From the NCBI GenBank assembly GCA_944387315.1, contig CALXEL010000116.1, positions 1 through 64,000 on the forward strand: a stretch of DNA of 64,000 nt, read 5' to 3'. This DNA is from an uncultured Clostridia bacterium (GTDB lineage: Bacteria; Bacillota; Clostridia; Oscillospirales; Ruminococcaceae). How positions within the stretch are numbered: the first letter of the stretch is position 1; the number at the start of each line of letters is the position of its first letter. A model generated the notes under the pieces. That model saw only the letters and a program-made list of their open reading frames with translations. It made no database searches and was not told the origin of the DNA. The position numbers and the translations under genes are program-made. Of the stretch, positions 1-64,000 are shown in pieces.

Positions 1-195
1 ACCGGCATTGTGCTGACCAAGCTGGATGGCACCGCCAGAGGTGGTGTCATTATCGGTATCAAACAGGAACTGGATATTCCCATCAAATACATTGGGGTGG
101 GGGAGCAAATTGACGACCTGCGTCCCTTTGATCCCCAGGAGTTTGTAGATGCCCTGTTTGAGGACGGAGAGGAGAGACACCAATGGAAATCATAG
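1..195 (+). CDS. ftsY: FtsY, signal recognition particle receptor (C-terminal end only)
   Basis: The window opens inside this gene; only the last 64 codons are present, read in frame from base 1. FtsY is the SRP receptor GTPase that docks ribosome-nascent chain-SRP complexes at the membrane. The visible part holds the G4-type [10 protein letters not shown] motif and the closing IGVGE...[15 protein letters not shown] signature. The wording of that tail fits FtsY better than its paralogue Ffh, which would continue into an M domain. The last 13 bases overlap the start of rdgB, so the two are probably translationally coupled. Confidence 0.88.
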
Positions 196-776
196 TAGCC
201 ACTAAAAATAAGGGAAAGCTGCGGGAATTTTCCCGGATTCTGGCCCCAATGGATATTCAGGTTGTGGGGATGGAGGATTTGGACATCCATCTGGATATTG
301 AGGAAAACGGCGAGACCTTTTACGACAACGCCAAAATCAAGGCAGAGGCCATCCACGCCCTCACCGGCAAGGCGGTTGTAGCAGATGACTCCGGCCTCTG
401 TGTAGACGCTCTGGGAGGCCGTCCGGGTGTATATTCTGCCCGTTATGGCGGGGAAGACCTGCCTTACCCCCAAAAGATCGCTATGCTTTTGGAGGAGCTT
501 AAGGACTGCCCACCAGAGAAAAGAACCGCCCAGTTTGCCTGTGTCATCTACTTTGTAGACGAGAAGGGCCGGGGGTATGGCTTCGAGGGCATCTGTCCTG
601 GAACTATTGGTTACCAGTGCAAGGGGGAACGGGGCTTCGGGTATGATCCCATCTTTTATGTGGGAGAGGAGAGCTTTTCTTCCCTGACAGATGAGCAGAA
701 GGACGCCTGCAGCCATCGTGGCAAGGCGCTGCGGGCTTTTGCCCAGGCTTTGCCGGAAATTTTAAACCGCCCATAG
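183..776 (+). CDS. rdgB: XTP/dITP diphosphatase (RdgB/HAM1 family)
   Basis: House-cleaning pyrophosphatase that hydrolyses non-canonical purine nucleotides (ITP, dITP, XTP) to the monophosphate and keeps them out of DNA and RNA. At 197 residues it has normal family length. Residues 7-12 carry the N-terminal TKNKGK nucleotide-binding motif. Residues 68-70 are the DDS catalytic acidic patch, followed by [13 protein letters not shown], and GFGYDP lies near residue 150. The ATG lies inside the end of ftsY, and yhbY follows after 22 bases, so this belongs to a compact housekeeping operon. Confidence 0.95.
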
Positions 777-798
777 AGGGCAGGACAGGAGATACCAA

Positions 799-1095
799 AT
801 GATGTTGACAAGTAAACAGAGAGCCAAGCTGAAAGCTTTGGCCAATCCTATAGAGACAATTTTGCAGGTGGGCAAGGGTGGAATCGGCGAAACACTGATC
901 CGCCAGGTAGATGATGCCCTCACCGCCCGGGAGCTCATCAAAATCCGGGTGCTGGAAACAGCGCCCGACTCGGTGCGGGACACCGCCACCCTGCTGGCCC
1001 AGGCAACTGACAGCCAGGTGGTACAGGTGATTGGAACCCGGGCAGTGCTCTACCGGCACAACCCAAAGAAAGCCGATTGCATCGTCCTGGACTGA
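799..1095 (+). CDS. yhbY: YhbY-family CRM-domain RNA-binding protein
   Basis: Small (98-residue) single-domain CRM protein. In other bacteria YhbY associates with pre-50S ribosomal subunits, so a role in ribosome assembly is inferred. The GKGG loop of the CRM fold (VGKGGIGETLIRQ) is near residues 28-40, preceded by the usual LTSKQRAKLKALA helix. An AGGAG element lies just upstream of the ATG. It sits between rdgB and the nadD-yqeK fusion; yhbY next to nadD/yqeK is a common Firmicutes arrangement. Confidence 0.93.
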   Translation: MMLTSKQRAKLKALANPIETILQVGKGGIGETLIRQVDDALTARELIKIRVLETAPDSVRDTATLLAQATDSQVVQVIGTRAVLYRHNPKKADCIVLD

Positions 1096-1110
1096 TAGGG
1101 GGCAACCTTT

Positions 1111-2289
1111 TTGAAACTGGGTATTTTTGGGGGAACTTTCAACCCCATTCACAATGGACACATCCACCTGCTGGGGGAGTATTTGGAACAGCTCCGGCTG
1201 GACCGGGTACTGCTGATTCCCACTAACCAGCCGCCCCACAAGCCGGCTCAGCAGCTGGCCTCTGGGGAGCATCGGTTCAATATGTGCCGCATCGCCGTCA
1301 AAGGGATGCCTCAGGTGGAGGTAAGCGACCTGGAGCTGCGCCGCCAGGGGAGCAGCTATACGGTGGATACCCTGCGGCAGCTGCGCCGCCAGTACCCACA
1401 GGATACTTTTTATCTGCTGATGGGCGGGGATATGTTCCTCACCATTGAGCAATGGCACGACGCCGATGAAATCCTGTCTATGGCGGTGATCTGCGCTGGT
1501 GCCAGAAGCCCCGGTGAAAGTGAGGGGCTTCGCCGGTATGCTGCCCAGCTGGCCGCCAAAGGAGCAAAAACAGAAATTCTGGACCTGAAACCCATAGCGG
1601 TATCTTCTACCAGAATCCGAGGGGCCATTTCCCAGGGGGGAGACACCGCCCGCCTGGTGGACCCCCAGGTTTATGACTATATTGGTCAGAACGGGCTCTA
1701 TGGATGTCAGGCGGATCAGTATCCCTGGGACTTGAGCCGGTACAATCAGACCATTGAGGTGTTGCTCAAGCCCCGTCGGTATCACCACTCCATCTGCGTA
1801 GCAAAGGAGGCGGTGGGTTTGGCCCGCCGCTATGGTGCCTCTACCCAGTTGGCCTATGTGGCGGGTTTACTCCACGATGTCTGTAAAAATATGACCGGGG
1901 AGGAGCAGTTGCAATGGGCCCAAAAGTATGCTATCATTTCCGAGAAAATTCTTTTCCAAATGCCTCAGTTGTGGCATTCCATGGCCGCTCCCGGCTATCT
2001 GCGGGATGTATTAAATATTCAAAATCTTGAAATACTAAACGCAGTGCGCTACCACACCACCGGTCGGGCCAACATGTCCTTGCTAGAAAAGGTGATCTAT
2101 CTGGCCGACTTGGTTTCGGAGGATCGGGATTACCCGGATGTGGAACAGATGCGCCAGCTGGCCTGTCATTCTATGGATGAGGCCATCAAGGAAAGTCTTG
2201 TGTTTACAGTAAAAAATCTGCGGCAGAGCGGCACGCCTTTGACATTGGATACCATGGATATGTGCCGTCAATATGGAGTGGCCTTTTAA
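1111..2289 (+). CDS. nadD: Fused NadD nicotinate-nucleotide adenylyltransferase / YqeK HD-domain phosphohydrolase
   Basis: The N-terminal half (about 1-195) is NadD, which joins ATP and nicotinate mononucleotide to make deamido-NAD. It shows the GGTFNPIHNGH nucleotidyltransferase motif at residues 7-17 and SSTRIRG at about 165-171. The C-terminal half (about 205-392) is a YqeK-type HD hydrolase with HH at 225-226, HD at 255-256, H289, H315 and D333 as likely metal ligands. YqeK proteins cleave diadenosine tetraphosphate symmetrically. In most Firmicutes these are two adjacent genes; here they form one continuous 392-residue frame. Translation starts at a TTG. Confidence 0.93.
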   Translation: MKLGIFGGTFNPIHNGHIHLLGEYLEQLRLDRVLLIPTNQPPHKPAQQLASGEHRFNMCRIAVKGMPQVEVSDLELRRQGSSYTVDTLRQLRRQYPQDTFYLLMGGDMFLTIEQWHDADEILSMAVICAGARSPGESEGLRRYAAQLAAKGAKTEILDLKPIAVSSTRIRGAISQGGDTARLVDPQVYDYIGQNGLYGCQADQYPWDLSRYNQTIEVLLKPRRYHHSICVAKEAVGLARRYGASTQLAYVAGLLHDVCKNMTGEEQLQWAQKYAIISEKILFQMPQLWHSMAAPGYLRDVLNIQNLEILNAVRYHTTGRANMSLLEKVIYLADLVSEDRDYPDVEQMRQLACHSMDEAIKESLVFTVKNLRQSGTPLTLDTMDMCRQYGVAF

Positions 2290-2348
2290 GATTTGACATT
2301 TTTATCTCCAAAACAGGCAGAAATCTTCCTTTTTGGAGGTGGAAATAA

Positions 2349-3467
2349 TTGAATCCCTTATCAAATTGGCGTATACTAATCCTATCTGTAGTTTTATCCA
2401 TTGGCCTGGTCTGTGCCGGTATGGCTATCTGGGGTTCTCCTGGAAATACACAATCCTCTGGAGAAGAAAATGAATCTTCCCAGCCTGATTGGGATGAGAT
2501 CATTGGTCCGGTGGAGGAGCAGTCCATAAACCTGCTCTTTTGCGGCATTGACGAGACCCAGATGCTCACCGACGTGATTTTACTGGGCCGGTATGATGTG
2601 TCCGCCCAGAAGTTGTGGATTTTACAGATTCCCCGGGATACCTTTATTGGGACTGGCTATCCCACAGGAAAAATCAACACTGTCTATGGCCATCCAGGAG
2701 ACGGCAAGGACGGTATTACCGCCCTGCGGGAGCTTTTGGAGGATCAGCTGGTTCTCTCTATCGACTACTATGCCACTATCACTTTGGAAGGGGTGCGCAA
2801 GGTGGTGGACGCCATGGGAGGGGTTTCCATGGATGTCCCGGTTCGTGTGGAGTATCTGCCCGGCCAGGTGATTGAGCCTGGATGGCAGACCCTGAGCGGA
2901 GAGCAGGCCGAGTGGCTGATTCGTTACCGGAAAGGTTACGCCATGGGGGATCTGGGCCGAATTGATATGCAGAAGCTTTTTTTGCAGGCGGCAGTGGAAC
3001 AGATGAAATCCCAGGGCAGGCTGGCAGCCTTCCGCATTATCAGCAAAAACTATCGGTATTGTGACACCAATCTTCCGTTGGCCACCCTTTATCAGCTGGC
3101 CAATGATATTTATAATAAACAACAGTTTCAGATGGAGTTCTTTCTGCTGGAGGGGACGGGGAAACAATATGGCAGCTATTCGGTCTATGAGGCTGACCGG
3201 GAAGCTGCGGCCGAGCTGCTCAACACCTGGTTCCGTCCATTGGATCAATCGGTGGAAGCAGATGCTTTGGGGTTGCGGCAGGTGCCTATACCTGTACAGC
3301 CAGAGAGCTCCGAGCCCCAGGAACAGCCGCCTCAGGAGGAGAGTTCATCAGAGGCTCAGTGGGAGGATTTCCCACCCTTTCAGGAGGATACACCATCTTC
3401 GTCACAACAGCAGTCATCTCAGGATCCGCCTATGCGGCGGCCTCAGTGGGATATTTTGATACCTTAA
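2349..3467 (+). CDS. LytR-CpsA-Psr (LCP) family cell-wall glycopolymer ligase
   Basis: Membrane-anchored LCP enzyme, expected to transfer undecaprenyl-linked glycopolymers such as teichoic acids or capsule to peptidoglycan outside the cell. A hydrophobic anchor covers residues 8-28. LCP motifs follow in order: DVILLGRYD, LQIPRDTFI, KINTVYGH, VDAMGGVSMDVP and the arginine-rich LIRYRKGY...DLGRIDMQK segment. Residues from about 305 to the end are a low-complexity Pro/Glu/Ser/Gln tail, probably a wall-spanning linker. The start is a TTG after a GGAGGTGG Shine-Dalgarno. LCP genes between yqeK and rsfS are common in Firmicutes. Confidence 0.9.
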   Translation: MNPLSNWRILILSVVLSIGLVCAGMAIWGSPGNTQSSGEENESSQPDWDEIIGPVEEQSINLLFCGIDETQMLTDVILLGRYDVSAQKLWILQIPRDTFIGTGYPTGKINTVYGHPGDGKDGITALRELLEDQLVLSIDYYATITLEGVRKVVDAMGGVSMDVPVRVEYLPGQVIEPGWQTLSGEQAEWLIRYRKGYAMGDLGRIDMQKLFLQAAVEQMKSQGRLAAFRIISKNYRYCDTNLPLATLYQLANDIYNKQQFQMEFFLLEGTGKQYGSYSVYEADREAAAELLNTWFRPLDQSVEADALGLRQVPIPVQPESSEPQEQPPQEESSSEAQWEDFPPFQEDTPSSSQQQSSQDPPMRRPQWDILIP

Positions 3468-3484
3468 AGGAGGTTGTACACCCA

Positions 3485-3844
3485 GTGACATCACTTGAAA
3501 CAGCAAAAGCCGCGGTAAAAGCATTGGACAGCAAAAAAGGAATGGATATTGCCCTGCTCAACATTGGGGGGATAACCACCATAGGCGACTACTTTGTAGT
3601 GGCTTCCGGCTCCAGCACCACCCAGGTCAAGGCGCTGGCCGATGAGGTGGATGAGCAGCTTTCCAAATTGGGGCTGCAGCCCAAACGTCTGGAGGGCTAT
3701 CAGTCCGCCAACTGGATTTTGCTGGATTATTATGAAGTAATTGTTCATATTTTTTTGCAGGAGACCAGAGAGTTCTACTCTTTGGAGCGCCTTTGGGCTG
3801 ACGCCCCCCGGGTGGATTTAACCGGTTTGGTGACCGGAGACTAA
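3485..3844 (+). CDS. rsfS: Ribosome silencing factor RsfS
   Basis: RsfS binds ribosomal protein uL14 and blocks 30S-50S joining in slow growth. The 119-residue product has normal length and shows the family core: GDYFVVASG, V-K-A-L-A-D-E-V, GYQSANWILLDY and VIVHIF...REFYSLERLW. The GTG at 3485 is chosen because AGGAGG lies 11 bases upstream and the alignable part of the protein starts soon after; the longer frame would run back into the LCP tail. It follows the LCP gene by 17 bases and precedes leuS. Confidence 0.9.
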   Translation: MTSLETAKAAVKALDSKKGMDIALLNIGGITTIGDYFVVASGSSTTQVKALADEVDEQLSKLGLQPKRLEGYQSANWILLDYYEVIVHIFLQETREFYSLERLWADAPRVDLTGLVTGD

Positions 3845-3934
3845 ATTGTGTGTAAAAGAAGTTTGAGGGCTGAAGAATACGGAAAAGCCTGTTCTGTATG
3901 AAAATACCATCCGGAGTTCTGTTCCGGTGAGAGG

Positions 3935-6349
3935 ATGTTGACAGTGAAATACGATTTTGCGAGCGTAGAAAAAAAGTGGCAAAAAATCTGGGAGGAAAAC
4001 AATACCTTTGCGGCCAGTAATGACTATTCCAAGCCAAAGTTTTATCCTTTGGTAGAATTCCCCTATCCCTCTGGCCAGGGACTTCATGTGGGACATCCCC
4101 GCTCCTATACCGCTTTGGACATTGTAGCCAGAAAACGGCGGATGGAGGGGTACAATGTACTCTATCCCATGGGTTGGGACGCCTTTGGCCTGCCCACTGA
4201 AAACTTCGCCATTAAAAACCACATTCACCCTGAGATTGTTACCCAGAAGAATGTAGCCCGGTTTAAGGAACAGCTGAAAAGCCTGGGCCTCTCCTTTGAC
4301 TGGACCAGAGAGATCAACACCACTGATCCCAACTACTATAAGTGGACCCAGTGGATTTTCCTTCAGCTCTTTAAACATGGGCTGGCCTATAAAAAGGAGA
4401 TGTCGGTCAACTGGTGCACCTCCTGTAAATGTGTACTGGCCAATGAAGAGGTGGTAGGGGGCGTCTGCGAGCGGTGCGGCAGCCCGGTTGTCCACAAGGT
4501 GAAAAGCCAGTGGATGCTGAAAATTACCCAGTATGCCCAGCGCCTCATTGATGATCTTGACACTGTCAACTACATAGACCGTGTCAAGACCTCCCAGATC
4601 AACTGGATTGGACGTTCTACCGGTGCCGAGATCGATTTTGCCACCACCGCCGGGGATGTTCTGACCGTTTATTCCACCCGCCCCGACACTTTGTATGGTG
4701 CAACCTATATGGTTATCTCCCCCGAGCACCCCTACCTGGAAAAATGGGCTGATCGGATCTCCAATATGGATGAAATCCGGGCCTACCAGGAGGAGGCTGC
4801 CAAAAAGAGCGACTTTGAGCGTTCAGAAGTGGCCAAGGACAAGACTGGCGTCTGCATCCAGGGGGTACGGGGCATCAACCCTGTCACCAATGAGGAAATT
4901 CCCATTTTTATCTCTGACTATGTGCTGATGACCTATGGTACTGGCGCCATTATGGCGGTACCCGGCCACGATACCCGGGACTGGGAGTTCGCCAAGAAGT
5001 TTGGCCTGCCCATTGTGGAAGTGGTCAAGGGCGGCAATGTGGAAGAGGAAGCCTATACCGACTGTGATACCGGTATCATGGTCAACTCCGGCATGCTCAA
5101 CGGCCTGAGCGTAGAGGAGGCCAAGGAGAAGATTACCCAGTGGCTCCACGACAATGGCAAAGGTCATCCCAAGGTCAACTACAAGCTGCGTGACTGGGTG
5201 TTCTCTCGTCAGAGATACTGGGGAGAGCCCATTCCCATCATCATCTGCGATCACTGCGGCTATGTTCCTCTGGAGGAGAAGGACCTGCCGCTGACCCTGC
5301 CGGAGGTAGAGAGCTACGAGCCCACCGATACCGGCGAATCCCCTCTGGCCAAGATGGACAGCTGGGTCAATGTGACCTGTCCCATCTGCGGCCGTCCAGC
5401 CAAGAGAGAGACCGATACCATGCCTCAGTGGGCTGGTTCCTCCTGGTACTTCCTGCGGTACTGTGATCCCCACTGCGAAACCGGTATCGCCTCCAAGGAG
5501 GCCCTGGATTACTGGCTGCCGGTGGATTGGTACAACGGCGGTATGGAGCACACCACCCTCCACCTGCTCTACTCCCGTTTCTGGCACAAGTTCCTCTATG
5601 ACATCGGTGTGGTCAGCACACCCGAGCCCTACGCCAAACGGACCAGCCATGGCATGATCCTGGGCGAAAATGGAGAGAAGATGTCCAAGAGCCGGGGCAA
5701 TGTGGTCAACCCAGATGACATCATCCGGGAATATGGCGCAGACACACTGCGTCTCTACGAGATGTTTATTGGCGACTTTGAAAAGAGCGCTCCCTGGAAT
5801 ACAGCTGCCATCCGGGGCTGTAAACGATTCCTAGAGCGGATCTGGAACCTTGCCGATATTCTGGTGGAGGGGGACAGCTATACCCCTGAACTGGAAACTG
5901 CCTTCCATAAATGCATCAAAAAGGTCAGCGAGGACATTGAGGCCATGAAGTTTAATACGGCCATCGCCGCTTTGATGACCCTGCTCAATGAGATTGGTGA
6001 CAAGGGCGCCATCAACCACGCTGAGTACAAGGCCCTGCTGATTATGGTTAACCCCTTCGCCCCCCATATTACCGAGGAGCTTTGGGAGCAGTGCGGCTTT
6101 GAGGGTATGGTGAGCCAGCAGAAGTGGGTGACCTTCGACCCTGAGAAGTGCAAGGATGCTCAGGTGGAAATCGCTGTCCAGGTCAACGGCAAAATCAAGG
6201 CCAGAATGATGGTCTCCACCGAGGCTTCTTCTCAGGAGGTGCTTGCCGCGGTGAAAGCCAGCGCGGAGATTGCTCCTTTGCTGGAGGGCAAAACACTGGT
6301 GAAAGAAATTTATGTACCTGGAAAGCTGGCTAATATTGTCTGCAAATAG
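3935..6349 (+). CDS. leuS: Leucyl-tRNA synthetase
   Basis: Class I synthetase that charges tRNA-Leu and edits misactivated amino acids. The product is 804 residues, normal for bacteria. The HIGH motif appears as HVGH at residues 51-54 and KMSKS is at 582-586. A zinc-binding CTSCKC...CERCG insertion, a CP1 editing domain with the usual TRPDTL...GA segment, and the C-terminal anticodon and peripheral domains can be recognised. The 90-base spacer to rsfS is too short for a T-box leader. An in-frame GTG at 3944 is an alternative start. Confidence 0.97.
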
Positions 6350-6376
6350 GACCTATGAAAAATACGGTTGTTGCGC

Positions 6377-6406
6377 TTGACATTTTAGTAAGTTCCATTG
6401 TATAAT
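6377..6406 (+). promoter_or_regulatory. Sigma-A promoter for rpsU
   Basis: TTGACA at 6377-6382 and TATAAT at 6401-6406 are both perfect consensus hexamers, separated by 18 bases. They lie about 65 bases upstream of the S21 start codon, so rpsU can be transcribed independently of leuS. Confidence 0.85.
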
Positions 6407-6471
6407 ACTACATGTTATCCATTATTGGATTATAAAACTCCTGCCGCGTGGCGTGGGGAGGGAAATTGGAA

Positions 6472-6648
6472 ATGTCGGAAATTCGTATCAAGGATAATGA
6501 GTCTTTGGAGAGCGCCCTCAGACGCTTTAAGAGACAGTGCGCCAAATCCGGTGTGCTGGCTGAAGTGCGCAAGAGAGAGCACTACGAAAAACCTTCCGTA
6601 AAACGGAAGAAAAAATCCGAAGCTGCTCGTAAGCGTAAGTTTAAATAA
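6472..6648 (+). CDS. rpsU: 30S ribosomal protein S21
   Basis: Small basic ribosomal protein of 58 residues, located near the 3' end of 16S rRNA and important for initiation. It begins [19 protein letters not shown], has the characteristic internal [20 protein letters not shown] segment and ends in a Lys/Arg-rich tail. The ATG at 6472 is preceded nine bases upstream by GGGGAGGG; an upstream ATG at 6448 in the same frame would add eight residues not found in S21 proteins. It has its own promoter and terminator. Confidence 0.96.
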
Positions 6649-6674
6649 GTAGGCTTACACAATTTAAAATGACG

Positions 6675-6707
6675 AAAGCGGGCGATTACGCTCGCTTTTT
6701 CATTTTT
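6675..6707 (+). terminator. Intrinsic terminator after rpsU
   Basis: A 10-bp stem (6675-6684 with 6689-6698, one G-U pair) closes a four-base loop and runs into a T-rich tract. Confidence 0.85.
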
Positions 6708-6737
6708 ATTCACCAAAATACCTGCCAGGAGGAGTCT

Positions 6738-7235
6738 ATGGCTCTGTTTTATCCCGCTTTTTCTGTTGGAAGGGTAACTGGCCTCACCCCGGAGTTTCTG
6801 GACTCCATCGGTGTGCGGGGCCTGGTTTTGGATGTGGACAACACCCTGACTACCCATGACAACCCTCAGCCTTTTCCGGATATTGCCCAGTGGCTCTGTG
6901 AGATGAAAGCTACAGGTATTCCCATGCTGATTGTGTCCAACAATCACCCCGCCCGGGTAGAGCCCTTTGCCAAAATTTTAGGGCTGGATTTTGTGGCGGA
7001 TGGAGCCAAACCCCTGTCCAAGGGATTTCGCCAGGCTGCCCGGCAGCTGGCTCTGTCTCCTGGGGAGATTGGGGTGGTGGGGGATCAGATTTTCACCGAT
7101 ATCCTGGGAGGCAATCTCTTTGGGGCCAAAACCATTTTGGTACAGCCCCTGGGTCCCGAGACCAAAGCCTTTATTCGCTTCAAGCGCAAGCTGGAACGGG
7201 TTGTGCTGATTGGCTACCGGCCCAAAAATCCATAG
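6738..7235 (+). CDS. YqeG-family HAD phosphatase
   Basis: Predicted cytoplasmic phosphatase of the HAD superfamily, YqeG type, whose physiological substrate is not established. The 165-residue product shows HAD motif I as LVLDVDNTLT, motif II as LIVSNNHP, the conserved lysine in KPLSKGFRQA and motif III as VGDQIFTDILGG. The ATG at 6738 follows an AGGAGG Shine-Dalgarno at normal spacing; the longer frame upstream lies inside the rpsU terminator and is not credible. It is followed after 56 bases by an endonuclease IV-like gene. Confidence 0.9.
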   Translation: MALFYPAFSVGRVTGLTPEFLDSIGVRGLVLDVDNTLTTHDNPQPFPDIAQWLCEMKATGIPMLIVSNNHPARVEPFAKILGLDFVADGAKPLSKGFRQAARQLALSPGEIGVVGDQIFTDILGGNLFGAKTILVQPLGPETKAFIRFKRKLERVVLIGYRPKNP

Positions 7236-7291
7236 GGCCTGTATCTTTGGATAAAAACAGCAAAAGATAACAAGGTGGGAGGAAGTGGACC

Positions 7292-8149
7292 ATGACACGA
7301 TTTGGACCGGCCGGCAATTCAGAAAGCTTTACCCAGATGGGGTATAAAACATCCAGTCAGGTGCCGGAATATCTGGAGAAGATGGGGCTCAATGCCTTTG
7401 AGTACCAGTGCGGCCGGGGTGTGCGTATCTCCACTGCCAGCGCCGCCCAGTTGGGGGAGGAAGCCCGGCAGCGGGATATTGCCCTTTCCCTGCATGCTCC
7501 CTACTATATTTCCCTGTCCAGTACCGAAGAGGAAAAACGTCTGGGAAGTATCCGGTATATTCTGGAATCTGCCCGAGCGGTACAGGATATGGGAGGGCAG
7601 CGGGTGGTGGTCCATTCGGGCTCCTGTGGTAAGATGACCCGGGCCCAGGCATTGGAACTGGCCCTTGATACTATGAAAAAAGCCATTGCCGCCTTGGATG
7701 AAAATGGATATGGAGAGGTGATCCTCTGCCCTGAAACCATGGGTAAGGTGGGGCAGCTGGGGACGCTGGAAGAGGTGTTGGCCCTCTGCCAGCTGGATGA
7801 GCGGATGCTGCCCTGTATTGATTTTGGCCATCTCAATGCCCGTACCTTTGGAGGTATCCAGGGTGGGGAGGACTATCGCGCTATTCTGGACGCGGTAGAA
7901 AATGCCATTGGCATCGATCGGGCCCGTATATTTCACTCCCATTTCTCCAAAATAGAGTATACCCTCAAAGGTGGAGAAAAGGCTCATCTCACCTTTGCCG
8001 ATACCGTCTATGGCCCGGAGTTTGAGCCTCTGGCCAATTTGATTGTACAGAGAGGCTATCAGCCGGTGTTTATCTGTGAATCGGCGGGTACCCAGGCGGA
8101 AGACGCCGCCCAAATGCGGCAAATCTACCGGCAATATGGGGGAAAATAG
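7292..8149 (+). CDS. Endonuclease IV-type TIM-barrel protein
   Basis: Member of the AP endonuclease family 2 / xylose isomerase-like TIM barrels, 285 residues, the usual size of deoxyribonuclease IV. The metal-ligand strands can be followed: LSLHAPYYISL, RVVVHSGS, LCPETMGK, CIDFGHLNAR, IFHSHFSKIEYT, HLTFAD and FICESAG. Endonuclease IV incises DNA at abasic sites through a trinuclear zinc centre, and the ligand pattern is compatible with that activity. The N-terminal portion differs from E. coli Nfo, so a related sugar-phosphate function cannot be excluded. The start ATG follows a GGGAGGAAG element. Confidence 0.8.
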   Translation: MTRFGPAGNSESFTQMGYKTSSQVPEYLEKMGLNAFEYQCGRGVRISTASAAQLGEEARQRDIALSLHAPYYISLSSTEEEKRLGSIRYILESARAVQDMGGQRVVVHSGSCGKMTRAQALELALDTMKKAIAALDENGYGEVILCPETMGKVGQLGTLEEVLALCQLDERMLPCIDFGHLNARTFGGIQGGEDYRAILDAVENAIGIDRARIFHSHFSKIEYTLKGGEKAHLTFADTVYGPEFEPLANLIVQRGYQPVFICESAGTQAEDAAQMRQIYRQYGGK

Positions 8150-8210
8150 TTTTACCCTTATCAAATACTGTAATTCTGTCATTATTTTCCCATAAAATTT
8201 AGCAATTGTC

Positions 8211-8239
8211 TTGCAAATGGAAGGGATTATTGGTAAACT
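8211..8239 (+). promoter_or_regulatory. Probable promoter for efp
   Basis: TTGCAA (8211-8216), a 17-base spacer and TAAACT (8234-8239) with a TGn extension just before the -10. It lies 45 bases upstream of the efp start codon. Confidence 0.5.
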
Positions 8240-8283
8240 TATACTGTTAAACCGCGCAATTCTTTTACTTTTGGAGGTTCAAT

Positions 8284-8841
8284 ATGATTTCTGCAGGCGA
8301 TTTTAGAAATGGCGTTACCTTCGATATGGACGGTAACGTATATCAGATTATTGAGTTTCAGCATGTAAAACCCGGTAAAGGCGCTGCTTTTGTACGTACC
8401 AAAATCCGCAACGTAATTTCTGGCGCTGTGGTAGAGCGTACTTTCAGCCCCACCGAGAAATTCCCCACCGCTTTCATTGAGAGAAAAGATATGCAGTATC
8501 TCTACAACGATGGAGACCTGTATTATTTCATGGACAACGAAACCTATGAAAATGTGCCCATCAATGCGGACAAGCTGGGGGATAACTTCAAGTTTGTAAA
8601 AGAGAACACTGATGTAAAGGTGCTTTCTTATAAAGGCGTTGTATTTGGTGTAGAGCCTCCTTTCTTCATTGAGCTGCAGGTTGTAAAGACCGATCCTGGC
8701 TTTAAGGGCGATACCGCTACCAACGCCACCAAGCCCGCCACCCTGGAGACCGGCGCCGAGATCAAGGTTCCTCTGTTTATCAATGAGGGCGATATGATTC
8801 GTGTGGATACCCGTACCGGTGAGTACATGGAGCGTGCTTAA
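8284..8841 (+). CDS. efp: Translation elongation factor P
   Basis: EF-P enters the ribosomal E site and relieves stalling at consecutive prolines. The protein has the canonical 185 residues and three-domain organisation: KOW-like N-terminus with the [13 protein letters not shown] loop (tip residue Lys32), a central domain and the C-terminal signature ending [17 protein letters not shown]. The tip is lysine, the residue modified in several lineages; no modification gene is seen nearby. TTGGAGG lies just upstream of the ATG. The downstream gene follows after 72 bases. Confidence 0.97.
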
Positions 8842-8913
8842 GTTTTCTGTTGGATGGGAAAGACGCCACTGGCGTCCCAACATAAAAGTCAGGCTGTAGA
8901 GGAGGAATGTAAC

Positions 8914-9357
8914 ATGACAATTACAGAGAAGGTTTCCTATCTGAAGGGGCTTTGTGAGGGCCTGGGAATTGATGAGTCTCAGAAAGAGGGCAAAATGATC
9001 AAAGCCATCATTGATGTGCTGGATGATATTGCCTTTTCGGTAGCCGATCTGGAAGATGGTTTCGCTGAGCTGTGCGACCAGGTAGATATGATCGACGAGG
9101 ACCTTGATGGCCTGGAAGAGGATTACTACGGCGACCTGGACGATGAGGATGAAGACGACGAGGACGAAGATGAAGAGCTGGAGGATGAGGAGCTGTACGA
9201 GGTGCAGTGTCCCACCTGTGGAGATGTCATTTGCGTCAACGAGGATATGCTCAACGAAGGCCAGATGAACTGCCCCAACTGCAATGAGCTGTTGGAATTC
9301 ACCTTTGATGAGGATGAAGCTGAGGGCTGCGACTGTGGCTGTGACCATCATGAATAA
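8914..9357 (+). CDS. CD1247-type acidic protein with zinc ribbon
   Basis: 147-residue cytoplasmic protein of unknown function, resembling proteins annotated as CD1247 N-terminal domain-containing in Clostridia. The N-terminal 70 residues form a helical domain (MTITEKVSYLKGLCEGLG...). Residues of about 68-92 are almost entirely Asp and Glu. The C-terminal part has two CxxC pairs (CPTCGDVIC, CPNCNELLEF) that should form a zinc ribbon, and it ends with a CDCGCDHHE cluster that could bind metal. The ATG at 8914 follows GAGGAGGAATG. Linkage to efp suggests a translation-related role, but that is inference. Confidence 0.8.
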   Translation: MTITEKVSYLKGLCEGLGIDESQKEGKMIKAIIDVLDDIAFSVADLEDGFAELCDQVDMIDEDLDGLEEDYYGDLDDEDEDDEDEDEELEDEELYEVQCPTCGDVICVNEDMLNEGQMNCPNCNELLEFTFDEDEAEGCDCGCDHHE

Positions 9358-9369
9358 TAGGAAATAAGG

Positions 9370-9397
9370 AAAAGCGGAGGATTTCCTCCGCTTTTTT
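9370..9397 (+). terminator. Intrinsic terminator after the efp operon
   Basis: Perfect 11-bp stem (9370-9380 with 9385-9395), loop of four bases, followed by T residues. Confidence 0.88.
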
Positions 9398-9530
9398 GCT
9401 TTTGAGTGGTGTTTTTTGTCAATACTAAAAATGCTTTGTAATTTTTTACGTATCTTGGAGTGGTAGATCTGGTTCTATTAGAGAAAACGGCAAAAAGGTT
9501 ATTGGATTTTTAAGCAGCTCCTGCATTTTG

Positions 9531-9559
9531 TTGACATTTATTTAAAAAATGTTTAAAAT
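9531..9559 (+). promoter_or_regulatory. Promoter for the apbE-rnf operon, with long AT-rich leader
   Basis: TTGACA at 9531-9536, 17-base spacer, TAAAAT at 9554-9559. It sits in the AT-rich 9398-9707 spacer about 150 bases ahead of apbE. The leader contains an 8-bp inverted repeat (9581-9588 with 9604-9611, TTTTGCTG/CAGCAAAA) around a T-rich loop. I recognise no riboswitch class in it, and nothing else coding in the spacer. Confidence 0.65.
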
Positions 9560-9707
9560 AATAAATTGATACCTTATGAATTTTGCTGGATTTTTTATTT
9601 TTTCAGCAAAAAATAGTCATTTTCAACAGATTTTGCTTTCAAAACTCTGTCATATATAGAATTCTTTTGTCCAAGTACAGTGTTGCATTTCATAAAGGAG
9701 GGAATTT

Positions 9708-10751
9708 ATGAACAGACGCTGGATATGGTCCCTCCTGACATTGGCGGTTGCCGCCGCAGGTGCTGTTACCCTATATCAAAATAATCAGGCGAGGCTGCGG
9801 TTTGTTTCTGGTACTACATTTGCTATGAATACCTTTATTGATCAAAAGTGGTTTGGTTCCAAGGGACAAAAAACCTATGATCGGGTTACTGCTTTTGTCA
9901 CAGAGATCGAGCAGGAAATATCCATGCATATTTCCAATTCTGATATTGCTTTGCTCAATCAGAAGGCTGGGAAAGAATATGTTGCCCTTTCACCTGAAGT
10001 TTTTGGATTGCTCAGCAGAGCCAAAGAGCTGTCCGGAGCTTCTCAGGGCGCCTTTGATTTAACCATTGGCCCATTGGTGGAAAGCTGGGACATCACCGGC
10101 CTGAATCCCAAGGTTCCTTCCCAAGAGGAGATCCAGAAAGATCTGGAGTTGATAAATTGGGAGGACCTGCTTTTGGATGAGACCAATTCTTCGGCTATGC
10201 TTCTCCGGGAGGGTATGGCTGTGGATTTGGGTGCCATCGCCAAGGGCTGGGCCTGTGACCAAATCCGTCAGTTAGCTTTGGAAGAGGGGATCACCTCCGG
10301 GTATGTCTCCCTGGGCGGAAACCTGATGGTAATTGGTCAAAAACCGGATGGGAATCCCTTTTATTTTGGAGTTAGAGATCCCCGGGGTGACGCCACCGAA
10401 TATATCGGTACAGTCAGCCTGGAGGGAAAAACCATGGCCACCAGTGGTGACTATGAAAGATATTTTGAGGAGGATGGCGTCCGGTATCACCATCTTCTGG
10501 ACCCCCGTACCGGATATCCTGCCGACGGCGGTCTGATTTCGGTATCGGTGATTTCAGAGGATGGCGCTTTGGCAGATTTCCTTTCCACAACCTTCTTTGT
10601 CCTGGGACGGGAGGAGACCCTCAAGCATCTGGAAGATGACCGCTATCAGCTGATTGTAGTGGACAGCGACTTGAATGTGTACTGGTCCTCAGGTCTCAAT
10701 GGCAATTTCCAGCCCAATCAACAGGCTGAGGGATATACTTTCCATCAATAG
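9708..10751 (+). CDS. apbE: ApbE, FAD:protein FMN transferase
   Basis: ApbE cleaves FAD and attaches FMN covalently to threonine in SGAT-type motifs of RnfG, RnfD and related extracytoplasmic flavoproteins. The 347-residue protein has an N-terminal membrane anchor (about 5-22) and then the ApbE core: GTTFAMNTF, the SGAFDLTIGPLVESW-like segment (here SQGAFDLTIGPL), AVDLGAIAKGWACD, VSLGGNLMVIG, MATSGDYERYF and HHLLDPRTGYPA. The location directly upstream of rnfCDGEAB fits its role: RnfD and the three RnfG domains all carry candidate flavinylation threonines. SD is AAAGGAGGG. Confidence 0.96.
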   Translation: MNRRWIWSLLTLAVAAAGAVTLYQNNQARLRFVSGTTFAMNTFIDQKWFGSKGQKTYDRVTAFVTEIEQEISMHISNSDIALLNQKAGKEYVALSPEVFGLLSRAKELSGASQGAFDLTIGPLVESWDITGLNPKVPSQEEIQKDLELINWEDLLLDETNSSAMLLREGMAVDLGAIAKGWACDQIRQLALEEGITSGYVSLGGNLMVIGQKPDGNPFYFGVRDPRGDATEYIGTVSLEGKTMATSGDYERYFEEDGVRYHHLLDPRTGYPADGGLISVSVISEDGALADFLSTTFFVLGREETLKHLEDDRYQLIVVDSDLNVYWSSGLNGNFQPNQQAEGYTFHQ

Positions 10752-10761
10752 GAGCTGTTTC

Positions 10762-11307
10762 ATGGGAATCAATCAAACAGGTAAAGCCAGACAGGTTGCC
10801 TTTCTGGGGCTGCTGTTTGCCCTGGCAATGGTGCTGAGCTTTTTTGAAAGCGCTTTGTCGGCTATGATAGCACTGCCGCCGGGGATTAAATTGGGGCTTT
10901 CCAATGTGGTCACCATGTATTGCCTCTTCTTTTTGGGCAGCCGCCCTGCTTTTACATTGGCTGTGCTGAAAGGATTGTTTGTCCTGCTTACAAGAGGGGC
11001 GGTAGCGGCGGCTATGAGTTTGACAGGTGGCCTTTGCTCTGTTGTTGTGATGCTGCTGCTCATGGCTCTGCCACGTAAGATGGTCAGCTATTTGATGATC
11101 AGTGTGGCAGGCGGTGTGTTTCATAATTTAGGTCAGCTATTTATGGCCCGGTGGATTATCGGGTCGGAAAAAATCTTTTATTATCTGCCTATAATGGTGG
11201 CGTCCGGATTGCTTATGGGTACAGTTACCGGTATGCTGTTGCGGATTTTGCTGCCTTATATGAATAAATTGAACCTGTCCCTGGATAGGGATATTGATAG
11301 GGAATAG
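10762..11307 (+). CDS. Gx-transporter / heptaprenyl diphosphate synthase component I-like membrane protein
   Basis: 181-residue polytopic membrane protein of the family annotated either as heptaprenyl diphosphate synthase component I or as Gx transporter. About five hydrophobic segments are visible, and the conserved LPPGIKLGLSNVVTMYCLFFLG stretch lies near residues 38-59. Genes of this family commonly sit between apbE and rnfC in clostridial Rnf loci; a role in supplying flavin or quinone-like precursor is speculation. The ATG at 10762 lies 10 bases after the apbE stop and follows AGGAG; the longer frame overlaps apbE and is rejected. Confidence 0.85.
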   Translation: MGINQTGKARQVAFLGLLFALAMVLSFFESALSAMIALPPGIKLGLSNVVTMYCLFFLGSRPAFTLAVLKGLFVLLTRGAVAAAMSLTGGLCSVVVMLLLMALPRKMVSYLMISVAGGVFHNLGQLFMARWIIGSEKIFYYLPIMVASGLLMGTVTGMLLRILLPYMNKLNLSLDRDIDRE

Positions 11308-11313
11308 GAGCTC

Positions 11314-11508
11314 ATGCCACCTGTGAGGGCGGCATGGATCTTGTTTGTTATCACAGCCATATTTGTTGTCGCTGGGGAAATTTGGATGGTCGTTTCAGGG
11401 GGAAAGAAGCGTCAAGGAGTAGTCACCTTAGGTTCCAGAGACAATCAAACATCAAACTTCTGTACAGGAGGAGTACTATCGTGTCAAAGCTTTTTTCAAA
11501 ATCTTTGA
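11314..11508 (+). CDS. Small single-pass membrane protein overlapping rnfC (uncertain)
   Basis: A 64-codon frame begins seven bases after the Gx gene, with AGGAG three bases before the ATG, and ends 28 bases inside rnfC. The first 30 residues form a clear hydrophobic segment (AWILFVITAIFVVAGEIWMVV) followed by a basic patch; the remainder is unremarkable. In other clostridial rnf loci a NusG domain II protein is often found at this place, and this could be a shortened relic of it. I see no sequence motif that proves translation. Confidence 0.4.
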   Translation: MPPVRAAWILFVITAIFVVAGEIWMVVSGGKKRQGVVTLGSRDNQTSNFCTGGVLSCQSFFQNL

Positions 11509-12794
11509 ACGGCGTAAAGGTCAAACATTGTAAAAACACAATGGAGCAAGAGACCGTTGTCATGCCGGTTCCCGACAAGGTAGTGATACCGATGAAGCAG
11601 CACATGGGTAAGGAATGCGACCCCACTGTGAAATTGACCGACCTGGTAAAGGTTGGCCAGCTGATTGGTGATACTACCGCTTTTATCGGCGCACCCATCC
11701 ACTCCAGTGTGTCCGGTAAGGTTGTTGCCATTGATGAGTTTATCTCTCCCAGCGGTGAGAAAAACAAAGCCGTTGTGATTGAGACAGATAAACTTCAGGA
11801 AATGGATGAGTCTATCGCGCCGCCAGTGGTGACCAACCATCAGGAATTTGTTGCCGCCATCCGGGCATCCGGTCTGGTGGGACTGGGTGGAGCGGGATTT
11901 CCTACCCATGTAAAGTTGGCTCCCAAAAATCTGGATGAGGTTGACACTTTAATTATCAACGCAGCAGAGTGTGAGCCCTATATCACAGCTGACTACCGTA
12001 CCATGATGGAAGAGACTGAGGCTGTGGTGGAAGGCCTTTCGCTGGTTCGCAAATACCTGAACCTCAAACAGGTAATCATTGGCATTGAGGACAATAAACC
12101 CAAGGCCATTGAAACCATGCAGCAGGCAGTGTCCTCTATGGAGGGAGTTTCTGTCGCCACCTTGAAATCCCAGTACCCACAGGGCGGTGAGAAGGTGCTC
12201 ATTTATGAGACCACTGGCCGGGTTGTGCCTGAAGGCAAGCTGCCCAGCGATGTGGGATGCATTGTGATGAACGTTTCCACAGTGGCCTTTATTGCCGGTT
12301 ATATGAAAACTGGTGTGCCGCTGATTCAGAAACGCCTGACTGTGGACGGCGGCGCTGTGGCCGAGCCCAAGAATGTTCTGGTGCCTATCGGTACCGCTTT
12401 TGGGGATGTGTTGGAGTTCTGCGGCGGCTTTAAAAGCGAGCCCAAAAAAGTTATTATGGGTGGCCCTATGATGGGAATTGCCATCTATGATATGAAGTTC
12501 CCGGTGCTGAAGAACAACAACGCGATCCTGGCTTTCACCGAAGCTGAGGCTGCACCTCCTGTGGAGACCCCCTGTATCCGCTGTGCCAGATGTGTAAACG
12601 CCTGTCCTTTTGATTTGATGCCTGCCGCCATTGAAAAAGCTTTCAAGGCTGGAAATGTAGAGGCTCTTAAGGGCCTCAAGGTCAATCTGTGCATGGAATG
12701 TGGATGTTGTTCCTATGTTTGTCCCGCTAAGCGCAACTTGGTAGCCACCAACCGTTTGGCGAAAAAACTTGTTATGGAAAGCAATAAAAAGTAG
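11481..12794 (+). CDS. rnfC: RnfC, NADH-binding Fe-S subunit of the Rnf complex
   Basis: Peripheral subunit of the ferredoxin:NAD+ oxidoreductase, thought to carry the NAD(H) and FMN sites. The 437-residue protein contains a Complex-I 51-kDa-like region (GLVGLGGAGFPTHVKL, NAAECEPYITADYRTM, AND-YPQGGEKVLIYETTGR-like segment) and two C-terminal [4Fe-4S] motifs, CIRCARCVNACP and CMECGCCSYVCP. A GTG at 11481 is chosen because CAGGAGGAG precedes it at normal spacing; the extended frame upstream would overlap the small membrane ORF. It is the first gene of rnfCDGEAB. Confidence 0.96.
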   Translation: MSKLFSKSLNGVKVKHCKNTMEQETVVMPVPDKVVIPMKQHMGKECDPTVKLTDLVKVGQLIGDTTAFIGAPIHSSVSGKVVAIDEFISPSGEKNKAVVIETDKLQEMDESIAPPVVTNHQEFVAAIRASGLVGLGGAGFPTHVKLAPKNLDEVDTLIINAAECEPYITADYRTMMEETEAVVEGLSLVRKYLNLKQVIIGIEDNKPKAIETMQQAVSSMEGVSVATLKSQYPQGGEKVLIYETTGRVVPEGKLPSDVGCIVMNVSTVAFIAGYMKTGVPLIQKRLTVDGGAVAEPKNVLVPIGTAFGDVLEFCGGFKSEPKKVIMGGPMMGIAIYDMKFPVLKNNNAILAFTEAEAAPPVETPCIRCARCVNACPFDLMPAAIEKAFKAGNVEALKGLKVNLCMECGCCSYVCPAKRNLVATNRLAKKLVMESNKK

Positions 12795-12805
12795 GGGTGA
12801 AAACA

Positions 12806-13750
12806 GTGACAAATAAATTGACAATTGCGCCTTCGCCTCATGTAAGAGATCGAGTGACCACAGCTTCCATTATGCAGACCGTTCTTTTGGCTCTGGCACC
12901 GGCTGCTGTAGCTTCGGTTGTAATTTTTGGCGTCAAGGCACTGATTCTTATGGTTACCTGTGTGGTAACCTGTGTAGCAGCGGAATATCTGTTTGATAAG
13001 GCAAATCATAAAGCCAATACCATCACCGATTTCAGCGCGGTGGTTACCGGCTTGCTGCTGGCCTTTAACCTGCCCTCTACACTGCCCCCATGGATGGCGG
13101 TAGTTGGTTGTCTGGCTGCCATTATTGTAGCCAAACAGCTGTTTGGCGGAATCGGCCAGAACTTTGCCAACCCGGCGATTGTAGGCCGTATTGTGCTGCT
13201 GATTTCCTTTACCCAGCCTATGACCAACTGGCTGATTCCCAAAAAGGTCATCGGCGGGTATGAGCTGGTTTCTGGCGCCACACCTCTGGCTCTCAACGCC
13301 AGCGGCCTGGTGGAGCAGATTCCCGATTATCTGCAGATGTTTATTGGCCAGAGAGGCGGATGTCTGGGTGAGACCTGTATCGCAGCTCTGTTGGTGGGTG
13401 GCCTGTTCCTGATTTTCAAAGGGATCATCAGCCCCATTATCCCTGTGGCCTATCTGGGTACTGTAGCGGTGTTTGCAGTTCTGGTAGGTGAGGACCCTGT
13501 ATTCCATCTGCTGGCTGGCGGCGTGGTGCTGGGCGCCTTCTTTATGGCTACCGACTATGTTACCTCCCCTGTAACAGATAAAGGCAAGCTGATTTTCGGT
13601 ATTGGATGCGGTCTGCTGACCATGCTGATCCGTATCTACGCCTCCTATCCTGAGGGCACTTCTTTTGCCATTCTGCTGATGAACATTTTGACTCCTCATA
13701 TTGATAACTTTACAAAAATGAAACCCTTTGGTGCGGGAGGTGCGAAGTAA
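12806..13750 (+). CDS. rnfD: RnfD, membrane flavoprotein subunit
   Basis: Integral membrane subunit of the Rnf complex, 314 residues and about nine to ten hydrophobic helices, related to NqrB. The flavinylation motif SGAT is present in ELVSGATPLALN, with the acceptor threonine at residue 159 of this start. IGQNFANPAIVGR and the C-terminal TDYVTSPVTDKGKLIFGIG are typical. I favour the GTG at 12806, which has an AGGGGTGA element upstream; the GTG at 12797 lies too close to that element. The stop codon overlaps the rnfG ATG by one base. Confidence 0.94.
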   Translation: MTNKLTIAPSPHVRDRVTTASIMQTVLLALAPAAVASVVIFGVKALILMVTCVVTCVAAEYLFDKANHKANTITDFSAVVTGLLLAFNLPSTLPPWMAVVGCLAAIIVAKQLFGGIGQNFANPAIVGRIVLLISFTQPMTNWLIPKKVIGGYELVSGATPLALNASGLVEQIPDYLQMFIGQRGGCLGETCIAALLVGGLFLIFKGIISPIIPVAYLGTVAVFAVLVGEDPVFHLLAGGVVLGAFFMATDYVTSPVTDKGKLIFGIGCGLLTMLIRIYASYPEGTSFAILLMNILTPHIDNFTKMKPFGAGGAK

Positions 13751-15066
13751 TGAACAACGCCTTTCAGGATTTTGTAGTTCCACCTCTGGTGCTTACGGTT
13801 ATCTGTCTGGTTGTAACCGTTGCTTTGGTATTCACCTTTAACCTGACCGAACCCATTATTGAGCAGCAGGCCATTGAGGCTGCCAACCAGGCAAGAATCG
13901 CTGTGCTGCCTGGAGCTGCCGGTTTTGAGGAAGTTGTAGTGGAAGAGATGCCCGAAGGCGGTGTAGACTGCTATAAGGCAACCGATGACTCCGGTTATGT
14001 TATTACCGGTTCCGCTCGTGGTTACGGCGGCACCATGAAAGTAATGGCTGGTATTAAAAATGATGGTACCTTGGCTGGTGTACAGGTTCTGGAGCAGAAT
14101 GAAACCCAGGGCTTGGGCAGCAAGGTAACCGAGCCTGCCTTTACAGATCAGTTTGTAGGCAAGGATGTCAATATGAGCGGCATCGAGACTATTTCCGGCG
14201 CCACCATTTCTTCCCGAGCCTTTATCACCGCACTGACCAATGCTTATAAGGTATATGGTATTGTAGCAGGTGTGGACATGGGTACAGGTGGGGAGCCTGC
14301 CCGGGATCCTCTGACTTTGGCTCAGGTACAGGAGATCTTCCCCTCCGCTAGCGAGTATGTCCGTCTGGACACAGAGTTGGAATCCTACAAAGTAGGGGAA
14401 GAGGGCTTTATTGTTGTAACCATGGAGCCTGGCTTTGCTGACGACATGGTAGCTGCTGTGGGCTTCAATACCGACGGCACCATTGCCGGTATTGTGTTCA
14501 CCCAGATCAATGAGACTCCTGAGTATGGTATGAAGCTGAACACAACTGATTACCTCTCTAAATATGTAGGACTTTCTGATATCACCGGTGTGGAAAAGGT
14601 AGCGGGTGCTACTGTTTCCAGCGATGCGTTCCAGAAGCTGGTGCAGAAAACCATCGATGCTTTCCCTGAGGTGAAAGAGGCCCAGGAGCCGGTATCCTTG
14701 CTGCAGCTCCAGTCTATGATGGAGGCCTATGGCACCTATGAGGCTGTAGGTATTCAGGATGCCAAATATGCCCTTAAAGGTGATGGTGTAACCGGTGTGG
14801 TTATGACCACCGAAGGTTTTGGCGGTCCCTATGAAGTTATTGTCATTGTCAACGACGATGGAACAGTGGCTCAGGTTGCCCTCGGCAAGAATGAGGAAAC
14901 CGAAGGCTATGGTTCCAAGGTTGGCGAGCAAGCACACACCAGTCTGTTTGTGGGCGCGACAGAGAACACTGTTGACAATGTAGAAATTGTCAGTGGTGCT
15001 ACTGTCACCTCTTACAGCTTTAAGAGTGCGGTGAAACACGCGCTTCAAGTGGTGAAAGGGGCATAG
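13750..15066 (+). CDS. rnfG: RnfG with three tandem FMN-binding domains
   Basis: Rnf subunit that carries covalently bound FMN outside the membrane. It has one N-terminal transmembrane helix (about 10-30). Ordinary RnfG proteins are near 200 residues with one FMN-binding domain; this one has 438 residues and three. Their attachment motifs are SGATISS (Thr152), AGATVSS (Thr288) and SGATVTS (Thr418), each preceded by a Glu three residues before the Ser/Ala. The first and third domains share the NET(Q/E)G(L/Y)GSKV segment; the second is more divergent (NETPEYGMKL). The neighbouring apbE would supply the flavin. Confidence 0.93.
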   Translation: MNNAFQDFVVPPLVLTVICLVVTVALVFTFNLTEPIIEQQAIEAANQARIAVLPGAAGFEEVVVEEMPEGGVDCYKATDDSGYVITGSARGYGGTMKVMAGIKNDGTLAGVQVLEQNETQGLGSKVTEPAFTDQFVGKDVNMSGIETISGATISSRAFITALTNAYKVYGIVAGVDMGTGGEPARDPLTLAQVQEIFPSASEYVRLDTELESYKVGEEGFIVVTMEPGFADDMVAAVGFNTDGTIAGIVFTQINETPEYGMKLNTTDYLSKYVGLSDITGVEKVAGATVSSDAFQKLVQKTIDAFPEVKEAQEPVSLLQLQSMMEAYGTYEAVGIQDAKYALKGDGVTGVVMTTEGFGGPYEVIVIVNDDGTVAQVALGKNEETEGYGSKVGEQAHTSLFVGATENTVDNVEIVSGATVTSYSFKSAVKHALQVVKGA

Positions 15067-15071
15067 AATCG

Positions 15072-15743
15072 ATGAATAAAAAAAGCAAACTGAGCATTCT
15101 GCTCAACGGCATTATCAAAGAAAACCCGGTTCTGGTGCTGGTTCTGGGTACTTGTCCCACCATGGCGGTTACCAGTTCCGCCATTAATGGTTTGGGCATG
15201 GGTATTGCTGCTACTGCCGTTCTGATTTTCTCCAATATTTTGATTTCCGCCTTGAAAAAGGTCATTCCTGACAAGGTCCGTATTCCCTGTTATATCGTAG
15301 TTATCGCTGGTCTGGTAACCATTGTACAGTATCTGGTAAAAGCTTACGCTTCCGATCTGGATAAATCGTTAGGTGTTTTCTTGCCTTTGATTGTTGTAAA
15401 CTGTATTATTTTGGGTCGTGCCGAGATGTTCGCCAGCAAAAACAGCGTGGTAGACTCCGCCTTGGATGGCATGGGTATGGGACTTGGTTTCACTTTGGCT
15501 CTGTTTATGATGGGTGTCATTCGTGAGGTTTTGGGTTCTGGTACCCTTTTGGGTATGAGCTTGTACAGCTTTGACCCCATCTCGATCTTTAAACTGGCTC
15601 CCGGTGGATTCTTTGTCTTTGGCTGCCTGATCGCTCTGGTCAACAAGCTGACCAAGGGCAAAGCGATTAAAAAGAAAGAATTTAGCTGCGCTGGCTGTCC
15701 TTCCGCTGGAATTTGCGGCAAAGCCGAGAAAGGGGAGTGCTAA
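15072..15743 (+). CDS. rnfE: RnfE, membrane subunit with cysteine-rich tail
   Basis: Polytopic membrane subunit of the Rnf/Nqr family (NqrD-like), 223 residues with about six helices. The conserved NPVLVLVLGTCPTMAVTSSA segment and LGRAEMFASKN...DGMGMGLGF segment are present; the Cys near residue 26 is a ligand of the intramembrane Fe-S centre in Rnf/Nqr. The last 18 residues form a soluble tail with four cysteines (C206, C209, C215, C223), which short RnfE proteins lack. It follows rnfG by five bases and precedes rnfA by three. Confidence 0.94.
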   Translation: MNKKSKLSILLNGIIKENPVLVLVLGTCPTMAVTSSAINGLGMGIAATAVLIFSNILISALKKVIPDKVRIPCYIVVIAGLVTIVQYLVKAYASDLDKSLGVFLPLIVVNCIILGRAEMFASKNSVVDSALDGMGMGLGFTLALFMMGVIREVLGSGTLLGMSLYSFDPISIFKLAPGGFFVFGCLIALVNKLTKGKAIKKKEFSCAGCPSAGICGKAEKGEC

Positions 15744-15746
15744 TCT

Positions 15747-16337
15747 ATGAAAGAGATGTTGACGATCCTGTTTAGCGCGATCCTAGTTGAGAACTTTGTT
15801 CTCGTTAAATTTATGGGAATCTGCCCCTTCCTGGGTGTTTCCAAAAAGCTGGATTCCGCTTTAGGCATGAGTGCCGCGGTTATCTTTGTTATGCTGATGG
15901 CTACAGCGGCCACCAATCCCATCTATAATTATTTGCTGGCCCCCAATGGACTGGAATATCTTCAGACGGTTGTCTTTATTTTGATTATCGCCGCGTTGGT
16001 ACAGCTGGTAGAAACTATCCTGAAAAAATCCCTCCCGTCTTTGCACAAAGCGCTGGGTGTATACCTGCCCCTGATTACCACCAACTGTGCGGTTCTGGGT
16101 GTAGCAGTGCTCAATGTGGAAGAGGGTTATGATCTGATTCCTGCTCTGGTAAACGCTTTGGGCGCTGGATTGGGCTTTATGCTGGCTATGGTTCTCTTTG
16201 CTGGTGTGCGTTCCCGTATGGAGAACATTGACACTCCTGAGTGCTTTAAGGGAATCCCCATCACCCTGGTTGCCGCCTCTATTGTTTCCATGTCCTTTAT
16301 GGGATTTGGCGGTTTGGTAGAGGGCCTGTTCAAATAA
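15747..16337 (+). CDS. rnfA: RnfA, membrane subunit
   Basis: Polytopic membrane subunit homologous to NqrE, 196 residues and six predicted helices. It begins with the conserved NFVLVKFMGICPFLGVSKKLDSALGMS-type stretch, in which the cysteine faces the equivalent cysteine of RnfE to hold a membrane Fe-S centre; the antiparallel partner segment is TTNCAVLGVAVLN. Together with RnfD and RnfE it forms the ion-translocating core. Whether the coupling ion is Na+ or H+ cannot be read from the sequence. Confidence 0.95.
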   Translation: MKEMLTILFSAILVENFVLVKFMGICPFLGVSKKLDSALGMSAAVIFVMLMATAATNPIYNYLLAPNGLEYLQTVVFILIIAALVQLVETILKKSLPSLHKALGVYLPLITTNCAVLGVAVLNVEEGYDLIPALVNALGAGLGFMLAMVLFAGVRSRMENIDTPECFKGIPITLVAASIVSMSFMGFGGLVEGLFK

Positions 16338-16367
16338 CGAATCAATCGAGATAAGGAGTCTGAAAAA

Positions 16368-17186
16368 ATGGAAGCTTTTATTGTTCCCGTTCTGATTGTT
16401 GCCGGAACAGGCGTGCTTGCTGGTGTGATCCTTGCGGTTGCTTCGAAGTTTATGGCTGTCCCGGTAGATGAGAAGTTGGCCGCTCTGCGGGCGGAACTTC
16501 CTGGTGCCAACTGCGGTGCCTGCGGTTTTGCTGGTTGTGATGACTATGCCGCTAAAATCGCCGAAGATCCCAACACCCCCATCAACAAATGCCCGGTGGG
16601 CGGCGCTGAAGTGGCCCAAAAACTCAGCGCCATTATGGGGGTGGCCTTTGAGGAAGCAGTTCCCCAATATGCCCTGGTACACTGCAACGGTACCTGCGAA
16701 AATACCCAGTATGCCATGGATTATGAGGGACCTCAAACTTGTAGTGCCTGCCGCACTTTTTACAGTGGCCGCGGAACCTGCCCCCATGCCTGTATGGGCT
16801 TTGGTGATTGTGTCAAGGCCTGTAATTACGATGCCATCCATGTAATCAATGGTGTAGCCGTTGTGGACCCCGAGTCCTGTGTAGGCTGCGGCATGTGTGC
16901 CAAGGCTTGTCCCAACCATCTGATTACCATTGTGCCTGCTACCAGTCAGGTTTATGTCAGCTGCTCCAACCAGCAGAAGGGCGCCCTGACCCGTAAGGCT
17001 TGTAAGGTGGGTTGTATTGGCTGTAGAAAGTGCGAAAAGGCCTGTCCTTCCCAGGCAATTACAGTAGCCAACAACCTTGCGTCTATCGACCCTGCCAAAT
17101 GTACCAACTGTGGAACCTGTGTGGGTGAATGCCCAACTGGAGCCATCCGCACAGTAATGCACTGCGGCGCTGGAAGCGAGAAATAG
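16368..17186 (+). CDS. rnfB: RnfB, multi-cluster ferredoxin-type entry subunit
   Basis: RnfB accepts electrons from reduced ferredoxin and passes them into the membrane part of the complex. The 272-residue protein has an N-terminal membrane helix, then the CGACGFAGC motif of the Fe-S domain, and a series of [4Fe-4S] motifs: [20 protein letters not shown]...[29 protein letters not shown] and [12 protein letters not shown]. The cluster number is high, as in other clostridial RnfB. It closes the rnfCDGEAB operon and is followed by a strong terminator. Confidence 0.96.
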
Positions 17187-17228
17187 GCGACAGATTGGAA
17201 CCGTTTTTTCGCTGGTAAATTCTAAAAT

Positions 17229-17275
17229 AAAATCCCCCGGGCTGAGATATAAAACTGCCTGGGGGATTTTTATAT
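17229..17275 (+). terminator. Intrinsic terminator of the rnf operon
   Basis: 14-bp GC-rich stem (17229-17242 with 17257-17270, one G-U pair), 14-base loop, then T residues. Confidence 0.88.
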
Positions 17276-17364
17276 TTCTCTCATTTGTGCCACAATTAAG
17301 AATTTTGGCATGAAACCACAAAATGGCGGCATAATAATAGGGGAAAAGTACAGTAAAATTTCTC

Positions 17365-17393
17365 TTGACAAAATAAACTGTAACAATTATAAT
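17365..17393 (+). promoter_or_regulatory. Consensus promoter of trxA
   Basis: TTGACA (17365-17370), exactly 17 bases, TATAAT (17388-17393): a perfect sigma-A promoter, 60 bases upstream of the thioredoxin start. A promoter this strong normally needs repression, which fits the palindrome that overlaps it. Confidence 0.9.
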
Positions 17394-17400
17394 TACAGTT
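17376..17400. promoter_or_regulatory. Palindromic operator overlapping the trxA -10 box
   Basis: Perfect 8-bp arms AACTGTAA (17376-17383) and TTACAGTT (17393-17400) flank nine bases that contain most of the -10 box. A bound dimeric repressor would block RNA polymerase. The centre also partly resembles a PerR box. The nearby Rrf2 gene is another candidate regulator. Which factor binds is inference. Confidence 0.6.
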
Positions 17401-17453
17401 AAAGAGGCAATATTTCCCTATTACAAAGAAAATTCTTAAAAGGAGCGATTTAT

Positions 17454-17768
17454 ATGGCAGTAGTCGAAATAACCAAAGAAAATTTTGAAAAAGAGGTATT
17501 GCAGTCGGAACTGCCGGTACTGGTAGACTTTTTTGCCACATGGTGTGGCCCCTGCAAGATGCTTTCTCCCATTGTGGATCAGCTGGCAGAAGAACTGGCT
17601 GGAACTGTTAAGGTGGGCAAGGTAGACATCGACGGACAGATTGACCTGGCGAGAAAATTCCGGGTGATGTCGGTTCCCACCCTGGTAGTTTTCAAAAACG
17701 GTAAAGTGACATCCCAGACCGTAGGTGTTCAGACCGCGGAGCAGATTAAAAAGAATATTATGGGTTAA
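17454..17768 (+). CDS. trxA: Thioredoxin
   Basis: Cytoplasmic dithiol reductant, 104 residues, normal for the family. The active site is WCGPC with redox cysteines at residues 31 and 34, in the context VLVDFFATWCGPCKM. The cis-proline loop MSVPTLVVFKNGK and the buried Asp25 are present. It has its own promoter with an overlapping palindrome and its own terminator, so it is a single-gene unit. It stands directly upstream of a TlpA-like lipoprotein and an Fe-S redox cluster. Confidence 0.97.
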   Translation: MAVVEITKENFEKEVLQSELPVLVDFFATWCGPCKMLSPIVDQLAEELAGTVKVGKVDIDGQIDLARKFRVMSVPTLVVFKNGKVTSQTVGVQTAEQIKKNIMG

Positions 17769-17777
17769 TAACCCAAT

Positions 17778-17814
17778 GGTGGGGGATACATAGTGATGAT
17801 CCCCCATCTTTTTT
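17778..17814 (+). terminator. Intrinsic terminator after trxA
   Basis: 10-bp stem (17778-17787 with 17799-17808, one G-U pair) followed by six T residues. Confidence 0.87.
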
Positions 17815-17846
17815 AAGCTGAAATATACGCAATAAGGAGAATATGA

Positions 17847-18461
17847 ATGAAATGGTTTTCCGCTAGAGTCTTGGGTGTAATCTTATCGCTTTTGCTGCTA
17901 GCAGGATGTTCTTCTTCCCAGCCCGCTACAGATGGCTCTTCAGACAGTACCTCAGTTTCTTCCTCGGTGTCCCAAGAGGAGCAGGAGCCGGTACTGGGGA
18001 ACTTTACCGCGGAGGATTTGGACGGCAATGAGGTTACCCAGGAGATTTTTGCTGAGAAAAAACTGACCATGGTCAATATCTGGGCAACTTTCTGTGGGCC
18101 ATGTCTACGGGAGATGCCTGATTTGGGAGACTTGGCAGTAGAATACGAGGACAGAGATTTTCAAATTGTAGGCATTGCTCTGGATACATTGGAGAGGGAT
18201 GGCAGCATTTCCCAAAGCCAGGTAGAGACGGCCCGGGAGATTGTAGAGGAAACCGGTGCAGATTATCTGCATCTGCTTCCTTCTGAGGATTTGATTTCCG
18301 CCTATCTCCAATCTGTTACAACGGTGCCGGAAACCTTTTTTGTGGATAGTGAGGGAAAGTTGGTAGGCAGTGTACAACGCCGTTATTGGGATAAAGAAAC
18401 CTGGTCCACCCTCATCGAGGAGGCGCTGGCGGAGGTAGAGAATGGGACGGATTCGGAATAA
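17847..18461 (+). CDS. TlpA/ResA-like thioredoxin-fold lipoprotein
   Basis: Extracytoplasmic thiol-disulfide oxidoreductase anchored as a lipoprotein. The signal peptide ends in the lipobox LLAGC with the lipidated cysteine at residue 21. A Ser-rich linker follows to about residue 47, and then a thioredoxin fold with an active site CGPC (C83, C86) in NIWATFCGPCLREMP and a cis-proline in TTVPETFF. Its cytoplasmic counterpart trxA is just upstream. The gene overlaps the next, tiny, CXXC gene by 20 bases. AAGGAGA precedes the ATG at 17847. Confidence 0.9.
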   Translation: MKWFSARVLGVILSLLLLAGCSSSQPATDGSSDSTSVSSSVSQEEQEPVLGNFTAEDLDGNEVTQEIFAEKKLTMVNIWATFCGPCLREMPDLGDLAVEYEDRDFQIVGIALDTLERDGSISQSQVETAREIVEETGADYLHLLPSEDLISAYLQSVTTVPETFFVDSEGKLVGSVQRRYWDKETWSTLIEEALAEVENGTDSE

Positions 18462-18588
18462 TTTCTGGGGGCTCTCCGCTTTAGGAATCGGACTGTTGTT
18501 TATCTGGGCGGGAATCCATCGGGGAGAGGTTTTTACCGTTTGGAACAAAGCGATTTACATTTGTTTGGAGTGTATTGGCATTGGATAG
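18442..18588 (+). CDS. CD1871A-type 48-residue CXXC membrane protein
   Basis: A short frame starts at ATG 18442 inside the end of the TlpA-like gene and stops at 18588, overlapping the start of the next gene. The product has one hydrophobic helix (about 9-23, FWGLSALGIGLLFIWAGI) and ends with KAIYICLECIGIG, a CxxC pair that should lie close to the membrane. This matches the short clostridial family called CD1871A CXXC motif-containing protein, found with a redoxin and a 4Fe-4S membrane protein as here. Translational coupling on both sides makes it a real gene in my view; its role in thiol or electron transfer is inferred. Confidence 0.8.
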   Translation: MGRIRNNFWGLSALGIGLLFIWAGIHRGEVFTVWNKAIYICLECIGIG

Positions 18589-19480
18589 GAAACAGGGGAC
18601 TAAACAGGGCAGGCTGCGTCTTGGGGTCCAAATGATTTTTGCCGCTTTGACCAATGGGTATGTGGCTGGTTTTTTGCAGGGGAAGATATACCAAGGTACC
18701 AGCAAACAGCTTTGTCTGCCGGGGCTTAACTGTTATTCCTGTCCTGGGGCATTAGGTGCCTGTCCCATTGGGTCATTGCAGGCGGTACTCAGCAGCAGGA
18801 ACTATGGTTTTTCCTTTTATATAGTTGGTTTCTTTTTGATCATTGGGGCATTGGTGGGACGGTTGGTCTGTGGATGGCTTTGCCCCTTTGGACTGGTTCA
18901 GGACCTGCTTCATCGGATTCCCCTAGGGAAGAAACGCAAAAAGCTCCCTGGCCACGGTTGGTTGCGGTGGCTAAAGTACGGTGTGTTGGGCATTTTGGTG
19001 ATTCTTTTGCCTCTCTTTGTGGTGGATGAGGTAGGTCAAGGCAGCCCATGGTTTTGTGAATACCTTTGTCCGTCAGGCACCTTGTTTGGAGGTTGGCCTC
19101 TGCTTTTGGTAAACGAGGGATTGCGATCTGTGGCAGGGTGGCTGTTTGCCTGGAAAAACTTGATTCTAGTGGCATTGATTTTGCTTTCCGTTGCAGTTTA
19201 CCGTCCCTTTTGTCAATATTTCTGTCCCTTAGGAGCAGTGTACAGTTGGTTTAACAAGATTTCTTTGTACCGGTATCAGGTCGATCTCAAAAGCTGTGTA
19301 AACTGTGGCATTTGTCAGAAAAGCTGTCCATTGGATCTGCCGGTTTTTCAAATTCCAAACAGCGGAGAATGTATTCGCTGTGGAAAGTGTAAAGCAGTCT
19401 GTCCCACTGGGGCGATCCAGTCGAGATTTTTTCCTGGCAATAATGAGATCATTAAGGGCTCTCCATTGGAAAGGATGTGA
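18575..19480 (+). CDS. NapH/CcoG-like membrane polyferredoxin
   Basis: 301-residue integral membrane Fe-S protein with about five helices. Cysteine motifs in order: CYSCPGALGACPIG, the paired CGWLCPFG signature shared with NapH/NosR/CcoG, CEYLCPSG, CQYFCPLG and two C-terminal ferredoxin motifs, CVNCGICQKSCP and CIRCGKCKAVCP. Such proteins move electrons across or along the membrane. With the CXXC peptide and the TlpA-like lipoprotein upstream, it could deliver reducing power from cytoplasmic ferredoxin to extracytoplasmic thiols; that is inference. The start is a TTG (18575, or 18581) overlapping the upstream stop. Confidence 0.85.
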   Translation: MALDRKQGTKQGRLRLGVQMIFAALTNGYVAGFLQGKIYQGTSKQLCLPGLNCYSCPGALGACPIGSLQAVLSSRNYGFSFYIVGFFLIIGALVGRLVCGWLCPFGLVQDLLHRIPLGKKRKKLPGHGWLRWLKYGVLGILVILLPLFVVDEVGQGSPWFCEYLCPSGTLFGGWPLLLVNEGLRSVAGWLFAWKNLILVALILLSVAVYRPFCQYFCPLGAVYSWFNKISLYRYQVDLKSCVNCGICQKSCPLDLPVFQIPNSGECIRCGKCKAVCPTGAIQSRFFPGNNEIIKGSPLERM

Positions 19481-19486
19481 AGGGAG

Positions 19487-19912
19487 ATGACAGGTGAGTT
19501 TGGCATTGCGGTACACGCGCTGGTCTATCTTGCTGCTAAGAAAACCACTATTTCCAGCGAGGTGTTGGCTAAAAATGTGTGTACCAATCCTGCTAGGATT
19601 CGCAAGATTATGTCAAAGTTAAAAAAGGCCGGCTTTATTTCCACCAAAGAGGGAGCTGAAGGGGGCTATTTACTGGCCCAAAAAGCTTGTGATATCAATT
19701 TGGCGCAAGTGTGTTTGGCTACGCACACCCAATTGGTGTGTTCCAATTGGCATTCTGGAGATGTAGATCAGGACTGTTTAATCTGCTCAGGTATGGGCCC
19801 CCTGATGGATCGCTTGTATCATCAGCTCAATGAGGATTGCATGGACCGGTTGGCCACCATTACGGTCGCGGATATTGGAGCAGATATTTTTGGAAATGAC
19901 AAATCCCTTTAG
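19487..19912 (+). CDS. Rrf2-family transcriptional regulator
   Basis: 141-residue DNA-binding protein with the Rrf2 winged helix: GEFGIAVHALVYLA, then ISSEVLAKNVCTNPARIRKIMSKLKKAGF and the glycine-rich wing GAEGGYLLA. The effector region has cysteines in CSNW...DCLICSGM, similar in place to the [2Fe-2S] ligands of IscR/NsrR-type members, so redox or Fe-S sensing is likely. It begins six bases after the polyferredoxin stop, suggesting that it senses the state of this cluster. It is a candidate for binding the palindrome at trxA. Confidence 0.88.
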   Translation: MTGEFGIAVHALVYLAAKKTTISSEVLAKNVCTNPARIRKIMSKLKKAGFISTKEGAEGGYLLAQKACDINLAQVCLATHTQLVCSNWHSGDVDQDCLICSGMGPLMDRLYHQLNEDCMDRLATITVADIGADIFGNDKSL

Positions 19913-19951
19913 TTCTTGGTTTTGATTTTATTTTTGATTTTTGCAAAACGA

Positions 19952-20341
19952 TCAGTCATTGTTGCTTTTGGCAATTTCATAGGATTGTAAGCTTTTGCGG
20001 CAACCATTTTTTTCATAAAACTTTTCGACCCCTGGTTGTGCTCCAAAATACAGCATAGTTGGGGTATGTTCCTTTGCCAGCTGGAGGAGATGGCTTCCGA
20101 TACCCTGCCCTTGATAATTGGGGAGAACCAACAGTTCAGTGATGGTACCAAAAAAATATCCATCTGATAGGATTCGCAAACATCCAATCAGTTTGTCGTT
20201 ATCATAGGCGGTAATGTTTGAGGTTCTGTGCAGTGCCTGCTGGGTTTTTTGCAGGTCATAATTACCAGGCCACACCTGCTGAACAAACTGGAGAAAGATA
20301 TCGGCTGCAAGTTCCAAATCATTTATTTTATATACAATCAT
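19952..20341 (-). CDS. GNAT-family N-acetyltransferase
   Basis: 129-residue acetyl-CoA-dependent acyltransferase of unknown substrate. The core fold is recognisable: IGCLRILSDGYFFGTITELLVLPNYQGQGIGSHLLQ contains the Q-x-x-G-x-G/A pyrophosphate-binding motif (QGQGIG), and the C-terminal AQPGVEKFYEKNGC is the usual beta5-alpha4 segment. It converges with the Rrf2 gene across a 39-base gap. Nothing around it indicates a substrate. Confidence 0.85.
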   Translation of the reverse strand: MIVYKINDLELAADIFLQFVQQVWPGNYDLQKTQQALHRTSNITAYDNDKLIGCLRILSDGYFFGTITELLVLPNYQGQGIGSHLLQLAKEHTPTMLYFGAQPGVEKFYEKNGCRKSLQSYEIAKSNND

Positions 20342-20469
20342 TGATCTGTCTTCCTCTCTGCTGAATTTTGAGTATGATTTGTATTATACAATACTATAAC
20401 TATCTTTGAAAAGAGCGTTACAAAGCAGTTCTTTTTGCTCTGATTTTGAAAGAGTTTCCAGAGAATTGC

Positions 20470-20498
20470 TTGACTTGCATAGGGTTCTATTGTAAAAT
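20470..20498 (+). promoter_or_regulatory. Promoter of tRNA-Leu(UAA)
   Basis: TTGACT (20470-20475), 17 bases, TAAAAT (20493-20498), 15 bases upstream of the mature tRNA 5' end. Confidence 0.8.
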
Positions 20499-20513
20499 AT
20501 ATAGGTATTCTGT

Positions 20514-20600
20514 GCCGCTGTGGTGGAATCGGCAGACACAAGGGACTTAAAATCCCTGGCTGGAAACAGTGTGCGGGTTCAAGTCCCGCCAGCGGCACCA
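20514..20600 (+). tRNA. tRNA-Leu (anticodon UAA)
   Basis: 87-nt cloverleaf with acceptor stem GCCGCTG/CAGCGGC, anticodon loop CTTAAAA reading UAA, a long variable arm typical of class II tRNAs, T-arm GGGTTCAAGTCCC and an encoded CCA at 20598-20600. Confidence 0.97.
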
Positions 20601-20607
20601 ATTTCTG

Positions 20608-20650
20608 AGCTACATTGTAGCCTTTTAGAGGCTGCAATGTAGCTTTTTCT
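20608..20650 (+). terminator. Intrinsic terminator after tRNA-Leu
   Basis: 15-bp stem (20608-20622 with 20630-20644, one wobble pair) and a T tract. Confidence 0.85.
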
Positions 20651-20831
20651 TTTTTTACATAAATCTTCTTATAGTGTGGTTTAACAGAAATATATGATCT
20701 AGTATTTTAAGCTAATTTTAAAGTATTTCTTTAAGCTCAGTTAAGGCAAGGACGTTATACTAAGTTATGAAAAATAGATCAAACAGTGATTTAAATAATG
20801 CGGTTAATGATGAAAGGAGTTTTGTATTATT

Positions 20832-21800
20832 ATGTATAGAGATTATAATGAACCGGAATATACCTCGTTCTATCCAACAACAGAACTGGAACAACAAAAA
20901 AATTATATACAGAAAAAAAGGAGTCCTAAGAAAAAAAGCCTGCTGAAAAGAGCTATGTCGTTGGTCTTGAGCGCTGTGCTTTTTGGAGGTGTAGCTGGGT
21001 CAACCTTTTATGGTGTAGGCCGTTTGTGGATGAGTAAAGAATCGCAGCAGGCCGTAGAAACTACCCAAAGTGGAGCGCTGTCCTTAACATCTGTTTCCTA
21101 CTCCTCTTCCACAGAAGGTCAGTCGCTAAATGTATCAGGGATTGCGGCGGAGGGACTTCCTTCTGTTGTATCTATCACCAATATTTCAGTACAGGAGGTT
21201 CAAAGCTTTTTTGGACAATTTGGAAGGAATGGCCGGGGTCCAGTACAGATGCAGGAGACAACAAGCTGTGGATCAGGTGTGATTGTTTATGCTGATGATT
21301 CCTATCTTTATATGATTACCAACTACCATGTGGTTGAGGGGGCCACCACTCTTTCTGTAACTTTTGCAGATGATGAGACCTATGAGGCACAGTTATATGC
21401 ATATGACGCGTCTTCCGATATTGCAATGGTGAGAGTTTCTCTTTCCTCTTTGACTGCAGATACCCTTGCTCAGATTTCCGTAGCGAAAATTGGGGATTCT
21501 GACCAATTGGTAGTGGGAGAACAGGTAGTCGCTATTGGAAATGCTCTTGGATATGGACAGTCTGTTACAACAGGTATTGTAAGTGCTGTGGATCGTACTG
21601 TCAGTGGTGAGTCAACCTCTGCAACTTACATCCAGACAGACGCAGCCATTAATCCTGGCAACAGTGGTGGTGCTTTGCTGAATATGGATGGGGAGCTGAT
21701 CGGTATCAATACCGCAAAGGTCTCCTCTACAGATGTGGAAGGTATGGGATATGCCATTCCTATTTCACAGATTCTAGATTGGATTGAATCCTTGAATTAA
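20832..21800 (+). CDS. HtrA/DegP-like membrane-anchored serine protease without PDZ domain
   Basis: Extracytoplasmic trypsin-fold protease for envelope protein quality control. A basic cytoplasmic N-terminus leads to a single membrane anchor (about 42-64). The catalytic triad is complete: His166 in ITNYHVVEGA, Asp196 in YDASSDIAMVRV and Ser278 in INPGNSGGAL. The 322-residue protein ends just after the protease domain (GYAIPISQILDWIESLN), whereas most HtrA proteins add one or two PDZ domains. The AT-rich 180-base spacer upstream holds a TATACT at 20756-20761 with no clear -35. Confidence 0.9.
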   Translation: MYRDYNEPEYTSFYPTTELEQQKNYIQKKRSPKKKSLLKRAMSLVLSAVLFGGVAGSTFYGVGRLWMSKESQQAVETTQSGALSLTSVSYSSSTEGQSLNVSGIAAEGLPSVVSITNISVQEVQSFFGQFGRNGRGPVQMQETTSCGSGVIVYADDSYLYMITNYHVVEGATTLSVTFADDETYEAQLYAYDASSDIAMVRVSLSSLTADTLAQISVAKIGDSDQLVVGEQVVAIGNALGYGQSVTTGIVSAVDRTVSGESTSATYIQTDAAINPGNSGGALLNMDGELIGINTAKVSSTDVEGMGYAIPISQILDWIESLN

Positions 21801-21912
21801 AAGCTATATTTTATTGGGTAACATGAAACAGAGGGACAGCAGCTCTGCTGCTCCCAATGGTATGGATGTGCTTGGAATGTGATACACAGTCCCTCAACGG
21901 TCCCACCTAAGC

Positions 21913-21956
21913 AAAAAAAGGGAAAGCTTCTTTTATAAGAAGCTTTCCCTTTTTTT
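21913..21956. terminator. Bidirectional terminator between htrA-like and tatD
   Basis: 20-bp stem (21913-21932 with 21937-21956), A-rich on the left and T-rich on the right, so it works for both converging genes. Confidence 0.9.
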
Positions 21957-21966
21957 CAGGAATTGT

Positions 21967-22737
21967 TTATTCATCCATTTCATAGACCTGTTTGGTGTTC
22001 TCACTGGCAATAGTGACCATTTGTTGGGGATCGATCCCTTTTATTTGCGCCATTCTTTGGGCGGTGAAAGCGATCATGGAGGAGTCACAGCGTTTTCCTC
22101 TGTGAGGTTCCGGCGCCATATAGGGGCAGTCGGTTTCCAGCAGCAATCGGTCTATGGGGGCATATTCTACTACTTCCACAGCTTTACGGGCGTTTTTAAA
22201 GGTGAGGGCACCAGTAAAGCCCAGGTAGAGGCCCAGATTCAACACTTCCCGGGCCATTTCTACCGCGCCGGAAAAACAGTGTACAATTCCCTTGGGGCGA
22301 TAGAGACGAAGCAAATCCATTGTGTCCGCAACCGCGTCCCGGCTGTGTATGATAACAGGCATATTCAGTTGCCCTGCCAGTTCCAGCTGTTGGGCAAAGG
22401 CCTCCCGCTGTACATCCCGGGGAGAAAAATCATAGTAGTAGTCCAGACCAATTTCACCAATGGCGCACACCTTTTTTTGCCGAGAAAGGGCCTGCAACTG
22501 ATCCAAAGCATCCGGCGTCACTTCCTGGGCAGAGTGAGGATGTACCCCTACAGAGGAATAGATAAATGGATACTTTTCTCCCAATGCAATACCCTGTTGG
22601 CTGGATTTTAAGTCGGAGGCTACATTGACAATACGAAAAACACCCTGTTTTAGCAGACCAGTCAAAACAGAATCCCGGTCCGGGTCAAATCGTTCATCAT
22701 CATAGTGGGCATGGGAATCAAAAATACCCTGTAACAT
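21967..22737 (-). CDS. tatD: TatD-family metal-dependent hydrolase
   Basis: 256-residue TIM-barrel hydrolase; TatD proteins have 3'-5' exonuclease activity on single-stranded DNA or RNA. The metal-ligand motifs are visible: FDSHAHYDDERF at the N-terminus, AIGEIGLDYYYDFSP, PVIIHSRDA, IVHCFSG and LLLETDCPYMAPEPHRGKRCDSSM. It follows metG in the same direction, a common order in Firmicutes, although a hairpin lies between the two. Confidence 0.93.
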   Translation of the reverse strand: MLQGIFDSHAHYDDERFDPDRDSVLTGLLKQGVFRIVNVASDLKSSQQGIALGEKYPFIYSSVGVHPHSAQEVTPDALDQLQALSRQKKVCAIGEIGLDYYYDFSPRDVQREAFAQQLELAGQLNMPVIIHSRDAVADTMDLLRLYRPKGIVHCFSGAVEMAREVLNLGLYLGFTGALTFKNARKAVEVVEYAPIDRLLLETDCPYMAPEPHRGKRCDSSMIAFTAQRMAQIKGIDPQQMVTIASENTKQVYEMDE

Positions 22738-22806
22738 TGGACCACTCCTTTTGTGTTGTCCCAGCTCTATGCCTGGTTGTATTTGGCCTGGGAGTTTCTT
22801 TTAAAG

Positions 22807-22840
22807 AAGGGCAGCCTGTTTTGCAGGCTGCCCTTTTTAT
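22807..22840. terminator. GC-rich hairpin between metG and tatD
   Basis: 12-bp stem (22807-22818 with 22824-22835). The T run is on the + side (TTTTTAT); for the metG transcript the following bases are less T-rich, so readthrough into tatD is plausible. Confidence 0.6.
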
Positions 22841-24798
22841 TAGCGTACCTTAGAACCTACTGGAACCGAGGGATCAACAAAGAGTACAGAAACTTTGTTT
22901 TCACCGGCGTCTGCCGCCAAAATCATGCCCTCGGACAGCACGCCCCGCAGTTTGGCAGGTTTCAGATTGGCTACCACAACGATTTTCTTGCCAACCAAAT
23001 CCACAGGCTGATACCAGGGGGCGATTCCGGAAACCACCTGCCGGCCATTCATACCATCATCCAGCTGCAGACGCAATAGCTTATCTGACTTGGGAACCGG
23101 TTCACAGGCAGTAATCTGCGCTACCCGTAAATTTACCTTGGAAAAGTCCTCAATGTCAATGAGGGTGGCAACCCCTTGAGGAGTCTCCTCTTTTTTGGCT
23201 TTTGCCTGGGCAGCTTCCATTTTGGCCTGTTTCTCTTTTTCCAGAAGCTCTAGTTCTTTTTTAATATCGATTCTGGGGAACAGAGCTTCCCCTTTACACA
23301 CCTTATGGGTCAGAGGGGTTTTGCCATATTCCAAGGAATCATAAGCGGTGAGGGAAGCATCCACACCCAACTGGGCAAAGATCTTCTCACAGGTCTGGGG
23401 CATAAAAGGCTGCAGCAGCACGCCAGTGATCCGAATGACCTCTACCAGATTGTACAGGACACTGGCCAGACGGGGAGCATCCTCAGGATTTTTACCCAAC
23501 ACCCAGGGAGCAGTTTCATCAATATATTTGTTGGAGCGGGAAATGACCTTAAAAATTTCCATCAGGGCGTTTTGGAAGGCGTAGGATTCCATTTGGGTTT
23601 CATATTTTTCCCGCAGGGAGTCCAGCATCTCAATCAGTTCCTGGTCAATGGGATCGGCACGACGCTCCTGTGGCAGGGTGCCGCCAAAGTATTTCTCAAT
23701 CATGGACAGGGTACGGGAAACCAGGTTGCCCAAATCGTTGGCCAGATCGGAATTGATCCGGGTAATCAGCAGCTCATTGGAGAATACACCGTCGGTACCA
23801 AAGGGAAATTCCCGCAGCAGGAAGTACCGCAGAGCGTCGACACCATAGCGGTTGGCCAGCAGATAGGGGTCTACAACATTGCCCTTGGATTTGCTCATTT
23901 TGCCCCCTTCCAGCAGCAGCCAGCCATGGCCAAATACGTGTTTGGGCAGTGGCAGATCCAACGCCATCAGCATAGCGGGCCAGATAATGGTGTGGAACCG
24001 GGTGATTTCTTTTCCTACAAAGTGAACATCAGCGGGCCAATATTTTTCATAGTCGTGATACCGGTCATTGCCATACCCCAAAGCGGTAATATAGTTGGAC
24101 AGAGCGTCTACCCATACATATACTACATGTCCAGGGTCAAAATCCACCGGCACACCCCAATTGAAGGTGGTCCGGGAGACACAGAGATCCTCCAAACCTG
24201 GATCAATAAAGTTGTTTACCATTTCATTGACTCGGCTGCGAGGCTGCAAAAAGTCGGTGTTAACCAAAAGATCCCTTACCCGGTCCTGATATTTGGACAG
24301 ACGGAAGAAATAGGCCTCTTCTTCAGCGTCAATGACCGGACGTCCGCAGTCAGGACAGCAGCCGTCTACCAGCTGGGTCTCGGTCCAGAAGGATTCACAG
24401 GGGGTACAGTATTTACCCTTATACGAACCCTTGTAAATATCGCCCCGGTCATAGAGTTCCTTAAAAATTTTCTGTACAGACTCTACATGGTAGTCATCGG
24501 TGGTGCGGATAAAGCGATCGTTGGAAATATTCATCAGGTTCCAAAGATCCAGTACGCCGCCTTTTCCAGTTACAATCTGATCTACAAATTCTTTTGGGGT
24601 AATACCAGCTTCTTTGGCTTTGTTCTCGATTTTTTGACCATGCTCATCGGTACCGGTCAAAAACATTACATCAAACCCCTGCATTCGTTTATAACGAGCC
24701 ATGGTATCTGCCGCTACAGTACAGTAGCTGTGGCCGATATGCAGCTTGTCCGAAGGGTAATAAATGGGGGTACTAATGTAGAACGTCTTTCTACTCAT
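22840..24798 (-). CDS. metG: Methionyl-tRNA synthetase
   Basis: Class I synthetase that charges initiator and elongator tRNA-Met, 652 residues. HIGH is at residues 20-23 (KLHIGHSYC), KMSKS at 300-304. The zinc knuckle cysteines are C131, C134, C148 and C151, with an extra C147. A Lys/Glu-rich linker leads to a C-terminal tRNA-binding domain (IDIEDFSKVNLRVAQITACEP...) that mediates dimerisation in other species. The ATG at 24798 is chosen because AAGGAGG lies upstream; a 24-residue extension is possible in frame but lies across the promoter. Confidence 0.96.
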   Translation of the reverse strand: MSRKTFYISTPIYYPSDKLHIGHSYCTVAADTMARYKRMQGFDVMFLTGTDEHGQKIENKAKEAGITPKEFVDQIVTGKGGVLDLWNLMNISNDRFIRTTDDYHVESVQKIFKELYDRGDIYKGSYKGKYCTPCESFWTETQLVDGCCPDCGRPVIDAEEEAYFFRLSKYQDRVRDLLVNTDFLQPRSRVNEMVNNFIDPGLEDLCVSRTTFNWGVPVDFDPGHVVYVWVDALSNYITALGYGNDRYHDYEKYWPADVHFVGKEITRFHTIIWPAMLMALDLPLPKHVFGHGWLLLEGGKMSKSKGNVVDPYLLANRYGVDALRYFLLREFPFGTDGVFSNELLITRINSDLANDLGNLVSRTLSMIEKYFGGTLPQERRADPIDQELIEMLDSLREKYETQMESYAFQNALMEIFKVISRSNKYIDETAPWVLGKNPEDAPRLASVLYNLVEVIRITGVLLQPFMPQTCEKIFAQLGVDASLTAYDSLEYGKTPLTHKVCKGEALFPRIDIKKELELLEKEKQAKMEAAQAKAKKEETPQGVATLIDIEDFSKVNLRVAQITACEPVPKSDKLLRLQLDDGMNGRQVVSGIAPWYQPVDLVGKKIVVVANLKPAKLRGVLSEGMILAADAGENKVSVLFVDPSVPVGSKVR

Positions 24799-24841
24799 AA
24801 TGGAATGTCCTCCTTGCAATGTGGTTTGATGTATCTTTGTT

Positions 24842-24870
24842 AGTATACCACTTTTTGGTGGGAAACTCAA
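24842..24870 (-). promoter_or_regulatory. Promoter of metG
   Basis: On the minus strand TTGAGT (24870-24865), 17 bases, TATACT (24847-24842), about 44 bases ahead of the start codon. No T-box is present. Confidence 0.75.
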
Positions 24871-24980
24871 CGAAAAGGGAGAGAATTCCTGGAAAAAAGC
24901 CAGAAAACTCCCTATACACTATTTGACGTCATATTTTATCCCAAAAGTAATAAAAAGGGAGGTTTTTTGCAGCTCTGCCC

Positions 24981-25008
24981 TTGCGCCTTTTGAGAGAATT
25001 GATATAAT
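24981..25008 (+). promoter_or_regulatory. Probable promoter of the alpha/beta hydrolase gene
   Basis: TATAAT at 25003-25008 with TTGCGC 16 bases upstream. The short leader contains a 7-bp hairpin (25025-25031 with 25034-25040) just before the ribosome-binding site. Confidence 0.5.
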
Positions 25009-25064
25009 ATAAAATAGAGTTTTCTGCCTGACTTCAGGCAAACAGGAAAGGTGGAACCTATTTC

Positions 25065-25988
25065 GTGAAAAAAGAACAAGTGACCTATCCCTCCTCAAAT
25101 GAGAAAGATACAATTTCCGCGTTGATTTGGTCAGATGAGCGGAAAAAAGTACGGGGTGTTGTACAGATTGTCCATGGAATGTGTGAATATATTGACCGGT
25201 ATGAGGATCTGGCCCGTTTTTTGGTGGACCATGGCTATGTAGTCTGTGGAGAAGATCACCTGGGACATGGTGATTCTGTGGGAGAAAAGGGATATGGGTA
25301 TTTTGCCAAGCATGGCGGATGGAACTATATCGCAAAAGATGTTTATGCATTGACTAAGCACATGAAAGAAAAATACCCTGATGTTCCTTACTTTATGTTG
25401 GGGCACAGTATGGGATCTCTTTTGGCCCGAGTGGTGCTGCTGCGCCATGGAAAGGACCTGGATGGTGTGATTTTGAGCGGTACAGCTGGCCCCACCTGGT
25501 TGGCCTGGCCTCTGCTTTGGCTCGTTAAATTGATTCGTTTATTTAAAGGTGAGATGTATCACAGTCCATTGATTCAGAAGCTGATCTTTGGCAAATGCAA
25601 TGAGAAGATCAGCTCCCCAAGAACTGAATTTGATTGGCTCAGCCGGGACAATGAGGTGGTAGATCGTTATTTGGCTGACCCCAAATGCCATTTTACCTTT
25701 ACGGTGAGTGCCTACGCGGATTTGGTCGCGCTGATGGGCTTTCTTTCCAACGCTGTGGCCACAGATATGGTGCCTAAAAATGTACCCTTGTATATCTACT
25801 CCGGCAATATGGACCCAGTAGGCAGTTATGGAAAAGGAATTTCCAAATTGTATCATCGGCTGCATCGGGCAGATGTGCGGGATTTGACCATCAAACTGTA
25901 TGAGGGTGGCCGCCATGAAATGCACAATGAAATCAACAAGGCTGAAGTATACGAGGATGTCTTGGAATGGTTGCAGGCCAGAAGTTAA
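25065..25988 (+). CDS. Alpha/beta hydrolase, monoacylglycerol lipase / lysophospholipase type
   Basis: 307-residue cytoplasmic serine hydrolase of the Hydrolase_4 family. Recognisable elements: VVQIVHGMCEYIDRYEDLARFL with the oxyanion-hole HG, the nucleophile elbow GHSMGS, VAT...VPLYIYSGNMDPVG containing the acid, and the final histidine in LYEGGRHEMHNE. Likely substrates are monoacylglycerols or lysophospholipids, but these cannot be read from sequence. The start is a GTG after a GGAAAGGTGG Shine-Dalgarno. It has no operon partner. Confidence 0.88.
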   Translation: MKKEQVTYPSSNEKDTISALIWSDERKKVRGVVQIVHGMCEYIDRYEDLARFLVDHGYVVCGEDHLGHGDSVGEKGYGYFAKHGGWNYIAKDVYALTKHMKEKYPDVPYFMLGHSMGSLLARVVLLRHGKDLDGVILSGTAGPTWLAWPLLWLVKLIRLFKGEMYHSPLIQKLIFGKCNEKISSPRTEFDWLSRDNEVVDRYLADPKCHFTFTVSAYADLVALMGFLSNAVATDMVPKNVPLYIYSGNMDPVGSYGKGISKLYHRLHRADVRDLTIKLYEGGRHEMHNEINKAEVYEDVLEWLQARS

Positions 25989-26000
25989 CAAATGAAAAAT

Positions 26001-26038
26001 AAAAAAACAGGGCAGCAAATGAGCTGCCCTGTTTTTTT
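26001..26038. terminator. Bidirectional terminator
   Basis: 16-bp stem (26001-26016 with 26023-26038) with A and T runs on the outside, serving the lipase-like gene and the converging EEP gene. Confidence 0.9.
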
Positions 26039-26963
26039 ATATGTTGGGGGTCAATAGATCTGGTGCTCCAATTATAGCTGGGTTTTGAGAAATTTTGGAT
26101 TGAGGGGGTATTTTTAGGCGCAGGGTGGCAATGAGGGGGAAGTGGTCTGAAGGGTATCCTCCGTTGATCTCCTTGGTGAAAATATGAGATTCCACCACCT
26201 CGAATTCATCTGAGACAAAAATATAGTCAATAGGGCTTTTTCCCACCTTTGGTTTGTTGCTGAAAAAGTGAAGGGTATTGGTAATCTGCTCGGGACTAAA
26301 GCTTTTATATACGTCCGTCAGATGGACATGTGGATGGGGATGGAGGTTATTGCGTAAAATTTGAATGGGACGGCTGCCAAATTTGGCGTTAAAGTCTCCC
26401 ATTAAAATAGTGGGTAGGGGGTCCGCTTGATTGAATTTTTCCATATATTCCAAAATGATGCGGACGCCCAAATTTCTGGCAAGGCCACAGATGTGGTCAA
26501 AATGGGTGTTGAATACCCGGATTCGTTGGCCAGTGGCTTTGATGGTTGCTTCCACCACAGTACAGATGCGGGGGAAGAAGGAGTAGTAGGCCCGGCTGCC
26601 ATAGCGTTCCGGTTGTTTGGAAAGCCAAAAGGTCTTGCAATAGGAGACAGAGACATCCTGATCTTTTACAATAATGTCGGTATGTTCGTCCTGGTCCTCC
26701 CGAATCCCGTAAAAACGGCCGAAGCCCATGACACTGTATTCCCCTTGCAACAGAGCTTCCACATCTTCCCGCATATAGGAGGTCAGTTCCTGCACCCCAA
26801 TGATAGAGGCGCCAGACATACGGATCAATTGAGCAGCCAGCTCTTTTCGCTGGTTCCAGCGAAATTTTTTTCGGCCCAGTGGCATGTCATGTTTTAGGTT
26901 GAATGAAATTATTTTAATAGTGCTGTCTTCAGTCACAGAAGGTATGGTATTTTCTTGCGCCAC
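26037..26963 (-). CDS. Endonuclease/exonuclease/phosphatase-family protein
   Basis: 308-residue protein of the EEP superfamily (DNase I / exonuclease III / inositol phosphatase fold). Motifs: IISFNLKHD, IIGVQELTSYM with the metal-binding Glu, VFNTHFDH, LMGDFNAK, PIDYIFVSDEF and YPSDHFPLIATLRL. No signal peptide is apparent. I place the start at the GTG at 26963, preceded by GAGGTGG; an ATG at 27017 is in frame but would lie in the terminator hairpin of the upstream tRNA. The substrate is unknown. Confidence 0.82.
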   Translation of the reverse strand: MAQENTIPSVTEDSTIKIISFNLKHDMPLGRKKFRWNQRKELAAQLIRMSGASIIGVQELTSYMREDVEALLQGEYSVMGFGRFYGIREDQDEHTDIIVKDQDVSVSYCKTFWLSKQPERYGSRAYYSFFPRICTVVEATIKATGQRIRVFNTHFDHICGLARNLGVRIILEYMEKFNQADPLPTILMGDFNAKFGSRPIQILRNNLHPHPHVHLTDVYKSFSPEQITNTLHFFSNKPKVGKSPIDYIFVSDEFEVVESHIFTKEINGGYPSDHFPLIATLRLKIPPQSKISQNPAIIGAPDLLTPNI

Positions 26964-27000
26964 AGTTGCCACCTCACTTGTGCTTACCAGTGTTTTTGCA

Positions 27001-27045
27001 ATACAACAAGAAAGCACCGATATGATCGGTGCTTTCTTGTTGTAT
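27001..27045 (-). terminator. Long perfect hairpin terminating tRNA-Leu(GAG)
   Basis: Perfect 21-bp inverted repeat (27001-27021 with 27025-27045) with a three-base loop, immediately downstream of the tRNA 3' end on the minus strand; the descending arm is T-rich in its second half. Confidence 0.8.
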
Positions 27046-27132
27046 TGGTGCGAGGGAAGGGACTTGAACCCTCATGGTAGTTACTCCGCTAGCACCTCAA
27101 GCTAGTGCGTCTGCCGATTCCGCCACCCTCGC
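27046..27132 (-). tRNA. tRNA-Leu (anticodon GAG)
   Basis: 87-nt class II tRNA on the minus strand: acceptor GCGAGGG/CCCTCGC, anticodon stem CTAGC/GCTAG closing loop TTGAGGT (anticodon GAG), long variable arm, T-arm GGGTTCAAGTCCC and an encoded CCA at 27048-27046. Confidence 0.96.
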
Positions 27133-27721
27133 ATAGAAGATATAGTGTATAGACCACCTATAATCGCAGAAACAATTATAGCATTACAAAGAGGGAGTGT
27201 CAAGGGAAAGATTTGAAAAACTGGTTGGAAAAATTGGAGATAGCTTGTCCCGCCTTCTGGCAAAAAAATCACAAAGGGTATAATGAAAGGGAAAAGATTT
27301 TACAAAAAAGGAGGGTTTTCCACCCGGACGGTCAAAAAACTTTTTGTTTGGTTTGTGGAAAACTTGGTGGAATCTGTGAATAACATGGGCCGAAACCCGT
27401 TACAAACCTGTTGAAAACCTGGTGGAAAGTGTTTATAACTGTTTGTATAAATCAATTTGTGTGGCAAATGTCCTCTTTTTTAAACTTTGTGAATAATTAC
27501 AAACTTAAGATAAAATACTTGTAAAAATTTTTAGTCTGTTGATGATTCCTTTATTTTTCACCTTTTCCATGGTTGCTAACTGGAAGTGAATTCAGCCAGT
27601 TTATTTGCTGGCGGCAGATTGAAAATGATAAAAAACTATGAACTTGGATGAAATTCTATTTCCAAAGCCACCATATTATAGTATAATAACTCGAGGTAGG
27701 AAAAATTAAGGAGCGTCCAAT
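27133..27721. other. 589-base non-coding region with DnaA-box-like motifs
   Basis: No coding frame is credible here. TGTGGAAAA (27354-27362) and TGTGAATAA (27375-27383 and 27488-27496) each differ by one base from the DnaA box TGTGGATAA and share one orientation. Weaker relatives are at 27316-27324 (inverted), 27409-27417, 27421-27429 and 27430-27438. A very AT-rich stretch follows at about 27475-27560, as in an unwinding element. dnaA and dnaN are not in the window and the flanking genes do not diverge. TATAAT at 27682-27687 may be the -10 of the next gene. Confidence 0.45.
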
Positions 27722-28651
27722 ATGTCAAGAAAGGGCCCTGTTCGGGTAAGCAGAAGCAATCGGGATTCTTTTTTGTTTCCCTTGATCATATCTATTGTTA
27801 TTATTGCTGTGATTTCAGCTATCTTAGCTTTTATTTGGCAAAAAAATCAGGAGAGTAAACAAGGATTGGAACCTTTTCGGGTCAATGAGAGCTCGCTGAG
27901 TCCCGGCGGGTCCAGTTCAGGTAGCAGTGAGCTTGTGCCGGGTTCTTCCTCAGAGCCATCTTCCCAGGAGGAGCCGTCCAGTTCCCAGTCCTCTTCAGAG
28001 CCATCCTCTTCAGAGGGACAGGATCTGCCCAGTGGTCAGCCGGTGCCCGAAACGGAACGGGTAACCAGCAGCTATTTTGATGATGCCATGTTTGTAGGCG
28101 ACTCCATTACAACAGGTATTGAGCTGTATGATGTAATGCCTGGCAGTGATGTGGTGGCATTCACTGGTATCAACTTGGACAATATCTTGACTCGTGAGGT
28201 AATCAATACACCCAATGGCAAGGTAACTATGCTGGATGCCATGAAGAATTACAATCCCAAAAAGATCTACATTATGTTGGGTGCTAATGGCCTGGCGTTC
28301 TTGACTGAGGAGCAGACCAGAGATTACTACAGTGTGTTTGTGGATCGGGTTATGGAGCAGCATCCCGATGCTATGATCTATATTCAGTCGATCTTGCCCA
28401 TCCAGGAGGAGAAGTTCGCGGCCAATTATCAAGGCACTTTGACCAATGAGAAAATTGACCGAACCAATCAGCTGTTGATGGAGATGGCGGCGGAAAAGGG
28501 AATTTATTACCTCAATGTAGCGGAAGCCTTTAAGGATGAGACTGGTCAGATGCCCGATGCCGCTTCCACAGATGGTTTGCATTTTACCTCGGAATACTAT
28601 ATTAAATGGATGGATTATTTAAAGACTCATGCTATAAAGGAGGAAGAATAA
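27722..28651 (+). CDS. Membrane-anchored SGNH/GDSL hydrolase
   Basis: 309-residue envelope protein: short basic cytoplasmic tail, one transmembrane helix (about 20-41), a Ser/Pro/Glu-rich linker (about 60-105) and an extracytoplasmic SGNH hydrolase domain. Block I is FVGDSITTGIELYD, with the nucleophile Ser; the Asn block is IMLGANGL, and the catalytic DxxH is TDGLHFT near the C-terminus. Such enzymes deacylate or acetylate wall polymers and lipids; which one is not evident. It forms an operon with a DUF4358 lipoprotein that begins at its stop codon. Confidence 0.88.
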   Translation: MSRKGPVRVSRSNRDSFLFPLIISIVIIAVISAILAFIWQKNQESKQGLEPFRVNESSLSPGGSSSGSSELVPGSSSEPSSQEEPSSSQSSSEPSSSEGQDLPSGQPVPETERVTSSYFDDAMFVGDSITTGIELYDVMPGSDVVAFTGINLDNILTREVINTPNGKVTMLDAMKNYNPKKIYIMLGANGLAFLTEEQTRDYYSVFVDRVMEQHPDAMIYIQSILPIQEEKFAANYQGTLTNEKIDRTNQLLMEMAAEKGIYYLNVAEAFKDETGQMPDAASTDGLHFTSEYYIKWMDYLKTHAIKEEE

Positions 28652-29124
28652 TGAAGAAATTGCTAAAAGGTTGTACTTTGATATTGACAGTAGCCTTGCT
28701 GCTGGCAGGCTGTGCTTCCAATGACGCTTCCAACAAGGAAATTGATATGGAGACTGTGGCAGCGGATATGGTGGAGGCCACAACCTTTGATGAGGCGCCT
28801 GTCAAGGTCAGTGAAAGCTACGCTTCCAACCACTATGATTTGACCGGAGTGGAATCCTGTGTAATTTATCGCAATGCCTCCGGTGGCAAGGCTGAGGAGT
28901 GCTCCATTTTTAAGGCTAAGGATGCCGACAGTGTGGAGACGGTAAAATCCATGTTGGAAAGTCATTTGGAGGACCAAAAAACCGCCTTTGAAAACTATGT
29001 CCCTGCGGAAATTTATAAGCTGGATAACGCTGTTTTGACAACCAAAGGAAATTATGTTATGTTGGTGGTCGCTTCCGATGGCAGCCAGGCAGAGGCTGTT
29101 TTTGACAAGGCATTTGAATCATAA
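28651..29124 (+). CDS. DUF4358 lipoprotein
   Basis: 157-residue predicted lipoprotein with signal peptide and lipobox LLAGC (cysteine near residue 20). The mature part matches the DUF4358 family, whose function is unknown: a conserved Y-x-L-x-G-V-E-S-C core (YDLTGVESCVIYRN), an E-E-C-S-I-F-K-A-K strand and a C-terminal GNYVMLVVA strand. The ATG at 28651 touches the stop of the SGNH hydrolase gene and follows AAAGGAGG, so the pair are coupled. DUF4358 proteins commonly accompany envelope acyl-modifying enzymes in Clostridia. Confidence 0.85.
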   Translation: MKKLLKGCTLILTVALLLAGCASNDASNKEIDMETVAADMVEATTFDEAPVKVSESYASNHYDLTGVESCVIYRNASGGKAEECSIFKAKDADSVETVKSMLESHLEDQKTAFENYVPAEIYKLDNAVLTTKGNYVMLVVASDGSQAEAVFDKAFES

Positions 29125-29144
29125 CAGATAGGGGGAGAGGCCCG

Positions 29145-29504
29145 ATGGTAGTAGAATGCTGGGCCATTTTACTGATTATTTTGGTGATGTCCTATATGTA
29201 TTCCCGGGCCGGACGGCGGAATTTTGGGGTAGCGATCCTTCCCTTGACCTTTGTCCCGTTTGCCCATCTGATAGGAGGTCCCCTTTCCCGTTTTCTCTCA
29301 GATCGTACATTGTTGAGCCATCCCAATACCATACAGATTTCCATTGACGTATTGGCGGTAGTTGTTTCCTGTTTGATTTTCGGGGCCTTTTCCCGAACGG
29401 TGCAAAAGAAATCCAGCCGGATGGCCTATCTTTTCCTATGCGCGGGATTTACGGTTATCTTAGCTTGGGTCCTGATCTTTAACACCATTCATCCAGTTGG
29501 ATAA
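29145..29504 (+). CDS. Small integral membrane protein, function unknown
   Basis: 119 residues with three or four hydrophobic segments (about 2-15, 27-45, 62-82 and 95-113). I recognise no family. It follows the DUF4358 gene by 20 bases with GGGGGAGAGG upstream and is followed at once by a terminator, so it is the third gene of the SGNH-DUF4358 operon and probably acts in the same envelope process. Confidence 0.7.
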   Translation: MVVECWAILLIILVMSYMYSRAGRRNFGVAILPLTFVPFAHLIGGPLSRFLSDRTLLSHPNTIQISIDVLAVVVSCLIFGAFSRTVQKKSSRMAYLFLCAGFTVILAWVLIFNTIHPVG

Positions 29505-29539
29505 AAAAAGCCTGTAGCGTTTTGCTACAGGCTTTTTTT
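29503..29539. terminator. Bidirectional terminator
   Basis: 16-bp stem (29503-29518 with 29524-29539) with flanking A/T runs. The stop codon of the converging epimerase gene lies inside the right arm. Confidence 0.9.
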
Positions 29540-31387
29540 AGGCATTTGACAAACTGGTTGGCCAGAGGGATGAAAGGTGGGTACCAATTGGGTCATTGTT
29601 TTTAGCAGAGCGGAAAGGTCATTATTTTTTATGGCCTCTTCCAATAAGCCCAGGTTCTTTTCAATTTCTTTTACAGTTAAATCCACCGGCTGATTGATAA
29701 GAATGTGGCTGTTGGCTGTCGTGGAGGTGCGCTCTTCGGCCAAACAGATTTCTTCTGCCAGTTTCTCTCCCGGACGAATCCCGGTGAAAACAATGGGAAT
29801 ATCCACGCCTGGCTTCTTTCCCGCCAAACGGATCATATCACAGGCCAACTGATAAATTTTGATGGGTTTTCCCATATCCAAAATAAAGATTTCTCCCCCG
29901 TTTGCCATAGCGGCGGCTTCCAGTACCAGTTCCACTGCCTCGGGAATGGTCATAAAATATCGTGTCATATCAGGGTGGGTGACAGTGACTGGGCCCCCAT
30001 GGGCAATCTGTTTTTGAAAGGTAGGTACGACACTCCCATTGGAGCCCAGTACATTGCCAAAACGTACAGCGCACAATTTTGTGGTGGAAGTGTGCTCATT
30101 GAGCCACTGTATCATCAATTCAGCTATCCGTTTGGTGGCCCCCATCACATTGGTGGGATTGACAGCTTTATCGGTGGAAATTAAGATAAATCGCTGGCTA
30201 TGGTACTGTATTGCGGTGGTTGCCACATTGATGGTGCCGAAAATATTGTTTTTGACTGCTTCCAAAGGGCACAGTTCCATCATGGGAACGTGTTTATGAG
30301 CCGCCGCGTGGAGTACAATTTGTGGGTGGTATTTTTCAAAGAGTTGATTGAGCCGGCTGCTGTCCTGAATGGAACCCAATTCCAGCCGATAGCGCTGGCG
30401 ATCAAATTGTTTGGACAGTTCCTGATCCAAAGCAAAAAGGCCGTTTTCGTGGAAGTCTACCAGAATGACCAGTTTGGCCCCAAAGGTGAGGGTTTGACGG
30501 GAGATTTCTGACCCGATTGAACCGGCGGCGCCTGTAATCAGCACAACGGAATCCCGCAGCAGTTGTCCAACCGATTCCATATCCAGGTGGATTCCCTGGC
30601 GGTGTAGAAGCTCCTCTGGATTGATTTCTCCCAGGACAGGCTGGGTATGGGCGTTTTGATCGCTGAGTCCGAACCGTTTGATCCAGATTTTGGAGGACAC
30701 AGCCAGAGCAAGCAGCTGTTCCAACCGATCTGGAGAAATCTTGTCAATAGCCAGTACAATTCCCTTTACCTGGTAGTCGGATATCAATGGGCCAGCCTGT
30801 GCCAAAGTACCCAGCACTTTGAGCCCTCCCGCTCGGGTGCCTGGCCCAACGAAATCATCCAGGTATCCCACTGGGGTCAATCCCTCTTTGGCGTTTTCGG
30901 TGAGCCGTTCCGCTAACAGCTGGCCCAATTCACCGGCACCATAAATGAATACCTTACTGTTGTTGGGAGAAAAAATGCCCTTGGTGCGTAAAAAGGACAG
31001 CAAAAGCCCAAGGATGACCCGGCCCAGGCATTGGGCGGCGAAAAGAGAAAAACAGGTAATGGCGATCACTTCCCAGGGGACTCCTAAACCTTTGATGCGG
31101 TCGATCCACAAGATAACCCCTCCACAGGCCAATGCCACTACACATTGCCGCAAGGGCATCCAGAGGGCGGTACGCCGTATGTTTTTTTGATATCCGCCAA
31201 ACAGCATGGTAAACCCAATGGCAAGAAAACCATTGATGACAATGAGTTCTAATTGGTGGGTTAGGTAATATGCGGGAATGGGACGTACAAAGCTGAAGCT
31301 GAGGCGAAAGCCAGCGGCAATGCTAAAGGCTGCGGAAAGCAGGTCCCATAGGGTTAAACAAGTTACAATAAAAGAATGTTGGATCAT
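29525..31387 (-). CDS. CapD/FlaA1-type polysaccharide biosynthesis nucleotide-sugar dehydratase/epimerase
   Basis: 620-residue membrane enzyme. Four N-terminal helices (about 5-130) are followed by a CoA-binding/Rossmann region (VFIYGAGELGQLL) and an extended SDR domain with VLITGAAGSIGSEISRQ for NAD(P) binding, HAAAHKHVP, FILISTDKAVNPTNVMGATKR and FGNVLGSNGSVVP. Close relatives are UDP-GlcNAc 4,6-dehydratases such as PglF and CapD. The expected product is a precursor for capsule or glycan. The catalytic region reads STDKAV...M-x3-K, the dehydratase form. The ATG at 31387 follows GGAGGAAATCC. No other capsule genes are adjacent. Confidence 0.9.
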   Translation of the reverse strand: MIQHSFIVTCLTLWDLLSAAFSIAAGFRLSFSFVRPIPAYYLTHQLELIVINGFLAIGFTMLFGGYQKNIRRTALWMPLRQCVVALACGGVILWIDRIKGLGVPWEVIAITCFSLFAAQCLGRVILGLLLSFLRTKGIFSPNNSKVFIYGAGELGQLLAERLTENAKEGLTPVGYLDDFVGPGTRAGGLKVLGTLAQAGPLISDYQVKGIVLAIDKISPDRLEQLLALAVSSKIWIKRFGLSDQNAHTQPVLGEINPEELLHRQGIHLDMESVGQLLRDSVVLITGAAGSIGSEISRQTLTFGAKLVILVDFHENGLFALDQELSKQFDRQRYRLELGSIQDSSRLNQLFEKYHPQIVLHAAAHKHVPMMELCPLEAVKNNIFGTINVATTAIQYHSQRFILISTDKAVNPTNVMGATKRIAELMIQWLNEHTSTTKLCAVRFGNVLGSNGSVVPTFQKQIAHGGPVTVTHPDMTRYFMTIPEAVELVLEAAAMANGGEIFILDMGKPIKIYQLACDMIRLAGKKPGVDIPIVFTGIRPGEKLAEEICLAEERTSTTANSHILINQPVDLTVKEIEKNLGLLEEAIKNNDLSALLKTMTQLVPTFHPSGQPVCQMPKKSL

Positions 31388-31592
31388 GGATTTCCTCCGC
31401 TTTGCTCTAATACCGTTAGTATGCCGCGTATTGGGTGTTTTACCCAACCAAAAGTATAGAGAAAACAGAAAAAACCAAAAACAAAAATATACTCTAAAAC
31501 AGTGAAATTGGGCGAAATTTCTTTAATTTTACTCTATTTTTACAAACAACTTCAGATATTGCCTATTTTTTCTTTGTTTTGCCAAGAATCTC

Positions 31593-31620
31593 TTGAAATC
31601 ACGTTTTTATGTGGTATAAT
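31593..31620 (+). promoter_or_regulatory. Promoter of the corA leader
   Basis: TTGAAA (31593-31598), 16 bases, TATAAT (31615-31620). Transcription would start near 31627, leaving a leader of about 140 bases before corA that contains the upstream reading frame. Confidence 0.75.
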
Positions 31621-31662
31621 AACCAATGGTTTATTCTAATAGTGATTGCAGGAGGTGAGGTT

Positions 31663-31737
31663 GTGAGTCCGGACCCTGGAATATGTGGCATATCTGAAAA
31701 ATGGAATCAAATATCGGGGAATGGGCACACAATTTAG
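31663..31737 (+). CDS. 24-codon leader peptide (uORF) upstream of corA
   Basis: A GTG codon at 31663 stands five to six bases after the strongest Shine-Dalgarno in the region (AGGAGGTG, 31650-31657) and opens a frame of 24 codons ending TAG at 31735-31737, 30 bases before corA. The peptide begins (fM)-S-P-D-P-G-I-C-G. Alternating Pro and acidic residues at the N-terminus is the feature that destabilises ribosomes at low Mg2+ on MgtL (M-E-P-D-P) in enteric bacteria. The start codon context, position and the downstream Mg2+ channel suggest a Mg2+-sensing leader; this is a prediction from sequence alone. Confidence 0.6.
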   Translation: MSPDPGICGISEKWNQISGNGHTI

Positions 31738-31757
31738 CCGTCCCCGGGAATAGGGGA
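31715..31757 (+). promoter_or_regulatory. Two mutually exclusive hairpins controlling the corA ribosome-binding site
   Basis: TCCCC at 31741-31745 can pair in two ways. With CGGGGA (31715-31720), which lies inside the leader frame, it forms a hairpin extended by GGC/GCC (31724-31726 with 31737-31739). With GGGGA (31753-31757) it forms a seven-base-loop hairpin that hides the corA Shine-Dalgarno. A ribosome on the leader codons would decide which one forms. Confidence 0.5.
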
Positions 31758-31767
31758 AGCAATAGCG

Positions 31768-32697
31768 ATGATACGTTTTTACAAGGGAGTGGACGGCCGG
31801 GTTTCCCAACTGGCAGAATACGATGAGGGCTGTTGGATTTCGGCGGTTTCCCCCAGCGAGGATGAGATCAATTATCTGGTACATGAGGCAAAAGCGGATC
31901 CGGAATTTGTGCGGGCTGCTTTGGATGAAGAGGAATCCTCCCGAATTGAAACAGAAGAGAATCAAACCCTGGTCATTGTGGACGTCCCGGTAGCGGAACA
32001 GCAGGACGACGCAACGGTGATCTATTCCACTATGCCTATGGGGATTATTTTGACACCAGCCAATGTGATTACTGTATGTCTGCGGGAGAATATAGTGATC
32101 AGTGATATAGCTGGTGGGCAGGTTAAAAATGTACAGACCCATTTAAAAACCCGTTTTTTGCTAAATTTGTTGCTGCGGGTGGCCTCCCGTTTTTTGTTTT
32201 ACCTTAAGCAGATTGACCGTATGTCCTCCCGCACTGAAAAGCAGCTTCATCAGTCGATGAAAAACCAGGAGCTGATCCAGCTGTTGGGATTGGAAAAATC
32301 CCTGGTGTATTTTTCCACTTCGCTGAAATCCAATGAGATTACTTTGGAGAAAATTTTGCGGGGACGTTTTATCAAACTGTATGATGAGGACCAGGATATT
32401 TTGGAGGATGTGCTCATTGAGGTCAAACAGGCCATTGAGATGTGTAACATCTATTCCAGCATTCTGTCTGGAACCATGGATGCCTTTGCCTCCATTATCT
32501 CCAACAATCTGAATATTGTTATGAAGATTTTGACCTCCCTGACCATTGTCATGGCCATTCCTACAATGGTTTCCAGTTTTTATGGAATGAATGTGGACTT
32601 TTTGCCGCTGCCTTTTTTCTGGTTCCCAGTATTGCTTTCGGTATTGCTCACTGGGTTGGTGGCATTGATCCTTGTGAAAAAAGGAATGTTTCATTAA
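31768..32697 (+). CDS. corA: CorA-family magnesium/divalent cation channel
   Basis: Homopentameric divalent metal channel, 309 residues. A cytoplasmic alpha/beta domain (about 1-130) and a long helical stalk lead to two C-terminal transmembrane helices. The selectivity motif GMN is at 273-275 in YGMNVDFLPLP. The C-terminus ends in a basic KKGMFH tail as usual. CorA proteins carry Mg2+, and some members Co2+, Ni2+ or Zn2+. The start follows AGGGGAAG at 31752-31759, which can be sequestered in a hairpin, and a leader peptide frame precedes it. Confidence 0.93.
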   Translation: MIRFYKGVDGRVSQLAEYDEGCWISAVSPSEDEINYLVHEAKADPEFVRAALDEEESSRIETEENQTLVIVDVPVAEQQDDATVIYSTMPMGIILTPANVITVCLRENIVISDIAGGQVKNVQTHLKTRFLLNLLLRVASRFLFYLKQIDRMSSRTEKQLHQSMKNQELIQLLGLEKSLVYFSTSLKSNEITLEKILRGRFIKLYDEDQDILEDVLIEVKQAIEMCNIYSSILSGTMDAFASIISNNLNIVMKILTSLTIVMAIPTMVSSFYGMNVDFLPLPFFWFPVLLSVLLTGLVALILVKKGMFH

Positions 32698-32700
32698 ATA

Positions 32701-32735
32701 AAAAAACTGCCAGGCTTATGCCTGGCAGTTTTTTT
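32701..32735. terminator. Bidirectional terminator
   Basis: 15-bp stem (32701-32715 with 32720-32734) flanked by A and T runs, between corA and the converging degV gene. Confidence 0.9.
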
Positions 32736-32742
32736 GATGGAA

Positions 32743-33585
32743 TTATTTTTTAGGGGTGTAAAACTGAATGGCTAAAGTGCCCGGGCCAGTATGGGTCCCA
32801 ACCACTACACCGATCTCCTGTAAATAGAACCGGCTGGCTTTCAGCAGAGGGGAAGCCTGTTCCATATAGGACTGGGCATCCTCCAGCCGGTCGGAATGGG
32901 CGAAAGCAATGGGCAGGGAGGAATCAGTTCCCAGTGTGTTGGCCTGTTCCACCATCCACTCACAGCTTTTACGCAATCCTCTGGCTTTGTGTACCAGAGT
33001 GACAACGCCGTCCTTAACCATAATAACTGGTTTGATTCCCAGAAGTCCGCCCATAAAGGCAGCGGTGGAGGAGAGACGTCCACCTTTTTGGAGATAAGTG
33101 AGATTGTCAATGGCCGCGTAAATAACTACCCGGCTTTTCATTTCGGTGATGGACTGGTAAATTTGCTGGGCACTGTCTCCCCGTTCCCGCATAGCGATGG
33201 CCTCGTAGATCAGGGAGGACAAGCCCACCGCTACTGTGCCGGAATCGATGAGATAGATATTTTCACGCCCCAGCTGCTCTTTGGCGATTACCGCCGACTG
33301 GTAGGTACCGCTGAGGGGAGAGGCCAAAAAAATACCCACAATATCATCCTGTGGATCGCCCTCTTCAAAAAGCTGGATAAATGTACCGGGACTGACCTGG
33401 CTGGTAACCGGAAGCTGCTCACTGGTACGCATTTTATTGTAGAATTCCTTGTGGCTGATACTGATTCCATCCAGGTACTCCTCCTCTCCAAAATGAACGG
33501 TGAGAGGGGCAATCTGAATTCCCAATTCCTGCTGGAGAGAGGGGTCAATATCACAGGTACTGTCGGTAATAATACGAATTGCCAT
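32743..33585 (-). CDS. DegV-family fatty acid-binding protein (FakB-like)
   Basis: 280-residue cytoplasmic protein of the DegV family, which bind a fatty acid and present it to the kinase FakA for acyl-phosphate formation. Family elements: IITDSTCDIDP at the N-terminus, TSQVSPGTFIQLFEE with the conserved T/S-Q-P/S region, ASPLSGTYQSA, LIDSGTVAVGL, LTYLQKGGRLSS and the C-terminal VGTHTGPGTLAIQFY. It begins five bases after the stop of a MarR-type regulator, and a FabT-like operator precedes that gene. FakA is not in the window. Confidence 0.92.
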   Translation of the reverse strand: MAIRIITDSTCDIDPSLQQELGIQIAPLTVHFGEEEYLDGISISHKEFYNKMRTSEQLPVTSQVSPGTFIQLFEEGDPQDDIVGIFLASPLSGTYQSAVIAKEQLGRENIYLIDSGTVAVGLSSLIYEAIAMRERGDSAQQIYQSITEMKSRVVIYAAIDNLTYLQKGGRLSSTAAFMGGLLGIKPVIMVKDGVVTLVHKARGLRKSCEWMVEQANTLGTDSSLPIAFAHSDRLEDAQSYMEQASPLLKASRFYLQEIGVVVGTHTGPGTLAIQFYTPKK

Positions 33586-33590
33586 TTGTG

Positions 33591-34058
33591 TTATACTCCT
33601 TTACTGCAAAGAGAATTTGAATTGGCTTGAGCAAGAAAAAAATCTTCAACTGTAGCCAGAGCGTGGGACAGCACTTGTAGCTCCTGCTGATCCAGACCAC
33701 TGACGATTGCCTCGGTCATTTTCTCGTGGAACTGGGCGTGACAGGTGTTTGCCTCCAATCCCAGAGGGGTTGGCTCTACATGGACAATTCTGCGGTCGGT
33801 GGTCTCCCGTTTCCGAAGGAGATATCCCTTTTGTTCCAGGGTTTTGACCGCTACAGTAAGAGAACCTATGGTGATGCCCAGCACCTGGGAAAGGGCACCC
33901 ATAGTATTGTTGACTCCCGCTTTGACAACCGCTTCAATGACATGAAATTCATTGACAGACAGGTTGGAGTAGGATGAGCTGGCCAGCGCCTGTTGTTCCT
34001 GCCGCAGCAGGTGGTTAAAAATGTCCACTAAAAACCGTCCAATGGTTTCCTGTTCCAT
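33591..34058 (-). CDS. MarR-family regulator, FabT-like
   Basis: 155-residue winged-helix regulator: VNEFHVIEAV, NTMGALSQVLGITIGSLTVAVKTLEQKGYLLRKRETTDRRIVHVEPTPLG is the recognition region. A larger in-frame extension up to 34259 is rejected because it would begin inside spoIIM and upstream of the promoter. The predicted transcription start (about 34119) overlaps a palindrome of FabT type, so autoregulation is likely. FabT controls fatty acid synthesis genes in other Firmicutes, responding to acyl-ACP. The gene is coupled to a FakB-like gene, which supports a lipid role. Confidence 0.85.
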   Translation of the reverse strand: MEQETIGRFLVDIFNHLLRQEQQALASSSYSNLSVNEFHVIEAVVKAGVNNTMGALSQVLGITIGSLTVAVKTLEQKGYLLRKRETTDRRIVHVEPTPLGLEANTCHAQFHEKMTEAIVSGLDQQELQVLSHALATVEDFFLAQANSNSLCSKGV

Positions 34059-34101
34059 CCCTGGTTTTCGCTCCTTTTGGTACAGTGAAATCCGCTGAAT
34101 A

Positions 34102-34116
34102 TTTTGAACTTCAAAA
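34102..34116. promoter_or_regulatory. FabT-type operator
   Basis: Palindrome TTTTGAACTTCAAAA. The arms TTTGA and TCAAA with a three-base centre match the arrangement of the FabT consensus (TTTGA-N3-TCAAA). It lies right after the predicted start of transcription of the marR-degV operon, a repressing position. Confidence 0.65.
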
Positions 34117-34125
34117 TGCTTATTG

Positions 34126-34154
34126 AGGATAGCACAAAGTTTGGCAGAAGTCAA
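34126..34154 (-). promoter_or_regulatory. Promoter of the marR-degV operon
   Basis: On the minus strand TTGACT (34154-34149), 17 bases, TATCCT (34131-34126). Confidence 0.7.
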
Positions 34155-34185
34155 GAGAATCCCAGCCTCATATTCCCTTAAAAAT

Positions 34186-34212
34186 AACAAAGCTCCGGTA
34201 GATAACCGGAGC
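34186..34212 (-). terminator. Intrinsic terminator after spoIIM
   Basis: 8-bp GC-rich stem (34212-34205 with 34199-34192) followed on the minus strand by a T-rich stretch. Confidence 0.75.
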
Positions 34213-34219
34213 GGTTTCA

Positions 34220-34843
34220 TTAGGATAACCAGGTTAAAAGCAGAGGTGTTACGGTACACTCGATGATAGCGGCCAGGATAAAGAGAGGGACAATCCAGAG
34301 AAAGTAAAGCTGAAGGAGCCCATAGAGTGTCTCCTGAAATTCCAAAGGGCCATACTTTTTCAGAATCATGCGGGTGAGGGTGATACAGAGGCGGAGGCCC
34401 AGCGCGCCGCTGAGCAAAAGGGCGGGAATTTCAAAAATACCGTGGGGCAGAATACCTGCCGCAAAGAGAACAGGGGAGAGCCCTATAAGGGAATACATGG
34501 CGGCAACCACTCCCAAGATGGCCGCGTTTAGAAATACGGACAGACAGGAGATGCATAAAAAGGGGATCAGGCCGTAAAAAATACTGAAGAGGCTGGCTTG
34601 CAGATTGTTCCATAGCAGCCGTCCCAAGGCCAGGGACCCATCGCTCTGGGTGATCCCCTTCTCCTGAATCAAAGCGGACAGTTGTTGGAACAATTCGTAG
34701 GCTGTGGCAGGGTAAAGAAGCAGCAACAACCAACTGGCCACACCGGTTACTACAAAAAGGGTAACACAAAACAGGAAGGGTCGGCGGACCCGCTGATTAA
34801 AAAAGGTCCAGGCTTCCCGGTATTGCTCCTTTAATAGGCCCAT
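34220..34843 (-). CDS. spoIIM: SpoIIM-family stage II sporulation protein
   Basis: 207-residue polytopic membrane protein of the SpoIIM/DUF95 family. In spore formers SpoIIM scaffolds SpoIID and SpoIIP for peptidoglycan remodelling during engulfment. Five to six helices are visible, with the conserved N-A-A-I-L-G-V-V and ILPHGIFEIPALLLSGALGLRL segments. The N-terminal soluble stretch with F-x-x-R/Q resembles SpoIIM. A DUF95 membrane protein with a non-sporulation role is possible. The gene has its own promoter and terminator. Confidence 0.82.
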   Translation of the reverse strand: MGLLKEQYREAWTFFNQRVRRPFLFCVTLFVVTGVASWLLLLLYPATAYELFQQLSALIQEKGITQSDGSLALGRLLWNNLQASLFSIFYGLIPFLCISCLSVFLNAAILGVVAAMYSLIGLSPVLFAAGILPHGIFEIPALLLSGALGLRLCITLTRMILKKYGPLEFQETLYGLLQLYFLWIVPLFILAAIIECTVTPLLLTWLS

Positions 34844-34919
34844 AGAGAGTCCCTCCTTTTGGAAATCTTGTGCAGTATCCAGATCCGGCGGTTTGTAATC
34901 TCGCTAAGCTGTACCGGCT

Positions 34920-34948
34920 ATTATACCACAGCTTTAAAAATTCTGCAA
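34920..34948 (-). promoter_or_regulatory. Promoter of spoIIM
   Basis: On the minus strand TTGCAG (34948-34943), 17 bases, TATAAT (34925-34920). The -35 borders the terminator of the upstream peptidase gene. It looks like a vegetative promoter; I cannot exclude a sporulation sigma site. Confidence 0.55.
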
Positions 34949-34977
34949 AAATGCCCCGAAACATTTCCGGGGCATTT
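34941..34977 (-). terminator. Intrinsic terminator after the M20 peptidase
   Basis: 10-bp stem (34977-34968 with 34958-34949) with a T run after it on the minus strand. Confidence 0.85.
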
Positions 34978-35001
34978 GAATGGTATTCTGTTTTTCTGGG
35001 A

Positions 35002-36108
35002 TTAATCGGCATAGCAGAGAACAATTTGTTCTACCATTTCACCGGCGCGGATCAGATCCTCTACATAGATGTGTTCACCATTGCTGTGGTTGTTAAAATA
35101 TCCGCTGGCCAGTCCAACACACTGAATTCCATGCTCGTTAAAGCGGTTGGCATCCATGCCGCCCATACCGGTTTCTACCAGCATGGTCAGTCCCATCTTG
35201 TCATAGACCTTTTTCATAAGCTGAATACAGGGCTGGTCCTCGGTTACATTGAAGGCTTTGTATGTAATGTCCGCTTCGGTTTTTACTACAGCGCCTGTTC
35301 CCTCTACCACCTGCTGGCAGTACTGTTCAAATTTTTCGATGTATTGCAGCAGTTTTTCATGGTTGCGGCTGCGGGTTTCACCCAATACACAGGCATAGTC
35401 ACAGATTACATTGGTAGCGCTGCCTCCCGCATGGAAAATGGCATAGTTGGCGGTGCTCTCGGAATCCAGCCGGCCAGTTGGCAGGTTGGCTACCATTTTA
35501 GCGGCGTATTTGAGAGCGTCAATTCCCTTTTCTGGACCGTTGCCAGAGTGAGCCGCTTTTCCGAACACCTCAATTTTCAGCTGGGCGCCCGAGGGAGCCC
35601 CCGCTACAATTCGTCCAATTCTGCCGGGGGAGTCAATACAATATCCAATCTTGGACTGGAGTTTGCTCATATCAAAGTAACGGCTTCCCGACAATTCTTT
35701 TTCTTCACTGACTGAGAAAACCACTTCAATCCGGCAGTGGGGTTTTCCACTGGCTTTAATACGGCGCAGTCCATCCAATATAGCTACTACACCAGCCAGA
35801 TCATCGGCAGCCAATACAGTGGTACCGTCGCTGACTACTTTTCCGTCCTCAATGCGGGGTTGGATGCCAAACCCATTGGCATCCCGGTCCATATGGGCGT
35901 TAAATAGAACAGATCCTGGCAATGTGCCTTCCAGGACAGCAAAAATATTACCTGTGTTGCCGCCAAAATGGGAACCTGCATCGTCTTCTTCCACAGTGCA
36001 GCCCAATTCCAACAGTTTGGGCTTTACCCAATCGGCGATTTTGCGCTCATCTTTTGAGATACAATCTGTTTTTACCAACTCAAAAAATTCTTCCAGAATA
36101 CGTTCCAT
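35002..36108 (-). CDS. M20-family metallopeptidase, peptidase T-like
   Basis: 368-residue dinuclear zinc aminopeptidase. Metal-binding positions can be traced: FNAHMDRDANG (His, Asp), TTVLAADDLAGVVAIL (bridging Asp), VFSVSEEKELSG (Glu-Glu), YCIDSPGRIG and the C-terminal GYFNNHSNGEHIYVEDL (His). The domain order and the GNTGNIFAVL strand resemble tripeptidase T-like proteins. The ATG at 36108 follows AGAGGTGG; four more in-frame codons upstream overlap that element. A palindrome and a divergent gene lie upstream. Confidence 0.9.
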   Translation of the reverse strand: MERILEEFFELVKTDCISKDERKIADWVKPKLLELGCTVEEDDAGSHFGGNTGNIFAVLEGTLPGSVLFNAHMDRDANGFGIQPRIEDGKVVSDGTTVLAADDLAGVVAILDGLRRIKASGKPHCRIEVVFSVSEEKELSGSRYFDMSKLQSKIGYCIDSPGRIGRIVAGAPSGAQLKIEVFGKAAHSGNGPEKGIDALKYAAKMVANLPTGRLDSESTANYAIFHAGGSATNVICDYACVLGETRSRNHEKLLQYIEKFEQYCQQVVEGTGAVVKTEADITYKAFNVTEDQPCIQLMKKVYDKMGLTMLVETGMGGMDANRFNEHGIQCVGLASGYFNNHSNGEHIYVEDLIRAGEMVEQIVLCYAD

Positions 36109-36154
36109 AATCAGTACCACCTCTTTCTGTATATTGGGGATTTCCCATGACTTT

Positions 36155-36183
36155 AGTATAGTTTAAGATCAATGCATTGTCAA
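36155..36183 (-). promoter_or_regulatory. Promoter of the M20 peptidase gene
   Basis: On the minus strand TTGACA (36183-36178), 17 bases, TATACT (36160-36155): near-consensus. Confidence 0.82.
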
Positions 36184-36190
36184 TAAAACG

Positions 36191-36209
36191 TATCAAAGTA
36201 TCTTTGATA
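36191..36209. promoter_or_regulatory. Palindrome in the divergent promoter region
   Basis: Perfect 8-bp arms TATCAAAG (36191-36198) and CTTTGATA (36202-36209) around TAT. It sits seven bases upstream of the peptidase -35 and 19 bases upstream of the glutamate synthase-family -35, a position suited to a shared activator or regulator. Confidence 0.5.
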
Positions 36210-36228
36210 AACTTTTTCTGGTTGGCAA

Positions 36229-36256
36229 TTGCTTTCCCAATGGGATGTGCTATAAT
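36229..36256 (+). promoter_or_regulatory. Promoter of the glutamate synthase-family gene
   Basis: TTGCTT (36229-36234), 16 bases, TATAAT (36251-36256) with an extended TGC just before the -10. The leader contains an imperfect hairpin near 36267-36293 (TGCCATACAC/GTGTGGCA). Confidence 0.65.
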
Positions 36257-36334
36257 AAAAGACGGAGTTGTGCCATACACAAGGTGTGGCATATGGTCGA
36301 ACAAAGAAACTACATACAGAAAAGGATGATATTG

Positions 36335-37858
36335 ATGTCTTACAGTCCGACCCTCAGTTCTGGTTTTTCTGGAACAAAGAATCGTGTTCCCAATCACATT
36401 TCTCCTCTGTCTGGCATGTGTTCCGCCTGTAATGGTACCTGTCCCGGCCTTTGCGATATTGGCCGTTCGGTGACTCGTGGCTCCGAGGCGGTTTATCCAG
36501 TAGGAGGCGATAAAAACCAGTTCGGTTCGGAGAAAAACTATCCGGTGGACTATTCCTGTTTTAATATCAATGGCCGGGTTTTCGGCGCGGAAGGATGTCG
36601 CGCGGATGAGGAAAATCTGTCCGCTTTGGATGCCAATTTAGGCTGTGAAATCGGTGTTTTTCATCCCATCCGTTTGAAAGCTCCCTTTATTCTGCCTGCT
36701 ATGGCCAAGCTGGACTGGGCTGACTACTATGCTGGTGCCGCTATGGCTGGTGTACTGGTAGTAATTGGTGAGTCGGCTATTGGTAAGGATTCTGAGCGTG
36801 TGATGGAAGGCGGAAAGATTAAGCACTCTCCCATGCTGGTTAAAATGGTAGAGTCCTTCCGTAAGTACTATCATGGTTATGGCGATATTATTTTGCAGGC
36901 AAACCGGGATGATGATCGCAACGGCGTATTGGAATACGGCATTAAGGAGCTGGGTGTCACCTCGGTAGAGATCAAATTTGGCCAAGCCGCTAAGGGTATC
37001 CAGAGCATGGGTTGGGTCAAATCTTTGGAGAAGGCGCTGAAAGCTCACGAAGAAGGACATTTGATCATTCCCGATCCCACCGATCCCAAGGTACAGGAGA
37101 ACTTTAAAAATGGGGTGGGCCCCTACTTTGTGAAAGCTGGCCGTCTGCCCATGTGGGATGAAGGCAGCTTTACCCGCAGAGTGACAGAGCTGCGGGAGAT
37201 GGGTGCCAAAAACATTTTCGTCAAGATGACTGGTTATGATCCCGAAGACATCCGTCGTGTACTCTCCATGTGTTCCATTGCCCGGGTAGATATGGTGACC
37301 TTTGATGGAGCTGGCGGCGGCAGCGGCAACAGCCCCTGTAAGATGATGAATGAGTGGAGCATTCCCACAGTGGAGCTGGAATCCATTGTATATGAGATCC
37401 TTAAAGAGATGGAAGCCAAGGGAATGGAACTGCCCAAGGTTGCCATTACCGGTGGTTTTGCCATGGAGGATCAAGTTTTCAAGGCTTTGGCTTTTGGTGA
37501 GAAATATGTCTCTATGGTAGGTATTGGCAGAGCAGCCATGGCGGCTGCTATGGCTGGCAAGAAGATTGGGGAACTGATTGAAAAAGGTGAAATCCCCAAG
37601 GATTTGCAGGAATTTGGTACCACAGTACCGGAAATTTTTGTGGATGTACGCCGTCTGCGAGCTATTTATGGTCCTGAAGCGGATCAGTTCCCCACAGGTG
37701 CCATCGGCTTGTACTCCTATCTGGAGCGGGTATCCTTTGGTATCCAGCAGTTCCTGGCCCTCAACCGGAAATTTGATGTAAAATACGCCAGCAGAAGAGA
37801 CCTGTGGCCTTTGACTCGGGAAGCAAGAGAACTGCTCAATGGTCAGTACAATAAATAA
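36335..37858 (+). CDS. FMN-binding glutamate synthase-family protein
   Basis: 507-residue protein homologous to the FMN/Fe-S synthase domain of glutamate synthase (GltB central domain) but without the amidotransferase domain. An N-terminal cysteine cluster (CSACNGTCPGLC, with later cysteines) could hold an Fe-S centre. The TIM-barrel core has PFILPAMAKLDWADYYAG, GVTSVEIKFGQAAKG, KMTGYDPEDI, MVTFDGAGGGSGNSPCKMM and AFGEKYVSMVGIGRAAM. The substrate may be glutamate/2-oxoglutarate or another compound; family members are often mis-annotated. The ATG at 36335 follows AAAGGATG. It is a single-gene unit. Confidence 0.88.
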   Translation: MSYSPTLSSGFSGTKNRVPNHISPLSGMCSACNGTCPGLCDIGRSVTRGSEAVYPVGGDKNQFGSEKNYPVDYSCFNINGRVFGAEGCRADEENLSALDANLGCEIGVFHPIRLKAPFILPAMAKLDWADYYAGAAMAGVLVVIGESAIGKDSERVMEGGKIKHSPMLVKMVESFRKYYHGYGDIILQANRDDDRNGVLEYGIKELGVTSVEIKFGQAAKGIQSMGWVKSLEKALKAHEEGHLIIPDPTDPKVQENFKNGVGPYFVKAGRLPMWDEGSFTRRVTELREMGAKNIFVKMTGYDPEDIRRVLSMCSIARVDMVTFDGAGGGSGNSPCKMMNEWSIPTVELESIVYEILKEMEAKGMELPKVAITGGFAMEDQVFKALAFGEKYVSMVGIGRAAMAAAMAGKKIGELIEKGEIPKDLQEFGTTVPEIFVDVRRLRAIYGPEADQFPTGAIGLYSYLERVSFGIQQFLALNRKFDVKYASRRDLWPLTREARELLNGQYNK

Positions 37859-37870
37859 GTAAATCACAAT

Positions 37871-37904
37871 AAGAAAGGAGCCTCTGGGAGGCTCCTTTCT
37901 TTAT
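37871..37904 (+). terminator. Intrinsic terminator
   Basis: 14-bp perfect stem (37871-37884 with 37888-37901), three-base loop, T-rich end. Confidence 0.9.
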
Positions 37905-38266
37905 TTGTTAATAATGCCAAATGAAAAATTGCTATACTCAGCGATAGAGGACTGCTGTAATTATTGAATATATCGAATAAAAATCTCCGATTTAGTGTGT
38001 AAATATATGCTTTTTGTTAATTTTACGCAAATAAATAAGGGGATTTAGATTGCTGTTTGCATGTAATTACGAAAAATTATTATACATTATCGGAGAAATA
38101 TTGCTATTTCATTGACATTCTGTTGTGAAAATGCTTAAAAGTTGGGCTATAATTCTATACGATTCTCCAAATAAATCAATTGTATTTTATACAAATTGGG
38201 ATTATACTTGTAAATCGTTGAAGGAGCCTGTACTCCTATTTTTATTTCAATGGGAGGATCGAATCT
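37902..38266. other. AT-rich non-coding region upstream of the antiporter
   Basis: 365 bases without a credible frame. TTGACA is at 38112-38117 and TATAAT at 38148-38153, but with 30 bases between them they are not one promoter. An 8-bp repeat TCTCCGAT/ATCGGAGA is split by about 100 bases. In the last 50 bases CTCCT (38233-38237) can pair either with AGGAG (38222-38226), followed by a T-rich tract, or with the antiporter Shine-Dalgarno GGGAG (38252-38256). I recognise no named riboswitch. Confidence 0.4.
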
Positions 38267-39589
38267 ATGGAATCATACTCATATCTTTTTGATGTGGCAC
38301 TTATTTTGATTAGTACCAAGCTTTTTGGGATTCTGACTAAAAAGATTGATATGCCACAGGTGGTAGGCGCATTGCTTGCCGGTTTAGTGATGGGACCTGC
38401 ATTTTTAGGAATTATCCACGAAACGGTGTTTGTGGATCAAATCGCTGAAATCGGCGTTATTGTTTTGATGTTTACAGCGGGTTTGGAGACCGATATCAAA
38501 GAGCTCAAACACTCTGGAAAAGCATCCTTTGTCATCGCGCTGTGCGGTGTTCTGGTCCCGTTGGCGGGAGGATATTTCCTGTCCTCACTGTTCAATGTCC
38601 ATGACGAAGCCTTTTTGCAGAATATGTTTATTGGGGTCATTTTGACCGCTACTTCCGTAAGCATTACAGTGGAAACACTCAAAGAGCTGGGCAAACTTTC
38701 CACCCGGTCGGGCAATGCCATTTTAGGTGCTGCTTTGATTGATGATATTCTGGGTGTAGTAGCGCTGACCTTAATTACCAGCGTAGCGGATTCAGAAGTA
38801 CACCTATCGGTGGTGCTGATTAAAATTGCCGCGTTTTTTGCCATCAGTGTTTTTCTGGGCATCTACCTGCATAAGATTTTGGATAAATGGATGGCAGGTT
38901 ATGGAAGAGACAAAAAGCGCTTTGCGATCATAGCATTTGCTTTGTGTCTGTTCTATTCCTATGCGGCCGAGGAATTCTTTGGGGTAGCGGATATTACTGG
39001 CGCCTTTATCGCTGGACTGATTCTATCCAATACCACTCGGGTTACCTATATTGCTTCCCGCTTTGAGATTGTGGCTTATATGCTTCTTTCCCCGGTCTTT
39101 TTCGCCAGCATTGGCCTGAAAGTGGAGCTGCCTGCCATGACCGTCTCCATTGTTTTGTTTACTGTTTTGCTTTCGGTAGTGGCCATTATTACCAAGATAA
39201 TTGGTTGTGGTTTAGGGGCAAAGATTTGCCACTATACCAATGAGGAATCTATTCGCATTGGTGTGGGGATGATTTCTCGTGGCGAGGTTGCTCTGATTGT
39301 AGCCAACAAGGGTATTTCTACCGGTTTGATGAACCCGACCTTTTTTGGTCCAGTGGTCATTATGGTAGTGGTTACAACTATCGTGACACCTGTATTACTG
39401 AAAGTGGTTTATAAAGGGAAAAAGACAGATTACCAGGAGTTGGAATACAGCGAATTGGCAGAGCAGTACCAGGAAGTCAAGGACTTCGATGCGGCTGCCC
39501 AAACCCTGTTGGATCTGCATACTCAGTTGCGAGATCAGGATAAATCCAAATATACGAACCAGCAGCAACCTGATCAAGAGCAGAAATAA
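38267..39589 (+). CDS. CPA2-type cation/proton antiporter
   Basis: 440-residue polytopic transporter of the monovalent cation:proton antiporter-2 family (KefB/NapA-like), with 12 or so helices covering residues 8-390. Signature stretches: [60 protein letters not shown] (the DD-type ion-binding aspartates) and [14 protein letters not shown]. The hydrophilic C-terminal tail (about 395-440) is short and Gln/Asp-rich, with no TrkA-N domain. It likely exchanges Na+ or K+ for H+. SD is GGGAGG. Confidence 0.92.
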
Positions 39590-39608
39590 AAGTGATTGCC
39601 TCATGTCT

Positions 39609-39643
39609 AAAAATACCCAGTTGTTTTACAACTGGGTATTTTT
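39609..39643 (+). terminator. Intrinsic terminator after the antiporter
   Basis: 16-bp perfect stem (39609-39624 with 39628-39643), three-base loop, T run. Confidence 0.9.
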
Positions 39644-39845
39644 GATTGGCTTTATAAGTGGATTAAAACATTTATCTATTTAAAGTTTTATCGTTTGAAA
39701 CATACATATTGCACAATTGTTTTCATATAATTTTGAAAAATACTTGCAAAATATGAATTGATTTATCACAATTTTAGATGTATACTAAGTGCGTTTTCAA
39801 AACATTGACAAACCTCTTTTTACATACTTTCATTAATCTTCATAA

Positions 39846-39887
39846 GCAAAAGAAAAGCGGCCTGTATACAGGCCGCTTTTCTTTTGC
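39846..39887 (-). terminator. 42-bp perfect palindrome ending the phage cassette
   Basis: 21-bp arms (39846-39866 and 39867-39887) with no unpaired centre, directly after the holin stop codon; the minus-strand transcript ends in a T-rich arm. The 200 bases between this and the antiporter terminator are AT-rich and hold nothing I can name. Confidence 0.8.
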
Positions 39888-39888
39888 G

Positions 39889-40341
39889 CTATTCTTCTGG
39901 TGGGGACGCTTGCTGTTCCAAAGTAATTTTCAGCCGTTGGGCTATGGCCACCAGAAAAGGGGGAAGGGGTACCTCCAATCTGGCCAGATTTTCCAGAATG
40001 GAGATTCCCTCATTGGCAATGAGCCAGAAGGTAACCAACAGGGCAAAAAACGGTGCCGGATAGGTGAGATCCAACTGCTCCCCCGCTGAGCCAATCACCC
40101 AGTCAATCCCCCAGCCTACAGCCACTACAGCCAGATAAAATACTTTTTTGGCGATCCCCCACATGCCAATCCGACTGTTGATGACCTGTTCCTTGGCCGC
40201 CGCCGCCAAGCCGGTGCCATAGTCCAATACCATGGCGCCAGCCAGCAGATAGACCGGCATAGCCAATGCGCCCAACAGAGCGGAAATTGCAGTGCTGACC
40301 CCTGCCAGCCACAGACATGCTACAGTGCGTTCTGTCCCCAT
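39889..40341 (-). CDS. Phage holin (toxin secretion/phage lysis holin family)
   Basis: 150-residue membrane protein with three or four helices and the family pattern YLLAGAMVLDYGTGLAAAAKEQVINSRIGMWGIAKKV. Holins of this group form the membrane lesion that releases endolysin at lysis, or help secrete clostridial toxins. It is the last gene of a five-gene phage-derived cassette; no endolysin gene accompanies it. It begins two bases after the previous gene's stop. Confidence 0.88.
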   Translation of the reverse strand: MGTERTVACLWLAGVSTAISALLGALAMPVYLLAGAMVLDYGTGLAAAAKEQVINSRIGMWGIAKKVFYLAVVAVGWGIDWVIGSAGEQLDLTYPAPFFALLVTFWLIANEGISILENLARLEVPLPPFLVAIAQRLKITLEQQASPPEE

Positions 40342-40343
40342 AA

Positions 40344-40772
40344 TCAGTTTGCTTCCTCCCCACTGCTATGGGGTACAGTGCTGTTCTGGGCCACCTGTAA
40401 TTGTTCCCGCAGAAGGGCAATTTCCGCTGCTTGTTCCCGCTGCTGTTTTTCCATTGGGGTCAACCTGGCCAGGATCATGGTATAGGACTGCTCCCCGGTG
40501 CCGTCCCCAGTTGGAAACGTTTCCTGTTTTACAGCCAAGCTGTATGGAATTTCGTATTCTGTATGGACACCAGCCAGCTGGCCATCCTGCAAAATTTCAA
40601 TTTGCTTGAGGGCTGATGGGGTGGAAAAGATTTGATACAACACCCCATAATCGGTGTCCTGAGGGAAAACCAGTTCCAAACAATCCCGGTAGCTGTCCTG
40701 TACCATCTGTCTGCGTTTCCAGGCACTGGTCAGGGCCAGAGGGGAGCAATCGGTAAACTGTACCTGTTTCAT
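40344..40772 (-). CDS. Phage-derived hypothetical protein
   Basis: 142-residue soluble protein preceding the holin; the ATG at 40772 follows AAAGGAGG. An N-terminal domain of about 100 residues is followed by a Gln/Glu-rich coiled-coil-like helix (PMEKQQREQAAEIALLREQL). I do not recognise the domain; the position between fibre-like genes and a holin is typical of a tail or lysis accessory protein. Confidence 0.65.
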   Translation of the reverse strand: MKQVQFTDCSPLALTSAWKRRQMVQDSYRDCLELVFPQDTDYGVLYQIFSTPSALKQIEILQDGQLAGVHTEYEIPYSLAVKQETFPTGDGTGEQSYTMILARLTPMEKQQREQAAEIALLREQLQVAQNSTVPHSSGEEAN

Positions 40773-40787
40773 AGGCAAAAACCTCCT

Positions 40788-41129
40788 TTAGTACTGAAAG
40801 AAAATTTGGCCGTTCTCCATTTGGGACGGTATCTCGGTTCCCATGGCCAGATTGCGCAGCTGAAAAACGCCATAGTCTGCATTGTTTTGGGCTATGGTTG
40901 TTCCCTCCAAACTGCCCCCTGTCCGGGGAAGGGCCGCGTCGGCCTTTTGGCCCTGCTGGGCAGTGGCTCGGCTGTTCCAATCCTCCCGTTCTGCCTGGGT
41001 CAGGTGGATCTCCTGTTGTCCCATGTGGGAGGTCAGATTTTGCTGCTGGTTCCCACTTTCCTGGACCAGCTGGTTGACAGTCTGTACCAGCTCCATTGGA
41101 GTGGGAGCTGTTGTCAATGGTGTGGACAT
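40788..41129 (-). CDS. Phage tail-fibre-like short protein
   Basis: 113 residues. A Gln-rich helical N-terminus contains HLTQAEREDWNSRA, a motif common in phage tail and collar proteins, and the second half (ALPRTGGSLEGTTIAQNNADYGVFQLRNL) is a glycine/asparagine-rich beta stretch like those in tail-fibre repeats. AAAGGAGGG precedes the ATG. Likely a fibre or fibre-assembly protein from the decayed prophage. Confidence 0.65.
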   Translation of the reverse strand: MSTPLTTAPTPMELVQTVNQLVQESGNQQQNLTSHMGQQEIHLTQAEREDWNSRATAQQGQKADAALPRTGGSLEGTTIAQNNADYGVFQLRNLAMGTEIPSQMENGQIFFQY

Positions 41130-41142
41130 AAAGTTCCCTCCT

Positions 41143-41700
41143 TTAACAGCCGATCAACCGGCCGGTAAAAGCGCCCGGCGCGGTAATAACCGCTTGATTT
41201 TGTCCCAGCGAAATGTCACAGAGTACCTGGGAATAGTTCCCTCCTGACTGTCGCCAAACCAGTCCCCACTGAATGGGCTGGGTGGCAAGGGTTAGCTGCC
41301 ACCCCTGTTCTGTCTGGGTCCATCCACTGTCCTCTTGGGTGAAATCTGCTACAAACAGGGCAAAGTCCGTTTGAGTTCCCCCTGGCGCCCGCATGGTCCC
41401 ATCGGCCTGGATTACCACATTGCCGCCATTTTTTACACCGCCCAACTGGTTGCCGCCAACAGGCAGAATATAGTTGGTCAGGGCCGCCAGCTTTTCTTTT
41501 TCGGCCTGGGTAAAATTGTTGTCGGTATGGACATAGCCGCTGTCAGAGATGTAATTTTGGTCATTGGCCAGCTGGCTGAGCCGGGTGGGGATGGCGGACT
41601 GCTCCGCTTTGACGCTATCCAGCTGTCGCAGATTGCTGTCCAGCCCTTCCAACAGTTCTTCCATCGACTGGCCCAGAGCGATTGCCTTTAACTGTGCCAC
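41143..41700 (-). CDS. Phage fibre-like protein
   Basis: 185-residue protein starting at a GTG. The N-terminal 55 residues are helical; then HTDNNFTQAEKEKLAAL, a recurrent phage fibre motif, and QLGGVKNGGNVVIQADGTM, typical of head- or tail-fibre shaft repeats, followed by a beta-rich C-terminal domain. It is preceded by a broken phage gene and followed by another fibre-like gene in the same operon. Confidence 0.7.
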   Translation of the reverse strand: MAQLKAIALGQSMEELLEGLDSNLRQLDSVKAEQSAIPTRLSQLANDQNYISDSGYVHTDNNFTQAEKEKLAALTNYILPVGGNQLGGVKNGGNVVIQADGTMRAPGGTQTDFALFVADFTQEDSGWTQTEQGWQLTLATQPIQWGLVWRQSGGNYSQVLCDISLGQNQAVITAPGAFTGRLIGC

Positions 41701-41703
41701 CTG

Positions 41704-42417
41704 TTATACCCCCTCGATTACAATACGTCCGGCAAAGGGCTGGTAAGCGTAAACCAAAATGTCCCCATTGGATTGCCGCCGGTACTGGATGGCCACATTC
41801 TCAAATCCCAGTTCTGTCTGCCGGGTCAGCTCGATGACCGCTCCGCTGATTCCCATCTGGTGCTGTTCCTGTGGGATTGCCAGCTGATACCTGCCCTCCT
41901 GTTCTGTAAACTGATCCGGCAGGAAGTCACAGACATACCGCTGTGGAACGGGTGTCTCTCCCTGGCCTTGGGGCAAGACAACACTGGGGCCAATGGCAAC
42001 TCCCTGGGCGGTCAGCCAGAGCCGGCCGTTTTCCAGCAGCAGGCCATCGGCTTTTTTGCTCAGCTGTTCCACCAGCTGGCTGTAGATGTCCGGCGTGGGC
42101 TCCGCTGGCACCTGGCCCTCCGCCAGCCCGCTGGCCTCCACTGGAAGTTCCACCAGTTTGGCGGTAATCAGGTCTATGCCAAATACACTGATGGTAAAGC
42201 CGGGAGCCTGGATTACCTCAAAGGGTAAAAGACAGCTGTCCTGTTACAGCAGAACATGAAAAACCTGGTTCTGACCGGTAAAAACAGCGGTTTTTCCCAC
42301 ATCCTCCCAATCGGAGTCAAAGGAGAAGTGGACCATGAGATAATTTTTGCTGTCCGCTACAACCGGCTGATAGTCCATTCGGGTCAGCCTCTGTCCCGTC
42401 ACCCGCAATTCAATCAT
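41704..42417 (-). pseudogene. Phage protein gene interrupted by an in-frame TAA
   Basis: Reading from the ATG at 42417 (after AAGGAGGG), one frame runs to the TAG/TAA at 41704-41706, but codon 58 is TAA (42246-42244). On both sides the frame is unchanged and the protein makes sense: MIELRVTGQRLTRMDYQPVV...GQNQVFHVLL, then QDSCLLPFEVIQAPGFTISVFGI...LAEGQVPAEPTPDIYSQLVEQL. This combined layout matches a family of about 230-residue phage proteins located before fibre genes. A single base change, for example from CAA or GAA, would explain the stop. A GTG at 42153 could restart the second part. Confidence 0.8.
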
Positions 42418-42519
42418 ACATTCCCTCCTTGTGGTGCTTTCACCTGTGGCCCACACTGTTTATTGTTGCGGCTGGGGCGCAACTGTTTTTGGGATGAAAA
42501 ACAGGAGAGGGAAAATCTC

Positions 42520-42548
42520 TTGTAAAGGAGAAAAAAAGCGATTATAAT
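42520..42548 (+). promoter_or_regulatory. Promoter of lysA
   Basis: TTGTAA (42520-42525), 17 bases, TATAAT (42543-42548), 34 bases before the start codon. There is no room for a lysine riboswitch. Confidence 0.7.
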
Positions 42549-42582
42549 ACCGGTATACAGCAACGAAAGGGGTTTCGGTCCC

Positions 42583-43902
42583 ATGGAAAAAAAGCCGTTT
42601 GTAACATTAAAGCAGGTAGAAGAATTGGTGAAAACCTACCCTACACCTTTTTATCTCTATGATGAAAAAGGAATTCGAGAAACTGCCCGCAGGGTAAAGG
42701 AAGCTTTTGGCTGGAATCCGGGATATCGGGAGTATTTTGCTGTAAAGGCTACGCCGAACCCAGCTATTTTGCAAATCCTCAGGGAGGAGGGCTTTGGCGC
42801 CGACTGCTCCTCCTATACCGAACTGCTGTTGGCTGACGCGGTGGGATTTAAAAAAGAAGATATTATGTTTTCTTCCAATGTGACCCCTCGGGAGGACTTT
42901 GCGTTGGCCCGCCGGCTGGGTGCGGTGATCAATCTGGATGACATCAGTCACATTGATTTTCTAAATGAGATTGCCGGGATTCCCGAAACCATCTGCTGCC
43001 GCTATAATCCAGGCGGTTCCTTTACAATCCACAACGAAATTATGGATACCCCCGGGGAAGCCAAGTATGGATTCACCAGGGAGCAGTTGACCCAGGGATT
43101 TCGACGGCTGAGAGAGCTGGGTGCCAAGCGGTTTGGCCTCCACGCCTTTCTGGCCAGCAATACGGTGGAAAACGGGTATTATCCCAAATTGGCGGGGATT
43201 CTGTTTCAAACAGCGGTGGAGCTGGCTCAGGAGACCGGTATTCGTCCCGAGTTTATCAACCTGTCAGGCGGCGTGGGGATTCCTTACCGTCCCGATCAGC
43301 AGCCCAATGATATTTATCGGATTGGGGAAGGGGTCCACAAGGCCTTTGAGGAGATTTTGGTTCCTGCCGGCCTGGGAGATGTGGCCATTTACACCGAGAT
43401 GGGACGATTTATTACAGGGCCCTATGGCTGTCTGATTTCCAAGGTGATCCATGAAAAGAAAACCTATCGGGACTATCTGGGACTGGATGCCTGCGCGGCC
43501 AATTTGATGCGTCCAGCCATGTATGGGGCCTACCATCACATTACGGTACTGGGGAAAGAAAATGCCCCCTGTGATCACATGTACGATGTAACAGGGGGAC
43601 TGTGCGAAAACAACGATAAGTTTGCCATAAACCGGATGCTGCCCGAAACCCAGGTGGGGGACTATGTGGTGATCCACGACGCTGGGGCCCATGGCTTTTC
43701 TATGGGGTATAACTACAACGGCAAGCTGCGGTCCGCTGAGGTGTTGTGGAGAGAGGATGGCTCTGCCCAGCTCATTCGCCGGGCGGAGACCCCTATGGAT
43801 TATTTTGCTACCTTCGATTTTACTGGCCTGTTTTCCCAGGAAAAAGGAAAGCGTTTTATTCTCTCCGACCAGGAGTTGGAGGCTGCCGCCAGCAAAAAAT
43901 AG
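42583..43902 (+). CDS. lysA: Diaminopimelate decarboxylase
   Basis: PLP-dependent fold type III decarboxylase converting meso-diaminopimelate to L-lysine, the last step of lysine synthesis. The 439-residue protein shows YFAVKATPNP with the PLP lysine, FGADCSSYTEL, FSSNVTPREDF, GLHAFLASNT, INLSGGVGIPY and EMGRFITGPYGCLI, and the C-terminal CENNDKFAINRMLPETQVGDYVVIHDAGAHGFSMGYNYN. The usual YCDG-type CES motif appears as GGLCEN, so a related amino-acid decarboxylase is a minor alternative. It has its own promoter and terminator. Confidence 0.9.
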   Translation: MEKKPFVTLKQVEELVKTYPTPFYLYDEKGIRETARRVKEAFGWNPGYREYFAVKATPNPAILQILREEGFGADCSSYTELLLADAVGFKKEDIMFSSNVTPREDFALARRLGAVINLDDISHIDFLNEIAGIPETICCRYNPGGSFTIHNEIMDTPGEAKYGFTREQLTQGFRRLRELGAKRFGLHAFLASNTVENGYYPKLAGILFQTAVELAQETGIRPEFINLSGGVGIPYRPDQQPNDIYRIGEGVHKAFEEILVPAGLGDVAIYTEMGRFITGPYGCLISKVIHEKKTYRDYLGLDACAANLMRPAMYGAYHHITVLGKENAPCDHMYDVTGGLCENNDKFAINRMLPETQVGDYVVIHDAGAHGFSMGYNYNGKLRSAEVLWREDGSAQLIRRAETPMDYFATFDFTGLFSQEKGKRFILSDQELEAAASKK

Positions 43903-43921
43903 CGGGGAAGCAGTTCCCTTT

Positions 43922-43948
43922 AAAAAGCCCGGTAATCCCGGGCTTTTT
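43922..43948 (+). terminator. Intrinsic terminator after lysA
   Basis: 11-bp stem (43922-43932 with 43938-43948) ending in T residues. Confidence 0.88.
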
Positions 43949-44129
43949 GTGTGGCGGATCATGAAAGAAGACGCCTTCTGCCTTCAAAGAGCCGGAATGA
44001 GAGAGCATGTTTTGATGGGATGGGTCATATGGTAAAGCAAAGGTTTTTTCTGTTTTTTGTGGCAAATAGTGGTATAATAACCAGAAGGGCACAGGAATAG
44101 GTACTGGCCCGCAAGAAGGAAGGTATGCT

Positions 44130-44771
44130 ATGTCCGCGTTTCTTATTAAGCTCATCGCCATTGTGGCTATGACCATCGACCATCTGGGAGCCACCCTGAT
44201 CCCATTGGAGTCCTTTCGGATTATTGGGCGCATTACCATGCCCATTATGTGTTACTTTATTGGGGAGGGCTATCGGCACACCCATGATGTAAAAAAATAT
44301 TTGGCCCGGCTATTTATTTTCGCTATCCTTTCTGAGATCCCCTTTGATCTGGCTATGAATGGGGGGCAGTTGTTTTATCCTTACAGTCAGAATGTTTTCT
44401 TTACCCTCTTTTTGGGGCTGTTGGGTATCTATCTCTTTGAAAAATACCGGCAGGGCATTGGTGGAGTGGCCATTGTGCTGTGTGGAGCGGCTGCCAGCTT
44501 CCTGCATACCGACTATGGGTTTTATGGAGTGCTGCTGATTGCAGGGCTCTATCTGTGGGGAGAGAGTACCCGAGGGCTGTTCCTGGTTCTGGTGGGGCTC
44601 AATCTGCTGTTCTATTTGGGTACCGTTCAGATGTATTCCGCTTTTGCTTTTCTTCCGCTGGCCCTGTACAGTGGGGAGCGGGGCCCCAGTCTCAAATATC
44701 TCTTTTATGTCTATTATCCCCTTCACCTCCTGGTCCTCTTTGGTTTGCAGCGGGCAGTGGGGCTCTTGTGA
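44130..44771 (+). CDS. TraX-family membrane protein
   Basis: 213-residue polytopic membrane protein with about seven helices. It carries the TraX signature LIKLIAIVAMTIDHLGA...RIIGRITMPIMCYFIGEGYRHT...ARLFIFAILSEIPFDLA near the N-terminus. TraX of the F plasmid acetylates pilin, but chromosomal members in Firmicutes are not linked to conjugation and probably modify envelope molecules. No conjugation genes are near. A TATAAT at 44073-44078 may be the -10 of its promoter. Confidence 0.88.
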   Translation: MSAFLIKLIAIVAMTIDHLGATLIPLESFRIIGRITMPIMCYFIGEGYRHTHDVKKYLARLFIFAILSEIPFDLAMNGGQLFYPYSQNVFFTLFLGLLGIYLFEKYRQGIGGVAIVLCGAAASFLHTDYGFYGVLLIAGLYLWGESTRGLFLVLVGLNLLFYLGTVQMYSAFAFLPLALYSGERGPSLKYLFYVYYPLHLLVLFGLQRAVGLL

Positions 44772-44773
44772 TA

Positions 44774-44810
44774 GAATAAAGGCGGGGAGCATTGCTCCCC
44801 GCCTTTATTC
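44774..44810. terminator. Bidirectional terminator
   Basis: 17-bp perfect stem (44774-44790 with 44794-44810) between converging genes. Confidence 0.88.
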
Positions 44811-44816
44811 TCTATA

Positions 44817-45392
44817 TTAAGCAATGGTTTCCAGTCCGATTTTCTCACAAACTGGTTTTAACGCCTCAATGGTCTCCGCAATTACCTGGTCCAGCTCCAT
44901 GCCCATCATTTCGCATCCTCCGCGGATGAGATCACGATTTACTTTGGCGGCAAAACGGGCATCTTTAAATTTTTTCTTAACCGATTTTACCTCCATGTCC
45001 ATGACGCTTTTGGAGGGGCGCATCAGGGCACAGGCTGTAATAAATCCAGTGAGTTCGTCCACTGTGTAGATAACCTTTTCCATAAAAAGCTCCGGCTTTA
45101 CATCGGTGCACAAGCCATAGCCATGGCTGAGTACCGCCCGGATAAAGGCGTCGTCAAATCCGGCTTCCTTTAAAAATTCCGGAGTCTTTTGGCAATGCTG
45201 CTCAGGATACTGCTCATAGTCCAGATCGTGGAGCAGGCCCACCATGCCCCAGTATTCCTCATCCTCCCCTTTCAGTTTGGCAAAGTGCCGCATAGCAGCC
45301 TCAACGGCATAGGCGTGCCGCAGCAGGGAGTCGGTTTTGGTGTGCTCCTTTAACAGTTCCAGAGCCTGTTCATATGTAATAGGCAGTGACAT
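44817..45392 (-). CDS. HD-domain phosphohydrolase
   Basis: 191-residue metal-dependent hydrolase. The HD residues occur in MVGLLHDLDYEQYPEQH, preceded by RHAYAVEAAMRHFA and followed by AVLSHGYG and YTVDELTGFITACALM; these are the usual ligand positions. The substrate (nucleotide or other phosphoester) is unknown. It stands alone between TraX and the damaged uracil permease. Confidence 0.85.
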   Translation of the reverse strand: MSLPITYEQALELLKEHTKTDSLLRHAYAVEAAMRHFAKLKGEDEEYWGMVGLLHDLDYEQYPEQHCQKTPEFLKEAGFDDAFIRAVLSHGYGLCTDVKPELFMEKVIYTVDELTGFITACALMRPSKSVMDMEVKSVKKKFKDARFAAKVNRDLIRGGCEMMGMELDQVIAETIEALKPVCEKIGLETIA

Positions 45393-45473
45393 TTGGTATA
45401 ACCTCCCACGAAAATATCATTTATCAGTATCTTATCACTTGTAAAATTCCTTTTCAACCATACATCTGTCTGA

Positions 45474-46686
45474 TTAAATATTTTCTGGTAAAATCTTGTT
45501 GGCCAGAGCCCCCACCAGTACCGCTACAAACAGGCCGGAAAACTGGATGCCAAACAGTGAGATTCCCGAGGACATGCCCAGTCCGAATACTAAGATCAGC
45601 GCCACAATAATCAGGTTCCGGCTGTGGGTAAAGTCCAGATTGGCTTCTGCCAGGGTGCGCATACCCACTGCTGCAATCATACCAAACAGCATGATTTCCA
45701 TGCCGCCCTTTACACAGTTGGGAATGGTAGAAATTACAGCGCCAAATTTGCCAATGGTCCCTAAGATGATGGCGAATACAGCAGCCAGCTTAATGACTCC
45801 GATGTCATAGACTTTGGTCACAGCCAGTACGCCGGTATTTTCTGAATAGGTAGTGTTGGCTGGCCCTCCTGCCAGGCCGGCCAGCAGGGTGGCAATACCG
45901 TCTCCCAACAGGGTGCGGTGCAGGCCGGGATCTTTAAAAAAGTCTTTCCCCACTACAGTGCCGTTGGTGGTGATATCCCCAATGTGTTCCATGAAGGTGA
46001 CAAAAGCGATGGGGGCAATGGCCAAAATGGCGGTGAGGTCGAATTTGGGCAGGGTAAAGAAGCTGCCATCCAACTTCCAAAGGGGATTGATAATGGGGGC
46101 CTGGGCGATGACCGACAGGTCGATGAGGCCAGGACAGATGCCGGTGAGGCTGGCGATTAGAGCCACCAGATACCCGGAGAGCAGCCCGATCAATATGGGC
46201 ACCAGTTTAAAAAATCCCTTGGCGAATACCGATATACCGATAACTACTGCCAAAACAAAGATAGCGATGGGCCAGTTGGTGGAGGCGTCGCTGATCCCGT
46301 TGGGGGAGAGGGAAACGCCGATTACCACAATCACCGGCCCGGTGACCACTGGAGGGAAAAATTGCCGGACCTTTTCACTACCAACAGCGGCCACCAGCAG
46401 GGATAGGGCTACATAGACCAATCCGGCAAAGATGATGCCGCCCTGAGCATAGGGGATTCCCATAGTGGATACAACCATTTGCGTAGCGGTGACAAAGGCG
46501 AAGCTGGAGCCTAAAAATACTGGCACCTTATTGCCGGTGATCCAGTGAAATACCAAGGTTCCCACACCGGCAGTAATCAAGGTGACCGAGGGGGTTAAGC
46601 CCTACGATGGTAGGGACTAGAATGGTCGCTCCAAACATGGCGAACAGATGTTGAAAGCCCAACAAAATTTTCTTGCTATTTGTCAC
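45474..46686 (-). pseudogene. uraA: Uracil permease (NCS2 family) with a frameshift near the N-terminus
   Basis: The 368 residues encoded from 46580 downstream match uracil/xanthine permeases ([61 protein letters not shown]). The missing first helix is encoded in another frame: GTG at 46686 starts [25 protein letters not shown], which runs to GLNP. The frames join at a run of five G on the + strand (46590-46594); four would give an intact gene of about 404 residues. This is either a real inactivating or phase-variable slip, or a sequence error. Confidence 0.82.
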
Positions 46687-47108
46687 ACAAATCCCTTCCT
46701 TTTCAAAAAAACACTAAATATACAGGGCTGAAAGATGGCAAAAAAACAGCAGCGTTCCCTTGTGAGAGCTGCTCTCTGTCAATGCCGCGAAATAGACAGT
46801 TTTCGCCACTTTTAGCTTCTTTCTTTGGTATTTTACTATAGCTGATATGAAAAGTAAAGGACAGTAGAGCATGACAGGGTTCCATGAAAGTAACTGTTTT
46901 TTCGGCTATTTTGACGAATTTTACCAGTTGAATCCTTCCCATGGTGCAAAAAGCAAATTTCTATGGTATGATGAATACAATATATCTTGATGAAGAGTTT
47001 TTCCATGGCCAGAGGTTCTTTATGGTTACAAGGCGCCAAGGGCCATTTCCATTACCCCATACATTTGGGGTGTGGGGAAGCGCTCTTTCTTTATTTGGAG
47101 GGGAAAGC
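46687..47108. other. Non-coding spacer upstream of the MATE gene
   Basis: 422 bases between the divergent permease and MATE genes. A TGGTATGAT at 46964-46972 looks like an extended -10 for the MATE gene but no good -35 is visible. An in-frame extension of the MATE frame to 46941 exists but lacks a ribosome-binding site. I see no riboswitch that I can name. Confidence 0.35.
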
Positions 47109-48512
47109 ATGCAGCAAACCAATCAAATACTGGATCGCAGCAGAACTCCAGTGGCTACCATTTTTTGGTTGGCATGGCCCATTGTGTTGGAGCAGGTACT
47201 GCTCACTTTGGTGCAGTATGTGGATACCGCCATGGTGGGGACTTTGGGCGCCAATGCCACAGCGGCGGTGGCCATCAACCAATCGGTTATCAATTTAATC
47301 AACGGTATTGTTATGTCAGCTGGTATTGGCTTTACCGCCATGGTAGCCCGCTATGTAGGAGCGGGAGATGGTGAGAGAGCCAGACGGGTAGTTGCCCAGG
47401 GTATAGTGGTGTCTTTGGCTTTGGGATTGCTGTGCACTGTGGTTATGTGCGGACTCAGCCCCTATATTCCCGTATGGATGGGCGGTGAGCCGGATATTCT
47501 GGCAGATGCCACCAGCTATCTGTTCATTATTTCAGTCACCATGCTCTTTAAGACCATTTCCATACTGTTCACCGCTATTTTGCGGGGATCAGGAGATACC
47601 AAAACGCCTATGGCTGTCAATATCCTGGTCAATGTAATCAATGTGATCGGCAACTTCCTGTTGATTTATTCACCCAGAACGGTCAGCCTGTTTGGCAAAG
47701 AGGTGTTTTTCTGGGGCGCTGGCTGGGGAGTCAGCGGCGCTGCAGCAGCTACTAGTTTTTCTATTGTGGTAGGCGGCCTCATTATGGTGGGAGTTGTCTT
47801 CTTTAAAAATACTCCCATCCGTCTTTCCCGTAAGGATAACTTTAAACCCGATGGGGAGTTGTTGGGTACCATTACCCGAATCAGCTTGCCGGCGGCGGGC
47901 GAGAGGCTGGCCCTCAACTTTGGACAGATTGCTCAGACCTTTTTGGTCACTGGGTTGGGCACCATTGCATTGGCTTCTCACCATTTGGCTTCCACAGCGG
48001 AATCGGTCTGCTTTATGCCTGCGTTTGGCTTTTCAGCCGCTGTCACCACTTTGGTAGGACAATCTTTAGGTGCTAAACAGGAGGATATGGCCGAGACATT
48101 CGCAAAAAAGACGGTGAAAATATCGGTTATTTTCATGTCAGTGATGGCTTTGGGAATCTTTTTGGGAGCCGAGTTTTTGATGAAGCTGTTTACCCAGGAC
48201 CCATTGGTTATTGCCCAGGGCAAGGTATGTCTTCAGATTGTAGCCATCTCGGAGCCCTTTTTCGCGGTTGCTATGTCCCTGTCTGGTGCGTTGCGGGGTG
48301 CTGGTGACACCAAGTGGCCCTTTTATATTACCTTGCTGACCATGTGGGGTATCCGTATTGTGTCGTCCTCCATCGCCATTTATGTGTTTGGAGCAGGCCT
48401 TTACAGCATCTGGATCTTTATGTGCCTGGATCAGATGGCACGTAGTTTCTTGTTTACCTTGCGGTTCCGTACCGGTCACTGGAAACACGCTATGGTCCAG
48501 CATGACGCGTAG
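47109..48512 (+). CDS. MATE-family multidrug/solute efflux transporter
   Basis: 467-residue, 12-helix antiporter of the MATE (DinF/NorM) superfamily that exports cationic drugs or metabolites using Na+ or H+. The two homologous halves begin with IFWLAWPIVLEQVLLTLVQYVDTAMVG and, for the second, LLGTITRISLPAAGERLALNFGQ. The pseudo-repeats ILRGSGDTKTPM and ALRGAGDTKWPF are typical. The ATG at 47109 follows GGAGGGGA. The cargo is not predictable. Confidence 0.92.
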   Translation: MQQTNQILDRSRTPVATIFWLAWPIVLEQVLLTLVQYVDTAMVGTLGANATAAVAINQSVINLINGIVMSAGIGFTAMVARYVGAGDGERARRVVAQGIVVSLALGLLCTVVMCGLSPYIPVWMGGEPDILADATSYLFIISVTMLFKTISILFTAILRGSGDTKTPMAVNILVNVINVIGNFLLIYSPRTVSLFGKEVFFWGAGWGVSGAAAATSFSIVVGGLIMVGVVFFKNTPIRLSRKDNFKPDGELLGTITRISLPAAGERLALNFGQIAQTFLVTGLGTIALASHHLASTAESVCFMPAFGFSAAVTTLVGQSLGAKQEDMAETFAKKTVKISVIFMSVMALGIFLGAEFLMKLFTQDPLVIAQGKVCLQIVAISEPFFAVAMSLSGALRGAGDTKWPFYITLLTMWGIRIVSSSIAIYVFGAGLYSIWIFMCLDQMARSFLFTLRFRTGHWKHAMVQHDA

Positions 48513-48518
48513 AAGAAA

Positions 48519-48553
48519 AAGCCTGGGAATTTATTGTCCCAGGCTCTTTTTTT
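48519..48553 (+). terminator. Intrinsic terminator after the MATE gene
   Basis: 9-bp core stem (48520-48528 with 48537-48545) and a T run. Confidence 0.82.
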
Positions 48554-48597
48554 GTGGTAAACTAAGTGGACAAAGGACAGTGGAAAAGGGGAAGGAT

Positions 48598-49662
48598 ATG
48601 CTGGAATTTATCAAAGAGAGGCAGTCTATTTGGGATTGGTTGGCAGGTTGTGGGAAACCGGTTGTTTTATATGGTATGGGGGATGGAGCCCTTAAAATTA
48701 TGGCAGCCTGTCAAAAATACGGAATTGCTGTGGAAGGAATTTTTGCCAGCGATGGGTTTGTGCGAGGGCACCAGTTTCAGGGCTATCCGGTTTTGACCCT
48801 TGGGCAGATGGAGGCAAAATTAAAAGATTTTGTGGTACTGCTGGCGTTTGCAGTTCACGATGCACCTACCATCGACTGGATTCACCAGATTGCCCAGCGT
48901 CATACCTTACTGGTGCCGGATGTCCCAGTTGTAGGGGAGGGGCTTTTTACTCTGGAGTATCTGTACGCCAACCAGGATAAAGTACAGCGAGTCTATGAGA
49001 TGTGGGAGGATGACCGGTCCCGCCAAATTTATGCTGACCTGCTCAATTTTAAGGTCAGCGGCAAACTGGAATACCTGGATCGTACTGTTTCTTCAGTGGA
49101 GGAAGATTATACTGAGATACTTCGCCTGGGGGCCCAGGAGGACTATATGGATATTGGCGCCTATGATGGGGACACCATTTTGGAATTTTTACAGTATACC
49201 TCCACATACCATTCGATTACCGCTTTGGAACCGGACCCAAAGAACTTTAAAAAGCTGCTGAGGACAGTGGAGGAGAGACGGCTTACACAGGTGCGGTGCC
49301 TGCCAGTGGCCAGTTACAGCCAGCCTGGTAAGATGGCTTTCGCCGGCAAAGCCGGAAGGAACTCCGCTTTAAATGCCCAGGGGAAATATGAGATGGAAGT
49401 GGACAGCATTGATCATATTTTAGCGGGAGCTCCAGTCAGCTATATTAAAATGGATGTGGAGGGGGCGGAACGGGAAACTTTGCTGGGTGCCTGCCAAACC
49501 CTCAAACAATACAAGCCCAAACTGAATATTTCCGCCTATCATCGCAATGAGGATCTCTTTGATCTGCCACTGCTGGTACATGAAATGCAGCCGGATTACC
49601 GGTTGCTTCTGCGCCGCCACCAATATATCCCCGCGTGGGAGATACTACTTTATGCCATATAA
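48598..49662 (+). CDS. FkbM-family methyltransferase
   Basis: 354-residue SAM-dependent methyltransferase. Residues of about 1-110 form a Rossmann-like N-terminal domain (VVLYGMGDGALKIM), and the FkbM methyltransferase domain follows, with EDYMDIGAYDGDTILEFL for SAM binding, ITALEPDPKNFKKL, VDSIDHILAG, SYIKMDVEGAERETLLGA and ISAYHRNEDLFDLP. FkbM enzymes methylate hydroxyls of sugars or polyketides; this may act on a surface glycan. The ATG at 48598 follows GGGGAAGG. Confidence 0.88.
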   Translation: MLEFIKERQSIWDWLAGCGKPVVLYGMGDGALKIMAACQKYGIAVEGIFASDGFVRGHQFQGYPVLTLGQMEAKLKDFVVLLAFAVHDAPTIDWIHQIAQRHTLLVPDVPVVGEGLFTLEYLYANQDKVQRVYEMWEDDRSRQIYADLLNFKVSGKLEYLDRTVSSVEEDYTEILRLGAQEDYMDIGAYDGDTILEFLQYTSTYHSITALEPDPKNFKKLLRTVEERRLTQVRCLPVASYSQPGKMAFAGKAGRNSALNAQGKYEMEVDSIDHILAGAPVSYIKMDVEGAERETLLGACQTLKQYKPKLNISAYHRNEDLFDLPLLVHEMQPDYRLLLRRHQYIPAWEILLYAI

Positions 49663-49663
49663 A

Positions 49664-49690
49664 AAAGCGGAGGAATTTGTCCTCCGCTTT
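49664..49690. terminator. Bidirectional terminator
   Basis: 11-bp stem (49664-49674 with 49680-49690) between the methyltransferase gene and the converging small gene. Confidence 0.85.
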
Positions 49691-49693
49691 GGA

Positions 49694-49927
49694 TTAATAG
49701 GTTTCTTTTTTTATGTAGTGCAAATATCCAATCAAAGTTTTGGTCATAATCATTACATAAGAGACCATAAATATCCCAGCTAATAGCTGGCGGTATTTTT
49801 GAAACTGTTTGGGAAAGGCGGAGCCCACTAGTACCCCCATAGAAAACAGGCAGGTTTTGAATACAGAGTAGTCCCAAAGGTTGTAATCCCGGGCGGAGGC
49901 CAGCATGGCGTTCAGGTGCTTTTTCAT
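49694..49927 (-). CDS. Small membrane protein, function unknown
   Basis: 77 residues with a soluble N-terminal stretch and two hydrophobic segments (about 24-38 and 47-66). It resembles short clostridial proteins sometimes labelled permease of phosphate ABC transporter, a label without experimental support; the pattern F-K-T-C-L-F-S-M-G-V-L-V-G-S-A-F-P-K is the shared part. A GGAAGTG element precedes the ATG. Confidence 0.65.
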   Translation of the reverse strand: MKKHLNAMLASARDYNLWDYSVFKTCLFSMGVLVGSAFPKQFQKYRQLLAGIFMVSYVMIMTKTLIGYLHYIKKETY

Positions 49928-50043
49928 GTGAGAACACTTCCTTTCTCTTTGTTGTTTTCAGTATACCATATCCCGAAGAAAGGCTCAATGTATAATCGCT
50001 TTACAATCTTTGGAAAAACAAAAGAAATCTTACACGCAAATTC

Positions 50044-50072
50044 TTGACTTTGGATAGAATATATGGTATTAT
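50044..50072 (+). promoter_or_regulatory. Promoter of the tRNA-Ser pair
   Basis: TTGACT (50044-50049), 17 bases, TATTAT (50067-50072), overlapping a TATAAT at 50070-50075. It serves both tRNA genes. Confidence 0.72.
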
Positions 50073-50089
50073 AATCTCCGTCACAGCGA

Positions 50090-50176
50090 GGAGAGGTGTC
50101 CGAGCGGTTTAAGGAGCTGGTCTTGAAAACCAGTGACTCGTGAGAGCCGTGGGTTCGAATCCCACCCTCTCCGCCA
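50090..50176 (+). tRNA. tRNA-Ser (anticodon UGA)
   Basis: 87-nt class II tRNA: acceptor GGAGAGG/CCTCTCC, anticodon loop CTTGAAA (UGA), variable arm, T-arm GGGTTCGAATCCC and an encoded CCA at 50174-50176. Confidence 0.97.
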
Positions 50177-50211
50177 CTTTTTATATATTATATCACTATT
50201 TTAGTCACTAT

Positions 50212-50305
50212 GGAGATGTACTCAAGTTGGTGACGAGGCTCCCCTGCTAAGGGAGTAGGCTGGTGATAAGCCGGCGCGAGAGTTCGAGTCTCTCCATCTC
50301 CGCCA
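50212..50305 (+). tRNA. tRNA-Ser (anticodon GCU)
   Basis: 94-nt class II tRNA: acceptor GGAGATG/CATCTCC, anticodon stem-loop CTCCC-CTGCTAA-GGGAG (GCU), long variable arm, T-arm GAGTTCGAGTCTC and an encoded CCA ending at 50305. It follows the first tRNA by 35 bases. Confidence 0.97.
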
Positions 50306-50343
50306 AAAACCCGGCAGGTTTTATAAAACCTGCCGGGTTTTTC
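50305..50343 (+). terminator. Intrinsic terminator after the tRNA-Ser genes
   Basis: Perfect 19-bp inverted repeat (50305-50323 with 50324-50342) ending in T residues. Confidence 0.9.
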
Positions 50344-50414
50344 TATCTGTTTGCCCTTTAAAAATCGAGTGGTTTGGTTTATGTCGACGACACTGGAAGG
50401 GAGAGGTCCTGACT

Positions 50415-50639
50415 ATGGGCAAGTACATAAGAAAAGCCATTCCAGCATGTCTGGGAGCTAGCATTGGCGCCACACTGGTGGAATGTTACCGATATTCTGT
50501 TTTGCTGACCAGTCTGGGAGGCATTGTGAAATTGCTGTTTCAGTTTGCCTTAACTTTTGTTGTGACCCTTCTGATTGTAGCAGGGCTCATCTGGCTGTGG
50601 GACCGTACCATTGGCAGTTGGTTTCAAAAGGGTCGGTAG
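50415..50639 (+). CDS. Small two-helix membrane protein, function unknown
   Basis: 74 residues: an amphipathic N-terminus, hydrophobic segments at about 10-22 and 36-62 and a basic C-terminus (DRTIGSWFQKGR). I recognise no family. GGAAGGGAGAGG upstream of the ATG and a terminator 57 bases after the stop support a real single-gene unit. Confidence 0.55.
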   Translation: MGKYIRKAIPACLGASIGATLVECYRYSVLLTSLGGIVKLLFQFALTFVVTLLIVAGLIWLWDRTIGSWFQKGR

Positions 50640-50695
50640 TAGTGTAAAAACCAAACTTTCTGTAAAAGTATTTTGCCAAACTCATATAGCTAAGG

Positions 50696-50731
50696 AAAAC
50701 TCCACTGGATTGACTTCCGGTGGAGTTTTTT
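50696..50731 (+). terminator. Intrinsic terminator
   Basis: 14-bp stem (50696-50709 with 50716-50729, one wobble) followed by T residues. Confidence 0.85.
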
Positions 50732-51218
50732 GTTTATGGGACAGCATTTTTAGGGATACAGAAGCTTTCAAAGCATATTGTACAACACAACACACAAAAA
50801 ATTGTACATAAAAACAGTGGCAATAAAGGAGAGGAGATGTTTTTTCATATTGACTTTCTTTTTTCTGTGTGGTATCTTGAGTACAGAAGGAAAGTGCGTT
50901 AAATTGAACAAAATTGTAAATTTGAACTTACATAACAGACTTTCTATAAAAATCGACAGCAAAATGAGGGCCGTTTCAACACCATTTTTCAGCAGCGAAT
51001 ACGCTGTAAAAGCTTTGAGTTTCTATGTCTGTTATCTTGTAAAGAGATAGCAAATCATTGGAAATTGATACTAACGTGCCTGAAAATTTAAAGTTATAAT
51101 AAAAGGTGTTGTCAGTTATAGCATAGGAATGCGAACAGAAACCCTTCAGGTTTCTGTGCAGATATAGGCAGTATTTTTATCACAATAAATGTCATGCAGG
51201 AAAAAGGAGGATTTTATT
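50732..51218. promoter_or_regulatory. Long non-coding region upstream of the por operon
   Basis: 487 bases without a convincing gene; short frames here lack ribosome-binding sites. A TATAAT at 51095-51100 is the best -10, but no good -35 stands 16-18 bases before it. A 9-bp hairpin ACAGAAACC/GGTTTCTGT (51135-51143 with 51149-51157) lies in the presumed leader. No Rex-type TTGTTAA-N4-TTAACAA site was found by eye. Confidence 0.4.
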
Positions 51219-51797
51219 TTGAAAGATATCGTAGAAATCCGCTGGCATGGCCGCGGCGGACAGGGCGCGAAAACCGCTTCCCTGCTGCTGGCAGATGCAG
51301 CCTTTAACACCGGCAAGTATGTTCAGGGTTTCCCCGAGTACGGCCCCGAGAGAATGGGCGCGCCCATTACCGCTTACAACCGGATCAGCTCTGAGAGATG
51401 TACCGTACATTCCAACATCTATGAGCCTGACTATGTGGTTGTTGTGGACGCCACCCTGCTGACCGCTGTTGATGTAACCAAAGGCCTGAAAGCTGAGGGC
51501 GCCATCATCATCAACACCGAAAAGAGCCCCGAGGAAATTCGTCCCCTGCTCAAAGGCTACACCGGTAAGGTGTGCACCATTGACGCCCGGAAAATTTCTG
51601 AGGAAGCACTGGGTAAAAATTTCCCCAACACCCCAATGCTGGGTGCTGTTGTCAAGGTGAGTGGCGTTGTTCCTGAGGATCAGTTCCTCAAGGATATGGA
51701 GGAGTCTTTCCACCATAAATTTGCCACCAAGCCTCAGGTTATTGAGGGCAATATGAAAGCTCTGATCAGATCGATGCAGGAGGTACAGCAGGCATGA
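51219..51797 (+). CDS. porG: 2-oxoacid (pyruvate):ferredoxin oxidoreductase, gamma subunit
   Basis: Subunit of the thiamine diphosphate enzyme that oxidises pyruvate (or a related 2-oxoacid) and CoA to acyl-CoA, CO2 and reduced ferredoxin. The 192-residue protein starts at a TTG (51219) preceded by AAAGGAGG and has the gamma signature IRWHGRGGQGAKTAS, GFPEYGPERMGAPITAYNRIS and NTPMLGAVVKV. It overlaps porD by four bases (ATGA). The sequence fits the four-subunit POR type; strict substrate specificity is not certain. Confidence 0.93.
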   Translation: MKDIVEIRWHGRGGQGAKTASLLLADAAFNTGKYVQGFPEYGPERMGAPITAYNRISSERCTVHSNIYEPDYVVVVDATLLTAVDVTKGLKAEGAIIINTEKSPEEIRPLLKGYTGKVCTIDARKISEEALGKNFPNTPMLGAVVKVSGVVPEDQFLKDMEESFHHKFATKPQVIEGNMKALIRSMQEVQQA

Positions 51798-52102
51798 GTT
51801 ACAAAAAAGCGTGCGAAGTAAATGAGACCATCACCTGGCATGACATTACCCCCGGTGGCGATGTCTATGAGGGCGGCACCTCCAAGCTGGTCAATACCGG
51901 TGACTGGAGAACTATGATTCCGACCTTTATTGCGGACAAGTGCAAACATTGTATGCTCTGTGTACCTGTCTGCCCCGACAGCGCCATCCCCGTAAAGGAC
52001 GGCAAACGTCTGGATTTCGATTTTATGCACTGCAAAGGCTGTGGTGTATGCTATAAAGTATGTCCGTTTGGTGCCATTACCTTTGGCAAAGAAGAGAAGT
52101 AG
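51794..52102 (+). CDS. porD: 2-oxoacid:ferredoxin oxidoreductase, delta (ferredoxin) subunit
   Basis: 102-residue 2x[4Fe-4S] subunit that carries electrons from the thiamine centre to free ferredoxin. The two motifs are CKHCMLCVPVCPDSAIP and CKGCGVCYKVCPFGAI. An N-terminal extension of about 45 residues docks it on the other subunits, as in other POR delta chains. It lies between porG and porA in one operon. Confidence 0.94.
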   Translation: MSYKKACEVNETITWHDITPGGDVYEGGTSKLVNTGDWRTMIPTFIADKCKHCMLCVPVCPDSAIPVKDGKRLDFDFMHCKGCGVCYKVCPFGAITFGKEEK

Positions 52103-52114
52103 GAGGTGTACATA

Positions 52115-53296
52115 ATGGGAATCAGAGACAGACTGTCCGGCAACGAGGCTGTTGCCATCGCTATGAAACAAATTAACCCGGATGTTATGGGTGCGTTCCC
52201 CATTACACCCTCTACCGAAATTCCCCAGTATTTTTCCCAGTATGTTGCAAATGGTCAGGTAGATACCGAGTTTGTAGCTGTAGAGTCTGAGCACAGCGCC
52301 ATGTCCACCTGTATTGGTGCCGAGGCTGCTGGTGGACGTGCGGTAACCGCCACCTCTTCCTGTGGTTTGGCCCTTATGTGGGAGATGCTCTATGTAGCCG
52401 CTTCCGCCAGATTGCCTGTGACCCTGGCTTGTGTTAACCGTGCTCTCACCGGTCCTATCAACATCAACAATGACCACAGTGATTCTATGGGCGCCAGAGA
52501 CGCCGGCTGGATTCAGATTTACGCTGAGACCAACCAGGAGGCCTATGACAACTTTGTACAGGCCATGAGAATTGGTGAGCACAAGGATGTTCGCCTGCCT
52601 GTTATGGTTTGCCAGGATGGATTTATCACCAGCCACGCCATCGAGAACATCGAGCTGATCGAGGACGATCAGGTTAAGAAATTTGTAGGTGAGTACCACC
52701 CTGAAAACTACCTGCTGAAGAAAGAGAACCCCATGGCAGTAGGTCCCTACGACACTGCTGCTTACTATATGGAGCACAAGAAACAGCAGGCTGAGGCTAT
52801 GAAAAATGCCAAGGGCGTTATCCTGGAGATTGCCAAGGAGTTTGAGGCCCTGACCGGCAGACACTATGGTCTGTTTGAGGAACACATGATGGAGGACGCT
52901 GAGACCGCTATTGTCATCATTGGTTCCAGCGCCGGTACTGCCAAACAGGCAGTCAACGAGCTGCGTGCCCAGGGCAAAAAAGTGGGTCTGGTCAAGGTTC
53001 GTGTATTCCGTCCCTTCCCTATGCAGGAGATTGCCCAGGCTCTGTCCAAGGTAAAAGCAGTAGCTGTTATGGATAAGACCGAGAGCTTTTCTGCCTGTGG
53101 TGGTCCTCTCTTTGCGGAGACCCGTTCCGCCGCTTACGATCTGAAGAACCGTCCCGCCATGATTAACTATGTCTATGGCCTGGGCGGCAGAGACGTACGT
53201 GTAGAGGATATTGAGCATGTCTACGCTGAGCTGGATAAGATTGTCAAGACTGGCGAAACCGGCGAAGTATACAGACATCTGAGCGTAAGAGAATAG
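52115..53296 (+). CDS. porA: 2-oxoacid:ferredoxin oxidoreductase, alpha subunit
   Basis: 393-residue subunit with the pyrimidine-binding domain: GNEAVAIAMKQINPDVMGAFPITPSTEIP, FVAVESEHSAMSTCIGAEAAGGRAVTATSSCGLALMWEML, and a C-terminal transketolase-like domain (VKVRVFRPFPMQEI). The ATG at 52115 follows GTAGGAGGTG, with three extra in-frame codons upstream rejected. Beta follows after 12 bases. Confidence 0.95.
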   Translation: MGIRDRLSGNEAVAIAMKQINPDVMGAFPITPSTEIPQYFSQYVANGQVDTEFVAVESEHSAMSTCIGAEAAGGRAVTATSSCGLALMWEMLYVAASARLPVTLACVNRALTGPININNDHSDSMGARDAGWIQIYAETNQEAYDNFVQAMRIGEHKDVRLPVMVCQDGFITSHAIENIELIEDDQVKKFVGEYHPENYLLKKENPMAVGPYDTAAYYMEHKKQQAEAMKNAKGVILEIAKEFEALTGRHYGLFEEHMMEDAETAIVIIGSSAGTAKQAVNELRAQGKKVGLVKVRVFRPFPMQEIAQALSKVKAVAVMDKTESFSACGGPLFAETRSAAYDLKNRPAMINYVYGLGGRDVRVEDIEHVYAELDKIVKTGETGEVYRHLSVRE

Positions 53297-53308
53297 GAGG
53301 CGCGGCAA

Positions 53309-54238
53309 ATGGCTTACAATCTGAAAGAAGAAGTTCAGAAGCCGGAAAGACTTTCCGGCGGACATAGAATGTGCGCGGGCTGTGGCGCCCCAGTGGCTGT
53401 CAGAGGCGTTCTGCGTGCCCTCAACCCCGAGGATAAAGCTGTCATCGGTAGTGCTACCGGCTGTCTGGAGGTTTCCACCTTCCTGTACCCCTACACCGCC
53501 TGGCAGGATTCCTTCATTCACAGTGCGTTTGAAAACGCTGCCGCTACTATTGGTGGCGTAGAGGCCTGCTACAAGGTTCTCAAGAAAAAAGGCACTGTGG
53601 ACGAGACCTTTAAATTTATCGCTTTCGGCGGCGACGGCGGTACCTACGATATCGGTTTCCAGTCCCTCTCCGGCGCAATGGAGAGAGGTCATGACATGGT
53701 ATATGTCTGCTACGATAACGAGGCATATATGAACACTGGTATTCAGCGTTCTTCCTCCACTCCCCGGTTTGCTGATGCCACCACCTCTCCCGCTGGTAAG
53801 GTGATCCCCGGCAAGCCCCAGAACAAGAAGAACCTGACCGAGATTATGGCTGCCCACAACCTGCCCTATGTGGCTCAGACCACCTTTATTGGCAACTTTA
53901 AGGACCTCCACGAGAAGGCTCACAAGGCCATCTACACCCCCGGCGCCAACTTCCTCAACATTATGGCTCCCTGTCCCCGTGGCTGGAGATACCCCACCGA
54001 GGACCTGATGGAGATCTGTAAACTGGCGGTTGAGACCTGTGTATGGCCCCTGTATGAGGTAGAAAACGGCGTTTATACCCTCAACTATGAGCCCAAGAAC
54101 AAACTGCCTGTTGAGGAGTTCCTGAAGAAACAGGGCCGCTTTAAACACATGTTTGCCAAAGGCAACGAGTGGATGATCGAAGAGGCTCAGAAGTTTGTAG
54201 ATGAGAAGTGGGAAGCTCTTCTGAAAAAGTGCAGATAA
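53309..54238 (+). CDS. porB: 2-oxoacid:ferredoxin oxidoreductase, beta subunit
   Basis: 309-residue subunit with the thiamine pyrophosphate site GGDGGTYDIGFQSLSGAMERGHDMVYVCYDNEAYMNTG (GDG...N motif). Cysteines in HRMCAGCGAP and the Cys near residue 220 (MAPCPRGW) ligate the proximal [4Fe-4S] cluster. STPRFADATTSPAGKVIPGK is a conserved POR loop. It ends the porGDAB operon, 208 bases before ackA. Confidence 0.95.
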   Translation: MAYNLKEEVQKPERLSGGHRMCAGCGAPVAVRGVLRALNPEDKAVIGSATGCLEVSTFLYPYTAWQDSFIHSAFENAAATIGGVEACYKVLKKKGTVDETFKFIAFGGDGGTYDIGFQSLSGAMERGHDMVYVCYDNEAYMNTGIQRSSSTPRFADATTSPAGKVIPGKPQNKKNLTEIMAAHNLPYVAQTTFIGNFKDLHEKAHKAIYTPGANFLNIMAPCPRGWRYPTEDLMEICKLAVETCVWPLYEVENGVYTLNYEPKNKLPVEEFLKKQGRFKHMFAKGNEWMIEEAQKFVDEKWEALLKKCR

Positions 54239-54349
54239 ACTGTAAAACTTCCATTTGTTTTGTCAGTGACCCCTCCCGTATGGTGGGCCGGTTCTCTATT
54301 TGATTCACCCAATCAAAGCTGACAGGGATAAATGGGATGGATAACCCTT

Positions 54350-54410
54350 AGGGCGGCCTCGCCGCCTGAGGACAGGAGGAAAAGTCTCTGTTTCAGAGAC
54401 TTTTCTTTCT
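54350..54410 (+). terminator. Hairpins between porB and ackA
   Basis: A GC-rich hairpin (AGGGCGGC/GCCGCCT, about 54349-54367) is followed by an 11-bp stem (54380-54390 with 54394-54404) and a T-rich tail, which looks like a terminator. ackA probably has a separate or attenuated transcript. Confidence 0.65.
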
Positions 54411-54445
54411 ATCGCCAACTTTGACACAGGTAAGGAGAAAAACAG

Positions 54446-55639
54446 ATGAAAGTATTGGTTATCAACAGCGGAAGCTCCTCGCTGAAATATCAGCTGTATG
54501 ATATGTCCCAGGAAAAGGTTCTGGCCAAGGGACTTTGCGAGCGGATCGGCATTGACGGTGTACTCAAACATAAAGCTGGAGACAAGGAACAGTATGTGGT
54601 TAACCACACCATGAAGGATCACAACGACGCCATCAAACTGGTTATGGACATTCTGGTATCCAAGGAGCATGGTGTTATTGACAGCGTCAGCGAGATCGAG
54701 GCCTGTGGCCATCGTGTGGCCCATGGCGGCGAGTATTTCACCCAGTCGGCCATTATTGACGACAAGTGTCTGGAGGCAATTACTGACTGTATTGCTCTGG
54801 CGCCCCTCCACAACCCAGCTGCTGTTATGGGAATCAAGGCCTGCCAGAATGTAATGGGCAAGGATGTCAAGCAGGTGGCGGTATTCGACACTGCTTTCCA
54901 TCAGACCATGCCGGAAAAAGCCTTTTTCTATCCAGTACCCTATGAGATGTATGAGAAATACAAGGTGAGAAAATATGGCTTCCATGGTACCTCCCACCGG
55001 TTTGTAGCACAGCGGGCTGCGGCTATGCTGGGCAAGCCTCTGGAAGAGCTCAAGCTGATCACCTGCCATCTGGGCAACGGTTCTTCCATTGCCGCAGTGG
55101 ACGGTGGCCGCTGTGTGGACACCACTATGGGCTTCACCCCTCTGGATGGCCTGATTATGGGTACCCGTACCGGTTCTCTGGACCCAGCCATTGTCACCTT
55201 TATTATGGAAAAGGAAGGCTACTCCCCCAAGGAGATGAACGACTTTGTCAACAAGCGCTCCGGCCTGTTGGGTATTTCCCAGCTGAGCTCCGACCTGCGT
55301 GAGGTGGAGGAGGCTGCCAACCAGGGCAACCACAAGGCCCAGATCGCTTTGGATATCCTGTGTTACCAGATCAAGCGGTATATCGGTTCCTATATCGCCG
55401 CCATGGGTGGTGTAGATGGCATTGTGTTTACCGCCGGTATCGGTGAAAACAGCGCAACCGTCCGGGCCAAATCCCTGGAGGGATTGGAGAAGCTGGGCAT
55501 TGCCATCGACCCGGAGAAAAACCAGGTGCGGGGCAAAGAGGTCAATATCACCCGGGAGGGCTTCCCGGTACAGGTAATGATCATTCCCACCAACGAGGAG
55601 TGGGTTATTGCCAAGGACACAGTGAACCTGGTAGGCTAA
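54446..55639 (+). CDS. ackA: Acetate kinase
   Basis: Cytoplasmic ASKHA-fold kinase converting acetyl phosphate and ADP to acetate and ATP. The 397-residue protein has LVINSGSSSLKYQL, the HRVAHGGE segment with the catalytic Arg, FDTAFHQTMP with the catalytic Asp, YGFHGTSHRFV, CHLGNGSSIAAVDGG and FTAGIGENSATVR. Its position behind porGDAB joins oxidation of pyruvate to substrate-level phosphorylation; no phosphotransacetylase gene is in the window. AAGGAGAAAA precedes the ATG. Confidence 0.97.
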   Translation: MKVLVINSGSSSLKYQLYDMSQEKVLAKGLCERIGIDGVLKHKAGDKEQYVVNHTMKDHNDAIKLVMDILVSKEHGVIDSVSEIEACGHRVAHGGEYFTQSAIIDDKCLEAITDCIALAPLHNPAAVMGIKACQNVMGKDVKQVAVFDTAFHQTMPEKAFFYPVPYEMYEKYKVRKYGFHGTSHRFVAQRAAAMLGKPLEELKLITCHLGNGSSIAAVDGGRCVDTTMGFTPLDGLIMGTRTGSLDPAIVTFIMEKEGYSPKEMNDFVNKRSGLLGISQLSSDLREVEEAANQGNHKAQIALDILCYQIKRYIGSYIAAMGGVDGIVFTAGIGENSATVRAKSLEGLEKLGIAIDPEKNQVRGKEVNITREGFPVQVMIIPTNEEWVIAKDTVNLVG

Positions 55640-55717
55640 TATTGGTAAAGGAAGGCCATTGCTGCAAAGACACACTCACTCACAAAACAGCAGGGTTTCC
55701 TTATGATCGGGTATCCC

Positions 55718-55755
55718 CCTGGAAGGGCGGGATACCCGTATTTTTGTTGTTTATA
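55718..55755 (+). terminator. Intrinsic terminator after ackA
   Basis: 10-bp stem (55718-55727 with 55739-55748) followed by a T run. The rest of the 426-base spacer up to 56065 is AT-rich and holds the promoter of the next gene. Confidence 0.85.
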
Positions 55756-55893
55756 AATGGAAAGACCGAAACAACTGGTTTTTATGTTGGTTGTTTCAAG
55801 GACATTCTCCTTAAAAAGAGGCCAGGCATAAAATCCATCTTGCGCAAATCTTCTAAAATTGGCTATTTCATTGGAAAAAGAAGCATTTGTTTA

Positions 55894-55921
55894 TTGAAAA
55901 TTAATAATTTGTTGATATAAT
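55894..55921 (+). promoter_or_regulatory. Promoter of the activase operon
   Basis: TTGAAA (55894-55899), 16 bases, TATAAT (55916-55921), leaving a leader of about 140 bases. Confidence 0.7.
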
Positions 55922-56065
55922 CTGTATCAAGGATAGTTTGTGCACCTAAATACTTTTGGTATTTTCGGCATGTTTTTCCATATGGAAAAACAGTGCCGTT
56001 TTTATAAGCCGCAAATAGGCGGCGTTTACCCTGTGTCCCTGTTGGAAATGGAAAGGAGCAAGATT

Positions 56066-58978
56066 ATGCAGATTGGATTGGACATTGGTTCCACTACCAT
56101 CAAAGCGGTGGTATTGGATGCCCAGGGCCAATTGCTGTTTAAAACCTACCGCAGGCATTATTCTCAAATCACCGAGAATGCCATCAAGCTGTTGGAGGAG
56201 ATTCGTGATACCGTTTTAAAAGGGGAGCCGGCATCCCTCAGCATTACTGGATCGGCAGGTATGGGCCTGGCTGAGGGCTGTGACATCCCCTTTGTCCAAG
56301 AGGTATATGCCACCCGCTTGGCTGCTAACCGGCTGCTGCCTGGCACCGATGTGATTATCGAGCTGGGTGGGGAGGACGCGAAAATTGTCTTTCTCACCGG
56401 TGGGGTAGAGGCCAGGATGAACGGTTCCTGCGCAGGCGGAACTGGCGCCTTTATTGACCAGATGGCAACCTTGATGGATATTACCCCAGATGAGATGAAT
56501 ACCATTGCTCAGGAGAGCACCAAAACTTATACCATCGCCTCCCGGTGCGGGGTGTTTGCTAAAAGTGACATCCAGCCACTCCTCAACCAGGGGGCACTGA
56601 AAAGCGATATCGCCGCCAGTATCTTTTACGCGGTGGTTAACCAGACCATTGCCGGATTGGCTCAGGGCCGTCCTATTGCCGGCCAGGTGGTATATCTGGG
56701 TGGACCTCTTACCTTCCTGTCCCAGCTGCGCCACAGCTTTGACGTCACATTGGGCCTCACCGGAATCTGTCCGGAAAATTCCCTGTACTATGTGGCCATC
56801 GGCTCCACCTTGGGTGGGGGGGACCCAGTAGATATTGACCAGGTCATCGACCGGCTGGAGCACTACCGTCCCACCGAGGGTTACCATGCCATGGCTCCCC
56901 TGTTTGAAAACGAGGATGAGTATCAGGAATTTTTGGAGCGCCACAGCCGCAGCGTAGTGGAGACAGCTCAGCTGACCCCTGAGACCGGCAAGGTCTTTTT
57001 GGGGATTGATGCCGGCTCTACCACTGTAAAACTGGTGCTTATCGACCGGGAGGGAAGGCTGTTGCTCTCCCAGTACAGCCCCAACAGCGGCAACCCGGTG
57101 CCGTTGGTTCAGGCATTTTTGGAAAAGCTGTATGCCCAATACCCCTATGTGGAAATTGGGGGCGCCGCGGTCACCGGATATGGCGAGGATTTGATTCGCA
57201 ATGTCTTTAATGTGGACGACGGCATTGTGGAGACGGTGGCCCACTTTACCGCTGCCCGTAAGTTTATGCCGGATGTGGACTTTATCATCGACATCGGCGG
57301 CCAGGACATTAAGTGCTTTAAAATACATAACGGAGCCATAGACAACATCTTCCTCAACGAGGCCTGTTCCTCTGGCTGTGGTTCCTTTTTACAGACCTTT
57401 GCCAACGCTTTGGGTTATTCGGTAGAGGACTTCGCCAATCTGGGCATTCACGCTGACCACCCAGTGGATTTGGGTTCCCGGTGTACCGTCTTTATGAATT
57501 CTTCGGTGAAGCAGGCCCAGAAGGATGGGGCCTCCATTGAGAACATCTCCGCCGGACTGTCCATCAGCGTAGTGAAGAACGCCCTGTATAAGGTGATTCG
57601 TACCGCCTCTCCCAGCCAGCTGGGCCAGCACATTGTAGTACAGGGAGGAACCTTCCACAACGACGCGGTCCTGCGGGCCTTTGAGCAGGAGTTGGGGGTT
57701 TCGGTAATCCGTCCCAACATCGCGGGTCTCATGGGAGCCTATGGCGCCGCTCTTTATGCCCAGAGCCGCAAGCGTGACCACAGCGGCATTGTTTCCGCCC
57801 AGGAGTTGGCCAATTTTACCCATCAGGTACAGACCGTCCACTGTGGACTGTGCAGCAACAACTGCCAGCTCACTGTCAATATCTTTGGCGGCGGCCGCAA
57901 ATATATCAGCGGCAACCGTTGTGAGCGGCCGGTGACCAAACGGGTGACCGACGAGACTCTCAATCTGTATGAGTATAAGCGCAGACTGTTGGCCGGGTAC
58001 GGTTCTACCACCGGCCGGCGGGGAACAGTGGGCCTGCCGCTGGGGCTCAATATGCTGGAATTGCTGCCTTTCTGGCACCGTTTCTTTGGCTGTCTGGACA
58101 TCGGCGTGACAGTGTCTCCCTTCTCTGACCGGGAAATGTATCTCAAAGGCCAGGCCAGTATCCCCTCAGATACGGTATGCTTCCCTGCCAAGCTGCTCCA
58201 TGGCCATGTACAGACCCTGCTGGACGAGGGGCTGAATCTGATTTTCTATCCCTGTATGTCCTACAACTTTGATGAAGGGCTGGGAGATAATCACTATAAC
58301 TGCCCGGTGGTGGCCTACTATCCGGAAGTTTTGGCGGGCAATATGCCTGGCCTGCGCACTTCCCATCTGATTAAGGACTATTTAGGTCTCCACCAGCCAA
58401 AAGTTTTCCCGGAAAAAATACACCAGGGTTTGCTTCCCTATTTCCCCGATCTGACCCTCCATGAGGTCCGTCAGGCCGCTAAGGCCGCCTACCGGGAGTA
58501 CCAGCAGTATATGGAGAAGGTCCGTCAACAGGGGGATGTCATTATACAAAAGGCCCGGGCTCAGGGCCAGCGGATTATTGTATTGGCTGGCCGTCCCTAT
58601 CATGTGGATCCGGAACTCAACCATGGCATTGACAAATTGATTGCCAGCTTCGGTGTGGCGGTTATCACAGAGGACGCTGTCAGCCATAAGGTGGAAAAAT
58701 TCCCAACAAAGGTGCTCAACCAGTGGACCTACCACTCCCGGCTGTACGCTGCTGCCCGCTATGTGGGTACCCAGCCGGATATGAACCTGGTGCAATTGGT
58801 GTCCTTTGGATGCGGCGTGGACGCTATCACCACCGATGAGACCCGCTCGATTTTGGAGGACGCGGGCAAAATCTATACCCAGATTAAGATTGATGAGATC
58901 ACCAATCTGGGCGCTGTAAAAATCCGTCTGCGCAGCCTGCTGGCTGCCATTGACCAGCGGGAGGAGGAAGGAAGATGA
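56066..58978 (+). CDS. Tandem 2-hydroxyacyl-CoA dehydratase activase (BadF/BcrA-type ATPase) with DUF2229-like C-terminal region
   Basis: 970 residues. Two ASKHA ATPase domains (about 2-270 and 310-565) each carry GLDIGSTTIKAV / GIDAGSTTVKLV and the cluster cysteines: C122 (GSCAGGTGAFIDQM) and C161 (SRCGVF) in the first, C434 (EACSSGCGSF) and C473 (SRCTVF) in the second. Usual activases are homodimers sharing one [4Fe-4S] between identical subunits; here one chain could form the pseudo-dimer. A CxxCxxxC plus C619 site (593-600) leads to the C-terminal activase-related domain (about 600-970). It would use ATP to send very low-potential electrons to the partner encoded next, overlapping by four bases. 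Confidence 0.9.
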   Translation: MQIGLDIGSTTIKAVVLDAQGQLLFKTYRRHYSQITENAIKLLEEIRDTVLKGEPASLSITGSAGMGLAEGCDIPFVQEVYATRLAANRLLPGTDVIIELGGEDAKIVFLTGGVEARMNGSCAGGTGAFIDQMATLMDITPDEMNTIAQESTKTYTIASRCGVFAKSDIQPLLNQGALKSDIAASIFYAVVNQTIAGLAQGRPIAGQVVYLGGPLTFLSQLRHSFDVTLGLTGICPENSLYYVAIGSTLGGGDPVDIDQVIDRLEHYRPTEGYHAMAPLFENEDEYQEFLERHSRSVVETAQLTPETGKVFLGIDAGSTTVKLVLIDREGRLLLSQYSPNSGNPVPLVQAFLEKLYAQYPYVEIGGAAVTGYGEDLIRNVFNVDDGIVETVAHFTAARKFMPDVDFIIDIGGQDIKCFKIHNGAIDNIFLNEACSSGCGSFLQTFANALGYSVEDFANLGIHADHPVDLGSRCTVFMNSSVKQAQKDGASIENISAGLSISVVKNALYKVIRTASPSQLGQHIVVQGGTFHNDAVLRAFEQELGVSVIRPNIAGLMGAYGAALYAQSRKRDHSGIVSAQELANFTHQVQTVHCGLCSNNCQLTVNIFGGGRKYISGNRCERPVTKRVTDETLNLYEYKRRLLAGYGSTTGRRGTVGLPLGLNMLELLPFWHRFFGCLDIGVTVSPFSDREMYLKGQASIPSDTVCFPAKLLHGHVQTLLDEGLNLIFYPCMSYNFDEGLGDNHYNCPVVAYYPEVLAGNMPGLRTSHLIKDYLGLHQPKVFPEKIHQGLLPYFPDLTLHEVRQAAKAAYREYQQYMEKVRQQGDVIIQKARAQGQRIIVLAGRPYHVDPELNHGIDKLIASFGVAVITEDAVSHKVEKFPTKVLNQWTYHSRLYAAARYVGTQPDMNLVQLVSFGCGVDAITTDETRSILEDAGKIYTQIKIDEITNLGAVKIRLRSLLAAIDQREEEGR

Positions 58979-60309
58979 GTGAGCCCATTCGGGATAAAAA
59001 TGGCCGGATTCTCTTTACCAAAGAGATGAAAAAGACCCACACTATTCTGGTGCCCATGATGCTGCCCATCCACTTCGGTATGATTAAGAATGTGCTGCTC
59101 CACGAGGGATACCATGTGGAGCTGCTGCAAAACCAGGGGCCGGATGTGGTGCAGACCGGGCTGAAATATGTCCATAACGACACCTGTTATCCGGCGCTGC
59201 TGGTTATTGGCCAGCTGATCAATGCCCTGGACAGCGGAAAATATGACCTGGATCACACCGCTCTGATTATTACCCAGACGGGAGGAGGCTGCCGGGCTTC
59301 CAACTATATTCACCTGCTGCGTAAAGCCCTGGTCAAAGCAGGGTATGAAAATGTGCCGGTCATCTCCCTCAACCTGTCAGGGTTGGAGCGAAACAGCGGT
59401 TTTCACATTACCATCCCCATGATTCGCAAGATGGTGGCGGGCGCTGTCTACGGTGACCTGCTGATGCTGTTGAGCAACCAGACCCGTCCTTATGAGGTGG
59501 TGGCCGGGGAGACGGATACCCTGGTCTGGCAGTGGGTGGACCGGCTGTCGGCTCAGCTCAACCAAGGCAAGGGCTACAATATGAAAGCCCTGACCCAAAA
59601 TCTGGATGCCATCGCGGCGGATTTTTCCCAGATTATGCTCAACCGGGTTCCCAAGGTAAAGGTTGGGGTAGTGGGGGAGATTTATGTAAAATACTCTGCT
59701 TTGGGCAACAACCATCTGGAGGAATTCCTCCAAAGTCAGGATTGTGAGGTTATGGTGCCCGGCCTGTTGGGATTCGTTTTGTTTAAGACGGACAACCGGC
59801 TGGAAGATCACAAACTCTATGGCACTGGATTTTGGAAAAGCAAGGTCTGCGGCATCTTGATGAACTATCTGACCAAGATGGAAAACGCTTTGCGGCAGGC
59901 GGTTTTAAAGTATCCCCAATTTGTGTGCCCCACTCCCTATGCCCATATGAAAACCCTGGTCAAGGATATGATTGGTTATGGCAATAAAATGGGTGAGGGA
60001 TGGCTGCTCACCGCAGAAATGATGGAGCTGTTGGAGCAGGGGTACAAGAATATTGTTTGTACCCAGCCCTTTGGCTGCCTGCCCAACCATATCTGCGGCA
60101 AGGGCATGATTAACCAGATTAAGCTCCATGATCCCCAGGCCAATATTGTGCCCATTGACTACGATCCCAGCGCCACCAAGGTAAACCAGGAAAACCGGAT
60201 CAAGCTGATGTTGGCAGTGGCCCGGGAGGAACTGGCTGCCCAGCAGGAGCAGGCCAATCCATCTGCTCAGGTAACTGAGTCCCAGCGGGAGACCGTTTCT
60301 GTGGGATAA
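58975..60309 (+). CDS. 2-hydroxyacyl-CoA dehydratase subunit-like / double-cubane-type protein
   Basis: 444-residue partner of the activase, of the HgdB-like group (COG3581 type). It includes cysteines at HNDTCYPALLVIGQL, QTGGGCRASNYI, CPTPYAHMK, CTQPFGCLPNHICGKG, where Fe-S ligands are expected. In many genomes this part is fused to the C-terminus of the activase to make a protein of about 1400 residues; here the ATG overlaps the activase stop (ATGA). Related double-cubane cluster proteins reduce small, hard-to-reduce molecules; the substrate is unknown. There is no CoA-transferase or dehydratase alpha/beta pair nearby, arguing against a classical 2-hydroxyglutarate pathway. Confidence 0.86.
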   Translation: MSEPIRDKNGRILFTKEMKKTHTILVPMMLPIHFGMIKNVLLHEGYHVELLQNQGPDVVQTGLKYVHNDTCYPALLVIGQLINALDSGKYDLDHTALIITQTGGGCRASNYIHLLRKALVKAGYENVPVISLNLSGLERNSGFHITIPMIRKMVAGAVYGDLLMLLSNQTRPYEVVAGETDTLVWQWVDRLSAQLNQGKGYNMKALTQNLDAIAADFSQIMLNRVPKVKVGVVGEIYVKYSALGNNHLEEFLQSQDCEVMVPGLLGFVLFKTDNRLEDHKLYGTGFWKSKVCGILMNYLTKMENALRQAVLKYPQFVCPTPYAHMKTLVKDMIGYGNKMGEGWLLTAEMMELLEQGYKNIVCTQPFGCLPNHICGKGMINQIKLHDPQANIVPIDYDPSATKVNQENRIKLMLAVAREELAAQQEQANPSAQVTESQRETVSVG

Positions 60310-60328
60310 CAAAATTCGAGAGAATAGC

Positions 60329-60372
60329 AAACGCCCTCTGTCCGATATGTTTTTCGGACAGAGGGCGTTTTT
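60329..60372. terminator. Intrinsic terminator, likely bidirectional
   Basis: 17-bp perfect stem (60329-60345 with 60354-60370) and T run, between the activase operon and the converging symporter gene. Confidence 0.9.
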
Positions 60373-60397
60373 GCGGGACGGAGTAAAACGGAAAGGA

Positions 60398-61945
60398 TCA
60401 GTTTTCCTGCTTTTGGGGAGCAGGGAACTCGCTGACCGGGTTGAGCACCGAGACATGGGGTGCCACCACAGGTTCCTGGTAACAAGAAAAGGCGTCCTCT
60501 ACCACATTGGCGGGCAGTTTGGGGGTTACGGCGCTGACTAGTGGGATCAGCACCAGGGAGGAGAGGATGGCAATAGCCCCGGCGGTGGTGGGAGAGGTAA
60601 AGGAGAGGAAAACATTGGCCCCGCAGATGGAGACACCCGCCACAAAGCTCACCCATACCGAAAGGGTTGTGGTTCCTTTCCAGAAGAGCCCGTAGATGAA
60701 GGGGCCCAGGAAAGCGCCAGCCAACGCGCCCCAGGAGAGGGACATCAGGGAGGTAATCAGGCTATTGGGCCGCAGGGCAATCACCACAGAGAGTACCACA
60801 AAAAAGACGCAGAACAATTTAATGTAGCGGATCTGAATCTTAGGGCTCATATCTTTTGCCCAAAGGTGGTGGATAAAATCCAGGGTCATGGTAGAGCTGG
60901 AGGTAATCACCAGAGAGGATAGGGTGGACATGGAAGCGGAAAGCACCAGGATCAGCACCACGCCAATGAGCAGATCCGAGAGGCTCTGGGAGAGCATGGT
61001 GGGGACGATCTGGTCGTAGACCACAGCGCCCTGGGTGTCGGGGGTGTAGTAGAGCCTGCCAAAGCTGCCCATAAAGTAGGAGCCGCCGGCGATGACAAGG
61101 GCGAACAGAGTGGAAATTAAGGTGCCGGTCTGGATGGCCTTTTCATTTTTGATGGTGTAAAATTTGTGAACCATCTGAGGCAGGCCCCAGGTACCCAGGC
61201 TGGTGAGAATGACAACCCCCAACAGCCCCACTGGGTCGGGGCCGAAGAAAGAAGTGAAGGCGCCGTTAAGCTCCGGGGCGGTAGGTGACGGTATCTGAGA
61301 AAGGGAGGCCAAAGCCTCGGTAAAGCCACCCCGTCCGCTGAGCACCGACCAGATGACCAGGGCAATACCCCCCAGCATAATGATACCCTGAATCAAATCG
61401 TTGAGGGCGGCGGCCATATAGCCCCCCAGCACCACATAGATACCGGTCAGCAGGGCGATTCCCAGCACACAGTAGGTGAAGTCGATGCCAAAGGCCATGG
61501 AAAACAGCCCGGAAAGCCCCTTGTATACCGAGGCGGAGTAGGGCACCAGAAAGACAAAGATCATCACCGAAGCGGCAATCCGCAGTCCCTCGCAGCGAAA
61601 CCGCTTGGCGAAAAAGTCCGGCATGGTGGCCGACTCAAAGTGTTTGGTCATAACCCGGGTGCGGCGTCCCAGCACCACCCAGGCCAGCAGGCTGCCGATG
61701 AGGGCGTTGCCAATGCCGATCCAGGTGGCGGCCACACCGTAGTTCCAGCCAAATTGCCCGGCGTAGCCGATAAAAACAACCGAAGAAAAATAGGAGGTAC
61801 CATAGGCGAAAGCGGTCAGCCAGGGGCCTACCGAACGGCCCCCCAGGACAAAGTCCCCCACATTGGCGGCTCGCTTGCGGCAGAAAATACCCACCGCGGC
61901 GGTAACCCCAAAGAAAATCACCATCATCAGAATCTTGCCAAACAT
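60398..61945 (-). CDS. Sodium:solute symporter (SSS family)
   Basis: 515-residue Na+-coupled transporter with about 13 helices. SSS elements: DFVLGGRSVGPWLTAFAYGTSYFSSVVFIGYAGQFGW near the N-terminus, GGYMAAALNDLIQGIIML in the central part, GTWGLPQMVHKFYTIK and VLSASMSTLSSLVITSSSTMTLD for the Na2-site region. It resembles PutP/PanF-type carriers. The T-box leader shows that uptake is induced when one tRNA is uncharged, so the substrate is most likely an amino acid. The ATG at 61945 follows AAAGGA; the longer frame runs into the T-box. Confidence 0.9.
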   Translation of the reverse strand: MFGKILMMVIFFGVTAAVGIFCRKRAANVGDFVLGGRSVGPWLTAFAYGTSYFSSVVFIGYAGQFGWNYGVAATWIGIGNALIGSLLAWVVLGRRTRVMTKHFESATMPDFFAKRFRCEGLRIAASVMIFVFLVPYSASVYKGLSGLFSMAFGIDFTYCVLGIALLTGIYVVLGGYMAAALNDLIQGIIMLGGIALVIWSVLSGRGGFTEALASLSQIPSPTAPELNGAFTSFFGPDPVGLLGVVILTSLGTWGLPQMVHKFYTIKNEKAIQTGTLISTLFALVIAGGSYFMGSFGRLYYTPDTQGAVVYDQIVPTMLSQSLSDLLIGVVLILVLSASMSTLSSLVITSSSTMTLDFIHHLWAKDMSPKIQIRYIKLFCVFFVVLSVVIALRPNSLITSLMSLSWGALAGAFLGPFIYGLFWKGTTTLSVWVSFVAGVSICGANVFLSFTSPTTAGAIAILSSLVLIPLVSAVTPKLPANVVEDAFSCYQEPVVAPHVSVLNPVSEFPAPQKQEN

Positions 61946-61977
61946 ACAGATACAGTCCTTTCTGTGGGGAGGACAAT

Positions 61978-62282
61978 AAAAAACTCCCGTCCTCCCAAAA
62001 TAAATTTGCAGAGGACGGGAGAAGTTTTCCCGCGGTACCACCTCAGTTTACCGGTTTCTCGCAAAACCGGCCTTGACAAGTACGGCCTCTTGGCAGAGGC
62101 GATACTCTGGCCAGGTAACGGTGGCCTTCCGGCGCAGCCTACTGGGGCATCGGCCCGTTGGGTGCGCGGCTCTCAGAATGTATTGGGAACATCCTCTGCC
62201 TGCGCCTCTCATCACCCGGCTACTTTCTGTAGGCTTGGTATGTTCTTACTGGTTTCTGGTCTATGCCTTTGGAATATGGATG
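61978..62282 (-). promoter_or_regulatory. T-box riboswitch controlling the symporter
   Basis: The minus-strand leader contains the hallmark AGGTGGTACCGCGGG (62043-62029), which pairs with the uncharged tRNA acceptor end. It is followed by an 11-bp terminator (62021-62011 with 61994-61984) and a T run. Upstream, AGCCTAC and GTAGGCT can close Stem I (about 62236-62121); inside it are AGTA and ATGA elements typical of the specifier-loop and distal bulges. I could not assign the specifier codon with confidence. Confidence 0.9.
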
Positions 62283-62284
62283 TG

Positions 62285-62313
62285 ATTTTATCACTTAAAA
62301 TCGATAAAGTCAA
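62285..62313 (-). promoter_or_regulatory. Promoter of the T-box leader
   Basis: On the minus strand TTGACT (62313-62308), 17 bases, TAAAAT (62290-62285). Confidence 0.8.
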
Positions 62314-62419
62314 TCCCTTTTTTTAAGAAAATAGAAAACCTCCTGAGTTTTCTATTGTTTTACAAAAAACTGTGGTATCATAGGGAAGGAAAAGAATCGA
62401 GTTGCAAGGAGGGTAAGGG

Positions 62420-63145
62420 ATGCTGGACTTCCTTTTTCGAAAAACGACATCAGCTTATACCAGCGCGGTTGTTGTGGCCGCGGGCCAGGCTTCCCGGATG
62501 AAGGGCATTGATAAGCAGCTGGCCCAGCTGGATGACCTGCCGGTTTTGGTACATACCCTGCGGGCTTTTGACCAGTGCCGCCAGATTGATGAGGTTGTAC
62601 TGGTCTGCCGGGAGGAACAGCTGGGGGAATATCTGGCTATGACCGAGGAGTATCAGCTTGAGAAAGTCAGCCGGATTGTACGGGGGGGACAGTCCCGCCA
62701 GCAGTCGGTTTTTGCCGGGATTGCCCAGTGTAGCCAGCAGGCCCAGTATTTCTGTATCCACGACGGAGCCCGACCCCTGGTGTCCCAGCAGGTGATTCTG
62801 GACGCCCTGGCGGCTGCTAGAGAGCATGGGGCAGCCACTGCGGCGGTAAAAAGCAAGGACACCATCAAAGTAGTTGGGGAGGATGGTACCATCCAGTATA
62901 CCCCCGACCGGGAGCGGCTCTACTGTACCCAGACACCCCAGGTATTTGAGGCGGGCCTCTACCGGCGGGCCATGGAGGCAGCTTTGGCCCAAGGGAAGGA
63001 GTACACCGACGACTGCCAGCTGGTTGAGGCTATTGGGCAGAAGGTTTGGATTTCCCCTGGGGAGTACCGAAACCTGAAAATTACCACACCGGAGGACCTG
63101 GCCATAGCTTTGGCCCTGCTGGAAGCCGATGAGGAGGGCTTATAA
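62420..63145 (+). CDS. ispD: 2-C-methyl-D-erythritol 4-phosphate cytidylyltransferase
   Basis: Third enzyme of the MEP isoprenoid pathway, making CDP-methylerythritol from MEP and CTP. The 241-residue protein has VVVAAGQASRMKGIDKQL for CTP binding (usual GxGxRM replaced by GQASRM), VRGGQSRQQSVFAGI, IHDGARPLVS, TAAVKSKDTIK, and CTQTPQVFEAGLYRRAM...YTDDCQLVE. An N-terminal extension of about 15 residues precedes the core. ispF starts at the base after its stop codon, so the two are one operon. Confidence 0.95.
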   Translation: MLDFLFRKTTSAYTSAVVVAAGQASRMKGIDKQLAQLDDLPVLVHTLRAFDQCRQIDEVVLVCREEQLGEYLAMTEEYQLEKVSRIVRGGQSRQQSVFAGIAQCSQQAQYFCIHDGARPLVSQQVILDALAAAREHGAATAAVKSKDTIKVVGEDGTIQYTPDRERLYCTQTPQVFEAGLYRRAMEAALAQGKEYTDDCQLVEAIGQKVWISPGEYRNLKITTPEDLAIALALLEADEEGL

Positions 63146-63625
63146 ATGCGAATCGGGCATGGATATGACGTACACCGTCTGAGGGAGGGACGAAAACTGA
63201 TCCTCTGCGGGGTGGAAATTCCTTTTTCTCTGGGATTGGATGGTCACTCAGACGCGGACGTAGCGGTACACGCTTTGATGGATGCCCTGTTGGGCGCAGC
63301 TGCCCTGGGGGATATTGGATTGCTCTTTCCCGACAACGATCCCGCCTACGCCGGGGCGGACAGTCTGGTGCTGCTGGCTCAGGTGATGGAAAAAATCCGG
63401 GAACGGGGCTATGAAATCTGCAACCTGGATTTGACCATATTGGCCCAGCGGCCCAAGCTGTCGCCCTATCGGGAGGCCATGAGGGAAAACCTATGCCGGG
63501 TTTGCGGCCTGGAGATGGATCAAGTCAATGTGAAGGCCACTACAGAGGAAAAATTGGGGTTTACCGGCCAGGGTTTGGGGATGGCAGCCCACTGTGTTTG
63601 CCTATTAAAAGAGTCTGTCCGGTAA
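63146..63625 (+). CDS. ispF: 2-C-methyl-D-erythritol 2,4-cyclodiphosphate synthase
   Basis: Zinc-dependent homotrimeric enzyme, fifth step of the MEP pathway, forming the cyclic diphosphate. The 159-residue protein has the family markers IGHGYDVHRLREGRKLILCGVEIPF (zinc-binding DVH), GLDGHSDADVAVHALMDALLGAAALGDIG, and NVKATTEEKLGFTGQGLGMAAHCVCLL. It is immediately downstream of ispD. IspE, which acts between them, is not adjacent. Confidence 0.96.
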   Translation: MRIGHGYDVHRLREGRKLILCGVEIPFSLGLDGHSDADVAVHALMDALLGAAALGDIGLLFPDNDPAYAGADSLVLLAQVMEKIRERGYEICNLDLTILAQRPKLSPYREAMRENLCRVCGLEMDQVNVKATTEEKLGFTGQGLGMAAHCVCLLKESVR

Positions 63626-63725
63626 CATTTTGCCTTTGGGAGCCATATACTGCAAGTGACAGGATTTCTCTTTGTTTTGGAAGAGTATTCTGTTATTGTT
63701 TCCAAAAGGAAAGGTGGCAACACCA

Positions 63726-63947
63726 ATGGCTTTGACAACAGTGATAGTCAGTTCTATCACCTATGCCATGAAAGGGCAGCGGATTTTGGCAAACAACGGC
63801 TTTGGGTCCTATGTTGACCGGGACATCAAAGCGTATGGAAAATATGGGTGTGGATACTGTATCTGCATTACATCGGGCGACCCGGGGAGAGCTGTAGAGC
63901 TGCTGCGGGCACACCAGATTAAAATCAAAGAGGTAGTAACTGGCTAG
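63726..63947 (+). CDS. DUF3343 protein (putative Se/S carrier-like)
   Basis: 73-residue protein of the DUF3343 family. It has the pattern SSITYAMKGQRILANNGFGSYVDRD followed by KYGCGYCICI, where the CGYC cysteines are the likely functional residues, and a C-terminal G-D-P-G-R-A-V-E-L-L-R helix. DUF3343 proteins are small SirA/YedF-like folds often located next to cysteine desulfurase-like genes and proposed to carry sulfur or selenium. The ATG at 63726 is preferred over 63672 because AAAGGTGG lies just upstream. The context beyond 64000 is not visible. Confidence 0.8.
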   Translation: MALTTVIVSSITYAMKGQRILANNGFGSYVDRDIKAYGKYGCGYCICITSGDPGRAVELLRAHQIKIKEVVTG

Positions 63948-63956
63948 GACTTCAGG

Positions 63957-63995
63957 GGACGATCTTTCTTTTCATAAGATGGGTCGTCCTTTTTC
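63957..63995 (+). terminator. Probable terminator at the window end
   Basis: Stem of GGACG-ATCTT (63957-63966) with AAGAT (63976-63980) and CGTCC (63985-63989), a small bulge between the two arms, followed by TTTTT. Confidence 0.65.
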
Positions 63996-64000
63996 ATCCA

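Follow-up and report, generated by a model that had tools for sequence, protein, structure and literature searches.

In the 64,000-nt stretch of clostridial DNA analysed here (the window), the gene for a CorA-family channel is preceded by a short upstream open reading frame (uORF), which raises the question whether a ribosome on this frame decides over the translation of corA. A preliminary description had proposed that ribosomes fall off at the start of the uORF at low Mg2+ and that corA is translated as a result. The comparisons presented below indicate a uORF that looks translated and whose N-terminus is under constraint (M-x-x-D/E-P and variants), together with the mutually exclusive helices 1:2, 2:3 and 3:4, numbered after the RNA segments that form them. 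We consider it likely that the corA leader is a translational attenuator that is read by the leader peptide and responds to Mg2+ via acidic and proline codons. The Mg2+ dependence, the abortion of ribosomes and the direction of control are parts of this reading that we infer.

The corA locus and its leader

The gene corA (31768..32697, + strand) encodes a divalent cation channel of 309 aa with the GMN motif. The protein reached 174.8 bits with Pfam PF01544 (cut-off 27) and 93 with the NCBIfam equivalog model TIGR00383 (cut-off 200.75). Since the latter score lies below the cut-off for CorA equivalogs, Mg2+ is a likely rather than a proven substrate. The upstream neighbour (29525-31447) lies on the minus strand, opposite to corA, so that the leader needs a promoter of its own. 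This neighbour resembles the group of polysaccharide nucleotide-sugar 4,6-dehydratases, the best models being PseB and FnlA with scores below their cut-offs.

A sigma-70-type promoter (TTGAAA-16-TATAAT, 31593..31620, + strand) with an extended -10 TG was found upstream of the leader frame, as had been described before, and transcription is predicted to start at about 31627. The promoter shows 11/12 consensus matches, which by themselves are weak evidence, since 3.6 such sites are expected by chance at a threshold of at least 9/12. The pattern TGNTANNNT was present in 29/66 non-redundant leaders, compared to a fraction of 0.17 in shuffles.

The coordinates given earlier for a 24-codon frame with a strong Shine-Dalgarno (SD) sequence 30 nt before corA were confirmed. 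The SD sequence AGGAGG (31650..31655, + strand) lies 7 nt before the GTG start codon (31663-31665) with a duplex energy of -15.7 kcal/mol. The uORF (31663..31737, + strand) comprises 24 sense codons, is in frame with corA and ends with TAG (31735-31737), from which it is exactly 30 nt to the corA ATG at 31768. Its translation, MSPDPGICGISEKWNQISGNGHTI, begins with MSPDP, in agreement with the S-P-D-P reported after the initiator; the codons 3-5 (CCG GAC CCT, 31669..31677, + strand) encode Pro-Asp-Pro, the putative ribosome-destabilising motif.

A DNA pattern for the uORF start matched the 1.98-Mb genome at a single site, the corA leader. In 295 genomes of the order, 6/7 matches precede corA, while a second pattern gave 17 matches in 398 genomes, 6 of them before corA and the others unassigned, with 5 matches for the reversed control pattern. 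The idea that the same leader also stands ahead of other genes was dropped, the genome-wide patterns having returned essentially only corA.

Conservation of the uORF among relatives

Three collections provided the relatives: GTDB genomes, in which a scan gave 70 loci, 295 genomes of the order, of which 88 have the corA orthologue, and 398 genomes of the phylum, of which 116 have it. Inspection of their upstream regions revealed, in most cases, a short ORF preceded by a strong SD. In a peptide-blind survey of 260 corA upstream regions from Bacillota, the uORF with the best SD was chosen without regard to its peptide, and the upstream regions of neighbouring genes in the loci served as controls. 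A uORF with an SD below -10 kcal/mol was found at 169/260 corA loci, compared to 13/230 for the other genes and 107/1300 for shuffled sequences. Among the distinct uORFs chosen in this way, 110/140 (79%) carry an acidic residue and a proline within residues 2-6, compared to 7% for shuffled sequences and 8% for other uORFs, which bears out the expectation that the uORF start and the early D/E-P are conserved across orthologous leaders. The composition of residues 2-5 in the same survey (acidic 0.31, Pro 0.26) exceeded that of the controls (acidic 0.05-0.12, Pro 0.03-0.10), and the enrichment was gone at residues 7-12, which resembled the controls.

The starts found in the order include MNPDPGS, MSPDP, MSPEP, MGTDP and MSADP, while those elsewhere in the phylum include MDDP, MDGDPS, MDSGP, MESDPS and MDDHP. 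In a set selected for the motif, residue 4 is D/E in 91/107 and residue 5 is P in 95/107 distinct uORFs; a further count of 128/156 is likewise motif-selected, so the real test is the peptide-blind survey. Single-base codon differences were synonymous in 54% of cases at codons 2-3, 30% at codons 6-8 and 22% at codons 9-14; the sequence pairs compared are interdependent, and about 0.25 as the neutral value is our own rough figure. A synonymous fraction of 1.00 at codon 5 was discarded as circular, the set having been chosen for Pro5. Loci without the uORF and its pairing would speak against a conserved leader. Most loci are not of this kind, but the uORF is missing in some relatives, such as L002, L003, L057, L116 and L150.

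The strong SD and the conserved N-terminus would also be expected if the uORF encoded a functional small protein, such as a partner of CorA, with the regulatory appearance being secondary. Against this stand the residues after about position 8, which are not conserved, the length, which ranges from 11 to 57 aa, and the codons 9-14, which show no constraint at the amino-acid level, so that we regard a small protein as hardly credible. A constraint that is confined to the start of the peptide and leaves the rest free fits a ribosome-destabilising leader better. The comparison yielded both a uORF with its own SD and coding constraint, as in attenuators, and acidic and proline residues in the first few codons, as in peptides of the MgtL/MgtQ type, a class that is further characterised by abortion at this motif and its relief by Mg2+ and bL31.

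The same peptide start bears on the nature of the trigger. The attenuator could respond to a shortage of charged tRNA-Pro, which is sensed by mgtP of Salmonella (PMC8092293), or to a general proline pause of the EF-P type, instead of Mg2+, and Pro at residue 5 indeed varies least of all residues in the motif-selected set. Yet the acidic residues are about equally constant, many uORFs outside the order contain one proline and two acidic residues (MDDP, MDGDP), and all four proline codons are in use. Together with a metal channel as target and an M-box in some leaders, this makes a proline-specific trigger unlikely, and Mg2+ remains the preferred cue.

Alternative helices of the leader RNA

The leader RNA contains four segments, all on the + strand. 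Segment 1 (31654..31671), the region of the uORF ribosome binding site (RBS) and start, pairs with 31723-31739 in the minimum free energy (MFE) fold and in the partner-swap comparison. Segment 2 (31714..31739) forms the 3' part of the uORF and comprises UCGGGGA (31714-31720), which pairs with segment 3 in the putative ON state, and 31723-31739, which pairs with segment 1 in the putative OFF state. Segment 3 (UCCCCGG, 31741..31747) is an anti-SD sequence that pairs with either segment 2 or segment 4, the corA SD (GGGGA, 31753..31757), which is hidden in hairpin 3:4. More precisely, UCCCC (31741-31745) has two possible partners, UCGGGGA (31714-31720) inside the uORF and GGGGA (31753-31757), and cannot pair with both at once. 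A pyrimidine run at 31741-31745 had been noticed before as CCCC; the run there is UCCCC, and CCCC proper covers 31742-31745. The preliminary description had further proposed two mutually exclusive hairpins, one of which hides the corA RBS, and this is supported by covariation and partner swapping. It had overlooked helix 1:2 (31654-31671 with 31723-31739), which has the strongest statistical support of the helices.

For the partner-swap test, the pairing energy of a leader's own segments was compared to that of segments exchanged between species in 66 non-redundant leaders. Helix 1:2 showed -20.6 kcal/mol for own compared to -15.9 kcal/mol for swapped segments (z -12.9, 0/5000) and helix 3:4 showed -13.3 compared to -10.8 kcal/mol (z -8.8, 0/5000), while the unrelated pair of segments 1 and 4 gave a z of -1.5. 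A replicate with 63 other leaders, which have no close sequence in common with the first set and belong mostly to different lineages, gave a z of -11.2 for 1:2 and -8.4 for 3:4. Since the two sets are still related by descent, these z-scores overstate independence. Stems of at least 5 pairs were seen for 3:4 in 62/66 leaders and, overlapping segment 3, for 2:3 in 56/66 leaders, numbers that are descriptive since these stems were searched for.

In an alignment of 15 sequences, helix 2:3 was 92.5% paired with changes on both sides at 5/8 pairs, and its covariation of 0.450 exceeded both the shuffled value of 0.240 (0/500) and slid versions of the helix (at most 0.173). For helices 1:2 and 3:4 together, the alignment was 84.5% paired with a covariation of 0.286 compared to 0.197 for shuffled sequences (0/500). 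The region forming 2:3 also folds better than dinucleotide shuffles, with a mean z of -2.6 (n=66) and -1.8 for the window. Mutually exclusive helices with compensatory changes, one of them covering the main RBS, were observed, as is expected of an attenuator. An intrinsic terminator was rejected as the general output, a U-run before corA being present in few leaders only.

A structured leader with an RBS-sequestering hairpin ahead of a Mg2+-channel gene could in principle also be a riboswitch, with a direct Mg2+ aptamer and an incidental reading frame. However, an Rfam search of the window leader gave no match (a Pseudomonas sRNA at E 0.68 is a chance hit), and the covariance model of the M-box (RF00380) matched neither the window leader nor the whole genome. 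Moreover, conservation lies at the amino-acid level in codons 2-5 and in pairing elsewhere, and no conserved aptamer-like sequence was seen. A ligand-binding RNA is thus very unlikely here, and we retain the peptide-read attenuator.

Ribosome position and access to the corA SD

We computed the energy needed to open the corA SD (its opening cost) with a ribosome placed at each codon of the uORF; the main model allowed folding solely downstream of the ribosome, which is the usual assumption. With the ribosome at codons 1-9 the mean cost was 5.0-5.3 kcal/mol; it rose to 8.6-9.5 kcal/mol at codons 13-17 and was 8.9 kcal/mol without a ribosome. Leaders with a shuffled middle part showed a flat cost near 5 kcal/mol, which equals the value for codons 1-9. 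For the window leader the cost was 1.1-2.2 kcal/mol at codons 1-13 and 7-8 kcal/mol at codons 14-21, and with the ribosome at codon 5 the MFE fold of the downstream RNA is hairpin 2:3, leaving the corA SD single-stranded. Modelling thus gives a trp-like switch, in which a ribosome within the first 10 or so codons would expose the corA SD, while a ribosome past codon 13 or so, or none at all, would leave it hidden.

A second model, which masks the ribosome footprint and permits pairing across the ribosome, gave the same trend over all leaders. For the window leader with a longer 5' end, the change was modest under this assumption (SD unpaired from 0.20 to 0.36), so the sharpness of its switch results from restricting folding to the RNA downstream of the ribosome. 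In the thermodynamic model, access to the main RBS tracks the position of the ribosome, as in an attenuator, and does so more weakly for the window.

The SD also becomes easier to open with a ribosome on the last uORF codons, since the ribosome then covers segment 3; the cost falls to a mean of about 4.6 kcal/mol, and to about 1 in the window. Some activation of corA by completed uORF translation is possible in these models. This could be extended to a translational coupling, in which reading the uORF to its stop opens 3:4, so that corA would be ON with efficient uORF translation and OFF with abortion. Such an arrangement is at odds with the position of the uORF stop relative to segment 3, which ranges between -30 and +23 nt among leaders, while most of them have the start of segment 2 near uORF nt 40-60. 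It would also have no use for the covariation in helix 2:3, which is relevant only if early ribosomes free the SD, and regulation in this direction would be strange for an importer. Coupling as the main principle is accordingly judged quite unlikely compared to an attenuator in which the early ribosome activates corA.

Magnesium as probable cue and proposed mechanism

The genome contains one mgtE, which has no acidic/Pro uORF upstream. In five orthologous leaders, an M-box precedes the uORF and corA (L035:1571-1733, L038:1655-1815, L039:1648-1808, L041:1525-1687, L042:1440-1612); each of these mRNAs seems to carry two Mg2+ sensors in tandem. Low Mg2+ is the best-supported cue, to which the CorA target and the five M-boxes point indirectly.

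With ample Mg2+, ribosomes would get past the acidic and proline codons, cover segment 2 and complete the uORF, after which helices 1:2 and 3:4 would form and hide the corA RBS (OFF). When Mg2+ is scarce, codons 3-5 would destabilise or hold the ribosomes, in the manner of the EPDP of MgtL. Pausing ribosomes, or ribosomes that repeatedly initiate and abort, would keep segment 1 occupied and segment 2 free, so that helix 2:3 could form, expose the corA SD and allow more CorA to be made (ON). The conserved acidic and proline codons coincide with the stretch of codons in which a ribosome turns corA on in the models.

Of the fall-off at S-P-D-P proposed before, the exposure of the corA SD by an upstream hairpin (2:3) is retained, while plain fall-off would be insufficient, because helix 1:2 is predicted to make the bare RNA OFF. 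Since helix 1:2 hides the uORF RBS, the leader is predicted to be OFF when free of ribosomes, and corA would be ON only if the first codons are being translated. A drop-off that leaves bare RNA would be a return to OFF, which implies either pausing or initiation frequent enough to hold segment 1. The strong SD of the uORF favours frequent initiation over pausing, these kinetic steps being ones that we infer. With helix 1:2 added, the earlier interpretation is partly supported.

Since the same arrangement recurs across Bacillota, it is probably a widespread, undescribed Mg2+-responsive switch in this phylum, as judged from the sequences. A wider reading, which we hold to be slightly better than an even bet, is a class of leader peptides that sense Mg2+ throughout the phylum and arose independently of MgtL and MgtQ, in which ribosome destabilisation at an N-terminal D/E-P motif would drive several outputs on corA: translational attenuators, terminator-like hairpins, uORFs that overlap corA and tandems with the M-box.

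Relation to known systems

The closest mechanism is that of Salmonella mgtQ, where the helices 1:2, 2:3 and 3:4 control mgtB translation and an 8-aa ORF contains acidic codons (PMC8092293). In both leaders, a short and strongly SD-preceded ORF with early acidic or proline codons lies before a transporter gene, for Mg2+ in the case of mgtB and probably so in the case of corA. In both, 3:4 hides the transporter RBS, and 2:3 together with translation is favoured by a ribosome on segment 1, as predicted by the models for corA and published for mgtQ (PMC8092293). Unlike mgtQ, which is enterobacterial, intergenic in mgtCBRU, 8 aa long and directed at MgtB, the corA leader is found in Bacillota, has its own promoter and 5' leader, encodes mostly 11-35 aa and precedes CorA. 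No sequence relationship or common ancestry of the two is apparent.

At the EPDP of MgtL, ribosomes are destabilised and drop off at low Mg2+ (PMC11282234, PMC11552253). MgtL (MEPDP) shares with the corA leader the acidic/Pro motif in the first five residues and, putatively, the control in cis of a Mg2+ importer (PMC11282234, PMC11552253), but acts on mgtA via Rho-dependent termination, whereas the output of the corA leader looks translational, or terminator-like in L011 and L028. The E. coli corL controls corA through Rho (PMC11552253), and the corA motif RNA has been reported from Gammaproteobacteria only (PMC6429828). They resemble the present leader in a uORF before corA and two alternative leader folds (PMC11552253, PMC6429828). 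However, corL acts through Rho and has few acidic and proline residues, compared to the acidic/Pro-rich start found here (PMC11552253), and, unlike the gammaproteobacterial motif, the present leader belongs to Bacillota and has no Rfam match.

The M-box (ykoK) likewise senses Mg2+ in cis on Mg2+ transporter genes of Firmicutes, in tandem with the uORF at the five loci mentioned, but is an aptamer RNA that is absent from the window leader and its genome. For mycobacteria, an M-box followed by a uORF is reported, without a destabilisation model in the part of the source available (PMC12810186). As in attenuators of the trp and erm types, the position of a ribosome on the leader ORF would select between overlapping helices, though, instead of tRNA charging or an antibiotic, the presumed cue would be Mg2+ together with the N-terminal part of the nascent peptide.

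The switch had been put forward as new for a Firmicutes CorA. In the open-access literature searched, no Bacillota case of such a leader was found, while the three-helix translational logic has been published for Salmonella mgtQ/mgtB (PMC8092293). The arrangement is widely distributed, a close mechanism is already known in Salmonella and, within the literature searched, the occurrence in Bacillota is apparently new. As far as this literature shows, Mg2+-dependent destabilisation of ribosomes serves as a sensor in enterobacteria only. If it also did so across Bacillota, ribosome stability as a gauge of Mg2+ would have arisen more than once or would be ancient, and Mg2+ control in genomes free of M-boxes, such as that of the window, would be accounted for. 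The conserved leaders supply more than 100 natural sequence variants, with which destabilising nascent peptides could be told from others.

Variants among relatives

At seven loci (L027, L037, L077, L078, L080, L084, L106), the uORF (NPDP/KPDP) overlaps the corA start out of frame and ends 26-112 nt inside corA, which leaves no room for the helices. Ribosomes finishing such a uORF could block the corA RBS directly, an occlusion that would work without helices. In L011 and L028 (Anaerotruncus), the last 60 nt before corA contain the SD-sequestering hairpin 3:4 followed by U7, an element that looks like an intrinsic terminator and overlaps the corA RBS.

The corA uORFs of Anoxybacillus (L052-L055, L058) and of L183 carry EPEP or EPDP at residues 6-12 or so instead of 4-5, the uORF of L183 with the exact MgtL motif EPDP. 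As a separate observation, two related Clostridia have a fluoride riboswitch a short distance downstream of corA (L043:1734-1805, L044:2967-3038).
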